NCBI RefSeq assembly: GCF_026212465.1
Contig: NC_080048.1
Span: 37,476,375-37,540,374, forward strand
Reading direction: 5' to 3'
DNA: 64,000 nucleotides
From: Amaranthus tricolor
Taxonomy: Eukaryota; Streptophyta; Magnoliopsida; Caryophyllales; Amaranthaceae
Both the position numbers and the translations under genes were made by a program. This document shows positions 1 through 64,000 of this stretch, one piece after another. Numbering within the stretch: position 1 is the first letter of the stretch; the number at the start of each line of letters is the position of its first letter. Under the pieces are notes generated by a model. That model was not told where the DNA came from. It ran no database searches and was given only the letters and a program-made list of their open reading frames with translations.

Positions 1-3000
1 TCAACATAATCGATTATTCGCCCACTTGGAGTGTGTAGTATGAGAGGATCCTCGGTATAAATGAGCTTAGTGGGATCATTAGGGTCAGGTTCTGGCTCCT
101 TGTTCAGGAGAATAAATTCCGGAGGTGCATCTGTTCAAGTAGCAATTCAAATAGCAGCAATAAAATAGAGTTAGCGAAAAGCTGCAAAATCATAACGGCC
201 CGTTTGGTAATCAGTACTAAATGGTGGGAATGGTAATAGAAAGTTAGTGTAATTTTGGTAGAAATATCTCTTGACAAATTTTATGGTCATACTTATGCTC
301 TCCTCAACAATCTCATTTTCTTTACAAAATTTATTCCAATGCATTAGCATTTGAACTTGTGATATAAGGTGGTAATGGAAAATTGTGAACAAGAAAACTT
401 TATATGATCAAAATTCAATTACTATGGAAATGACATGATACATATCATGAATTTACACTACAAATCATTCTCATTACCACTAATTAATACTGTTAACCAA
501 ACAAGCCGTAAGAGCTTGCAGACAACTTCATTGCCAAACAGATAAGTCACAAAAGTAGAGACTATGCTACTACAAAGCAGATTACAACATCCAATACTGT
601 AAGGCATCCATAAAGAGCTGCACAATCACCACAACATTCACAGGGAAGGAAACGGACAACAATAAAATAATCAACACAAACTATCAGCAAAGTTCCACAG
701 AGCGAATTTTTTCATTGATATATCAATGTTGTACATTTGTACTTGTTTACTACTTGTTTATCCTGGAAAACAAGAAGCTGTTGGCAATAAGTAAACAAAA
801 ACACATTACGGTCTTTAATTAGAGTGGTGAATTAGAACCAAGTCAAACCAATTACAAGAAAGCCATAGATCAATATCAGTATAATATAAAAAGGGAAAAT
901 TTGATATTAATAATCTCATCTTTCACTTATCCGCTGTGAATGATCCCATTTTTGCATTATTTTTTGGAAAAATTGATATTAATAATCCAACCTTTCACCC
1001 ATCGGCTGTGAATAATTCTACCTTTGGATTATTTTTTTAATAATCCAGTCGTTGATCTTAGGTTGCTATCAGCATAACCTTTTATTTTATAATAATTCAA
1101 CATTTGCCCTTAGTTTGCCATCATCATACCCTGTTAATATGCTGACAGCAAATAAAGGGCAAAGGTTAGATTATCTAAAAACAATCCAAAGTTGGGATTA
1201 TTCATAGCGGATGAGTGAAAAGTTGGATTATTAATATCATTTTTCCTATTTTTTAATATTCCAACCTTTTCTATCAATTTGCTCCCAACATACCCTTTTA
1301 ACTATAAACCTATTATAACAGGACCAGGATTTAAAAATAAAATTTTAAAAAAAAAAAAAAAAAAAAAACTAATTTCTCAACCCCCTCCTCTTCTAACGCC
1401 TCAACCTTGCCACCCCCTTATCCTCCCCTAGCACTGATAACCTCCCGCAACCCCTCCCCCCACACCGTGCGACCCCCCTTTTCCCCATCCCTACCAATTT
1501 CCTAAACCCACCATTGCTTGGAATACTCGAAACAAATTTAACTCTGAAAATAACACCTTTACTCCAGACATAGTAATTCTAATTTCCTTGAGAACAATGA
1601 TTATATATGGCAAATATGTAGGACAAAGTGACGAACACATACCCTTTTCCCACCAGTATTCAAGCTCTGCGGGCATTGGGAGTCTTAATGGAGCTTTGTA
1701 AAACGAATTTAACCACATTTCCCTTTCTTGATCCACTTCATCCACATATGTTTTCCAGTATTCAGGAACCTGCATCATATATACGTTACTATTCATGCTC
1801 TATTATATCAGAAGGATAAGAGATAATTAACTGTTCATGCACGAGAAATGGTAAGTCTTATACTTCATAAAACTGGTTAATGAAACCTGGAGCTTGCCAC
1901 ACTTCATTTGCCTCATAAAAATAGGGATGCTGAGGATCACCATATGGACCCCTTTCCTCTCTAACCACTGCACCAAAATTCCAAGACCAACAATTACCAC
2001 TTAAATATCAATGTCATAATAAAGTTGGCATTGTAGATAAATAATAGCTTGAGTAATTTACAATCTTCGCCACTAACTTGTCATTTTTACTAGCTGAAGC
2101 TTAGTGCATCCAGGTGAGGTTCTGAGCATGTTCAACATGTTCGACCGCATAGAGCCCCAAAAAATTGGGAGCCTCATTATTAAATTACATAGTATATGTT
2201 AAGTGTTTAAAGAAACAAAGTTGATAGAAAAATATGATAATGTTTGAAATTGCACAGGGCTTTCAAAGAATTTGTCAATTTTTGCTCCACCTCTGAGTGC
2301 ATCAGCGTCACGGCATATGAGTCATGAGTACCTCATAATAAACCTTTTGAGCTTACCGCACCAGCTATATAAACTAAGACAATGGCAAGACTAGATTCCT
2401 TGAGCACTATAGCGAACATGAACACATTCACAATATTTAATATAAAAAGTGATGACAGAAAACAAACTCCTCCCCCTCCCCCTCCCCCTCCCCTGGCCCT
2501 CGGGTTTATTTTTTCTCATGGTTGTGTTTATTAGTACTGTCTCCTGAGAAAAGGAAAGAGGACTTACTTCCATCTGGCTTATTGACAAACATTCGAGCTT
2601 TGGCTGCTGCAACTTCAGCTATACCTGCATGCATCTGAATAGTCCTCAGGTAAGGGTACAAATGTACAATATTTTCTATCAAAAAGCCTCCAACCGGACG
2701 TCTAACAGTTGATAAAAGTGAACCATACCGCAGCAATTTCTTCATCGCAACCAGCAGATTCTTCCACGTGCTCACCAAAGTAGAATCGACCCTTCAACCC
2801 ACAAATAACAAACACCAAGTACATATGACTGTAAGCACAGTTTGACATTATGTACAAGAAAATACATATAAAAGAGCCATTCAGTGTTCTTTTTTCACTC
2901 ATCATTATTCCCAATCTTAGATGGATGAGGGTTGTGCTAGGTAGACCATATACAAAGGTGCCCCAAACATTACGAGCAATAGCCAACACCATCTTTTAGG

Positions 3001-5920
3001 ATGCTTTGGAGAAGAAACTTCCGTGGAAGAATCAAAAAAAAGGAAAATAAACATGTACAAACAAAATAAAGAGACATGAAAGCATTTTCAAGTACTTACA
3101 AAAATAGGCCTTTCATTCACTTCGTACACACCACAACCATGCATTCTGCCATGCTTCCACTGACCAGCATAACGGTACCGGCCTTTTTCACTGTACAGTA
3201 AACATAAAATGTATAAAACACAAAAACGTACTAGCATTAAAGAAAAGAACTTTTAGAAGATATCGCATCAATAAAGAAGTAAGACAGGTTCAAGATTTCA
3301 CTTTTAAAGGAATAAATATATAAAATGAAAACAGGATGTAAGACTACACTTTAATTCTGTCAAGCTTGCCTTAAGCTCTATGATCAATCCCAACAACATA
3401 TGAGAATCTATTACATTTCTTCACAAAAACTCTCCAACACATGATGTTGATAGAAACATATGCATTGATGCAAACGCTCATTGCTGGCAAGGGGATCAAG
3501 CATTTATCAAGTACTCATATAATATTTTCAAAAAAGCTACAAAATGCACACAAATTGTGTATGGCGAACTACAGCATAAAATAATTTTCACAAAAAAAAG
3601 TTAATATTAACTGGTGAAAAGCAACAAAGTGAAAGTTAACAGCAATAACTTACGGCTTTTTTCCATACTGTCTTATCCACTCCTCTTGTTCATAGAAAGG
3701 GATTTCATAATTCCCATTCGCCAGACGCACACTATCTTCAATATCCATTTCCAGCCATTCCCTATCTTCAGGGGTCATGAAATCTCTCCTAAAAATTTTC
3801 CCTTCAGCATGCATTTGAGCTTCAAGTCTGACAAAAGCATCCAATAATTTAGTGTGGAAGATTCTAAAGTGTTTCCATGACAACTAATCATTCAAATGTA
3901 GTTTCTTGTCAGTAGACATACTTGGATCCCGGAACAGGTTCAATATCAGGTATCTCAACTTCGACAACTCCATGCCCCTCCTGATTGTTCTGAAGCCATT
4001 CTCCCTCATACCTACAGTATGAAATTCCCACTCAGTAGTTACTAAATTTAGCTAAAATCAACACATGTGGACCCAAATGTCAAGAAATGACAACACCAAC
4101 AATCCATTTCCCCAATAACATCACGCATCTCCAACTTAGGTGGGAATCTGGATGATCGATGTACGCAACCTTAACTTTATAGCAAATGGTTTGCTTCCAA
4201 ATTCTGATTAACCCTTGATAGCCAAAAAAAAAAAAAAGCAATATTAACAGACCTGACTAAACCTTGCTGCGCAACATAAACACCTTTTCCATGAGCCATG
4301 TCATCCCATACAGTGCCTTCATACCTTTACAAATTGAATACATGAATCCATTAGCAAGTACGATACAAGCTATAATTTAAAACAAAACTGGGAAAAAGGG
4401 AACCTTCCACAGAAAATAGTTCAACCTTGAAGTCATGTGCATTAAAATTATCATGGATATCAAGAACAGAAGAAGTTAATGGCTAAGCCACCACAAAAAT
4501 AGCAAATAACAATTTTTTTTTACAGTTGAATAGCCACAACCAGACTCTAACTACAACAAAGAAATCGATGTTGAGCAATGGGATTAGCAAAGAAAATGAC
4601 AACCCAATATAATCAATATCTAAATCGTTCAAAGCAAGTAAAAGATTTGTGCTGCTAACCCCGTCAAAAGGGATGGCTTGTACTTGTTAACCCTAATTAA
4701 GCTCTAAACTTCATTATTTTATGTGTTATACCTTTCATATGCTAAATCAATTAAACAATACAAAGAACTCCAACAATATGATATCAAGCATTGCATAAAC
4801 TATTCAACAACCACACAAAACACAAGCAAACAATAATTTTCATGCTTCACAAACCCTTATACACAGTTTACATAAACCAAAACCAATCATGTCAAAACTA
4901 AAATACATCAGCATTCCCATTCTAATAAAAAAAATGTCACAATTATCATATAAGTTCCCAACAAGGAAACAAACCAAAACCCAATTAAAACCCAGCAAGA
5001 TAATAAAACTCACTTCTAACAATTTGAAATATACAAATCAATTCCTTGTGTTTCATTTTTCAATGCCCCAATGCCTGTAAGTGGCGCACACTAAGGCGTG
5101 GTTTGGGATACACTCGTCAATCACAATTAAAGAGGTTTTTTCCGATTAACCCAAATTAATACATTGCATTGAAAACATAATATATTGATGAGTAGTAATT
5201 ATTCCATCAAACCAAACACTCTAATAATTCCTAAACATCAAATGCAATGGAAAATACAGCTAATCAATAACAAAACTAAATAAACAATGAAACTTACGAG
5301 CCGCCATCGGGAAAAACATAGCTAACCCATTGCAAAAACTCCTCAGTACGATCCAATTCCTCAATAACATCCCGAGGATTTCTAATATCGTAATGATTAC
5401 TAGGAATAACCGGATAAGGTTTCCTGTAAGGCAAATAAAATGGTGCAATTGGAGGGTCACGACCAGCTTTAACTTCATCTCTAACAATCTTCCAATCTTC
5501 TTCATCAACCAATGCTGGGTCCCACCCAGGTTTAAGCATACGGGTCGGAGCATCCGCCCATAACTCTTTAAGGTCTTCTTCCCTCCAATTCTCATTATCT
5601 TTCGGAAAATTATACAAGTTTCCCAATTCATTAATCCGAGCCAGAATCTCAGCTTCTTCTGTAAGTCGAGTGTATCTACGGGACTTCAATGCTTCTTGAA
5701 ATAGCCGAATGTTTCTTTGTTCAGGTGATTCTTCCAAGTCGGGTTTTGGGGCAAGGTAGTCGCTGGGTCGTTTGTAGTTGAATTCATTGCGGGTGGGTTT
5801 GGAGGGTCCGGATTCGGACTCGGACTCGGAGTCGGAGTCTGAGTCAGTGTCGGATTCTGAATCGAGATAAGCTATTTTCTTTCTGGGTAATGGTTGGTCT
5901 TCTAGTTGTTCGTTTGACAT
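1..5920 (-). CDS. TIC100: TIC100, MORN-repeat subunit of the plastid inner-envelope protein translocon (3' end missing)
   Basis: Ten exons were placed by reading frame and GT-AG borders: 5298-5920, 4253-4324, 3922-4011, 3654-3827, 3100-3190, 2729-2791, 2568-2634, 1864-1967, 1643-1769 and 1-130 (continues off the edge). Phases join without a break for 513 residues; the Arabidopsis protein is, from memory, about 870. The start is the first ATG of the frame. Residues 20-40 are an acidic Asp/Ser/Glu tract. Three MORN-type repeats follow, each beginning Y-E/A-G-x-W (about residues 209-232, 233-252 and 326-345). Downstream blocks such as AKARMFVNKPDG and REMWLNSFYKAPLRLPMPAE match TIC100/EMB1211 as I remember it. 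In Arabidopsis TIC100 works with TIC20, TIC56 and TIC214 in the 1-MDa import complex and is embryo-essential. The leader just upstream of the ATG is pyrimidine-rich on the coding strand; no clear TATA box was seen. Intron 9 (131-1642) carries a MITE. Confidence 0.93.
894..1246. mobile_element. MITE inside TIC100 intron 9
   Basis: About 50 bases at the left end (gatattaataatc...ttatccgctgtgaat) reappear inverted at the right end (attcatagcggatgag...attattaatatc). A second partial copy of the left arm starts near 961, so the left arm is internally duplicated. There is no coding potential. The family was not recognised and no clear target duplication was seen. Confidence 0.65.
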
Positions 5921-6534
5921 TGTTGAAGAAGAATGAGAAATGGAGAGATGGGGAGTGAATAGAGAGAAAGGGAGAAGGGGATAATAGTGATAAGGTAGAG
6001 AAGAGGGGAAAAGTGATAGTAGGAAGAAGATAGATAATTAGATATGATGTTTTTAAATTTTTGTGTATAATTTTGTTCTATTAAAATTAATAATTCTTTT
6101 AATTTCAAAAATTGTATTATAAACTTAATATAAAAAAATTTAATCATAAGTAATTGTTTATTTAGGATTGATTATCCATATTTTACCTTAGATTCACCAA
6201 AAAATTAGATAGTTTTTTAAGGTGATTATTAAGTAGTTTTAAGGGTAAAAAGAATAAATATAGTGGAGAAAGAATTTTAAACTGTGGGAAGGGTTAGGGA
6301 TGGTGAGTAGGGATGGATATGAATTTATGGGTTGAATTTGAATCAAGTCCAATTAAATTTGGATCTAAACTCATTATTTTTTAATGGACTAATACTTAGA
6401 CTAATTCTTAGAGCTGAAAATTTTAGATTTGGATCCAAAACTATTGGATCTTTCGGATCACGGGTCCTAAATAGATATTGATTCATTTATTCAAACTTAA
6501 ACTTTGTTGCTCTTTAAAGTTCACAAATTGATAA

Positions 6535-6903
6535 CAAATGTGTAGCTACATGCTTACTCAATATGGTTTCACGATACCTCAAGTATGCATTTAGGGTAAC
6601 TCAAGTAGGGGTTAACAGTATGTCAAGTGGACATTCAATATACCTCAAATAGGTATTTAGGAACATCAAATAGGTATTTTGAATACCTTAAGTTGGGGTT
6701 TTACAACGTATCAAGGAGCGTTTTTCAGCATATTAAGTAGGATTTTACACCATAATAATTTGGGCATAAAGTATAACGAGTTGGTATTTTAATGTAACTC
6801 AGGTAGGGATTCATGAATCAATTTGGGGTTCAAAGTACCTTAGGAAGTGATTCAGCGTATATGAAGTAGGAATTAAGAATATGTTAATTTCTCCAGTAGA
6901 GTT
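6535..6903 (+). repeat. Left arm: degenerate tandem array, unit about 20-24 bases
   Basis: Repeats of the type acctcaagtaggtattta follow one another about every 20-24 bases with much drift. The run through 6670-6900 (key words ggggttttacaacgtatcaa, gaattaagaatatgtta, agtagag) matches the reverse complement of 7705-7960 almost unit by unit. The two arrays are therefore arms of one inverted repeat rather than independent simple sequence. Confidence 0.7.
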
Positions 6904-6907
6904 TTTG

Positions 6908-7405
6908 TAACACCCTGACCCCATTAGATCGCTGGTGACTACCTATGGAGATTGTAGACTGGCCCTTAGTCCAATATAAGTCTTTTCAATGCCTTTGACC
7001 TCACTCGTGCACACCCCTAAAAACTTTTCACGAGGTGACTTATTTTAAGATTGTCCCCAAACAAGCACGCTTAATTATGGAGTTCTTAGCATATGGGCTC
7101 CCTTGAAAAGAAGATGTACCTTGTTAATATGAGTAGTCTATCAATCTGTTTTAAATCTCAACCCAGAGTATCACACTCAACCCACTTAAGAATGCAACGT
7201 CCACGTTACACCTTAGTTTCAAGACCCCGCTAGGTCCAATGAGCACACCATCAGCCACAGTTGACGGGTTGCTTTGATACCACTTTAACAACCCAGTCCC
7301 TATTGGACTGCCAATGAATACCCATGGAGATTGTAGACTAACTTCACATACCAACACAAGTCTTTTCAGCGCACTTTGACCTCACTCATGTGCACTCAAG
7401 AGAAA
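6908..7405 (-). mobile_element. Cassandra-like TRIM element with 5S-rRNA-like LTR (5' LTR truncated)
   Basis: Read on the minus strand. A primer-binding site TGGTATCAAAGC (RC at about 7274-7285), close to the initiator-methionine tRNA type, separates a truncated 5' LTR (about 7287-7405) from a short internal domain (about 7150-7285) and a full 3' LTR (about 6908-7150). The LTRs share ccatggagattgtagact and the following 70 bases. The 3' LTR contains, in order on the minus strand, GAACTCC (7079-7085), TTAAGCGTGCTTG (7062-7074) and GTCACCTCGTG (7029-7039). These resemble, in the same order, the box A and downstream segments of plant 5S rRNA, the hallmark of Cassandra TRIMs. There is no coding capacity. 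Confidence 0.6.
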
Positions 7406-7449
7406 TAATCTTATAGCTAGAAATGTAATTAATTTAAACTTGTGACCAA

Positions 7450-7527
7450 TAATAGTTTATGTAGGAGTTGAACCTACATTTTCTAAGCAATTCCATAGTG
7501 CTCTACCAATTGAGCTAAGAGACTTAG
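7450..7527 (-). pseudogene. tRNA-like sequence (decayed tRNA or SINE head)
   Basis: On the minus strand there is a D arm GCTC/GAGC with box A-like TAGCTCAATTGGTAGAGC, and a perfect 5-base T stem GTAGG/CCTAC around TTCAACT (box B-like). The acceptor stem pairs only in part (about 5 of 7) and the anticodon stem does not pair. It is therefore a dead tRNA or a tRNA-derived retroposon rather than a working gene. Confidence 0.4.
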
Positions 7528-7599
7528 AATACCAATGACCTAATTGTTAAAAAAAACATATGATTATGAATTTGCTAATGTAGTAGTAAAATATACGTT

Positions 7600-8095
7600 A
7601 GGAGCCTTGGGACCTTAACCCCTACTTGAGGTATATCAACCCCCTATTTGAGGTTCCCTAAACACCAACTTAATAAAAGCTAAACCCCAACTCAGCATAG
7701 TGTAAGACTCTACTAAACATGTTAGTATATTCTTAATCCCTATTTTATATACACTTAATCACTACTTATGGTACTACAAACCCTAGCTTAAGGTACTCCT
7801 AAATCCCGAATTAACACTTCCTACACTTGATGTTTCCCAAACACCAACTTTTTATACTCTAAACTCCAACTTAGTATGGTGTAACACTATACATGATACG
7901 TTGAAAAATCCTCCTTGATACGTTGTAAAACCTCAACTTGAGATATTTTAAATACTTATTTGATGTATCCGAAATACCTACTTGAAATATATTAAATGCC
8001 TACTTGAGATATATTAAATACCTACTTTTCTTGAAATATTGTAAACCTGTATTTGACTTATTCTAAATCTCTACTTGAAATATACTAAAAAATCC
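7600..8095 (-). repeat. Right arm: degenerate tandem array, inverted relative to 6535-6903
   Basis: Units of the type cctacttgaggtatattaaat recur about every 20-24 bases. Read in reverse complement the array parallels the left arm, and it extends further inward (7600-7700). There it repeats a larger block (ttacac-at-ctgagttggggttta...aagttggtgttta), which suggests a higher-order unit. Confidence 0.68.
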
Positions 8096-8432
8096 TACCA
8101 ATAAGCGTACAGTTACACAAAATAATTATCATTTTATATTATTAATTTTTCTTATTTAAAATTTGGACCGGTTTAGTTGAAGACGGTATTTTCTCACAAT
8201 AATTAATGATAAATCAAAAGTCAATAACAAAAGCAACTAATATTAGCGTTTTTATTTTGATTTTGAAGACAAACAATTAAAAAGCCAAAGTAAAAAAAAA
8301 AAATTAAAAACAAAAACAAAAGTCAGAGAATCCAAATAGCCCTTTAACATACCCAATGAGCAAATAATTTATCAAATCCCCCTTTACTGCTTTTGAAATG
8401 ATACTATTTGGTTGTTAATTTCTGTCTTGATC

Positions 8433-10316
8433 ATGCTAATGAATCGACTTTGCTCATCTTTTGTGACCCAAAGAAGAATTCTGTATTATTTCAGCACAAA
8501 ATCTGCACTTATTCCTTCATCATCTTCATCTCTGGATCTTCGAACTATTTCCAACTCAAAACCCATCTTAAACCCTCTTTATTCCTTCCTTCCAGATACT
8601 CAAAATCCTAATAATTTAGTCAATTTTATTTGTTCAGCTCTTAAAGAACCCAATTTACAAACAACCCTTTTGTCTAATCACTGCCAACATCTCATTCCTT
8701 ACTTGGGTACCAAAGAGATTTCTAGGGTTTTGCTTAGATGTCAAAGCGAGTCTCAATCTGGTCTTATTTTCTTCAATTGGGTGAGGTATGATCTGGGAAT
8801 CACCCCAAGTTCTCATAATTACTGTATTCTTATTCATTTATTGGTTTGGTCTAGAAAATTTGTTCAAGGCATGAAAATTTTGTGTGAATTAATCCAATTA
8901 GAGTCAAGTAATAGTGAAGAGATTGATGTTTTACAGGGTTTAGTTTCTTGTTCTGAGGAATGTAATTGGGACCCAGTTGTGTTTGATATGCTTATAAAAG
9001 CTTATGTGAAAGATGGTTTGATTAAGGAAGGTTATAGGGCTTTTAGGAAAATGGTTAAATTGGGTTTTGTGCCTCATGTTTTGGCTTTCAATTGCTTGTT
9101 GAATGGACTATTGAAGGTGAACTATGTTGATAAATGTTGGGAATTATATAAAGAGATGTGGAGAATTGGCATTAACCCGAATACATGTACATTTAATATT
9201 TTTACTAATGTGTTGTGTAAGGATCATAATGTAGTGAAGGTGAATGAATTCATGGAGAAAATGGAGGAAGAAGGATTTGTGCCTGACCTTGTGACATATA
9301 ATACTCTAATTGGAAGTTATTGTAGAAATTATGGGTTAGATGACGCTTTTTATCTGTATAAAATTATGTATAGGAGGGGTGTAGTTCCTGATTTAGTCAC
9401 ATATACATCATTAATGAATGGACTTTGTAAGGTTGGAAAGTTGAAGGAAGCTCATCAGGTTTTTCATAGAATGATTGAAAGAGGATTGACTCCAGATATT
9501 GTATCATATAACTCCCTTATCCATGGTTATTGTAAAGAGGGTAGGATGAAAAAATCTAGGCTCTTAGTTCACGAGATGATTGGAAAGAGCATTATCCCGG
9601 ATAATTTCACATGTAAAATTCTTTTAGAAGGATATGCGAAGACACGCAGTTGGCATTCTTGTTTAAATATGGTTTTGGAGCTTAAAAGGTTTGGAGTTGT
9701 AATTACTTATGATATATACAAGTATCTAGTTGTTTCTTTGTGTCAAGATAATCACCCTTTTGCAGCTGTTAAACTTGTAAATAGAATGTTGGAAGATGGT
9801 TACGAGACAGACGAGCATATATATGATAACTTGATGAAATCATTCTGTGATAATGATCACCTAGAAGAAGCATTGCTATGTAAAAGTAAGATGCTAGAAA
9901 GGAATATAAAACCATGTTTAGGCATATATCAAAATCTTATAAGATGCTTGTGTAGGTCAGGAAGATGTTTGGAGGCAGAAGTTCTAATACAAGAAATGAC
10001 TCTATATGATCTTAAACCCGATTATGCGATCTGTAGAGCTTTGGTATTCGGGTATTGCGAAGCTAAAAATGTTGACAAAGTAGAGTCCTTGTTGTATTCA
10101 CTTGCTATGAAGTATCACTTTTATGATACTCATAGTTATAATCAGCTGCTTAAGATCAGGAGTGAGCAAAGTAGTGCTACTGAATTGATGGAATTACAGG
10201 ATAAGATGCTGAAATTGGGATTTGTACCTAATGGTTTGACTTACAAATATGTTATTCAGGGATTGCAGAATGCAGTTATTAAGGATAAGGACAAGGACAT
10301 TTTACTCGTTTGTTAG
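8433..10316 (+). CDS. P-class pentatricopeptide repeat protein, similar to At5g40400
   Basis: Intronless frame of 627 codons from ATG 8433, or 625 from ATG 8439; the frame also extends upstream to 8412, but only from a TTG. The N-terminus (NRLCSSFVTQRRILYYFSTK) is Arg/Ser-rich without acids, as in a mitochondrial or plastid presequence. From about residue 185 to the end the protein is a series of 35-residue PPR motifs with typical words: PDLVTYNTLIGSYCR, PDLVTYTSLMNGLCKVGKL, PDIVSYNSLIHGYCKEGR. No E or DYW extension is seen, so it is P class: such proteins bind organellar RNA in a sequence-specific way and affect its stability, splicing or translation. The arrangement and several blocks (CNWDPVVFDML, FYLYKIMYRR) match Arabidopsis At5g40400 as I remember it. 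The gene is transcribed opposite to TIC100 and ADT and lies between them. The RNA target is unknown. Confidence 0.92.
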   Translation: MLMNRLCSSFVTQRRILYYFSTKSALIPSSSSSLDLRTISNSKPILNPLYSFLPDTQNPNNLVNFICSALKEPNLQTTLLSNHCQHLIPYLGTKEISRVLLRCQSESQSGLIFFNWVRYDLGITPSSHNYCILIHLLVWSRKFVQGMKILCELIQLESSNSEEIDVLQGLVSCSEECNWDPVVFDMLIKAYVKDGLIKEGYRAFRKMVKLGFVPHVLAFNCLLNGLLKVNYVDKCWELYKEMWRIGINPNTCTFNIFTNVLCKDHNVVKVNEFMEKMEEEGFVPDLVTYNTLIGSYCRNYGLDDAFYLYKIMYRRGVVPDLVTYTSLMNGLCKVGKLKEAHQVFHRMIERGLTPDIVSYNSLIHGYCKEGRMKKSRLLVHEMIGKSIIPDNFTCKILLEGYAKTRSWHSCLNMVLELKRFGVVITYDIYKYLVVSLCQDNHPFAAVKLVNRMLEDGYETDEHIYDNLMKSFCDNDHLEEALLCKSKMLERNIKPCLGIYQNLIRCLCRSGRCLEAEVLIQEMTLYDLKPDYAICRALVFGYCEAKNVDKVESLLYSLAMKYHFYDTHSYNQLLKIRSEQSSATELMELQDKMLKLGFVPNGLTYKYVIQGLQNAVIKDKDKDILLVC

Positions 10317-13300
10317 AAATGATGGAATTAGGAGTTGTTGATGCTTATATGTTCACTCTCTTATTGTTCTTGATGGGGTTTTGCTGATCTCGAAGAACAA
10401 TGATTTTGCTGCTGATGATGTTTCTTTTTCGACAATTTCCGAAATTCCGACACCTGAGACTTGGGAGGTAATCTCTTCTCTGTCTCTTCTATCAAACTAT
10501 AACACTCCTCGCCCCCTTTAACTAATAGTGTTATTGTTTGAATTTGTACTTCCCATTACTTATTTCAATTTGATTCATAGACGTAGTAAACAATATTTGT
10601 CATATAGTTGATGAAACAATGCTTATGTTTGGAGTTGTAACTATATGGTGAAACTCAAATCTATATTATCCTTGGGGGAGAATGCTAATGGTGGAGGGGG
10701 AAAGATCAATGTAAAGGAGGACCTTTAAGGACTTAGTTTTAGTTTTTTAGTGTTTAATGACACACTTTGTTTTCTTGTAGCATGAAGATGGACTTTGTGA
10801 AAGTGCTTTTCTTATATTTCATTGTTTTTTCTTTTTTCATTGGAACCAAGGTGACTAGATTGAAGGTTTAACGAGGCAGAATTAGTAGGTTCAACAATAT
10901 CTTTTTCTCTGGTATTTATGAATATCCGTTCGAAGGGGAGTGTTATTATATAATACATTATAAACTGATGAACGGAACGTAAAAGGATAATGTTTAATTG
11001 GTGATAGATTGAGTGCATGAACTGTGAAAGACTTTCTCTATAAACACCCCTTTCTAGATGAATGAAAGAAGCATCTATCAATCTTAAAATCTACTCAAAA
11101 TATTTTGTTCATTGTTATCTATTATAATTCGCCATCAACACTAATTTCCTCTTAAAACTCAAAAGATAGAAATTTATTTTCTTTTCATTATGGATTTTTC
11201 AGTACAACGATATTAACACTATATTAAGCAATTTCATTTTATCAAATATTTATTTTATAGTTGAGTACAATAACCTACCATGTACTACAAATCCTGGAGA
11301 ATGGATGCAAGCCGTTCTCAATGTACTATCAACCACACACTATGTAACACCCAAATTGAATCTTGTTAAAATTGTTATGGTTAAGAGTTAAAAAATTGTG
11401 AATCAAACATGGATGAGTTAGGATTTGTATTAGGGGTGAAAATTATAGTTCTACTACTTTTGTGTTTGGAGGGTGTTTAATAAATTGAATAGATTTATAT
11501 AAGCTTTGAGTATGCGATTATATTGTGAATGTTAGTAATAGTAGTTGTTATTAATGGTTGAGATTATTAGTCAATAAAAGTGGTTGTTGATTATCACTTG
11601 TAATATGAAGATGGTGGTGGATATTGTTAATATCATTGATCGTTATTGCTAATTAATTGTGGTTTGGTCATAGTTATTAGAGTTGAATATTATCATGTTA
11701 ATGATGTTTGACATGGTTAATTTCATCGGTTGGTTGTTGTAAGTGGTATAATTGTAGCCCAAATTATACGTACCATTGCATTGCTTGTATTCGTCAATCG
11801 TCATCACCCTAAACTTGAATCATGAAGCGAAATTATTTGTAAAGCAATGCTGTCGTGAGTTTTTCCATGGATATTAGTATAATATATTAGGTTATACAAT
11901 CTTTAGTCCACTAATTAGTAATTTGACAATGCAAAAATATATATTTAAATCTTGCTCATTTGATTATACATTGTTGTAACAATTGAGTGAAAAACTTGTG
12001 ATTAGATTAGAATTGATGGTAAAGTTATGAGCAAGCTTAGAGTTGAAATTGTTGTATTTGGCTAATTTGCTTGGTATCACGAGCTAAAACTCGCTTGAAT
12101 GGTAGTAAAGTACCTTCCGTTAGGGCATGTGACTCTTATGTAAGGCTAAGTAGACTTGTTACCCTTACATTATACGTGTATGGGTGCTTAGTTTATAAGA
12201 GGGGCTTGAGAACCTCTTCTTTAGTGGTTGTGGTAGCTTTTGTCTTGCAGTTACGATAACCTGTACGTACACGCAGTAATTAACTATTATATGTATTTGT
12301 TTAAAAAGTATCATCAATATTTTGTGATTATATGCATTGTATTAGAATTATGGAGTACTAGAAAATAAACTTCACCATTGAATAGTTTTGAGAGTGGTAT
12401 AAGTGAATAGAATGAAGGTATTAGTAGAATATGAGAACAATTTCCTTAGTAGTAGAGAATGAATTATGTATTTTGTTTAATTTTGGAATGTATAAGCTTT
12501 TGGTATGAGATCGTGTGACCTCTTGGTATTGTTTACAATTTCCGCTGCGTAGTTTTAGTTGTATGGTTTTAAAATTTGCTTTCGTTGTTTTTAGAAACCC
12601 ATGCGTTGACACTAAAACCACGATTCGTGTTGGATTTGATAATTTGAGGAGCCGGTGTTGAATCATTCCGCCCTTGCATGTTATTGAAAGGAAATGAGCC
12701 CGTAGATTAATTTATTTACATTAATGTGTTTATAATTTTTTTTTGTCACCTTAATTTTTTTAGAGATGTTGCTGAAATTTTCACTCAGATAATGATATAT
12801 TCTTTGTTGCATATTGCTTAGTGTATTAATATGTTTTCAATAACTTAATATTGCCATACTAGCTAGATTTTTGCCAAACACAACTTATTTTCCAACGTTA
12901 GCTCGTTTTTACTCATTTTTGTTTAACTTACCTTATTTTTACTCGGTTTATTTTACCGAATTGAACATATTCTTGTTTTGTTAAACTTATGTTTGGGAGT
13001 TGCAATGCTGTGATGTATGATTTCGTTTCCATTTCTATCCAGTTCTTATGTTGATAATTTGCGGATGGAAAGAAGGGCGTTCACACACCATCCCCTCACC
13101 TTCAAGGAAGGGTGGCAAGTGTCTGCACGTCAGATTCGACCCAACCGGTTGAGCTCGAACTATTATTTAAAAAAAAAATTCAAAATATGGGTGGCCAAGT
13201 CTGCCTAGCCGATGAGTAAAACGAGTAAGCTTGTCCGCCTGCTTATTTTTATATAAATACTAGTATTTATTTGAATTTTATATATTAATTCTTGAAATAA

Positions 13301-15506
13301 GAAAAATGCTAGATCAATTTTTAGCTCACTTTCTATGAACTTTTTCTAATAGGTTTGTGGATAGATTTTTATCGGCAAATTCGGTTTGCTACCTGTTCGA
13401 ACCCGCCCATGGGACATGTTTACCTCAAGATTCCGGTTCAAAGTGTATAGCATGTTCAAAGTGAAAATTCTGGAGTTAAAAAATTGGTATTTCAGTTACT
13501 GCCCATACATTGTCCTATGCGAAATTACGTCTATAATCCAGAGAAGTAAAAAAAAAAATTTACCTTTCATTTTTAATAGTTGCTAGAGTCACTATAATTA
13601 GTAATTACTGTTTATTAATTAATCTTATTTGATATATATTTCTCTACATATTATGTAAAACATTGTCAAGATTTTTGTTAAATTTGTCTTAATATATATT
13701 TTCATAGTATTTGTCTTCATATGAAATTAAATATTAAAGATTATAATTTAACAAGTTAATTAGTTAACAACTATTAATATCTCATAATTAAAATCTTGAG
13801 TCTACCCCTATGCGTATGTGTTATACGACAAACAACACTAAGGTGGGGAGTCTGGGAGATGATGTACAAATACTCTCTTCTATTTAATATAATTGTCTTA
13901 TTTACTTATCGCACACTATTCATTTTACTTTTTCAATGCAGAATACTTCCTCCATTTTTTAATTAGAATATTTTACTTAAAAGAGTGAGAAATTTAACTA
14001 ATATTTGAAAGAGATATAGAAAATAAAATGTATCCTTGTGACATCCTGTCGATTCATTTTAATGTATAATTTTTTATTGTATATTTTTGTATTATTTTTT
14101 ATGATCTATATTTAGACATATTAAGACTGAAAAATTACTTTCAAAGTTGTGCAAAAAGTAAACGAGAAAAACAAAAAAGTACGAAGAAAGTATCACTTAT
14201 AATACATAATGAAAAATTATAAAAAGTAGATATTAATTAACCCTTGTTTCGAAATGTATCAAAACAAACACCAATAAGCTATATTTTAACTTATAAAATA
14301 TAGATTAATAGTAAAATATAAATTAAAATTTTAACTTATAAATATAGATTAATAATAAAATATAAATTAAAAGTGAACTATAAATAATGTATTATTTAGA
14401 CAGGAAATGGGACAATTCAATTAAATATGAAGGAGTATCATTTTAACAAATTGTAATATAACACACTACTATGTGAATAATAGGAGAGAAAAGATTCACA
14501 CTTTCATCAAAGCTAAGCATATTATAAATCATAAATTATGAATAGTTGTTAACTTGCTAAAAATATTAAAAATATACACATGCTAAATTGTACACTTGCG
14601 TAGGTTATTTAGAAATCTATTATTGAAAAGTAAATAATAAAAGCAACTACCAAACTGGTAGTTGAGCGTTTGGCGCAGCTTTGTTTGACTTATGTGATTT
14701 TTCATTTCTATTCACTTTTTCTTCAATACTTATAAAATGAGCAACTTGTCTCATCGGTGAGACAGCTTAAAAAAAAACTCATACGCTAACAATGATGTTA
14801 GTTGGGCTATTATGTCTCACGGTGAGAGAGATCTTAAACAAGAGCTACTCTTGTAAGAGAGTAAGAGACTGTCTTTCAGATAGGTTACTTTAAACAAAGA
14901 GCTCATATTCTCATAATATGTATAAAATAAGATATTAAACTAAAATCGATGAATTTACTCATCAAATATGAGAAAAATGTTTTTACTGAGAAGCTAAGAG
15001 CTACACCATGAGTATATACTCTAAATCAAAATCAAAATCAAGAAAATGTATGTAAAACATTTAAGAAAGAACGTGGAATATCACATCATTCATTATGAAC
15101 ATTTCTACATGTACAATTCTCACCAACCATTTCCACTTCATGATCTCTAGGACCACCACTACTCCTCCACTCCCATTTTCATCATTATGGAGGAATTAAA
15201 AAAGAAAATTCAAACTCCCCAAAAGAAATTATAAACAACTTCTAAACAATCTATTTTTATCTAAAATAAATAAATAAATATGTCTTTTCAAGCCACAAAA
15301 TATATTTCATCTATTTTCGTTTTAGGGAGAATTTAAGCTTAAACCTGTCTAGATTGTGTTTATTGAATGCCCAATTAAAAATGAATTGTATAATATACAA
15401 CACAAAAGAATGATAGCCAAGCCGATTGACGTGTGATAAGTGTTGTCGACCCACCTTATACAATCATTCTGGATTCGCCCCATTCCTTTCATCTTTTCCT
15501 CCGAAA
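10317..15506. other. Intergenic region between PPR and ADT genes (tail-to-tail)
   Basis: 10317-10467 and 10781-10850 may be a spliced 3' UTR of the PPR gene: donor GAG/GTAATC at 10468 and acceptor TTGTAG at 10780. 11343 onward (TGTAACACCC) and 12060-12270 resemble decayed LTR-retrotransposon sequence, but no pair of LTRs was found. 13130-13450 has degenerate repeat words. A Stowaway-like MITE lies at 13946. The rest is AT-rich without recognisable content. Confidence 0.5.
13946..14435. mobile_element. Stowaway-like MITE (degenerate, possibly composite)
   Basis: The left end CTTCCTCCATTTTTTAATT follows TA. The right end, read in reverse, is CTCCTTCATATTTAATT, followed by TA. It is long for Stowaway (about 490 bases), so an internal insertion or two fused copies are possible. 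Confidence 0.45.
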
Positions 15507-18500
15507 TCATGATTGATCATTGGACGGTAAAGGTGACCATGGGGACATATCCATAGGATAACTCCCCAAAACCCTTAGAAAAGACGTGAATTCTTGAACT
15601 TCAGCAAGTGCATTTTGGGCTCTAGGTTCAGCCATTGAGGCATCAAAATCAACATAGAACATATATTCGAAATGCTTAGCCGTACCCACATTGGCATCGT
15701 CCACAATCCTAATTGGACGATGGCGATGGGGACGGCTCTCTATCTTCGTGAGGCTAATGTTTCTAAACGCGAAAGCGGATAGGACCTTGAACAAGGCTGA
15801 TGTCCCTTTCCCTTCACCATTGTCATGGGTTGCAAACACAATGCTAGTCTTAAAAGGGCGGTCGGTTCGAGGAATTATGGGCTCCCGGGCTAGCATAACG
15901 AACCGGGTCACATTTCCTGAGTCATCTTGTATACCATCTGCTAAGACCTGTTTTCATGTAAGTTTATTAGTAATTCTTGGTCAATTTTGGTACACCCAAA
16001 TGTGTAATAAAATTCAGTTTTACAAAGGTGTGTTTGGTAGGAAATGCAACTTGTGCTATTGTTGTCTTTCTATTTGTCTTGGCTAAAAGCCACCCACTAC
16101 TAGTTTTTTTTTTATGTATAATTTTATTGGTTTGTTTAATGAGAGACTAAGACACAAAATAAATAAAAAGAAATGCGCGGATGAAATATTAACATACCAA
16201 AAAGAAAATAATAGCAAATTGAGCAAGACAAGAAAATTTTAGTCGCAAAACAATAACACATCATTAATTCAATGCCAACTAATTTATTAATTTTGGGTTG
16301 ATTTTAGACATGTATAAAGTGTTTAACCGCGAGCACATAGATTAAAGAGTTCTAAATATTAGACTTCAAAATTTCAAGAAAAAAATAAATAAAATAAATA
16401 CTTTTACTTGGCCCCAACTATATAGAAAATAAAAGAAAAAAAAATTTCAAGAGAAAAAATGATGTGAGTCCAGCTAATTAGACCAAGTCTGTTGATAATG
16501 GTCCTAGAAAATTGTCATCAACTTTCCAACTTTAACTAATACCAATTCAATTTCATGAAAATGATTGCTACCATCTCTGTTCCAATTAAATTGAATTCAG
16601 AGAAAAATAAAATGTTTTTTAATAAGTATAAAAAGATGTGAAAATGTGATAACAAATGAAACGAGAGAATGATATATGGAAGATATTAAAAAAGAGTTTA
16701 AAAGTGTGATTGAGATTTAAAAAAATAATAACATATTTTGTAAACAATAGAAATAATGCAAAATAAGTGGTGTAATTGATAAATGGAGTATTTGCTAATT
16801 TGCAAGAAGGTCTTAGTAAATAACGGTTATTTGTGAGGTTAACAAATCACCCTTATGTGGTAGCATTTGATAGAATAAGAGTTTTATTGTTTTAAATTAA
16901 TTTTTTTCTATTATGCTTATCTTATTATTATTATTTTTGTTTTTTATAGTGATTACAGAATTACGATCATTAAATAGGAGTTTTTGCTATATTGTCTTAT
17001 CATTGTTTATAATTAAAAAAAATTAAGAATAAGACAATGCACTAAAAAGTTAAAAGTAGATGGTGACACGAAGTTTGGTTGGTCAATTATGATAGTAGTA
17101 CATGGTACCACCACGTTGCTCCTACATTTTCTTTTACTTCACCTACCCCTTACTAATTCAGCCTTAATATTTGACCTTAGGTGAAAAATAAAAAAGGCTT
17201 ATATAAGTAAAATTTTGATTAATTTTTCTCCAACTATGTACTTCAGTAGTCATACGCTTAATTGAGAAACCTAACGCTATAAGTTTGATTCATGCTAGAA
17301 ACTACTTAAGCAAAAACTAATTATAAGGATTAACTAAATTTGGGTCTCTTTATAAGTTGGACCCTAGACGATTGCACCTCAAAACTACCCTCAGAAACGG
17401 CCCTATTTGACCTATTATGATTAGGAAACTTAAAATGTAATGTTTAATCTTTTCTAAGAGAAAAAATAAGCATTTTAACTATTGGAAGAATTAATTTTAT
17501 GTTTCTTTACTAAAAAGATTTTTTAACCTATCCCAAATAAAAAAATTCAATACAAAAATGAATAACTTGCAAGTTTAAAATGATAATATATGTCATAACT
17601 CTTACTCTATATAAACTTTTATTGAACTCCTAAATTTGTACTCCATCGACTCGTTTAGTAATAAATTATAAACAACTATTTATAGTGTAAATTCCATAAA
17701 AAATAGTTTTTTTTATATCATTGTCATGCAAATATAACTCTATATTCAAATACTCCATAATATTAAGCTTCTGGATGAATTTTCTCACAAATTACACTAA
17801 TTTTATTATCATTATTATGATTTAACACCGTTTATCAAACAAACTGTAAGTGTAACATCAATCAAGGGAAATGATTGGTAAATCATAATCAAATTCTTTA
17901 TTGGAACCAATCTACATAAAGTATTTAACCTTATCCAAGCAACTAGGGATGGTAATATATTGAGGCTAGGTCGGGTACTTGGGTCCAATCAAATTTGGTC
18001 TCAAAGCCATGGATCCAAACTCGGACTATCAGATCCGATGGGTTTAGGATCTTAATTTTGTTATTTATACTTAGACATTTTTACATCTTAAAATTTCATA
18101 AGTATTAAAATAAGCCTATTGTAAATATAAATTGAGTCTAAATAAATATAAAATAAGTTTATAAATGAATTTAAACTTAATATTAAATTGTGCGTTGGAC
18201 CGAGTGAGAGTACATGAATCATGATCAATGAACAAAATACAATATTCCCTTTCTTCTTTAAAATTTTCTGTATTAACATATAATAATTTTTTTTTAACAT
18301 TTAGTCATAGTATAAAAAACTAAAATGCATATAGGAGATATAAAATTTTATAGTGGTTTGTTTTTCTTCTATACATGAAGACAAATTGCATTTATATATC
18401 ATGTAGCAAGTTGTCTTAATAATAACAATAATCCTCAATGGAATTATTATTGTTGTTAATATTATTAATATTCCTTTTTTTTTTTATTCTCAATCATAAT

Positions 18501-19911
18501 TCAAATAATCATCTATTTTCACCTTTTTTAGTTCATCAAGTCAAACTTCTAAACTTATGTCTTTTTCATTCACGATACCAAATCACATGATTAAAATATC
18601 AAAACTCCACAATTATACATATCATTAAAATCAAATTAATTCAAATAACCATCAATTTTTCACATTCAAACTTCTAAACTCAATTAGTCTTCTTCATTAG
18701 ATGTCATAGTAAAAATAAGGTGGCATCGCATCAGATCGATCGAATTATAAAGGTTTTCAAAATAAACGAATCAATATTTTCCGCATTGTAAAGACATAAA
18801 AAAAACGCATTTTTGATCGTACTAAAGGATATCTAATTATTCGACCTATATTTAGACGTTACAACATTACTCTTGTAACCGCATCCCATTTGGTTCACAC
18901 TTTACACTATGATTCTAATCATTAATCTTCAATTCACGAAACCAAATCACATCACATGATGTAAAATGTCAACAGTTCTACAATCATACAAATCATTAAA
19001 ATCAAAATAATTCAAAATTAATTTAAGCAGAAAAATACCTGCAAGCCGTACAAATCAGCGGCGCGTGACGAAGCAATCGCCGCCGTATCGCGCAAACGTT
19101 GTGTAGCAACATACTCAGCAGCACCAGCAGTATCATCAACAGCTTCTCTTGTAACATTCAATCCCAATTTCGTCAAAGTATGTTCGCACTGTGCAAGTGC
19201 TTGCGGATGCGAAATCACTCGCGTCAAATACTCTTTTCTCACACCAGGCAAAGCCAATAAACAATGATGAACAGGGAGTTGAACTTCTCCAACAATGTGA
19301 AGCCGATGCCGAAGAAGAAGATCGTAATTCCTATGAATCGATCCACCAAGGGAATTCTCAACAGGAAGTACAGCTCGATCGGCTATCCACAACTCAACGG
19401 CTTGAAAAGCGACTTCAAATTGATCGCAAGGAATGGCTTCACATCCAGGGTAAGCTTTTCCAGCCGCGGCTTCGGAGTACGCGCCGGGAACACCTTGATA
19501 AGCCACTCGAAGAGTAGAGCCGTGCATTGGAGCCGGTGAAAGATCGGCTACAAGTGATAATGGTTTAGGAAGGTTATTAGTGGTTGTTACGGCAGAGACA
19601 GCGGAGGCGGAGGCGGAGGAAGAGGATACCACTGGGATAAGATTTAGGGTTTGATGGCCATTCACGTTGGTGATTTCATCGGATTTGTCGTTGGAATTTT
19701 TAACGGTGGATGAGATGACTTTGGAAGCGAGAATTGCACAATTGGTTTGCCAATCGGAACGTGAACCAGTAATGGCGCCATTTCTACCAAAGGTTGAGCA
19801 TCGGATAGTGAGTTGACTCGGTCGGAAAGTGAGTTTGGTTGTGGTTGTTAACCGAGTTCGGAGTGGGTTTCTTGGTGTTGTTGTGTTGGTTGGTGATGGA
19901 GATACCTGCAT
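15507..19911 (-). CDS. ADT: Arogenate dehydratase (ADT3-6 type), plastid
   Basis: Two exons, 19039-19911 and 15507-15947, join in phase 0 to give 437 residues. The enzyme converts arogenate to phenylalanine by decarboxylation and dehydration, the last step of plastid Phe synthesis. Residues 1-130 are Ser/Thr/Arg-rich, fitting a transit peptide plus linker. The dehydratase domain starts at [16 protein letters not shown] (135-150) and contains [27 protein letters not shown] (259-267) and the catalytic T305-R306-F307. The ACT regulatory domain (about 325-425) has ESRP at 361-364, the Phe-binding motif. The end [10 protein letters not shown] is typical of plant ADTs. The first ATG (19909-19911) is used. 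The 3.1-kb intron at GLQ/VLADG is notable because, as I recall, ADT3-ADT6 of Arabidopsis lack introns. Its position next to TIC100 and CA1Pase suggests orthology to ADT5 (At5g22630). Some ADTs also accept prephenate. Confidence 0.95.
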
Positions 19912-20072
19912 TTTTGCTTTTTTTTTTAATAAAAATTAAATATTAGTGGGAAAAAAATGTAATTTAATTAGAAGTTAATTTTTTATAAATTTTGTTAATT
20001 TGGTTATATATAGCTTGAAGTTCTCTAAGGAAAGAAAACTGCAAGCTGAAGATTAATGAGAGGAAGAAGGGG

Positions 20073-20117
20073 TTTTTATATAGATGGAGAATTGGTTTGG
20101 TCAATCTCACACCTACC
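20073..20117 (-). promoter_or_regulatory. Candidate ADT core promoter: TATA box with AC element and W box
   Basis: On the coding strand TATATAAAAA occupies 20082-20073, about 160 bases before the ATG. A W box TTGACC is at 20104-20099. An AC-I type element ACCTACC (opposite strand) is at 20111-20117. AC elements are bound by R2R3-MYB factors that activate phenylpropanoid genes, which would suit a gene supplying Phe. The transcription start was not mapped. Confidence 0.5.
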
Positions 20118-21547
20118 CCCTCCAATTTAGTTTTTTTTTTTAATATTTTTTCTTTAGTTGCCATTCGGAAAACAACAAGTCATCATATCACCATAAGAGG
20201 AACATATATAATTAGTTAATTTTTTAATTTATAAATGATTACTTTAAGATTATAAGAAATTATTTTAAAGTCAAATTATAAAAAATAATCATTTTAATAT
20301 AATAAGTGTACTTTAAATCAGCCTAATAACCGAGAGATCGTATAGAATTTGTGTTGGGAAATTTACTTTGTAGGACCATTTCCAATTAGATGGTAGGTTA
20401 TGTAATTTTTAGAATACATAGGTGTATTTTGAGTAAGGATTAGTTTAAAAAAGAGCATCATTAGAGGATAAGATAGAAAAAATAAGTAGATGATATAAAT
20501 AAATCTATAAAATGAAAAGAAGTAAATAGATTTGTTGATGAGCTTAAAGAAAGAGAGTAAGACATTGTAGAAAAAGATGTTAAATTAGTAGGACATAATA
20601 AATTTAAAAGTGATACAAATTGAAAAGAATGAAAAAATAAGTTTTTTTTTATCAAATATGAAATTATTTTCCTATTTATTAATTTTTTTCCTTGAATTTG
20701 CGTTACTTGTAAGTGAGCGTTTCATAAGAGAATGTGGTAAATTGGTAACAAAGAAGAAATAAATTAATTATGTGAATGATAATAAAGAGGCAAATTGAAA
20801 TATGTGGATGAAATTAAAAAATAAAATATAGTTTATTTTCAAAATTAATTATATGAATGATATTAAAGAAGATATTTAATATTACCATCATTATCAAGAT
20901 CGAAACCATATTTTTATATGCCATTGAAGTTTAAATCAAAAAGATTGTTTAATTGCCATCTAAACTTTTTGAAAATTTTATTTTAGTTTTTAGGAATTAT
21001 CATAATATTATCCCGAGTGTATCATTTATCAAGTAGATTAAGTAATTTTTATTTTTTTATTTTTTTGAAATGAATTTTTTTTTTCTATTCTTGAAATTAC
21101 TATTTCCAATAAACTTCTTAAAATTATTATCATATACTAATTAAACGTGACCAATGTTAAAAATATTTTTCACGACAAAAGTTTGTTAAGTGGGAGTTTG
21201 CAATGGTCCTACAATAACGACGTCGTTTTACTATGTCATTGAAAATTCTACAAAGATGAAGAGAGTTAGAGCTACCTTTGTTTGACTCAATAATATTTGC
21301 ATACTTTCCACTCACTTGCACTGAACTTGGGCTCTAAATTATTGTCTCTATTTAAAATTGCCATATTTTTAAAAAAATCTCAATAAAAAATAACTAATAT
21401 TAAGATTTTGCTAACCAACATCTCTGGAACATTTGTTAATTAAATACTCCTAAATCAATTCCAAGTAGCTAGAATATATAACTAGCATCTAAAAGAAAAT
21501 TAGAATATATTTTAGGTGTTGAAAATATATAAGCATTAATTATACTA

Positions 21548-21915
21548 CTCCCTCCGTTCTTTTTTGATCTTCCACATTACTATAACGGGTAGTTTCAAAA
21601 GTTCTTCCACTTTAGAATACTTTCTATTTTTAGAAAATTTTTATCTCACTTTTACCACTTAAAACCCCCACTTTTCTTTTAATGTACCCCTTTTCTTTTA
21701 TTTATAATTATTTTCTCTCTCATACTTTCAATACAATCATTACTTCACACTACTATTTAATTAAAATAATACCCACTACAACCTCATACTTCCAATACAA
21801 TCATTACTTCACACTACTATTTAATTAAAATAATACCCACTACAACCCAAAGATTCTATCTTCCTTAATATGTGTGAAAAATCCAAAGTGGAAGATCAAA
21901 AAAGAACGGAGGGAG
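21548..21915. mobile_element. Stowaway MITE
   Basis: Perfect 28-base terminal inverted repeats: CTCCCTCCGTTC followed by ttttttgatcttccac, and its complement at the right end. TA target duplications lie at 21546-21547 and 21916-21917. The interior holds a 64-base direct tandem duplication (from 21719 and from 21783, beginning ctcatactt). It appears young, since the ends are identical. Confidence 0.9.
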
Positions 21916-21971
21916 TATAAAATTTGAAATTTATCATCAAATAATGCGTTAAAACATACTATATAGTAATA

Positions 21972-22239
21972 CTCTCTTCGTTCTCTAATATTTTTTCCGT
22001 TTAAATATTTCATTCTAAAGAGAGAGAAATTGAAGTAAGGTTTTTGGAGATATATAAAAGAAAAAAAATATTCATGTGTAATGTTGTTAAATTCATCATA
22101 AATTATATTTTTTATTATACATGTTTTATGGAGTAATTTTTATGATGTATGCATCTAGAGATATTAAAAGTTTTAAATTGCTTTGAAAATTGTGCAAAAG
22201 GTAAATAGAAAAAACAAAAATAAACCAGAGAGCACTATT
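21972..22239. mobile_element. Stowaway-like MITE, degenerate
   Basis: Left end CTCTCTTCGTTCTCTAATATT after TA; right end aaccagagagcac before TA. It lies 56 bases from the intact Stowaway copy. The ends are only partly complementary, so it is older. Confidence 0.4.
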
Positions 22240-23688
22240 TTTTTTAGTTTGTCTTATAATTTACTTTTTGAAAGAACACATCCCTAGAGGTATTCAATTT
22301 CAAAAATCGGGTAATTTACCCAATTTTTATAAACCGGATAATCCAGATCGAGTATCCAGTTTTAAAACTGCAAACCGGATCACGTTTTTAGATATCCGAA
22401 AAGCTGGATTTCTGGATCCGAGTAGATCCGATTTTGAACACCCCTACCTGGAGGTATTCGTTAGCTTGATATTTCAATTGAAATGGTCTCTTATAATGAT
22501 ATCAAAAACTCATGTCACAAATTTATCCTTTTAATGCTAAATATGACAGAAAGCAGAGACTAATTTAAATTCAAAAATATTAATTATCAGTTTAAAATTT
22601 GATTTTATAATTGTTATTAATAAGAAAATTTTTCACTTCTTTATTTATTACTCCAATATTAAAACACTATTTCGTCACGAGTTCAATGGGGGCATTAGGC
22701 TTCAATTGTTTACGCAATTCACAATGATAAAGTGGAGTATAAGAAAGACTCGAGATTTTGTTTGTTTCCAAGATGCCCACCAATGACAAATTAATGATAG
22801 TCAAGCATAGATTCTAGAAACTACACTCTATGGGCATTAACTTACCCATCTTTATGAAATTATTCATCACATGAAATTGTTGATAACCAATAGGTTATTA
22901 GAGAAATTCATTAAATAATTTGACTAGTTAATTTTAACACGTTGATTGGTGTATATTGTTGTAAATTAGTTGATTTATAACAAAAAATTATTTTAATCAG
23001 TTTATACCAAATACTAACATTAAGCAACCGAACCATCTAGCTAAGTCTTGAAATTGTCCAACAAGCTATTTTTTCAAGTGTAAGTTTTTTTGTAACAATT
23101 TTTTCGGTTTTCATTTTAAAGTCTGGAATGAGCATTTTAGACCTTTGAATAGACATTGTAAGTCTTGAAATTGACATCTTTAAAAGTCTTCGAATAGACA
23201 TTTTAAATTAGGTACACAAAAAAAACATTTAGTCTTTGGAGAAACAAAATTAAGACTTAAAGTAAGAGTTTTAAGAGATTAAATAGACATTTTAAGTCTT
23301 GAAATATTGGCATTAAACCCACAAATTAAGACAAGTTGAAAGCAAATTGAACCTCATAATATTGTCTCCACCAAATACAATAGCCAAGATGTATAACTCT
23401 TTTGCAAGGCAAGAGTTTACAATACTTTTCTCATCTTGTCCAATAAGATTTCTTTTCTATGTCTTTAAGCTAGTTACATGTAAATTTAGACAGGGAGATA
23501 AGTTCATTTAAGAAATTTAAATTTAAAAATAAGTGCTATAATAATTATAAAATAATTTTTTCTCTAAATGTTCTTTTGAATTGCAGATTATTCAGTTGCA
23601 ATCGGAATTTGAGCACTGACGTTAGAGTACAAAATTTTTAAGTATAATTTTCGTATTTATATACCTTTAGTATAATGTTTTTAAAGTT

Positions 23689-24678
23689 GGAAAAAATTAT
23701 AAGAAACTACCTTATTTATAGGTCTATTTGTAAAAAACTATTTTATGTATTTTTTCTGTAAAAAACTACCTAATGTAATATATTCCTTTGCAAATGACTA
23801 CCACTTAACAGATTACGTTAATTGACCGTTAAGTTTGAGGGTTTGACCAATTTAAGAGGTCAAGTTGTCTATGTGGCAGTATATCATTGGTCCTCGTATT
23901 TTTAAATAATTAAAAATTAAAATAAATAAATTAACAAAAAAAATAAAAGATATTTGATGTCATTTTTACTTATCATAACGATATTTATTCAAAAAACGAA
24001 CATCGCGATTATTCTTATGGGGTAACTCTTTCGAAAATCCATTGAAAATGGGATAATTGCGACGTCCGTTTTATGAAAAGATATTGCATTATAATGGGTA
24101 AAAATGACGTAAAAATCTTTTCGTTTTACGTGTTGAAGAATAGGCAAAAAAATACGTGTTCCGACCGGATTTTTAAAAGAGTTATTTTATTAGGGTAGTT
24201 ACGAAGTCTGTTTTTGGGTAAATATGACGTTAAATATCTTTTTCGGTTTACGTGTTGGAAAATAGGCGAATAAGTACTTCTTTCAATCGCATTTTCGAAA
24301 GACTTGACCCATAAGGGCAATCGCGACGTTCGTTTTTTAAAAGGATATCATTATGATTGGTAAAAATGACGTTAAAAATTGAGTACTTGTTTCGACCGAA
24401 TTTCTAAAACAGTTATCCCATAAGGCTACTTGCTTGCGACGTCCGTTTTTTAAAAAATATCGTTATGATGGGTAAAAATAACGTCAAATATCTTCTTTTT
24501 TTGTTAATTTATGTGTTTTAATTTTTAATTATTTAAAAATACAAAGACCAATGAGATATTGTCACGTAGAACTTAACCTCTCAAATTGGTCAAACCCTCA
24601 AACTTAACGGTTAACTCACGTTTTCTGTTAAGTGGTAGTCATTTGCAGAGAAATATATTACATTAGGAAGTTTTTTGA

Positions 24679-24762
<84 letters not shown>

Positions 24763-24813
24763 ATAGTTTTTTGTAAATAAACCTATAAATTAGGTAGTTC
24801 ATATAATTTTTCC
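23689..24813. mobile_element. Foldback-type element with long inverted arms and internal tandem repeats
   Basis: Outer ends ggaaaaaattat...actacctta and ta-ggtagttcatataatttttcc are inverted copies. The arms continue inward for about 350 bases (for example tttgagggtttgaccaatt at 23836 against aattggtcaaaccctcaaa at 24583). The centre holds three direct copies of gacgtccgttttt...gggtaaaaatgacgt (about 24061, 24325 and 24438) plus an inverted one at about 23955. No coding capacity and no clear target duplication. Confidence 0.7.
24682..24761. repeat. (AT)n microsatellite, about 40 units
   Basis: An uninterrupted alternating AT run lies in the right arm of the foldback element. The matching place in the left arm is ordinary sequence, so the run expanded after the element formed. 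The long IYIYIY open frame here is an artefact of the repeat. Confidence 0.95.
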
Positions 24814-25170
24814 TTAAATTTATGGAGTTGTTTGAGAGAATTAAATTGTAAATGTTTTAATGTTTAGCTTGGTTATTTATATTTTTGAAGTTATAGCCAA
24901 AAATCAATTACTAAAAAAAAAGCTAACAAAAAGTCATTTATCAACTATAATCCCTTTGTCCCATTTGGTACATAATATACAAAAAAACTCTCACTTGAAT
25001 TTATGCAATGTAGCAAAATTAAAGAGACTGAGGAGTATTCTACAGCTAAAAGCTTAAAAATACACCACGAGGAATGGAAATGGATAAAACTTTCTCACAA
25101 AACAAATTTGTGTTATTGTGTATATTGTATACAATATTGTCGTTTTATACAAGGATATACAGAATAATGA

Positions 25171-28100
25171 CTAGTAAAACTCTTCGTCATCCATTGTTGG
25201 TCTAGTGATAGGAATCGACCATCTTCCTAAATGTGCAGTGTAATTTATGCACCGAACAACGCCTCTTCCACTCGGTCCATCGGGGAAGTCAATAACACTA
25301 ATACTACCTTCATCAAGATGGAACGACCCAATTTGATCTTTCGATAACTTCAGGCAATGTGTCATCAAAGCTATATGCAGAGTCGGATTTCCTATAGCAA
25401 CAACGACCTCTGATGGATCAGCTAATTCGTTTATTAAAGTTTGCCATACTTTTCCAGTCTGATCCCATAGATGACCAAGAACAGTGTCTCCGAGTCCATC
25501 CAGAATGTCAGGATCAACACCTGTTTCCTGTAAATTGGAGGGGAAAGAGATGGTAGTCAGAAAGACCCGTCATCAACTACAACCCATTTCGTATAGAATT
25601 CATTTTACGAGATATGGTTACTTGTTTTGTTTGGGCAAGCAATATGTCCGCATCCAGTTCTGTCATCTGTTTAACATCCACATATCGTGGTATACAATCA
25701 GCACCTAAGCAATCTGCGGCTTCTTGCACCTGATGAGCAATATCAGTACAACCACCTCATCATCATCATACCCCGTGTATCCAACTCATAGAAGTTATGA
25801 TCATGTATAACGAGGGTTGGATGACCGCAAACCATACCCTTATCAAAGGAGATAAGGAGGTTGCGGTCAGTGAGATCCTCTGCTCAAGAATGACCTAAAA
25901 ACACCTCTTACATAAGCTAATTAAGAATTGTCACTCGCAAAGAAAAATGGAGGTAGCTAGGAGTTGAAAATGGTTAAAGTTTCAAGTTTTACCTTCGATA
26001 TGATCTGTGCTGCCTCTGTCGAGGCTTTTCCAGGGGCGCTAACAATTGTATTCACCTTCAAATCGAGAAGTAGCTCTGCGATTTTTTGGGACTGTTATCA
26101 TTCAACATACATAACTAGTATTAGCACATATCTAATTCAGAATACGAAAAATAAAAAATAAAAATCTAATGCACAATGACAAACTGCTCAAATCACCTGA
26201 ATGATGCCAAGCATATTCATAGGTTGATTTCCTAGAAGTGAGGAATTAGCCTGTTGAATACATTAACTTGAAGTTCAGATCTAAATTTTCGGAAAAGACC
26301 TGCAAAAGGTTATAAGAGGCTAGAAATTTTTAAAATACATCTTCAACTACCATATTTGAGTCTTTAGTTTTTTGAGAACAATATGAAATTCGTAATATGC
26401 AGAGCTAATTTAGTAAAAATTTGAAGTCGATTATGGTCCACAATCAAACAATCTTATTCCATGAGTTACGCAAAAGTGACCCAAGGTACCTTAAAATGTT
26501 TGTTAATGACTTCCTTTAGTTTCTTAATCATTAAAAGGTCCAAGATTAGAATGATTTTAAGCACGAGACATTTGTTTAAACAAGTGTCTACTAGATTTAG
26601 TGTAAATAACATTACTGCAAGTAAAAACGTGCGAAATAGGTTAGCTTATTGGAAGAAGTTTGACGCAATATACACATGAACATGCTTTACAACATTCAAC
26701 AATATTCCATTCTCTACAACGAAGCTGAAGCTATTACTTCATTAATTATTCTAACATTTTCACTACTTGATCTATTCTGTTTAAGTCAATTCTAATAAGT
26801 TTGTAATCTTAACAAAATCAGGCTGTATTCTAAGTTCGAACGGGTTCTATTCAATCAGGTCCTCAGCAACCTAATGAACCTATTCTAATGTAAACAATCA
26901 GGCTGTAAAAATCAAAAAAATGTTGCCGAACTCAAAAATGTAACAAGATGTACCTTTCGATGTATTATGTATATCTTAGCCAAAAACTTAACGCTTGAAC
27001 AAAATACCGAGCAATCAATACTCTTTCACCAGCTAGTTAGCTAGTTTCATTTACACTGGATTCATATTATCTACAAGTTTGGAGGCTCCATAAATAATGA
27101 ATCAAATAAGAAGGAAAAAAATAGTGTTAGTTACTTCCACACCTCCTCATTGTCCACCAAAGAACCGTGACAAACTAGAATGATGCGCTTGCTAGATTTC
27201 CGACCCCCAGAACTTCCAGCAGCAATAGGTGAATTAGGAGTCTGCATACCGAACAAATACAAGGCATAAATTTAGAGATTCAGGGGAGTCTCAATAATTG
27301 ACAAGAAAATCTTCTGAACATGCAGACAATGAATCGATGATACTCAGACTTGCACACAAGGGCCTGTTCAATTGTTTGATTCAACTATTTGATAAATCAG
27401 TTCCATGGTTTTATCCCAAGATGAACTGTCATTTGAGATTTGACGTCCATATCCATCTCAAAGTACAAAATTTGACTTGGATACTTGACGTGAATTCATA
27501 ATCTATGTAGAACATTTGTTGACGCATAAAACTCATTCATCAAATGGAAGTCTCAGTTGACACATGTTATGGAGTTAGCAACCACGCTCTCACCATGTAT
27601 CCTTGAATCCTATGGTTCTCCATCAAAGCTGAGGACCTTATGAATGTATTTCTTTCATTTACTTTCAAGTTTAAGTTCACTAAAGTTTTGGAAAGTTTAT
27701 TCATTTCAATATCATTAATTAAAAAAGAAATTTCAGTTCATTGAATTTGAGTTTTGTTCACTTAAATTAGGGAAAGTTCGATTTCAACTCTTTTCGATAC
27801 AAAAGAGCACAACCTCACTTCAAATTGATTATATCCAATTATACTAGATCTTAATGCAACAACTGATGTTGGCTGGATGTCCTTGGAGCCAGTGTTTTTC
27901 ACTAGATCCACAATCACAAAGCATACAGCCACACACGTTCAATGACTAATGGGGTGAAGAAAGACAGGAACAGGGTGAGAATACGATCGGATTTTATCAA
28001 GTACTTCCTTGAAATGTCCAACCGTCCCAAAACTCACAACATGTCAGTAGCAGTGGCAGAACCTACCGCACGTCTGAGTTTGTGTTGTAAAGCATTAATA

Positions 28101-31050
28101 CTCACTTAGCTGAATTACAAAAACAAGACTTGCTCCTTGGCCAATAATAATCAAATGAAACATGGCAAACATTACCGTTCTTGGTGAAGCCAAAAAAACT
28201 AAAGTTCTTTGGTTTCGGATTGATTCTATAAAAGTAGCTCATCAAATCATGTGCTCTTCTCATTTTATATTAAATAGCAAATGATATTTTCTATCAAGGG
28301 TCAATCGGAAACAACCTCTTTGTTATTACAATGATAAGGTTGTGTACGTTCACACTCCCAGCCCTGCCTAGCCAGTGAAAACCTAGGTAAGAGCCACTTA
28401 ATGGCACTGGAGTAATGGATAGAAATATAACCATGCAGAAATTAGTAGAGCACCAGAAGGTAATTTTTGCAGAAACTGTGCCCATTTACTCTGAATCATA
28501 ATATAATAAATAAATAAAATACAAATAACTTTGTTAAATAGCATTTGTACCTGATTTAATCGATTAAGGGAAATGTAAAGGGACTTGTCTTCAGGGCGAG
28601 GAATGAAATCCAGCACACTCACGCCACAGTTGCTCTGAAGTAGAACTCTGAAATACTCAGTTCCCAAGCCTAATAAGGAAAAGGGCCGAATTAGTAAAAG
28701 CATGTTTATTCCTATCTGATACATCAAACAAGGACGCAAAATTACCAATCGCTGTTGCAACAAGAGCTTGATTCACAGCATTGTGAGCAACCACAAGTAC
28801 GGACTTGCTTTGATGGGTTAAGATTCTATCCCAACAGCTTCTGGCTCGTGTCCACAACTCCCTTACAGGATAATGACCATCTATGATGAAGTTTGGAGCA
28901 TCTAACTGCCATTGGCGAAAAGCAGCACCAAATTTCTCCTTTCCTTCGTGTTTTAATAGCCCCTACAAACAATCAAACGGATCAATAACCATAACTGGAC
29001 CACAGTCTAAGAATAACCCAATTTTTTGTGGGTTGCATCTCTTTAAACTGAAATCTATAACTCAACTTGAAAAGAATACAGATCTATTTCTCTCAAGTCG
29101 AAATCTGGGATCACTGGCTCCTTACGGCTACCCCAAATAATTTCAGCAGTTCGCTTTGACCTAGCCAGGGGACTGCAACAGAAAAAATAATAGACATCAA
29201 ATGCCAACTTACAAGTAAAAACAAAACATGTCAAGAGAACTTGAGGCTGCAAAAGTTTTATTAGACGTCACTCAGCATATCTCACATTGTTTGAGTTCTG
29301 AATAATCCCCATCAAGGATAAGAAATAAGGAAAACTTTGATCTCAATATTAACTGCACCAAATACGGCCAAAAGACCAAGTTAGGTGATTGCACGGGAAT
29401 ACTCGCACAATACATAATGCCCTCACCTTTCAATCCATTCAAGCATCACTCACTGGATTTTCACGTTTCTTTGTGTTTCTCTCTCGCTTCACTCATGAAT
29501 ATAAAACACAAGAAGAATGCAAAACTTTGCAAACTGGATTAGTAACAATCCAAATTCTGAATTCTCTCCATAGTCCCTTTATTACAAAAAGAAATCCTAC
29601 TTATAAAGAAACCTAATATCATTATTATCCACCATATTACTATTCTCAATCCTCAGGATGCACTAAAAGCTCCGTCTTCAACACTTATAATCCACCAAAT
29701 TACTGAAATTGTTCATTCCAATCTAGAAGAGACATGCATTTGAATCTTTGGACACCCAAGTTAAACACCTAAATGCATTTTGAAAATGCCAACATCGTAT
29801 AGAACTCTTATAATTCTATATGGCATATCAAAATATCTACACCATAACAAAACCTTCTTCCCACTTTTGAACAGCATGAAATATCTTTCATGATCCATCA
29901 AAATATTCATAACATAACTACCTCCTTGCTAAATGTTTTGATTTCCATACAATTCAAGTCAAAAATGGCTTTGAATATCTAATAAACACTTAAACCCTTG
30001 TCACATGAGATCCAATGACACTGAAAGCAAACACATTTCTCTTAGGACCTTATCCCAAAATCCTCTCAATGACAACCAAAATGCACAAATCATGACTACT
30101 AACAATGTGATCAACAACCAATTCTTTGCATGCTGTAACGTAATGAACTGAAGAGGATCAAAACCAAATTCACAATACATAAAGCCTAGAATACAGTGAA
30201 CGGACTACCTAAACACTTGATTCTAGTTCAATATCCCAAATCCATAATTATCTTGGACCAACTATAGAAAAACCCATATTCAAAAATTTGATGTTAACCA
30301 ACGCACTGCATTAAACTCTGCTAGTGATCGTACACTAAAATTGATTCAACTACTCAAAATATTTCTTTAGAATATTTGAAATTTTGCAATATATTATATG
30401 AATTCGACTATTAACTCCACTGAAATTATACATATTTATTCGAACCTACAGCCTATTACAAACAAATATCAAAATCCGCAGTGTTGCTGACTTGCTGCAT
30501 GAGAGATTCGTTAACTTGATTCAATTGATTGAGTTGACACTAAAAGCCTATTGCAAACCCTAAATTTCGACAATACCAAAAACAAACACATTTCATTTCA
30601 TGCTACATAACACTAAACCCCCAAAAAACCAATCAATCAGCAGCTTGTAAACAAAGTAAAACTAAAATCAAATTAAAAAAGAGAGTCAGAAAACCTAGTG
30701 AAGCAAACATCAAAGGAATCATCTAGAAGCATCTGGCGAGAAGTTTCAGCTTGAGATTCGCCTTTAGGAGTAAGAACAGAGAAATTAGAGCTTCCTTGAA
30801 TTCTTCCCTCATCATTCCACGTACTCTGTCCATGCCTTACCAAAACTACCCTCTTAGCCGACTTTATCGCCGGAAATTCCGCCTTTTCCGCCGCCGCCGA
30901 CGGTTCTAATTCTATCCCCGCTAAAACAGATTTATTTATAGTGGAAGATGATGATCGAATTATGAAGAAATTAGGTTTTGGTACAGAATAAATTTTACAT
31001 TTTGAATAACTTGTAATGGGCAGTAGCGAAGAAGATGATATGGTAAGCAT
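25171..31050 (-). CDS. Probable 2-carboxy-D-arabinitol-1-phosphatase, plastid (At5g22620 type)
   Basis: Nine exons: 30695-31050, 29067-29172, 28746-28962, 28551-28669, 27143-27241, 26197-26250, 25993-26091, 25622-25729 and 25171-25527; all phases agree, giving 504 residues. The start is ATG 31050; an upstream in-frame TTG at 31059 is not used. Residues 1-60 look like a transit peptide. The first histidine-phosphatase domain has the motif VLVRHGQSTWN with H73 as predicted phospho-acceptor, DLREIDLYSFQG, and a second His in VVAHN (H214). A second, degenerate phosphoglycerate-mutase-like half starts near residue 285 (ILVCHG, so the Arg of RHG is lost) and ends in FHLDEGSISVIDFPDGPSG and YTAHLGRWSIPITRP. 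CA1Pase removes phosphate from the nocturnal Rubisco inhibitor CA1P in the stroma; related enzymes dephosphorylate other sugar-phosphate inhibitors (XuBP). The substrate here is inferred from family. Confidence 0.92.
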
Positions 31051-32888
31051 TTGATTCAATTGAATTGGGGAAATATTTTTCCAATGAGGGTTTAGGTTGT
31101 CGAATTTGCGCGCTAAATTGGGGAAGATTTTTTATGTGTGTTCTTTAGATCGTATGGTTACCGTTGTCCAGGGTTAAAGGTGTACTTGAACATTATCCCT
31201 GATCATTGTATGGAAATATTCCCAAACAAAAAATCTCTCAAGCCGAGCGTGGTATTTGATAAATGGTTGTTGGCATGGGTGTTTATTTGAATTATTGGGT
31301 TGATTTCGGGTTTCGTGTTTTGGGTCAGTTTGAAATCAAATTTTATGTCCATATTGCTTTTTACATAATTGTAAATTGTTTTTGAAGTCGGGTCAAATCG
31401 ATTTCGGTTACAAGGTCGGATAAATTTTTGATTATCGGATTTGTTTCGAACACCTCTAGTTGTTGATTGTTGGTTGTTGGTTTTATTTTTTATTTAGCTT
31501 GTTTGATCAAGTATAAGTGTTGTTTATTCATCAAAGACAAGGATCTTTCTTTCTTTTTTGAAATTTGATGTCGTCATCATAAGTTTTTAGCTTTTTTACA
31601 TGGTGGACAACGCTTTTTAAAACACGTTGTAATCCTAAGCTTTTAACATTTCCGCTTAATAGACAAAATATTAAGATTTCTGTTAAATTTATGTTATTAT
31701 TATCCATCATAACGACTTTTTACATAAAAACAAACGCCATGATCATCTTTATGAGACACATTTTTCACAAATTTATTAAAAATAAGTACTTAATTTAAAA
31801 CAAAGAACTTAACATTTTGTATACCACATGAAAAAGTTGAAGGCTTGAAATCACTATATGAATCAAAAAAATATTCATCTACCACGTAAAATGTAAAAAA
31901 CTTAAAATTACCACATAAAATTTCTCCACTTTTCACATAAAACCAGATTACACTCAACTCAACAAAACACCAATAAATTTGTGCTATGCTATTTAGCCTT
32001 AGAGGCGGATGCATGAAGTTTGAAAGTGTTCTAGCCAACCATAAATTAAATTCTCATGTAGTGTTTGGGAACAAGTATTTTATTTCAAATTATAGATTTC
32101 AATTGTGAAATCATAAATGAAGAATTTGAAAAATGACAAGCTTTGGGTAGTGATTCTCAAATTCTCAACTTTCTACTTTAAAAACAATGGTGGAATTTGA
32201 TCCAAATTCAAATTTGAAAAATTTTGATTTGCCAAACAATAAATTTGAGCTAATTCCAAATTTCTAAATGAAATCATGGTTCCCAAACATGACATATTAT
32301 TTCATTTTAAATATCTCATTTGCCTTTTGCACATTCGTCAATACACTAATTCAATATTTAATAGCGATAATTGTGTATAATTATAAATTATAAAAACTAG
32401 ATATTAATAAACTTTATATTGAGACGAATCAAACAAAATCTCATTTGATTATGTTTTAATGCATAGATTAAGAATAAAATACAAATTAAGAGTGACTGAT
32501 AAAAAATAACAAAAAGCAAATGAGATATTTAAAAAGAAACGAAACGAGTAAATTATACTGAATTTCTCAAAAAAAAAATCTTAAGTAAAAAATGTCGTGG
32601 TGCTGTGGTTCCATGTCAAATCATTATGATCAATTCGGAAGACCCCGTAAGGTGTTTGGGTGAACCTACAAGGCTACAAGTAAGCCAACAACTAGGATCA
32701 TTTCCATGGAAGCTTAATTGTTCTATATAATCAACATGGGGCAAATGCCACATAAATCTATTAATGGAACAAAATGAAAGCATTCAATCGTTACAGTAAG
32801 ACGGGCTAATTCGACAAAACGGTTAAAGATTACTACAAAAAAGAAGCACATAAAGTAAATGACTATATCCAGACATCTGGTTGCAAAT
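31051..32888. other. Intergenic region between CA1Pase and RLP24
   Basis: CA1Pase promoter region lies at the left. 31215-31465 is a degenerate gggtttcgggtt-type dispersed repeat ending gaacacctctag. A Stowaway-like MITE lies at about 32295. No other gene was recognised. Confidence 0.55.
32295..32552. mobile_element. Stowaway-like MITE, degenerate
   Basis: The left arm tttcattttaaatatctcatttgcctttt is mirrored by aaaaagcaaatgagatatttaaaaagaaacgaaacgagta at the right. No exact target duplication was defined. Confidence 0.5.
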
Positions 32889-35100
32889 TTACTCTTCCAT
32901 AGCGCGATTGTCTTCCTGTGGCTCTGAAGTCTTGACTTTGATCTTTGGTAATGTGAGAGACGGTTCTAGTTTTTGGACACTGGGAGCCTTGATCAAGTCG
33001 ATGCTCATATTCAGCTCTTTTCGTGCTCGTTCGTTCTCTTGGCGTTTGTTTGGCTTCAACCTGCAAAAATTAGTCGCAATAGAAAAAAAATGAACGGTTA
33101 ATATATAAAAAAAAATTCAAAAATCTAAATCGGCTGCATGAGAAACTATGGGTTAAGGAGACGAGAACTGACCTCTTCTCAATATGACGCATGCTTCTGG
33201 TATGTCTGACCTTGTCAATTGTCTTGATTGCCTTCAATGTATTCTCGGCAAGACTCCTGTCATATCTCTCTGGCCTATTACGCTTTCTCTCAAACTCAAA
33301 GGTAGAGTCCTAAGGAGCAAAAGAAACAAAGGCGAATTCAAACAACATTAAAACAACGTATAAACATAACTAATATTGCTTCATTGTCACTAAATGGATT
33401 AAAGCTGAAGCTCTATACCTGCGTCATATCCTTTCCATGCAATTTGCGATAGGCCTTGGTCCATTTGACCTTTCGAGGATTCCTCTTCATTTTGAAGTTC
33501 TTGTGACATTTGGATCTGCAAAATCTAAAAATCTGCAAGGGAAGATATTCAAAAATCATTAAGCCTGAGCACTCAACACAAACAGACTTCAGCAATTTCA
33601 AGTCAGATCTTTCAGATCCTGCATTGGTGCTCCTGGGGAATCACATTTTGTCCTCCAGGCTAATACCGGGAAAGGATGATTGTCATACAAATGAAAAAAA
33701 AAATCATGGAATAAGCAGGTAGAAACATTAAAACCCAAAAAAGTTCGCTTCCAAATTGATCATAAAGCATTAGAATATTGCATAGTTCACATCAGCCCAA
33801 AGAGCTACTAAAGGCTATAAGAAGGACAAAATATATATAACATATAACAATCACAAATACATGTTCAACTTGCAGTGGTACAATGCAAGTAGGCATTAGA
33901 GAGTAATGAGTGAACGGATTGTTCTGGATGATCACACAAGATAAGTTACTGGTTCATGCAACCCACTACATATTTTGGGACAAAAGGTTTTGGAATCATT
34001 GCTGTTTGCCATTAGGCCAAACTTCTAAGATGTAATACCATATCTGCCCTTTAATCCCCTATTGCTTTAAGCACTTCCATATATCTCTTTTAGTATACTT
34101 ATTATTCTTAAACCAGTTCAATGGATCCCACTTTTCTTAAATTCCTTATGCATCAGTCAGAAACTTGCTTCTTTGCCTATAACAAAGAAATCCTTTATTG
34201 TGTTGCTTAATGTATGCGATTGTGAGTCATGATCCAACTCTTGGCAAAGGGAAACATTGGAAGTGCAATCTTATTGAATTTGTCTACTGTTCTGTGTTTA
34301 CTCACATTTGTAGTTATTTGGTGTAATTATTTAATGACCAGGCTAAACTAACCAAGGACTTTCAATCATTTTTTATATAATTGTATCTGATTGTCATTGT
34401 AGTTGCCAATGTTTTTACTGCATGTTTTATACTACATTAAGTTTCCCCGTTTTTCATTTAGCTAGAGTCCAGATTTACTTTTGCATACTTATAGAGCTTT
34501 GCACTACCTTACTTTCAAGAGTGGAGAAAACATAAACCCTAGTTTATCTTGCCTAGGTATCTCCCATGCTGTGTATTAAGCAAAAACCAAACATAATAGG
34601 TAGGAACAACTAATTCCCCTAGACATTAGACAAATGCCACAATCAGGAATTAAGAATTTTGATCCTCGGATGTGAGGCGAAATAAAGATATAAATAAAAA
34701 AAATAAGGCAATTTAATCCCTGAACAACCACAAAACAAGATGAAATCAACTTCATCTCCACTTCTAAGTTCTAACACTAACAGTGACAGTCAATTCCACC
34801 ATACGGCCTTTCATCTAGGCACCAAACACATAGTTCTCTCACCATATTTACCTTAAGTTTACTCGGGAACAATATATGCCAATTGCCAAATGCTGAGGCT
34901 TATAACCATGTTCACTAGTTTCCATTACTTCAAAATCTCCCAATTATTCCAAAACATAATTGTTGCAGTATCCATAAAGCACAGATTGAATAAGAATGAA
35001 AACAGAAAAAACAATTTACCTTAGCATCATTGCGTACAAATTGAATTCCATGACCAGGATATATCTTAGAAGAACAAAACCAGCAAGTTTCTATTCTCAT
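32889..35100 (-). CDS. RLP24: Ribosome biogenesis protein RLP24 (L24e family)
   Basis: Four coding exons, 35020-35100, 33419-33532, 33173-33309 and 32889-33060, give 167 residues (Arabidopsis At2g44860 is about 159 from memory). The N-terminus MRIETCWFC...IFRFCRSKC holds the L24e zinc-finger cysteines C6, C9, C32 and C36. It continues with the conserved basic block [17 protein letters not shown] and [17 protein letters not shown]24 is a nucleolar shuttling factor that joins early pre-60S particles, recruits the AAA-ATPase Drg1 in yeast, and is replaced by RPL24 in the cytoplasm. Intron 1 of the coding part is 1.5 kb. A further intron probably splits the 5' UTR: acceptor TGTGCAG just above 35125, and donor near 35510 after gcttgcaagattctg. 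The acidic C-terminal tail ([11 protein letters not shown]) is less conserved. Confidence 0.94.
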
Positions 35101-36236
35101 GGTGATATGATACTAGAATCACCAACTGCACACAAAGAACAATAATTTGTTTCAGAAAAATACCACTCAATTACGAAAACTTACATGCTTTTTATCTTTT
35201 TTGACATTTCAAAAACCCTAATTAAGTCTAAGCAAAATCCCTTAATAGTTTTCACGATTTAAACTACCATCAACAAATCAAAGATTCGAAAGAAATAATT
35301 GATTGTAAACAGAGAATCACTATCAACAAAGACAAACTCATAAAACAAGAAGGAAAAATCATCTTAAAGTTTGTTAAGTTCAGAAAATTAAACAGAAAAT
35401 CTTCATGAAAAACCTCAAATAATATAAACAACCAGCATGAAAACACAGAACATGACTTTCCAAACAGATTGGATACAAACATAGAAGGAAAGAAAGGTGA
35501 GGAATACCAGAATCTTGCAAGCTTCGAGCAGGCGGAAGACAATGGGAGGTATGTTGGAGGGTTTTAGCTTTTAGGGCAGCTAAGAATGATAGTGGATCCG
35601 GGTCGGTTTAGACATTACCCGATATTAAACTTGAGTCTTTGTCTATTTTGGCCTACCCATTCTACTTTGAGCAAGTCTTGTACGAGAGTCGAGACCATCT
35701 CAAACACAAACTCATACAAACAGTCTATTAGTAGAAAAATATATAAAATAAACAATAAAATTTGAATTCACTTGAAGCAGTTCTTTATATTTTTATATTT
35801 AAAATGACTTGTTAAATATTAAATAGTTAAAAGGGAGTATTTTAAGTATGGAAGTGAATTTTTTGATTAATTTAGTTGTACTATATTAGCCTAATGTAGG
35901 ATTGTTTACAATAAGACCATCTTAGGTGAGGAATTATGTAAATAAATATTGAGCAATTATTGTAAGACATCGTTTATAGGTGAAGACATATCCGTACAAC
36001 TGTACAAGGAACCCAAACTCCAAAAATAGAAAGGTAGGTTTTTTTTTTCGAGGTAGAAGGTAGGTACTTTAATACCAAAGTGTCAATTTGAATATCAAAA
36101 TAACATTTTAAACAATTAAAATGCACACATTCTTGTAAGAAACGAGCTCTTTGATTGACCATTTTTAGGTTTGCCTATAAAGAAAAATATAGAGCAAAAG
36201 TAGATATTAAGTTTTAATGGAATCATTTGCCTAAAG
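35101..36236. other. RLP24 leader and promoter region, plus unassigned AT-rich DNA
   Basis: 35125-35510 is the probable 5'-UTR intron. The leader above it reads, on the minus strand, aaaaccctccaacatacc, partly like a telo-box but not exact. 35580-36236 shows no recognisable gene or element. Confidence 0.45.
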
Positions 36237-37315
36237 GATGAAAATAAAAAAAAATTCAACTTTGGTGTTTTCTAAAACTTAATTCCCAAAATAGTGTTAT
36301 TTTAGGTAAGAAGTTTTACTAAGCTAAAATATTTGATTTGGAAATTCTATCCTAACAATTAACTTAATAAATTGTAGTCGTGTTGTTATTTATCTTGTAT
36401 TTATTGTCGTATATTTTTGGATCTTTATAAATAAGGATGTTATTGAGTGACTTGTATAATCACAAATCTATTAATCGGCTCTAAGGTAAACGGGTTGTTA
36501 CTATGCTATTTCAATAAGAATACAAAAATATGCTATTTAATGTTTAATTTGTTACTCAATCTGTCAATAAGAATATAATTATGTTGTGTTGATATTTACT
36601 TTGTTAGTCAATTTATCAATTGACTTTGTTAAGAAATTCATCAATTGTCAGAAAACAGACTATACTTTATTATTCATTGTTAATACACTCACATGTTATT
36701 GTGATTGGCAGTAAACGAAGAAGATGGTAACATTCAAATCAAATTGCTACTGCAATTTATCAAAGCTTATTATTCATATCGAATTGCTACCTTTTTCTTT
36801 TTTTTTTTTTGTCAAAGTTTGCATTTTTTTAAAACAAAAGATCACAGGGATAATGCTATCTTCATTTAAAGATAGCCTTGCACATTGCATATTTTTTAAA
36901 CTGATATAATTTTTTTTAGAGAATCTCTGTTGAATTTGATAATAGTAAATGTGAGTTTTTGCTTGGTTTGACAGGTCTTTTGGCTTAGTCATGGTAAAGT
37001 CACACAAGTTTTATGGCGGCCTCAACCGATTTGCAAACCAAGCATAGTGGTTTCGACAAACAACTTTATTGATTTTGACTTTTGAATTTGATTGAGATTT
37101 TTGGTTGTATATAGACGTATTTTTTGGACATTAAGCTCATTTTGTAAGACTTGTGGGATTTGTTAAAAATTTGTTTAACGCATATATTTGCTTGACCAAA
37201 CAATATTATCCTCTTGCAGGTGTAGCTTAGTAAAACTATTTAACTATATGAACACCATTTTGGGAATTAAGTTTTAAGGAACACCAAAGTTGGAATTTTT
37301 TTTTATTTTTCAACC
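36237..37315. mobile_element. Non-autonomous DNA element with about 90-base inverted ends
   Basis: Left arm ggatgaaaataaa...ttcaactttggtgttttc, then acttaattcccaaaatagtg, is mirrored by cattttgggaattaagt (37256-37272) and ttttatttttcaaccc (about 37300-37315). The interior has no transposase. A target duplication could not be fixed. It lies between RLP24 and the Mutator-like MITE. Confidence 0.6.
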
Positions 37316-37526
37316 CTAATTAGGAAAATCATTAGTTTTAATAGACTGGATCAGAAAGACGTCTCTTAAGAAAACGACTATTAAAAATGAATATTATGAA
37401 AATAGGAAAATAGATTTTTATACTAGTGTAGTTGAACTACTTAACTCAATTTAGAACGGAATGCTGTTGATAGTAAGTTTTAATTTTTTTCCTCAAGTCG
37501 TGAGTCGTGACAAGTGTGAGAATTGC

Positions 37527-37946
37527 GAAAATTTGAAAAAAATAAGATCATTTAACTTAATTTCAAAAATAAGCTTCGTGAAAACGTAATTTCCAAAATA
37601 AGCGTCCGTATATCAAAACCTAGCCTTGGAGGCTGTTACTAACAACGACTTAATGAATTTTAAGTTTTCAGTTCTCAGTTACTTTTTCATTCAACCTACG
37701 AGATTAAGGAGTTGATCAGTTAACCTTAAAGTCGCTGTTACTAACAACGACTTAAGGAGTTGACTGGTAGTAACAGCTAACAGCGACTTATGACTTTAAT
37801 TTTTATGTTTTTAATTCGCTGTTAGTAACAGCGACTTATTCCAAGACTAGGTTTGGATGTACGGACGCTTATTTTGGAAATTAAGTTTTTACGAAGTTTA
37901 TTTTTATAATTAAGTTGTTAAATAATTTTATTTTATTCAAATTTTC
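37527..37946. mobile_element. Mutator-like MITE, copy 1
   Basis: The ends GAAAATTTG and CAAATTTTC begin long inverted arms (ttccaaaataagcgtccgta against tacggacgcttattttgga). A perfect 9-base target duplication gagaattgc flanks it at 37518-37526 and 37947-37955. Inside are repeated, partly palindromic words of the type tcgctgtta-taacagcgactta. It ends 83 bases before the NFD6-like start codon. 9-base duplications with long arms are typical of Mutator superfamily MITEs. Confidence 0.9.
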
Positions 37947-38029
37947 GAGAATTGCGATGGATTAATCCTCGAAAATTTATCGACATAAACGGTAGGCTGA
38001 GCAGGAAATCAGAGCTTTTAGAGTGAACA

Positions 38030-38420
38030 ATGGCGGTCGCCGTTGCTGCTGGAAGATCAACATTTATTCGCACTTTGTGTAAAAAACCTACATCTACTCC
38101 CTTTTCTCTTCGATCCTTAATTTCACCTTCTTGTTCTTCTTCGACATCGTCTTTCTTCCTCCGCCATAATCGACTCTCTCCGTCCTCTTCATTCAGGTAC
38201 ATCTTCAGTTTCTCACTATCTTTCTCGTTCCTGGTAAACTATTCGGTTTTTTACAGTTTGATTTTGTTGTAGTGGAAGATTACCTCGAGAATTGTATTCT
38301 TTACTACCATTCCACAACGCTATGGCGTCTGCTTGCCTTGTTTCCAGGCTTCCTGATCGACCTAACACGTCTGCTGAATGTAAGTGCTGTTTATCCCTGT
38401 TTTCTGTAGAAATTGATTAG
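38030..38420 (+). CDS. Small organelle-targeted protein similar to NUCLEAR FUSION DEFECTIVE 6 (3' end uncertain)
   Basis: Exon 1 (38030-38196) and exon 2 (38273-38379) join with phase 2 to encode about 91 residues. Residues 1-55 are rich in Ser, Arg and Ala without acids, as in a mitochondrial or plastid presequence. Exon 2 gives RLPRELYSLLPFHNAMASA then CLVSRLP, which resembles the core of the plant NFD6-like family (LxxxL-PxHxAxASAxLxSxL). NFD6 of Arabidopsis is mitochondrial and needed for polar nuclear fusion. If the GTAAG after 38379 is not spliced, translation stops at TAG 38418-38420. If it is spliced, the terminal exon lies beyond the Copia composite; candidates begin at 49266 or 50226. 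Family assignment is by memory of a short motif, so it is tentative. Confidence 0.55.
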
Positions 38421-38986
38421 TTTAAGAATACCTAGCAAAATCGAATTGATTATTAACTTGTAGTTTTTGTTTAATCGGAGTACTTGTTATGTTTCATGAT
38501 CAATTTATGATAGTTTTAATGAGTTTTGCTAGGTTATTGGAGAATGTAGATATAATTGACACATTTATTTTGTTTTCAAATACTAAAAGTCTAAAACTGC
38601 GTTTTTGGACTGGGTGAGATTTCGGATTCAATTAGCTCTTTGTGGCATCGTCAAACCCTCATTAATGATTTACGTTAGCAGTAATTTGCGAATTTCAAGT
38701 GCCTCCTCTTTAAAGTTTAAAGTGAGAATGTGAGATAGAGGTAGTAATAGTGTAATGCTCACGTTTTGTTATTTTCATTGACCTATTGCTATAGGTAGAC
38801 AAGAAATTGATTGATTTTGCCATTGAGTGTGTCTGCTAAACGACGTTTTACTTGACTTTTGTCTAATTTTGACTTTTGGCTTTTGACTCTGTGATTGGTC
38901 CAACGATCGAGAAAGTGTTTGATGAATGGCCATTATGTCAGATGAAAAATTGGCTTTAAGCTAAAACAAAGAAGTTACTATGAGTA
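38380..38986 (+). other. Presumed start of intron 2 of the NFD6-like gene
   Basis: GTAAGTGCTG at 38380 is a strong donor. The stretch up to the Copia LTR is T-rich and intron-like, with no coding signal. Confidence 0.5.
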
Positions 38987-39473
38987 TGTTGATTAATGAT
39001 GACTCAAACTAGCAAGCACCATTGAAAAAGATGAGTATGGGTCAAAGAGGAGATCCGCGGGGCACGGAGTGCGTTCTGTCTCTATTTCGTGGCTCGCATA
39101 GTTGTACACGGCTCGCGAAATGGCGGTTTCTATTCACGGGAGGTGTCTTTTGGGACGGTTACTTTGTGTTTATTATGTAATAACTTCCTTTTATTGGGCA
39201 TTAGTATATAAACTCCCATTTTAGGATTAAGATATAATTTTTCACAAATTGAGAGAGATCACAAGAGAGCCATTAATTTGTGAGTTGATTGAGATTCATT
39301 TTGTAAATTCTTTGCGATCCTAGTGAAAATATTTAATCTCGGTGCCGGTGGACGTAGCTATCAAATTGATAGTGAACCACATTAAATCTCTTGTGTCATT
39401 TTCTTATTATTTGCATTGAATTTCTTATTGTTTCATTATTGTTCATCGAACTTGCTTCCGCTGTCGCACAACA
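38987..39473 (+). repeat. Copia LTR, forward copy
   Basis: 487 bases from TGTTGATTAATG to CGCACAACA. It contains a TATA-like tattagtatataaactcc at about 39202, compatible with the U3/R promoter. It is followed directly by the primer site. Confidence 0.85.
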
Positions 39474-39491
39474 ATTGGCATCAAGAGCTCA
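39474..39491 (+). other. Primer-binding site, initiator Met tRNA type
   Basis: TGGCATCAAGAGCTC starts two bases after the LTR. It matches the usual Copia site TGGTATCAGAGC imperfectly. The inverted copy (44231-44243) is closer to the consensus. Confidence 0.8.
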
Positions 39492-39526
39492 GGTTTAAGT
39501 CCTTGGAGAGTTTTTTGAGTGGAACA

Positions 39527-42500
39527 ATGGCTGGAGATTCTACAATAAGAATCGAGAAATTTACCGGGAAAAATAGCTTCAGGCTATGGCAAATAAAGAT
39601 GAAGGCTGTGTTGAAACAACAACAAATCTGACGTCCGTTGGCTTCAAAGAGTACTAATGCGGGATCGAATGACGAATTAACTGACGGGCAATTAGCAGTA
39701 ATGGAGGAAAGGGCTCATTCTACCATTTTGCTAAGTTTGGATGATCATATCATCATGGAGATCGCTGATCAGGCTACAGCGGCGGAACTATGGATGAAAT
39801 TGAAGTCATTGTATATGACTAAGTTGCTGACCAACAAATTATTGCTGAAGCAGCGGTTGTTCAGCCTCCGAATGCAGTCAGGTACTCCCTTACGGGAATA
39901 TCTTGAAAAACTTAACTCTATTTTACTAGATTTGCGTAACTTAGATGTTAAAATAGATGATGAGGATGCTGCGTTGATTTTACTTGTGTCTCTATCGTCT
40001 AGCTATGAGAATTTTTTTGAGTCTTTTGTTGTTGGTAAAGAAAGACTCACTGACCTTAGAAGAAGTGAAGGCAATACTTCATATTAGGGAACTTCGTCAG
40101 AAAGCTATAGGTGATAACGGGGAGAGTGGCAGTGGGTTGTTTGTTAAGTCCGGGAAATCTAAAAAGAAGAAGGGGGTTAACAAAGGCAACAATACTGGGT
40201 TGAGTGCTGGAAACGACAATAAGGGATCTGGTAAGACTGGGGGGAAGACTTGTTATTACTGCAAGGAACCGGGTCATTTTAGGGCTAATTGTCCGGTGAG
40301 GAAGGGCAAGTCCCAAGCTGCTGTAGTTGAGGAAAAACCGAAAGAGAACTATAATTCGGAGGAAGACTTGGCATTAGTGAGTTCTGCTAAGTCTGAGGTT
40401 CTTTCTGATGATTGGGTTCTAGATTCGGGGTGTTTGTTCCATATGAGTTCGCGTCGAGACTGGTTTAACACGTATGAATCTTGCAATGGGGGTAATGTTA
40501 TCGTAGGTAACAATGCACCTTGTAAGATTACGGGTATTGGGTCCATGAGATTGAGGATTAGTGATGGGCGAAAGTTGACATTGACTAGGGTGCGACATGT
40601 CCCTGCTTTGGGGAAGAATCTGATTTCATTGGGTACCTTGGATGATTTGGGGTACAATGGAGTGTTTTCGGATGGGGAGTTGTCCATTTATCGAGGTTCA
40701 GAGTTGGTACTTAAGGGTATCAAAAGGAACACCCTCTATATCTTTGAGGGTGTCACACTGTCTAGTTCTGCGGTTTGCGCATCAGTATCTCACCAAAAGA
40801 TGACCAAGATTTGGCACATGAGGCTTGGTCATATGGGGGAGAAGGGGATGCAGCTATTGTCTAAGAGGGGTCTACTATCCGGGATCAAGGTTGCCAACCT
40901 TGAATTTTGTGAGCATTGTGTGTTTGGGAAGAAACACAGGTCAAAGGTCAGCAAGGGTGCTCACATTACTGATGATGTGCTCGATTATATCCATTCAGAT
41001 TGCTGGGGTCCATCTAGGGCTGAAGGTATGACAGGTTTCCGCTATTTTGTATCATTTGTAGATGAAAAATCCCAATACACATGCCTTAGGTTGCTTAAGT
41101 CAAAGGATGAGGGCTTCAAAGCTTTTAAGCAATGGAAAGTTTTGGTGGAGATTCGACAGGGTAGGAAGATCAAGAAGCTACGAATAGACAATGGGCTAGA
41201 GTTTTGCAAAGAGGAGTTTAATCAGTTCTATGCAGATGAGGGTATTGGTCGGCATCATACCGTCGGAATGACACCACAGTAGAACGGTGTTGCAGAGCGG
41301 GTTAATCAGACACTGCTTGAGAGAGTTTGATGCATGCTCTCTAATGCAGGGCTTGGGAAGAGGTGTTGGAATAAAGCTGTGATGACAGCTTGTTATATCA
41401 TCAATAGGGGTTCTCATTCGGGAATTGACTTCAAAATCCCGTTTGAGATCTGGAGTGGTAAGTTGCTTAGTTTCTCTAATTTGAAGATTTTTGGCTGTTT
41501 TACTTATTATCATGTGAGTGAGGGTAAGCTGGATCCACGAGTCAAGGTGGGGTGTTTTGTTGGATATGTTGATGGTGTGAAGGGGTTTAAGATCTATTCA
41601 CCTTCGGAGGGTCGGGTCATTCTTAGTAGGGATGTCACTTTTGATGAGAGCACCATGTATTCCAAGAAGAGCTCGGGATCTTCTGATCTAAGAAAGGAAG
41701 GGGAGAACTTGCTGCAGACAGATGGAGTACTTGAGGTACATCAATCATCCATTGCTGATTTACTTCGAGTGCAGTTTATTGATGATGCTGAGGTTGCAGT
41801 GCCGAATACTCCTGAACCTGAGGTTGTTCCATCTCCTCCTAACTCCGGGGAGGAGGTGGAGCAGTCTAATCAGGGGTCATCTAGTCAATCTGACACTATT
41901 CTTGAGAAACCTAGACGAGTCATCAAGAAGCCTGTTAGATTGATTGAAGAAATGAAAGGAAGAAACTGCTTTGTTGAGAATTTGACAGGTTATGCATTGT
42001 GTGTAGCTGATGATGTAGAGTCATATGAACCTGCCACGTATAAACACGCAATTAGTTGTAGTGAGTCGGCGCAACGGCTTGCTGCAATGGGTGAAGAGAT
42101 GCATAGAACAGAGTGTGGGAACTTGTGAAGGTACCAGAGGGGAGAAAGCTTGTAGGGTGCAAGTGGATTTTTAAGAAGAAAGAAGGATCATCTAAATCTG
42201 AGAAAGTTCGTTTTAAGGCTAGGCTAGTTGCAAAGGGGTTCAGTCAGGTAGAAGGGGTTGACTTCGTGGAGATATTTTCACCAGTGGTTCGACATACTTC
42301 TATTCGTGTGCTATTGTCGATTGTAGCACATTTTGACCTTGAGCTGGAGCAGCTGGATGTTAAGACGACTTTCCTTCATGGCGATTTGGAGGAGGAGATT
42401 TTGATGAAGCAGAGGGAGTCGAGATCCCAGGGAAAGAGCACTATGCATGCAGATTGCTAAAGTCGTATGGACTTAAGCAATCTCCTCGGCAGTGGTACAA

Positions 42501-43340
42501 GAGGTTTGGTTCTTTTATGGTTTCGCATGGTTTTGATAGAAACTCGTATGATTGCTGTGGATATCATCGTAAGTTGGATGACGGTTCCATGATTTATTTG
42601 TTTTTATATGTTGATGACATGCTTGTTGCCACAAAGAATAAATCGGATGTTGCTAGACTTAAAGAGCTGCTTAGCTCGGAATTTGACATGAAAGATTTGG
42701 GTCCAGCTAAGAAGATTTTGGGTATGGAGATCTATAGGGATCGGGCTAGAGGTAAGCTTTTCTTGACTCAGAAAAGTTACATCGAAAAGATTTAATCTCG
42801 TTTTGGGATGGAGAAGTCGAAGCCTATAAGTACACCAACATCTGTGAGCTGCAAATTGTCTTTGTCTATGTCACCTCAAACTGAGGAGGGGTTGACGTAT
42901 ATGTCTAGAGTCCCTTATGCCAACGCTATTGGTTGTTTGATGTATGCTATGGACTGTACTAGGCCGGATATTGCGCACACTGTTAGTGTTGTGAGTAGGT
43001 TCATGGCTCGACCTGGGAGAGAGCAGTGGCAGGGGGTGAAAAGGATTTTTCGCTATTTGAGAGGGACATCTGATATTGGTCTTGTGTATGGGAATGGTAA
43101 GGAGTGTTTGGTAACTTGGTATAGTGATTTTGATTATGCAGCTGATGTGGATACCAGGAGGTCGGTGAAGGGGTATGTATTTACTTTGGATGGTTCTGTG
43201 GTTAGTTGGAAGTCTACATTGCAGTCTTCGGTTACGTTGTCTACTACTGAAGCTGAGTACATGACTTTAACTTCTGCAGCTAAGGAGTCCATATGGCTCA
43301 AAGGCCTTGTAGGTGAACTGGGTATCGCACAGGATTTTGC
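39527..43340 (+). pseudogene. Copia gag-pol remnant, forward arm
   Basis: In order: gag from ATG 39527 (IRIEKFTGKNSFRLWQIKM) with an early TGA near 39629; gag body 39638-40040 with a frameshift near 40035-40050; zinc knuckle C-x2-C-x4-H-x4-C at 40251-40292; protease Asp-Ser-Gly at 40422-40430; the pre-integrase HC region from 40810; integrase core to about 41450, with an in-frame TAG (41280-41282) and TGA (41328-41330). Then come reverse transcriptase from about 42113 with a frame break near 42415 and the YVDD site at 42607-42618, a TAA at 42793, and the RNase H domain to about 43335. The TAG and TGA sit where Gln and Arg codons are usual, consistent with C-to-T decay. No polypurine tract or 3' LTR follows. 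Confidence 0.9.
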
Positions 43341-44193
43341 TCTCTCTCAGGTCGAGCCATGAACATACTCACAACACTAACAGCGTGCGCAATATCCGGC
43401 CTAGTACAGACCATAGCATACATCAAACAACCAATAGCGTTGGTATAAGGGAGTCTAGACATATACGCCAGCTCTTCCTCAGTTTGAGGTGACATAGACA
43501 AAGACAATTTGCAGCTTACAGATGTTGGTGTACTTATAGGCTCAGATTTCTCCATCCCAAAACGAGACAAAATCTTTTCGATGTAACTTTTCTGAGTCAA
43601 GAAAAGCTTACCCTAGCCCGATCTCTATAGATCTCCATACCCAAAATCTTCTTAGCTGGACCCAAATCTTTCATGTCAAATTCCGAATTAAGCAACTCTT
43701 TAAGTCTAGCAACATTCGATGATATGCAACAGATTTATTCTTTGTGGCAACAAGCATGTCATCAACATATAACAACAAATAAATCATGGAACCGTTATCC
43801 AACTTAGGATGATACACACAACAATCATACGAGTTCCTATCAAAACCATGCGAAACAATAAAAAAATCAAACCTGTTGTACCACTGCCGAGGGGATTGCT
43901 TAAGTCCATACAATGACTTTATCAATTTGCAAGCATAGTGCTCTTTCCCTGGGATCTCGAATCCCTCGGGCTGCTTCATCCAAACTTAGCAAAATGGTAG
44001 AATGAGCCTTTTCCTCTATTACTGCTAATTGCCCGTCAGTTAATCCGTCTTCCGACCCCGTAGTAGTACTCTTTGAAGCCAACGGATCCTAGATTTGCTG
44101 CTGTTTCAATAGAGCCTTCATCTTTATTTGCCATAGCCTGAAGCTATTTTTCCCGGTAAATTTCTCAATTTTTATTGTAGAATCCCCAGCCAT
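43340..44193 (-). pseudogene. Copia gag-pol remnant, inverted arm with gag-to-RT deletion
   Basis: On the minus strand gag starts at ATG 44193, has a stop in the same region as the forward arm, and runs into ILLSLD. It then jumps at about 43980 directly to the reverse transcriptase codons (MKQPEGFEIPG) and the YVDD site (about 43769-43758), followed by part of RNase H ending at about 43340. The deletion removes some 2.65 kb relative to the forward arm, and GATGA is shared by both breakpoints (microhomology). Sequence in shared parts is close to the forward arm but not identical. Confidence 0.85.
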
Positions 44194-44245
44194 TGTTTCA
44201 CTCAAACACTCTCCAAGGACTTAAAACCTGAGCTCTGATACCAAT

Positions 44246-44759
44246 TGTTGTGCGACAGCGGAAGCAAGGCCGATGAACAATAATGAAACAATAAGAAACT
44301 CAATGCAAATAATAATGACACAAGAGATTAACATGGTTCACTATCAATGTGATAGCTACGTCCACCGGCACCGAGATTAAATAATTTCACTATGATCGCA
44401 AAGAATTTACAAGATGAATTACAATCACACTCACAAATTATAATGGCTCTCTCGTGATCGCTCTTAATTTGTGAATCATCATGTAGTAATCCTAAAATGG
44501 GAGTTTATATACTAATGCCCAATAAAAGGAAGTTATTACATAACAAACACAAAGTAACCGTCCCAAAAGACACCTCCCGTGAAAAGAAACCGCCATTTCG
44601 CGAGTTGTGTACAACTATGCGAGCTGCGAAATGGAGACATAACGTACTGCGTGCCCCGCGGACTGATGCAACAGCTTCTTCGCGCCCCGCAGACCTCCTC
44701 TTTGACCCATACTCATCTTCTTCAATGGTGCTTGCTAGTTTGAGTCACCATTAACAACA
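44246..44759 (-). repeat. Copia LTR, inverted copy
   Basis: 514 bases, ends TGTTG/CAACA, similar to the forward LTR throughout (for example the gactcaaactagcaagcacc end and the gtgccggtggacgtagct block). A 27-base length difference and scattered substitutions show they are not a freshly made pair. Confidence 0.85.
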
Positions 44760-47700
44760 TTCTTTAGAAAATCTCAATTCGATATTTGGTTGGGGCCCTT
44801 CTAATTTTTCGTGATGGGTATGACCAACAAGTTTGGGTGAGAACTATCACGACTGGTCTAAATTTATATCGAGGAGGCCTACCCAAACCACATTGTGAGC
44901 CTCGCCCTTCGTGTATGGCATAGGATTCTCCTCATGTCTGTGTTCTCCAAGGCCGATCAACACAAGGCCACCTCTACTAACTTGCTACCCTTTACTCCAC
45001 TATCCACCCTTCCAAGGGTAGGATGATTAATTATGGTTGGTTATTTACCTCCCACGGGATGACAATGGTGCCATCTAGGGGTGTTCAAAATAACCCGACC
45101 AACATCCTAAATGGTTGGTCATCGTGTGAAAAAAATTCTATGTTACGAGTTAGGTCATGGGCCACAAAAAGGAATTTAGGTAGGTACCCACGGTCAAGTG
45201 AATATAGAGGAAATTTTATTTAGAAATCATGTGTAGTGTTAATGTCGAGACCAACCGAGAAGAAGAAAGCCAACAAATTTGAATAATATATAATTATTCT
45301 AACTTTAATTTTAATTCATGACATCTCTACTAGCAATGCTTACAAATTCTCATAATACCATATTGATAATGACTATTTAAAGAAACAAACAAAAAGCCAA
45401 ACTTCACTTTATAATTTTCTAGATCTTATTCTATCAAAAGTTTTCAACTTTCTGGATAAAAGTTTTGAATTCATTCTATTGGGGAAGAACTTGTTGAGAA
45501 GAAAATTCATTAATTATAATAGTTAAGTGAGTAAAACAATGGAGGAGACAATGGTAAGAGAAGGAATGTCTCTTTCTGATAGACATACCTTTGTTTGAGT
45601 ACAAGATAATATTCATTCACTAATTCAGCCAAAAAAGTTCTAGCAAAAATACACATTTTATGAAATCGAGTCCCCGCTGTCTTGACCCGCTTTATCTGGG
45701 TATCCGGTTAAAGCGGTCGGGACATGGGCCGCTTATGCAACTACTCGGCTTTTTGGGTACCCTTTTATGACACCTTTAGTGCCATCCATTTGGGTGGCAT
45801 GTTCACAAGGTTAGCTCATACCTTAGTGCATGTTGCTTTCTGCGAGGCGAACACACCCGGACAACACTAGACCTTGAGTACTTTAAGAGTTATGCTTTCA
45901 TCTCTCCTTGAGAAGACAACTCCTCTGTGAAGGTTGGTGGCCAGCCTTATTGCACTCTTCGACCGCCATCTTAATTTCCAAGAGTTCGAGGTGCACTGAG
46001 GCGTAAAAGGTCCTTAGCGCAATGTGTGTACACACTTTTTCACTAAAAAGCTTCAAAATAGGCTATTTTGGTTGGTTATACTTTGCTCCTTCTCACATCA
46101 TAGGCTGAACTTTATGAATTGTATTTGTTGGGTTGAACTTTGGGGTAATTTCTATTTTTGAAATTAAAAAAGTTAATAAATTAAAAGAAAATGAAAACTA
46201 AATCAAAACTAGATTAAAAAAAATTAATTCTCTACCAAACCATGTTCTTGCTCAGCTTTCAATTTTAATCTCCATTGTTCAAGATTTTAATTTTGATCTT
46301 CAATTACTTAACCTCTATTAATGGAGATCAGAGGTCTAATTTTTTCCTTAAAAGGCTTGAAGGTCCAATTTTTTGTTGACCTCCATTAACGGAGATTAAA
46401 GGTCAAATTTATTCCCTAAAAAGAATTGAAGGTCTAATTTTTTCTTAACCTTCATTGATGGAGATTGAAGGTCTAATTTTTTCCGAACCTCCATTAATGG
46501 AAATTGAAGGTCCAATTTTTTCTCTAAAAAGAATCGAAAGTCTAATTTTTTCTTAAACTCCATTAATGAAGATTGATGGTTGGCAATTTTCTTAATTCTT
46601 AACCTCCATTAATGGAGATTCCATGTCTAATTTTTTTTTACCTAATAGAATTGAATTCTAGTTTCTTAACCTCCATTAATGGAGATTGAATGTCCGAGTT
46701 TTCTTACCCTTCATTAATGGAGATTAGTTGATATGGAAGGATAGAGGATAAATTATAGCTTGGACAACATATCCGTCATTATAGCTTCCATGGACAATTC
46801 AATTCAGTCCATTTCAGGCAACTTTGTGAATGATAAGGAAGTCAATTGATAAAATTAAGCTAAGGTTTTTGGTATTGGGATGGGGGTTTGGGACAGGGGA
46901 TGTTGTCATGTTCAATTTATCTCTCTTTTCATCTAAAAATTGCAATGATTAACGCTATTTTAGCACATAACTATTATATTGAGAATATTCTAGTAAATTT
47001 GGGTTTTGAGTTTTATTCCTTTTTCAAACAAACAATTAATTACCCAACCCAACAAGGAGGCGCATTGGGCGCATAAGGCTCTAAATGCATCAAGGCGCAC
47101 ACCTCTTGTAGTGGGCTTTGCCTCACGTACCAAGGCATCTTCCGTTGAGCCTAAGCTTGAGGCGCATAAGGCGCAAAGCGAGGCACCACCATCACCTCTA
47201 AATGCGGTGTTTGGATTTTTCCTAGGAGTTTGACACCATCCGTTAGGTTATGAATGTGCAAGGGGAGGACAGTGAGTTAGTGACGATGATGATGGGACGG
47301 GAATGATGATGATGATGATGATGATGACTAGTGCTAGGAGGAGCCTTTATGCTTTTCTGCACATTCCGTTTGGTCATGACAGGTAGTTCGAACTCCTCAT
47401 TCTAGGATTAAAATGTTGGGCTTCTAGAAAGGATCATTTTAGGAAGATGAAAGTAGTAGAAATGCAAATACACCGATGGCGTAGCGAACATACTTTGAGG
47501 CATAGAATTCAAAATAAAGACATAAGAAAGGTTTTGAAGTTGCTTATATTGAGGAGAATGTGAAAGAGAATAATTTAAGATTGTTTGGGCTTGTGTAAGT
47601 TGCAAAGACAAGTATGGTCAAAGGATACTTGGCGGATTTTAATCGAGGGTGCGGAAGACATTACATGATCTTGACTTAATTAAGAGGAAGTCAGTTTGAA

Positions 47701-50225
47701 TAACAGGGTCCATAAACTTTTAGACGCATAATCTTGACTTAATTGAGAGGAAATCTGTTTGAATTTGTTCTCCTTGCTTTATGTGTCGACTTAGTAGTAA
47801 GGATTACTTTGATAAGGATATATTATTGATGATAACTGAAGAAAAAACGGTAGGAATACAATATATAACTACCATTATGAGCCCAACATTGTGCACAAAG
47901 GAGCAAAGGAAACTTCTCATAAAGTCTGATACTCCATAACCCATATAATTTTTCATCACTTTTTCTACGATAACCAACCTCTTTTCCCCATCTTTGGACA
48001 TGGATTTAAGAAAACATCGGAGACCTCAATCTTGTTTCAAGATCTTAAACTTCTATTTCTTTACCCTAATGCCATTAAGTAGCTCTCATCTAGGCGGGAT
48101 TGGGTTGCCAAATCTCAAATGTATGTAATTATATGGTTGTTAGTAATAACAAAAAGGTTGTTTCTGGTTAGTCCTTGGCAACAAACATCTTCCTGAACTT
48201 CATATGACTAAGAAGTGCACATTCTTAAATGATCCATTTTGTTTCAAGACCTCTGCCGGAATGAATTTTGTTTTTGATTAGGGGAGTTAGTACTAGCGGT
48301 TAGAGGAGTTATTCGGCTATCTTTCATCATTAAGACATGTTTTCAAAATTTATTGCCAAGGTTTATTATTCTAAATTGTTTCTCCATTTATGAGCTCTCA
48401 ATCTCATGAATACGAGCAATGACAATTATATTTGTTTCATCTAGATTTTGCCTAGATCTTTAGACTAAAGGATGAAGCCATTGATACTTGATATTTCCAA
48501 AGCTTCTTATTGAAATACACATGAAATCTGGTCAGAGGTTCTGAAGTAGCTATTACATCATCTCCTTTAGAGAAGGGAAGAAACTAATGGAAATTTCCCA
48601 AGGGAACAGAGACCGTGAAGCAGGTTGAGCAAGAGAAGTCAACATTGATATTTTCCAGTATTTAAGTCGAATTTAAAAGTTTCAAACAATTTTCCAGCAA
48701 CTTTTCTGGGTTTTTTTGTCGCTGTAAAATTGACTTAAATCCGGAAAATACCTTACTTATACAAACTAAAATAATTTGTCATCCGAAACGAATAACCTTA
48801 TCTATTGTTAGGTCTTAAGTGATACAAAACACTACTATGCTTTCTACTGATTTTGGGTTATCTTTAGAAACTTCTGTAATATTTCACTCGTCCGTTGTGA
48901 ACAAAGAACTCTTCATGGAGTCATGTAGAAGTATTTCACAACTTTGATTGCTGGTCGTGTAAGAAATTCAATGGTGCCTTTTTCTGGATCTCCCTCAAGC
49001 TAAAAATTACGTTCCAAGCCCTATAAACTGCTAAGAGGGATGGTTTGTTTTCATTGCTGTGTGACATTAGAGCTCCAAGGAGGGTCACTTGTGTCATCTA
49101 GCTTCGAATGATAGTATGTGGCTGCATGCATCTTTCAAATGCATATCTTTCTTTTGTGCTAATTCACAGAAAGTATTACTAGTTATTTTTCTGTATTTGA
49201 ATCTCCTTTATGCACTAACAATTCCGTTGTCTTGTCATTTATTGTTTTCTTTCTCCCTATTGTAGTGAGTGAATAATGTAACACCCTCTAGGTTTCTGAT
49301 TAGGGCCATTATGTGGTTCTTCAAAGTGATGTGGCAATTTTCTTTATCATATGATTCTACCTCTATTTCTGGATCGCGTGGTGAAATTTTCTTGGAATGC
49401 TTCGTTTTTTATGTAAATGTCATCCTGTCTCTTTGTTTGGGAGCACATCCTTGTTTGTCAAAGGATTATCTCATTTCTGATGATGTGATTAGTTTTGTCA
49501 TCTGTTGCTGTCACCTTGGCTAGCAGTTCTACAGGGTGTGAAATGAATAAAGTGATCCCTTACAGATATACCTCCTTCAATATTTACTTCAGTACACTTG
49601 AATCTAATAGATAAGGCATATACTCTCTAGTGATTTTTGTGTCCTGGTACTTGATCATTTATTCAACATTATATTAGTCTGGAACTAGTTAAGAAATAAG
49701 GCTCCATAATTTCTTTAAAAATGATTGTTTGTTGGAAATCACAAGTTATATAAGTTTTTTCTTTCTTAGTTGCTGAAGCATGAAATTATTTGTGTAATAA
49801 TACTTGTGAAGTTATTAGTCATTGTAATGATATATTGTCCAATTAGGCTTTTGTTGGCCCGATACTTCAAGGTATTAATAGGTTATTGAAAATGACTAGC
49901 GTTTCATTAGTGCCATACTGCCATGCTCTAAACATTCACTATTTAGGATTGAAAATTGGGAATTAGCTGAAGTGATAAAAGAACTTTAATCATACTTCTA
50001 GTTGCTAGTTGTGCTATAGTTTGTAAATAAATACCACTACACCATAATGACCGTTAGATTACCATTTCTTTGAAGCTTTAGACCCTTCAGCTGAATTTGT
50101 GAACAAGCTATCGTCTGTTTTAATGTATTCCATTTATTTTTTATGTACTGTGATCTGCAATTAATTAATAAATTGCACTGGCCATAATTGATGTACTTTA
50201 ATATCTGTTATCCTTGTCATGACAG
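44760..50225. other. Gene-poor stretch, possibly still intron of the NFD6-like gene
   Basis: 44780-46060 holds moderately GC-rich, unidentified sequence (for example 45660-46040), perhaps old retrotransposon. 46306-46735 is a minisatellite. 47060-47190 has gaggcgcataaggcgcaaag-type repeats. 49266 follows a strong pyrimidine tract and AG (possible exon acceptor). TGTAACACCCTC at 49277 resembles an LTR start, but no partner was found. No complete gene is visible. Confidence 0.45.
46306..46735 (+). repeat. Minisatellite with palindromic core CTCCATTAATGGAG
   Basis: Eight copies of cctccattaatggagattgaaggtctaatttttt with substitutions start at about 46312, 46380, 46449, 46488, 46557, 46603, 46670 and 46708. 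The spacing is mostly about 68 or about 40 bases, so long and short units mix. The palindromic core is kept in most copies. Confidence 0.85.
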
Positions 50226-50257
50226 GTAGATTTGCCAACTATGTCACTCCCATCTAG
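50226..50257 (+). other. Candidate terminal exon of the NFD6-like gene
   Basis: The acceptor ttgtcatgacag precedes 50226. Joined to exon 2 in phase it adds ten codons and a TAG at 50255-50257. It competes with a candidate at 49266 (three codons then TAA) and with read-through into intron 2. Only transcript data can decide. Confidence 0.25.
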
Positions 50258-50890
50258 AAGCAGACTAGTCAACTGGGTGTTCCCTTGAACTAAAGAGTTC
50301 CTCTTTGTTTTCTACACTTCTACCTACATTAAGGTATCTTTCTTATAGCTTAGTGTTGGAGATGACCCATGACTATGGAAATGAATTTCGTTTTGACTTA
50401 TATCCTGAAAAACTTATTGATGGTGCTGAGCATCCATAATTTTGAGAGTCCAATTTTGATTACAAGAATTGCCGTCTTGATATGTAATTGTCAAAATTTT
50501 CAGAATGTGTTTTGTTGGCTTCCGCTATATCCTGTAAGTAGTTGTGGTCAATATCTAACGATGAGAAGACTGATCAATTTTTCCATTAATTTTTTTTTTC
50601 TATGCAAATTACTCATTCCCTTCGAGTTTTCTCGAACAATTCAGAAGGCTCTTATGTGGGTAACTAAAATAGGGCAAACTCAAAGGAATGAAGAGAAAAC
50701 TAGTTAATGATGAGTTGAGGAGGGAGTTTTTGTTAATTGGATGATTATCTACTCCAGAAGCATTGTTATAACCCACTTGTACATTCTTCTAAATCAACTT
50801 GATGGACATGACATTTTCCGCTTTAGGAAGTTTAGGAAGAATAATTGCATTGAGCTGTACATACAACTGATACATGGTGAATAGTTTTTT

Positions 50891-51240
50891 TGAAAATTTA
50901 AAAAAAAAGACAATTAACTTATTTCCCAAAATAAGCGTCCGTACATCCAAGCCTAGTCTCGGGGATCATTCGCTGTTAGTAGCAGGGACTTAATGCGTTT
51001 TAAGTTTTCAGTTCTCAGTTACTTCCTTATTCCAGTTGACGAGGTGGAGGAGTTACCAGTTAACCTTAAAGTCGCTGTTACTTTGGGCTTTTAATTTTTT
51101 TTTCCTCTTTCGCTCTTACTAACAGCGACTCTTGCCAAACTTAGGTTTGGATGTACGGACGCTTATTTTGGAAAATAAGTTTTCACGGAGCTTATTTTAG
51201 AAAATAAGTTGTTTAATTGTCTTATTTTTTTCAAATTTTC
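50891..51240. mobile_element. Mutator-like MITE, copy 2
   Basis: Same family as 37527-37946: inverted arms with aaaataagcgtccgtaca and tgtacggacgcttatttt, and interior gtcgctgttac and aacagcgact words. It is flanked by tagtttttt at 50882-50890 and 51241-51249 (perfect 9 bases). It is about 70 bases shorter than copy 1 because of a central deletion. Confidence 0.88.
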
Positions 51241-51249
51241 TAGTTTTTT

Positions 51250-51279
51250 TGGATACAGTTCAGGATAACTGCTTTTAAG

Positions 51280-51315
<36 letters not shown>

Positions 51316-52572
51316 TGCGTTCACAGTGGATTTGATTCATGTTGTCTGATGAGCTATGCCTAGGAGCCCACCTAGAAAACTACTAATGTTGTCTTGTCTA
51401 TTGTGAGTAGGCTCCGCCGAACAGTTCTGGTATTGAGGTTTCTGATGTTCATCTAATAATGTTAATTCTTAACCAAGCAATTGGATTGCTCGAGGGATTG
51501 CACTAGATCCTTTGGTTTCAAGTTGCATGATTAGGGATGGCAATGGACCATGTCTTGTCGTTTCTCCAAAACCTTGATCTGGTCACAACCAGAGGTGTGC
51601 AATTGTGTAAAAGCAACCAGACGATGACCCGAAAAGACCCGAATTTTAAATATAAAACTTCAAAAAACATGTTAGCTAGTACTAGACCCCAAAAAAAGTA
51701 AGACGACCCAAAACACTGAACTAAGACTCAACTAGATGACTCGAATTAATATCTATACACGACCCCCTCCTTCGTACCCTATATCATACTGGCACAATAT
51801 CGTGTGGGCTCTACCTATGGTCTTCTTTTACTTATTTAATAATTTTTTTGGTTATATGATAGGCTGGAGGAAGAGAGAGGCTACCTGAGAATTGTACCCA
51901 TGACCTTTATCCATGACCTTTTTTGAGAAGTGATACTTGCTCTCCAACTGATTTAAGACTCAATTCTCTATAATCTTCTTACTCAAGATTGTAGTTAGAG
52001 CCAATAATGACATTGAGGTCCGATGGGAACCCAAGTTTTTCCTGTAAATCTATAAAGTCCGTGTAGAGCCCAATCAAATAATCTGAGTAATTGAGGTTAA
52101 AGTCTTAAAGAGAAACAACATTATAAGCTGTAAACTAATTAGTTTTTAAGGAAGGGCGTTGTATGTCAATTATAGGGGATTGAATGATGGCCAATGTAGA
52201 AAGTTGTTGCAGGACAAATAGCAGGCATCTCCTTTTCGGCGGATCGTAGGACAGCAGGAGTACTGTATTAGCATTAGAATACCATTAGACATATATCTTA
52301 ATTGTACTTTTAATACTTGCTTTCACTATTAGAACTACTTTTAGATTAGTTTACACAAGGAGAATTCTCTCGAGGTTCACTGCAATTTTCCGCAACATGG
52401 CCAATGAACTAAGTTTAGCATTGAAGCATGGTAGATGTCTTGAAATATAGATCTCCATTGATTTAGATGGTATGAGGACTGAGGAGTGGTCTTAATTTTT
52501 GTTAGCTTACGAATCATTTAGATGATTTTCATATGATGGAAATGGATGGATTATTAGGTTGGTAAATTCAAG

Positions 52573-52575
<3 letters not shown>
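51250..52575. other. Unassigned sequence
   Basis: It starts with a T tract of about 32 bases (51283-51314). 51535-51740 has degenerate gacccgaa repeat words like those at 6.3, 17.9 and 22.3 kb. No gene was recognised. Confidence 0.45.

Positions 52576-52639
<64 letters not shown>
52576..52639. repeat. (TA)n microsatellite, about 32 units
   Basis: An uninterrupted TA run directly adjoins the left end of a MITE; a shorter (CA)n(TA)n run (52902-52939) lies before the next MITE copy. MITEs of this kind often land in or seed TA repeats. Confidence 0.95.
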
Positions 52640-52641
<2 letters not shown>

Positions 52642-52889
52642 AAAACCATTTAAGTAGTGAAAACTGAACATCAAACTAAGATGTACATACTATCTTATAG
52701 AGTAATATTTTATAAAGGAAAAAGTTTATATAATTTATAAAAATGCCATCTGAATATGTACATATTTTATTCATTTATGTACACCTTTTAGCAAATGTTC
52801 AATTATTTAAAAATTGCCATCGGAATATGTACACCATTTAAGTTTTGTGTATACCTGTTTTCAGTTTTCACCATTTTAATTGGTTTTCA
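52640..52889. mobile_element. MITE, copy A of a tandem pair
   Basis: 28-base inverted ends: gaaaaccatttaagtagtga at the left against ccattttaattggttttc at the right. The interior has gtacat-type words (aatatgtacatattttattc). It is a tandem neighbour of copy B in the same orientation. Confidence 0.75.
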
Positions 52890-52954
52890 CATAATCAAAA
52901 TCACACACACACACACATTTATATATATATATATATATAGGGGTAGGATCAGGT

Positions 52955-53229
52955 GAAAACCACTAAAGTGGTGAAAATTGAAAAGCAAACTGAGATATAC
53001 ATATTCTAGTAAAAGGTGTACATATTCTCTTATAGGGTGTACATATTTTTGTAAAGGGAAAAGTTTCATATTATTTATAAAAATATCATCTGAATATGTA
53101 CAACTTTTAGGCAAGTATGTATATTTTTTAGCAAATGTTCAATTATTTACAAAATTGCCACTGAAATAGTATACTATTTAAGCTTTTATATATATTTGTT
53201 TTCAGTTTTCACCATTTTAATTAGTTTTC
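52955..53229. mobile_element. MITE, copy B of a tandem pair
   Basis: Same ends (gaaaaccactaaagtggtga / ttttcaccattttaatta then gttttc) and the same interior order as copy A: aaagtttcatattatttataaaaat, catctgaatatgtaca, agcaaatgttcaattattta. It is about 25 bases longer than copy A. Confidence 0.75.
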
Positions 53230-56155
53230 GAATGATTTAAATCATATATATAATTTTATAAATAACTTTATTTATACTTTTTATATACGTTCATAAAAAC
53301 ATGAATATATCATCATGTTGTCGATGTATATGTACCAATCAAACAATTGAATGAAATGGAAGGAGTATGTGTCATTGCATTGATCTTTTTTGTGGCGTTG
53401 ATGGTTATAATGTCAATTTGATTCAGGGAATATTATGCAACAATGAAGTATTTAGTAGATTAAGATATTTGGGGACTGAATGCAGATTTGCAAAGTGCAA
53501 ATTTAGTGTTATCGTTATTGATGAATCAAAAAGCCTCTATTTTTCATACTCATCACTTAGTTTTAGTATCCGTTAGAGTTACTCTTAAAGAGATCGTTTC
53601 TTGGTGATTAGGTCATAAAACAAGAAGTTCATATACTAATAATTTGTACTGATTAAATTATTTAACTTATATAAGAAGTGCATCTCATAACGAAACCGTA
53701 TCATATATGAATTGTGATCCGTTTATTCCTGGAACTTGAATATGTATTTAAGCCGAACATAGGGAAAAATTGTAGTGTGAAAATTAGCATTTTTAATATT
53801 TGACTTTGTTGAGTCATTTAATGGTGGAATGACATGTAGGGACTAGTTTAGTTTAGTCACGTTCTCTAATTAAGGTTTAGCCCTTCGGGATCAAATATTT
53901 CACATGATGTAGTTATTTCTAATAAATAAAAGTATAAAAGTATATATTTAAAAATATGACATTTATTTTACCTATATATTCTCACGTATTTGTCTGCTAT
54001 TTGTCCTTTCTAACTTCAATTTATTTAAAATAATAAAACCCGTCATGACATTTATTAATAAAAAATTTACTATTGTATAAGAGACCAGTTTTATTGACTT
54101 AGAAAATATAATTTATATTCGTTGAGAGTTACTTTTTTTTTGTTAAATTCCTAAAAAATGATCTTTCTTATATGGTTGATCACTAGAATTTGCTGGAATA
54201 ATGAAACTTTGAAGGATGGTGTGTCAAGTGAAATCTAGTAATATACAGTTTGTGCGAAATTTTACTTGACTATATGTTATTTTATATAAATATACAAAAC
54301 AATAATGAATATAGCAACTAATAGAGACTAGTAAAGACAAAAATATTTAAGATTTCTTAATTTTTAGATTTCATCCATCACAGAATCGTGAGAGACGGTC
54401 TTTTTGAGAGATCATTTCTAATTGGGCTAATCCAAAAAGGACAATATAGAATAAGTTTTTGGGTAGACATTTAAAATATTGTGCGTACTTAAATACTTAT
54501 TCGGTGGGCATTAATTATATTATAAGTGGACATTAAATATATTGTAAGTAGACAATAAGAACATGGTAAGTAGATTAATAGGCTAAGTTTTTGCATTAAG
54601 AATATTGTAGTCTTTTAAGTACTTTTCAATAGACATTAAGTATATTGTAAATAGACATTAAAAATCATATAAGTAGTTATTAAGAATATAGTAAGTGGAC
54701 ATTAATGTTTAATGGGTTGAGCCTGAGAGACGTCTCTGAAGAAAAACATCTTTTTATACGTACTTTGAATCTAAGTGATGATTAATGAGGATTTGTAAAT
54801 TGATTAATTAAAGGATGATATATGTCTTGAGTGTTTGGCACCAAAGCTAACATGCCAGCTTGAGTACTTTATAAGTTTAATTTAAAATTCACAAAATTAA
54901 ACTACCTTGCAATTAGCAAATAGCAATAATGAGGTGATTTCCTGCCCTCCTTTTGTTAGCGTTGGTATCTCATCATTTGTCTTTTTATGGAGCAAGACAT
55001 GAAATCTTCATGTTACATCAAAGCTTATACTATTTTTTTTCTGTTTATTTTGTCAACTTAATTTTATTACTAATTACTAATTATAAATATTTTTTTGAGC
55101 TGTTCTTGTGAGAAACGGTCTTTAAATAAAAACTTTATATGCTAATAATTTGTATTATTTAACTATTTAATTTACGTATTAAGTGTCTCACGATGAGACC
55201 GCTTTATTGAAGAAATTGTGATTTTTCTTAGGAATTACTATTTTTGTATCACATAAATTGTCATATTTTTGGCTATTAAATTTATCATAATCTTGCGTTT
55301 AGAAATGTACTATGCCTAGATTTTCTTATTTAACCCCAACAAGGGTGTTAACTAGTTGAGTCAAGCTTGAGTATTAATTAAAGTACTTGATTTGGTTCAA
55401 TAGCTTTGCTTAAAATTGAATTTTCAAGTGTGAACTTAACTCAAAATATTCAAATACAAATTTATATCATGAAAATAAATTTAGATCCACATATGTGTCT
55501 CACATATTTCAAATGTATTTATAAAATAATTTTTGTTAATTATAACTTCTAAAAAGCACTATTGATATGAATGTTTTAAGCTTATTCATGACCCTCTAAA
55601 CCCAAAGTTAATCAGCGTTTGTCATATAAATATTTGAGTCGTGTTTAAACAGCTCGTCAATCAATTAGACACATCTTTTCGAATTTAAATATAGTTGAAA
55701 AAGTAAAATTCAAACAAAATATTATATTAATATTTCAAAAAAGTACTTTAACATATCTAAAATTCATTGTCTTTAATTATTTGGGATAATGTTTTAAATA
55801 AGGATAAATTCAAAGATGAGGATATTTTTAGATTCAAAGGGCCAATGCAAAATAATGACCAAGCAAATGAGTGGAGATGGGTCCCTATAAGAATGAAGTT
55901 AACTATATTTTTCTAACAATTATTTTGTTTCCTGTTTATTTATTTATTTATTTTATTTATTTCTTGCTTATTTCTGTTCCCTTTCTTTCTCATAGCCAGC
56001 AGTAGAAGCAGCTTTCAGCTTTCATTTGGTTTGGATTAAAACAGTTGGCCATTTATAGTTTGAAGATTTCTTCAATCCTACTCTGTCTGCCCAATAACAA
56101 CATGTATTTTAATTTAATTTAAATTTATTATTTTCATTCACCCAACTTGAATCTA

Positions 56156-56413
56156 CTCCCTCCAATTCAGCACTAACGTCCTATTGACTTTATGACTCTA
56201 TTTAATGTACTTATTTAATTTTTAATATTTCTAATTGTGCATTATTTAAAATTATAGAAAGTTGATATAAATAATTTTTGCATTGAGATGAATCAAATAA
56301 GATTCCACATGACTATGTTTTAACTTGTAGATTAATAATAAAATACAAATTAAGAGTAAGAAATAAATAGTGTCCAAAAAGTAAGTAAGACGTTAGTGCT
56401 GAATTGGAGAGAA
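56156..56413. mobile_element. Stowaway-like MITE
   Basis: CTCCCTCCAATTCAGCACTAACGT at the left is mirrored by acgttagtgctgaattggag at the right. TA lies at 56154-56155 and about 56414. Terminal match is about 24 bases with one or two differences. Confidence 0.8.
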
Positions 56414-56888
56414 TATTACTTATTTAAAAATGCGCGAGTGAGTACTGATACCCTTTTAAATATTTGAATTCATTTAAAATTTTATATGTGCATTACATTT
56501 ATCTGTCATTTATAATGGGTGAAAAAAAATTAAATTTATGTTTGTCCACACAAATACGTGTTTAAAACATACACAAATTAAGGTGGGTATAGTTCGACAG
56601 ACGCAGGATGGACGAATACATGCGGGGTGGCATTACGTTTCCACTATCTATTATAAGTAAGACATTACCCATTAAAATTATACTCCATAACCGGAGTAGA
56701 TGCAATGCGAAATCCACAAAATAACATTTTGTAGCCATTAAGTTTTTACGACAACAAATAAATTGGATTTTAGCCTATTATTGATTATTTTGTTTTTGTC
56801 AAATTTTTTTTAAAAAAAATTCAAATTAAACATATTTTGTTCTATAGAATTATTTTAGTTGGATTGAACTTATATTTTTCAAATTAAT

Positions 56889-56890
<2 letters not shown>

Positions 56891-56958
<68 letters not shown>
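56891..56958. repeat. (TTA)n microsatellite
   Basis: About 22 perfect trinucleotide units. Confidence 0.95.
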
Positions 56959-57797
56959 CTTTTTAAATTCCAAGTAATTGTTATTTTAAATAGAAAACCA
57001 AACTTGATTTGAAAAGAGAATGAGCCTACATAGAATTAGGGCTATCAAGATGAGGTGTAAAAGTGCAATAGAAATGCATGTACAATGTCAAGTGTGATGA
57101 ATAATCCTTCTTTCACTTTGTTATATTTTTCCTATTGTTTGTACTTTGCTTTAAATCATAAATGTAATCTCCTATTTGATTTGATCTCTCATGTATTTGT
57201 ACAACTACAAACCATAAATGCTATTTTGTTCTATCTCTTTCCAACTTTTTTTATTTTTTATTTTTTATTTTTTATCTTTTTGGGAGTGAATGGTCTCTTC
57301 TACCATCAAAAATAAGACTTCGTGTTCATAGAGTTCAGTAGTATATATTCTAACTTACAATGCTATTTATAAAAATGAAAAAGAAATATAAAAATGTCGC
57401 ATACTTCTTTGTGCCTTTGAATTTGTTACATTTGTAAATTAAAGTGAGAGATTTTTGCATATTGTATAGCAAAATCAAATGGATAGGAGTATTAATTACA
57501 CCTATATATGATTTGGTGATAATTTTTCAACTTAATACTATTTTAGATAATATAATTAATTAATTTTTATATATGAGCATTAGATTTTATACTTTTAAGT
57601 ATATAGTTTTATGTAGCAACAAAGTTGAGGTGCAACTAAAAAATAAAAGTAAAGAAGTCGAAAATATAAGAATTGCATAACTATTATTATAAAATTGCTA
57701 CCAAGAAAACTTGAACCTCTTAACTCATGTAATATATAAGTGTTCCTTTCCTTTTGACCACTTAATTTTATTACTTAGTTATACTATACTACTAGTA

Positions 57798-58051
57798 CTT
57801 TCTCCATTCTATATTAATTGCAACATTAAAAAAGATGATACTATTCATTCATCACTTTTAATTTGTGAATTTTTTAATGTATGAGCTAAAATATAATCAA
57901 GTGAGATCTTGTTTGATTCATCTCATTGCAAAGATTATTAATATCAAATTTTTATAATTTTTTATCATATATAATTAGAGATATTAAGGATTATATTAGT
58001 ACATTAAAGTGCGTAAAAAAACAAATATTGCAAGTAAATTGGAACGAAGAA
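57798..58051. mobile_element. Stowaway-like MITE, degenerate
   Basis: CTTTCTCCATTCTATATTAATTG then caacatt at the left resembles the inverse of attgcaagtaaattggaacg then aagaaa at the right; TA precedes the left end. Confidence 0.5.
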
Positions 58052-58802
58052 ATTATATAATCTAGAAAATCTACATGGCAAAACCTTTTTTTTTGGCAAA
58101 TCGATGTGTAAAGGAGAATGTACAAAAAAATCATGTAAGCCGTCCTCTAAAATCTTAAATCTCACAAAAATTGATATTTAGAATCACAAAGATAATAAGG
58201 TTTAAGGATCGAATCGACAGGAATTATGGGTTAATTTAGTGGTCAAAATTTTTTACTATTACCCTCATAAGTTGTGTTTGATTCTAATAATATTTATTGA
58301 AAGATTATTTTCTCTTTGCCTCTCCCGGATCCACATAAAAAATGAAAGAAAAACACTAACCTACCTTGGCATTCACTACCTAGAATGTTTGTTTGTTTTG
58401 TCTAAATAGATTCCAAAACCACAAGCCACAAGCCACATTTTTAAAAAATTATAAATAAAATGTTGTTGAAGTTAATTAAACCCCAAAATTTCCAATTATA
58501 CATAATAATGAGCAGCACCATAAATTGTACCTATTTTAGGTGTCCACTGTACTTGCAGGTCATTACACAATTGAGGGACTTCTTCCATTTGCAGAGATTT
58601 ATCATGAGGGTCCTAGCGCCAGATGGATTGCCCCATCTTATAAACCATGTGAACCATTTTTAGGATATTTATAAATAAAGAAAAAATTATTTTAAAAAAT
58701 TCTATTTATTATCCATTTATTATCCTTTTGTGATTGATTACAACTATTGATTATTATTAAATTATTCAACTTTTACATATTTTTTGCTGGCAGCACTACA
58801 TG

Positions 58803-58933
58803 ACACATTTTAATCGACTACTATAGGTACGTACCACTAAAGAGGAGTAGAGGTAGACCAATGAAAAGCATAAGGAGGTAAAAGAAGTGAGTGTAACGGC
58901 TAGTAAGTACCTACAGTAGCTGATTAAAATGTG
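58803..58933. repeat. Hairpin-forming inverted repeat next to the CACTA element
   Basis: cacattttaatcgactacta then taggtac is mirrored after about 75 bases by gtacctacagtagctgatta then aaatgtg. The CACTA element begins right at its end, so it may be a MITE that served as the insertion site. Confidence 0.65.
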
Positions 58934-59157
58934 CACTACTACAAATCATCACTTATGCCACAGTAGTAGTCGTGGCACAAGTAAGAATTTCCCATTGCTA
59001 TGATGTCTAGCCACGGGAATTTAAGTAAGAGACTACCGTGACTCATTGTAAATTACATTCGGCTACCACATGCATAACACATGGCTACAAATCATTTATA
59101 CAATTAGACTCGTAAAGAGGAAAATTCAACTAGTAGTATGTATTTAATGTTAACAAT

Positions 59158-59262
59158 CAGTAACATTCCTTCCACACAAATGCCTTGGGTAGGATTTGAA
59201 CCCAAGACCTCCAGGTTGGTACACTAACACTCCAACCATTAGATTATCAATTATTTAGTGAT
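59158..59262 (-). repeat. tRNA-derived SINE-like head
   Basis: On the minus strand a box A-like taatctaatggttgg and a box B GGTTCAAATCC (59202-59192) are spaced as in a pol III promoter. The 3' tail and target duplication are not clear, so a decayed tRNA is the alternative. Confidence 0.5.
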
Positions 59263-59312
59263 AATCTGAGTAATATTAGTATGCTTATAACATAAAACTC
59301 CTACCACTTATT

Positions 59313-59313
<1 letters not shown>

Positions 59314-59356
<43 letters not shown>

Positions 59357-59750
59357 ATTATTAAATGTAGTTAGTCGTCTTAGTTTAGTATTGGTATGCT
59401 AGTAGTAGTAGTGTATCATTCTTATAATATTAGTTGTATTAGTATATAATTAGTCGAATTAATATAGAATTAATATATTATTACTCGTATTATTGTATTA
59501 TTAGTTGCGCTAGTATATTATTACTTGTATTAGTGTATTATTAGCATATTATTAGTTGTATTAGTGTATTAATAGTATGTAATTAGTCGTATTACAGTAT
59601 TATTAGTATATTATTAGTCGTATCGTATTGGTACATTATTAGTATTTATTAGTCGTATAAGTGTCGTATTAGTCGTATTAGTGTATTATTAATAGTATTA
59701 GTATATAATTAGTCGTATTAGTATAGTAACACTTCTAAAAGATTAATTTA

Positions 59751-59795
<45 letters not shown>

Positions 59796-60150
59796 AGTTG
59801 AACAAAATTATTAAAAGTAAGTTAAACAAAATTATAATTAGTTTGAAAAAATTAGTTGCAAAATTACTAAAAATAAATTTGGTCAACTAATATTCCTAAA
59901 TGCAACAAAATTAGTCGTATATTAGAATAATATTACTCGTATAATACCTATTACTTAGCTAACACTTATTAGTTATGAGTATATTACTATATTATTAGTC
60001 GTATTACTATATTATTAGTTGCATTTGTATATTATTACTCGTATTAGTGTATTATTAATCGTATTCGTGTATCGTTAGAATAATATTAGTTGTGTTAGTG
60101 CATTGAGTATTAGTTTAGTTAATGTAGTATTAGTACATAATTAGTCGTAT
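59314..60150. repeat. TTA-rich cryptic array with tagtcgtatt units
   Basis: Two (TTA)n runs (59314-59353 and 59753-59791) and many copies of attagtcgtattagtgtatta in direct order, drifting. It lies wholly inside the CACTA element. Confidence 0.8.
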
Positions 60151-60599
60151 AGGTATTGAAAGTATACATCTGAATTATAATTAAGAACCAATAATTAAAA
60201 AATTAGAAAAGTCTTGGAATAGGTTAGAAACAACCTTACTCTCTTTTGTTGAAAATACTTTAATCTTACCTAAAATCATTGTTTAAGGTCTAGTTTGAGT
60301 ATTTGGTAAGTGAAAAAAGCTTCTCAAAATTTTTTAAAAATGTTTTTATTTAAAATATATTGAATTGAATTGAATCATTGTTTAAAGAATTTTTTTCTTA
60401 TATTAAATTTAAAAACAAGGGAAAATAATTACTTATTTTCTAATAAATGTAGAACTAATTAAGTTGGATGAAGATTTTGAATTTAAATCATTGATAAACT
60501 TTTTTTATTTTTTAAATTTTCTCTTAAAATATACTATTTCTGTGGCAAGATCAAAACTTACGATAAATTTCAAATTCAAGTGTTATAATTTATAACACA

Positions 60600-60960
60600 A
60601 TCCCACAATAGCTATTTACCCGTGACATAATTGGTGGCACAAATTTTTTTTGTCACGATAAATATTTACATGTGACATAATTTTTGGTACAAGTTTATGT
60701 TTGCCACAAAAAGATTTCTCGTGGCATGATTTGTGGCGCAAGTGCCTGTTTGCCACGATATTAATTTATCCGTGGCACAAGTTTTTATTTGCCACGATAT
60801 ATATTTACCCGTGGCATAATTTGTGGCACAAGTGCATCTTTGCCACGATTATATTTACTCGTGGCAAAAATTTTGGGTATAATTGTGATAATGTCTTGAA
60901 ATCTATTTTTCTTGTGGCAAGATCAAAACTTGCCACAGATTTTGAATTCCTGTGGCATAA
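60600..60960. repeat. CACTA subterminal repeats
   Basis: At least five tandem units of the type cgtggcataatttgtggcac ... tttgccacgatatatattta, about 45-60 bases each. gtggca and tgccac alternate, so each unit is itself a weak inverted repeat. Confidence 0.8.
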
Positions 60961-60994
60961 TTAGTAGCACAAGTCACGATTTGAAGTAGTGGTG

Positions 60995-61167
60995 GCAAGG
61001 GGTGTTGTCGACATAAAATATACAAAGGTTGAAAATTATCAATAGTATGGATTATTCAGAGCAGATGGGCAATAAATGAGATTATTGAAGATAATTTTAT
61101 TTATAAATAATTATACTAAAGTCTTAATCCCTATATTTGAAAATGATATTTATGAACAATATATTTT
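60995..61167. other. Short unassigned stretch
   Basis: 61020-61080 (gttgaaaattatcaatagta...gagcagatgggcaataaatg) recalls the ends of the TIC100-intron MITE. No gene. Confidence 0.3.
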
Positions 61168-61446
61168 TGTTAAGGAACTAACTCAAACTTATGATTATAG
61201 TTCAAGAATATGTTATGTATTTTATCACGCCCCTCTTATACAAGATTTATTTGTGCTAGAAGTGTAGATGTAGCACATGCATGCACACTAGATATTCCAC
61301 TTGAAATGATAAGGGTGGATGTGATTCGAACCTGTGACCTCCCATTACGTTGACTTCTGATACCATGTTAAGGATCCAAATCAACCAAAAAGCTTAAGCA
61401 TATGATTATAGCTCTAGGATATGCTATATACTCTATCACTTTTAAA
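61168..61446 (-). mobile_element. Miniature LTR element (TRIM), second family
   Basis: On the minus strand a primer site TGGTATCAGAAG (61365-61354) directly follows an LTR that starts, on the plus strand, with tgttaaggatcc (61366). A related direct repeat starts tgttaaggaac at 61168. Both LTR copies share atgattatag-tc-a-gatatg-tatgta and end near tatcac. LTRs are about 75-80 bases and the internal part about 120 bases, without coding capacity. Confidence 0.6.
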
Positions 61447-61656
61447 TTATTGTTGGTTCAAGAATCAAATCCTCCAGTACGGTGGTAATTGCCCAGGAGC
61501 ATAAAGAAGCAAACGTGTGGCATAGTGGATTATGGTTATAGCCCTATGATATGATATATACTCTTATGAGTAAGCTTAGATATATATGAGCCATTAGAAT
61601 CACCAAATCGTCCAATTATTCAGCCATGCTATAATAAGCACGTGTGAGCACATGTG

Positions 61657-61960
61657 TGACAACTGATCTTATCCGGGTAAGTGAACTAAAAAATACTAAT
61701 GAGGGTTGCGAATTGGCCCTATACAAACCAACATAAGCCTTTTGTAGTGCATTCTTCCTTATTCATGCATGCATGTCTTGAGAACATCTCAAAAGTTTTC
61801 TCATCCTAAAATTATTTCATTCATATTACGCACGCTTAACAATAATAGAGTTTTCAACAAATGAGCTTAAATTCTTGAAAAGAATCAACCCCTAACATAC
61901 ACGAGTATTACTATCAATCTAGTTTCAATCCAGGGCGTTAATACAATCTTGAGGTGGACA
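61657..61960 (-). mobile_element. Cassandra-like TRIM LTR, second copy
   Basis: It aligns along its length with 6908-7170: acaaaccaacataagcctttt, then cacgcttaa (RC TTAAGCGTG at 61839-61831), then gagtatt-actatcaatct. The 5S-like block is more decayed than in the first copy. Only one LTR plus a little internal sequence is recognisable. Confidence 0.5.
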
Positions 61961-64000
61961 AGCCAGGGGCTTGTCGTGAAGGCTGCTCAAGCGAGAAAAA
62001 TGTTAAGTACAAGATTGTCTATTTCTATAAAAAAATTTTAAACAAGTAAATAGATTATCTGTCATAAAGATAAAAGAAAAAATCCTGAACCAGTTAGTTA
62101 ACTTGAAATTGAAAACAACTAATAATTAAGAACACTAAAATTGAGTGTATGCTTTCTAATCAAATCTTTGGGATTGAATGCTATATGCTTATAATGGTTA
62201 TTGTCGTTATTTGTGAACATTACACCTTGGTCTCCATCATCACATATTGTCTCCTTTCTTCCTCTTTTCTTTTGTGCTTTTTTGCCTTTATTTTACACCT
62301 TTTATTTTCCTCCCTTTTTGGCCAATCCTTTTTCTCTTTACAACTATTTAATTATAATTTTCAACGTTGAGTTTGTTATTACTTTCTAAAATAATAAATT
62401 ATTAGAATAAAGTCAATAAACATACTAAAAAAGGGTCATACTCTAATCTCTTTTCATGTTAGGTCTAATGAGTCCTATGATTGCACCAAAGACTCATGTA
62501 ATCTCTTTGCCTTTAAACTCTAATTACTTTTCCTAATTATTTTTGGATACTTTTTTAAGTAGAGGCTTATAGATTAAGTAGAGGAAAAAAAAATTATTGA
62601 AAAGAGTAATAAGAATCAAATTTAAGATAATATTTAAAGAAAATAACATATTTTACAATTGAAATAAGACTCAATTTTGAATTTTTATGCTCTTAAAAAG
62701 GTGCTTTATTACTTATCAAAGAATGTTATTCCATAAATTGCTCAATATCCAATGATGGTAGGTACTAGGTAGGTAATATTTAGTGAATTTCACCATCAGT
62801 TGTGTTTGGCAAACGACTAAATTACTAGTAGCTGATAGCATGTTGAAGTAGTTGCTTTTAACAATTGATTTTGAATCCGGTACTCAAAGCAACTTGTTAA
62901 AAAATAGCTTACTTATAACAAACAGTTGTTACAACAAACTAATTTAACAATAACAAGCATTAGATGGTTTGACCATTTAATTTTATATTTGTGCTTAATA
63001 AGCACTATTAGTTCAATAACTATTTTACCAAACACTCGCATTGTTTTATTTTAATTGTGGTTATAATAGATATAGATATAGATAACTAGATAGTTAATAT
63101 TATTTATACATGTTAACTAGGAAACTTACATTTTATGTTTTTATGTTAGCAAACTCATAGGGACACACGAAGTATCAATATGTTTTACACTCATATTTAG
63201 TGTTTTTATGATAATTAATACATCTCCTTTTATTATGACTATATTTTTTGTTTCCTTTTGTACTTAATGAAATATTATTTGTTGAAATTAACTCATTAAC
63301 TATAATTTTTTAGAAGAATTAAGCTAAAATTTTGCTAAATCAATTGATTCAAGGTTTTGCAAACATAGCCTAAGATTAATCTTGTTATAATATGTCACGT
63401 GTTTACTTTTGGGATTAATGAACATAAACATGTTGCATATACATGAAGCATTTTTATGTATGGCATATACTACGTACTCTGTCTAACATGGAGATTAAAA
63501 ATTGATGAGTATAGTTTAAATAAGGGGATCTTTGAAAATAAAAAAAAAATAAAGTAAAAATGGTGGAACAATATTAAAAATAAAAATGGCAAATTAATTG
63601 GATGGATAAAAATGTGAAAAAAGGACAAATTAAGTAAGATATAGTGAGTTTATAGTCTTCATAACGGTTAGCAATTGTTCAAGCAAGAGCAGCCAAGTAT
63701 TAGGCTTTTATGATAAAAAAAATTGGCTTTTGGGTTCATATTTTTATTGAATTTTGTCTTTAATAATTGTATTTTACAAATGACTTTTTAGTCAAATGAA
63801 AAGTTAGTTTTTGGCTTGATAACCTACTTATTCCTGATAAATAGCCATTATTCAATATAGAATTTACCAAATATCTTCTTAAACAGTTGACTTATTTAAC
63901 TAACTTAAAAATTAACAAATATAATCAATACTTTCGACTGATTAAATATGCTAACTAAAAAAATTTAATGGCAATATTAATTTACCAAACACATCATAAT
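61961..64000. other. AT-rich tail of the window
   Basis: No gene, RNA or element was recognised. Short open frames at 62149-62389 lack family features. Confidence 0.5.

Follow-up and report, generated by a model that had tools for sequence, protein, structure and literature searches.

Illegitimate recombination reportedly causes deletions in plant LTR retrotransposons that leave truncated copies with short overlaps at the breaks (the account attributed to Devos 2002). Complexes containing two retrotransposon bodies were described by Sabot and Schulman (2007; PMC1950507), who cite Devos 2002. Their two-insertion, or recombinant, complexes lack flanking duplications and carry outer LTRs from different events; in their template-switching complexes (Angela, Squiq, and Opie), 5-bp duplications are present and the outer LTRs resemble each other closely, with no similarity threshold given. 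In Table 1 of that paper, about 7 Mb of sequence yields 20 complexes classed as recombinant and 2 as template-switching, while the text speaks of two out of the 20. By these criteria, the absence of a duplication from its flanks places the locus described here on the recombinant side; the LTRs do not decide. As in recombinant complexes, two insertions would have been fused after integration, and no target duplication flanks them. However, the published complexes lie on the same strand and share an internal LTR produced by LTR-LTR recombination, whereas the fusion here is inverted and appears to be joined inside RNase H at an overlap of 3 to 4 bases. With template-switching complexes the locus has in common two bodies in one apparent unit and outer LTR ends, but neither the 5-bp duplications nor the three LTRs of those complexes are present, and its LTR similarity is ambiguous. 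Truncated copies and short break-point overlaps recall the Devos 2002 deletions, except that the deletion here would span two opposed copies. A narrow, all-terms literature search for head-to-head Copia composites returned silencing work only, and we make no claim that such composites are unreported. Our preferred reading, to which we assign a probability of about 0.7, is that two separate, opposed insertions were followed by microhomology repair that deleted both 3' ends. The fusion thus looks like ordinary genome decay rather than a new mode of insertion.

Within the window (the whole 64-kb stretch of DNA that was analyzed), the composite occupies positions 38987 to 44759 and consists of a left Copia copy on the plus strand and a shorter right copy on the minus strand, whose coordinates are collected in Table 1. 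Both copies are decayed members of one family, each with its 5' LTR outermost and its far (3') end absent; the left LTR starts with TGTTG at 38987 and the right LTR ends with CAACA at 44759. The coordinates and the inverted arms agree with the original prediction that two copies meet head-on at about 43340. The arms pair 38993-39744 with 43976-44754 and 42412-43025 with 43338-43967, in nine ungapped blocks that are 91 to 95% complementary, far beyond chance. The composite had been called palindromic, and the inverted arms are real; it is nonetheless asymmetrical, with 312 nt of left-copy sequence between the innermost arms. A BLAST search of the window with 38900-44850 as the query (E ≤ 1e-5) returned only the query itself and the inverted arms, so no 3' LTR was detected in the 64 kb, as had been predicted along with the outward position of both 5' LTRs. 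No further LTR match that could represent a third, internal LTR was present in the window either.

Table 1. Coordinates of the Copia composite and its immediate borders
Feature	Position	Strand	Details
Left outer flank	38982..38986	.	GAGTA
Left 5' LTR	38987..39473	+	487 nt, TGTTG...ACAACA, TATATAAAC at 39205
Left primer-binding-site region	39474..39490	+	ATTGGCATCAAGAGCTC; right-copy counterpart ATTGGTATCAGAGCTC
Left body	39527..43340	+	gag, zinc knuckle, Pol_BBD, integrase region, RT, part of RNase H
Head-on join	43338..43341	.	Probable overlap TGC (43338-43340), perhaps TGCT
Right RT/RNase H part	43338..43979	-	Homologous to left 42404-43025
Right internal deletion point GATGA	43976..43980	-	GATGA in left copy at 39740 and 42403
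Right primer-binding site to gag start	43976..44245	-	239 of 270 aligned bases identical to the left copy
Right 5' LTR	44246..44759	-	514 nt; TATATAAAC on - strand at 44503-44511
Right outer flank	44760..44764	.	TTCTT, no match to left flank

The left body holds several open reading frames, split by stops and frameshifts, and ends abruptly near 43340, within RNase H. Its Pfam matches run in the order Retrotran_gag_2, zf-CCHC, Pol_BBD, gag_pre-integrs, rve, SH3_retrovirus, and RVT_2, the rve match (28.8 bits) lying under the Pfam cut-off of 32.6. On this domain order (gag, integrase, RVT_2), the left copy classes as Ty1/Copia. Both LTRs, TGTTG...ACAACA, are followed by an ATTGGYATCA primer-binding site, as is characteristic of Copia LTRs; the primer tRNA is probably initiator Met. 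In the right copy, one of the two pieces given had a Pfam RVT_2 match. The RNase H pieces had no Pfam match and were placed by alignment to relatives only. The right copy, described in the original prediction as a partial copy, is indeed truncated but has also been internally deleted: it jumps from the first part of gag to RT and has no equivalent of the 2,663 nt that make up left-copy positions 39740-42402. A 5-nt overlap, GATGA, lies at the break, and overlaps of at least 5 bases occurred in 0.6% of random internal deletions with the left copy as the model. The right copy would have lost this 2,663-nt middle at the 5-base overlap either before or after the central deletion.

At the join, RNase H meets RNase H, and an LTR terminus is absent. 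Where relatives read QDFATVYCDS, the left copy reads QDFALSQ, which places the end of its own sequence at GATTTTGC or GATTTTGCT. At the point where the right copy stops, relatives mostly read REHW, so its own sequence reaches TGCTCTC. Given these continuations on the two sides, only TGC, or at most TGCT, can belong to both copies, and we infer an overlap of TGC, perhaps TGCT, from the peptides of relatives. The longer shared run reported earlier (gctctctc/gagagagc) was a misreading: gctctctc (43339-43346) is the right copy's own sequence, and gagagagc (43017-43024) is the left-copy homologue of the right copy's end rather than a junction overlap. Random opposed joins were simulated with the left copy serving as both partners, and 5.0% of them had an overlap of at least 3 bases; taken alone, the 3-base overlap is weak. 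None of five junction peptide words occurred in 239 proteins (among the matches listed). Viral contigs contained 0 exact matches to the join, in a collection that is unsuitable for the purpose and carries little weight, and yielded 0 relatives by protein (15 stretches fit the pattern, none confirmed). Like the left copy, one A. tricolor protein, P0018, leaves the family pattern immediately after QDFA, but with a different continuation. This departure is probably a gene-model effect, although the two may share a weak point.

The outer flanks do not match, as had been noted. GAGTA and TTCTT differ at 4 of 5 positions, and no exact 4- to 6-mer match between the flanks was found with each border shifted by up to 3 bases. 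For a 5-bp duplication decayed at the divergence of the arms (0.064 to 0.127), the probability of at least 4 mismatches is 0.00008 to 0.0012. A target duplication may instead have been lost through deletion in one flank; the LTR ends (TGTTG) are intact on both sides. Under our preferred reading, two members of the same Copia family would have inserted separately at nearby sites, opposed and with their 3' ends inward. Later, a double-strand break, or the collapse of a hairpin of the kind that tail-to-tail copies can form, would have been repaired by end joining at the 3- to 4-base overlap, with the loss of each copy's 3' part and 3' LTR, the inner target duplication on each side, and the intervening host DNA. 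With these inner duplications gone, separate target duplications for each half, which the original prediction named as a refuting finding, would not be expected. The two insertions, the order of events, the repair route, and the exact overlap belong to this reconstruction. Copies that face each other with their 3' ends inward make an inverted repeat; PMC10164571 reports that such repeats in yeast provoke rearrangement even if divergent or far apart when DNA is single-stranded. Microhomology-mediated deletion in wheat is described in passages of PMC7156093. The original prediction held that simple insertion cannot give this structure. That is correct for one insertion, but two opposed insertions and one deletion would suffice. 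If so, the fusion would be one more case of a plant genome shedding retrotransposon DNA, distinguished by the opposed orientation of its partners, and a caution that opposed LTRs without a target duplication need no exotic insertion mechanism.

The main rival is a breakpoint of an inversion or translocation, in which breaks in two distant copies were joined and the flanks derive from loci that were not neighbors. Such an event predicts an identical structure, likewise lacking a target duplication, through the same repair chemistry but with a different topology, and the missing halves, none of which were detected in the 64 kb, would be elsewhere. A larger rearrangement is needed, however, and we consider this origin unlikely, though it is the one to be taken most seriously after two nearby insertions. 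The odds among the readings of origin rest mainly on the flanks and the join.

Of the three mechanisms proposed originally, break repair between two copies fits the locus, but template switching and self-integration are disfavored by the flanks and the join. In the former, reverse transcription would have switched between two co-packaged RNAs, and one palindromic cDNA would have been inserted, its target duplication being lost later. The outer ends are exact LTR termini, usable by integrase, the LTRs retain 93% identity across the aligned bases, and template-switching complexes exist in grasses (PMC1950507). Set against this, the 5-bp repeat is missing from the flanks (4 of 5 positions mismatched), and the published cases are same-strand with three LTRs, whereas no internal LTR was found here in the window. 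We therefore regard template switching as improbable.

The divergence of the arms is in keeping with two separate insertions and also bears on the two remaining alternatives. The base-by-base alignment suggested with the original prediction gave a divergence of 6 to 13%, with indels. The LTR arms (K2P 0.072) are identical at 447 of 480 aligned bases (93%), with 6 gap events; the segment from the primer-binding site to the gag break (K2P 0.127) at 239 of 270; and the RT/RNase H arms (K2P 0.064) at 584 of 622 aligned bases, this last alignment being extended by a single base on either side. Divergence was uneven across the three segments (p = 0.016). The 52 coding differences fell on codon positions 1, 2, and 3 in numbers of 13, 16, and 23, respectively. 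This third-position excess is weak (p = 0.07), so that neutral decay explains much of the arm divergence, which could be largely decay after one event. LTR similarity of 93% is likewise ambiguous, since age alone could give it. Inverted repeats are hard to assemble, and two copies might have been falsely joined in an assembly chimera. A fold-back artifact would give identical arms, however, whereas those observed differ by 6 to 13% with indels, and a false join would be expected within matching sequence rather than at a nonhomologous point; an artifact of this kind seems very improbable. Self-integration, in which an LTR end of the cDNA attacks its own interior, is a known suicidal retroelement pathway whose activated 3' ends attack internal sites, according to passages of PMC2644782. 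Unless the join was later trimmed, it should leave an LTR terminus there, whereas RNase H is joined to RNase H, and the arms of one molecule would be identical at the start, so that all of the 6 to 13% divergence would have to be later decay; we give it hardly any credence. We also discarded a nested insertion, in which one copy would have landed in the other: the join lacks an LTR end, and BLAST within the window detected no further piece of the left copy past 44759.

We also asked how the arms relate to other members of the family. The three best protein matches were from Amaranthus tricolor (82 to 89% identity over 80 to 95%), two Chenopodium quinoa entries reached 94% and 88% identity over 61%, and Beta and tomato proteins reached 68 to 72% (all among the matches listed); the host thus probably belongs in or close to Amaranthaceae. 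Across 91 residues, each arm had 5 private changes, and at 5 residues both arms departed from what most of six relatives have, these relatives being chosen by hand from 12 proteins. These counts are rough because 3 shared sites have split majorities and 1 is the last codon before the join. The proteins compared for motifs numbered 239 (the best 120 of 1182 and the best 120 of 132 matches, one being common to both). Among these listed matches, the SMFMA of the right arm occurred in P0018 (A. tricolor) alone, 1 of the 239, where it is accompanied by the right-arm PERE, also unique to it among the 15 listed proteins with the whole motif. The E of PERE was found as well in P0125 and P0127, both without the M and outside the whole motif. 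The left arm has a T in common with P0018 and P0042, and the I in NAIG, common to both arms, is present in 6 others of the 239 listed matches. Together, these residues make a thin case that the arms may come from different sub-lineages. Several database proteins that are fragments of this Copia RNase H region (P0001 to P0003, P0006, P0018, and others) are annotated as "secreted RxLR effector protein 161-like"; this name is misleading, since the region sits inside a Copia element.

A long shot is that the fusion is a naturally formed source of hairpin RNA that silences the Copia family to which both copies belong. Read-through from either putative inward 5' LTR promoter, or convergent transcription, would yield double-stranded RNA. 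TATATAAAC is kept in both LTRs, but it occurs 3 more times in the window and is thus no more than a hint of promoters, which would face inward. Perfect duplex runs of at least 21 nt number 20 in all (692 nt): one homologous segment holds 11 (375 nt) and the other 9 (317 nt). In a predicted fold of the whole strand, computed with no shuffled control, 1,308 of 2,306 base pairs link one side to the other. Mu killer and an Arabidopsis EVD copy nested in antisense are raised as possible silencing sources in passages of PMC11624286, whose authors, in those passages, did not test their own locus for siRNA and found LTR siRNAs to be mostly 24 nt, unlike the usual hairpin products. The resemblance to the systems in those passages lies in the opposed arrangement of copies, from which transcription directed inward could produce double-stranded RNA; here, in contrast, both 3' halves are lost. 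If the idea were true, decay rather than transposition would have given a Copia family its equivalent of maize Mu killer, in the sense of a transcribed inverted repeat whose siRNA silences the family. Should the locus be transcribed, it would be relevant to the onset of silencing in Copia families.

Other repeats were observed in the window. A MITE-like fold-back of ∼0.4 kb (37526-37947) has arms of ∼105 nt (77-nt and 31-nt blocks, 90% each), and parts of it recur at 50972-51032 and 51080-51243 (80 to 85% identity) and, inverted, at 51135-51228. An inverted repeat at 36241-37309, with 86-nt arms that are 84% complementary and ∼0.9 kb apart, is possibly a small transposon. Farther left, nested inverted repeats at 23744-24692 (arms of 123, 75, and 102 nt; 77 to 89%) make up a ∼0.95-kb fold-back ending at an AT run. 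About 1.5 kb to the right of the composite, an irregular tandem array (46255-46725) has units of 38 to 39, 69, and 108 nt around CCTCCATTAATGGAG. On the other side, ∼600 bp left of the composite, a coding-like start (MAVAVAAGRSTFIRTL) lies at 38030-38380 and presumably resembles the first exons of a gene for a small organelle-targeted protein (NFD6-like).
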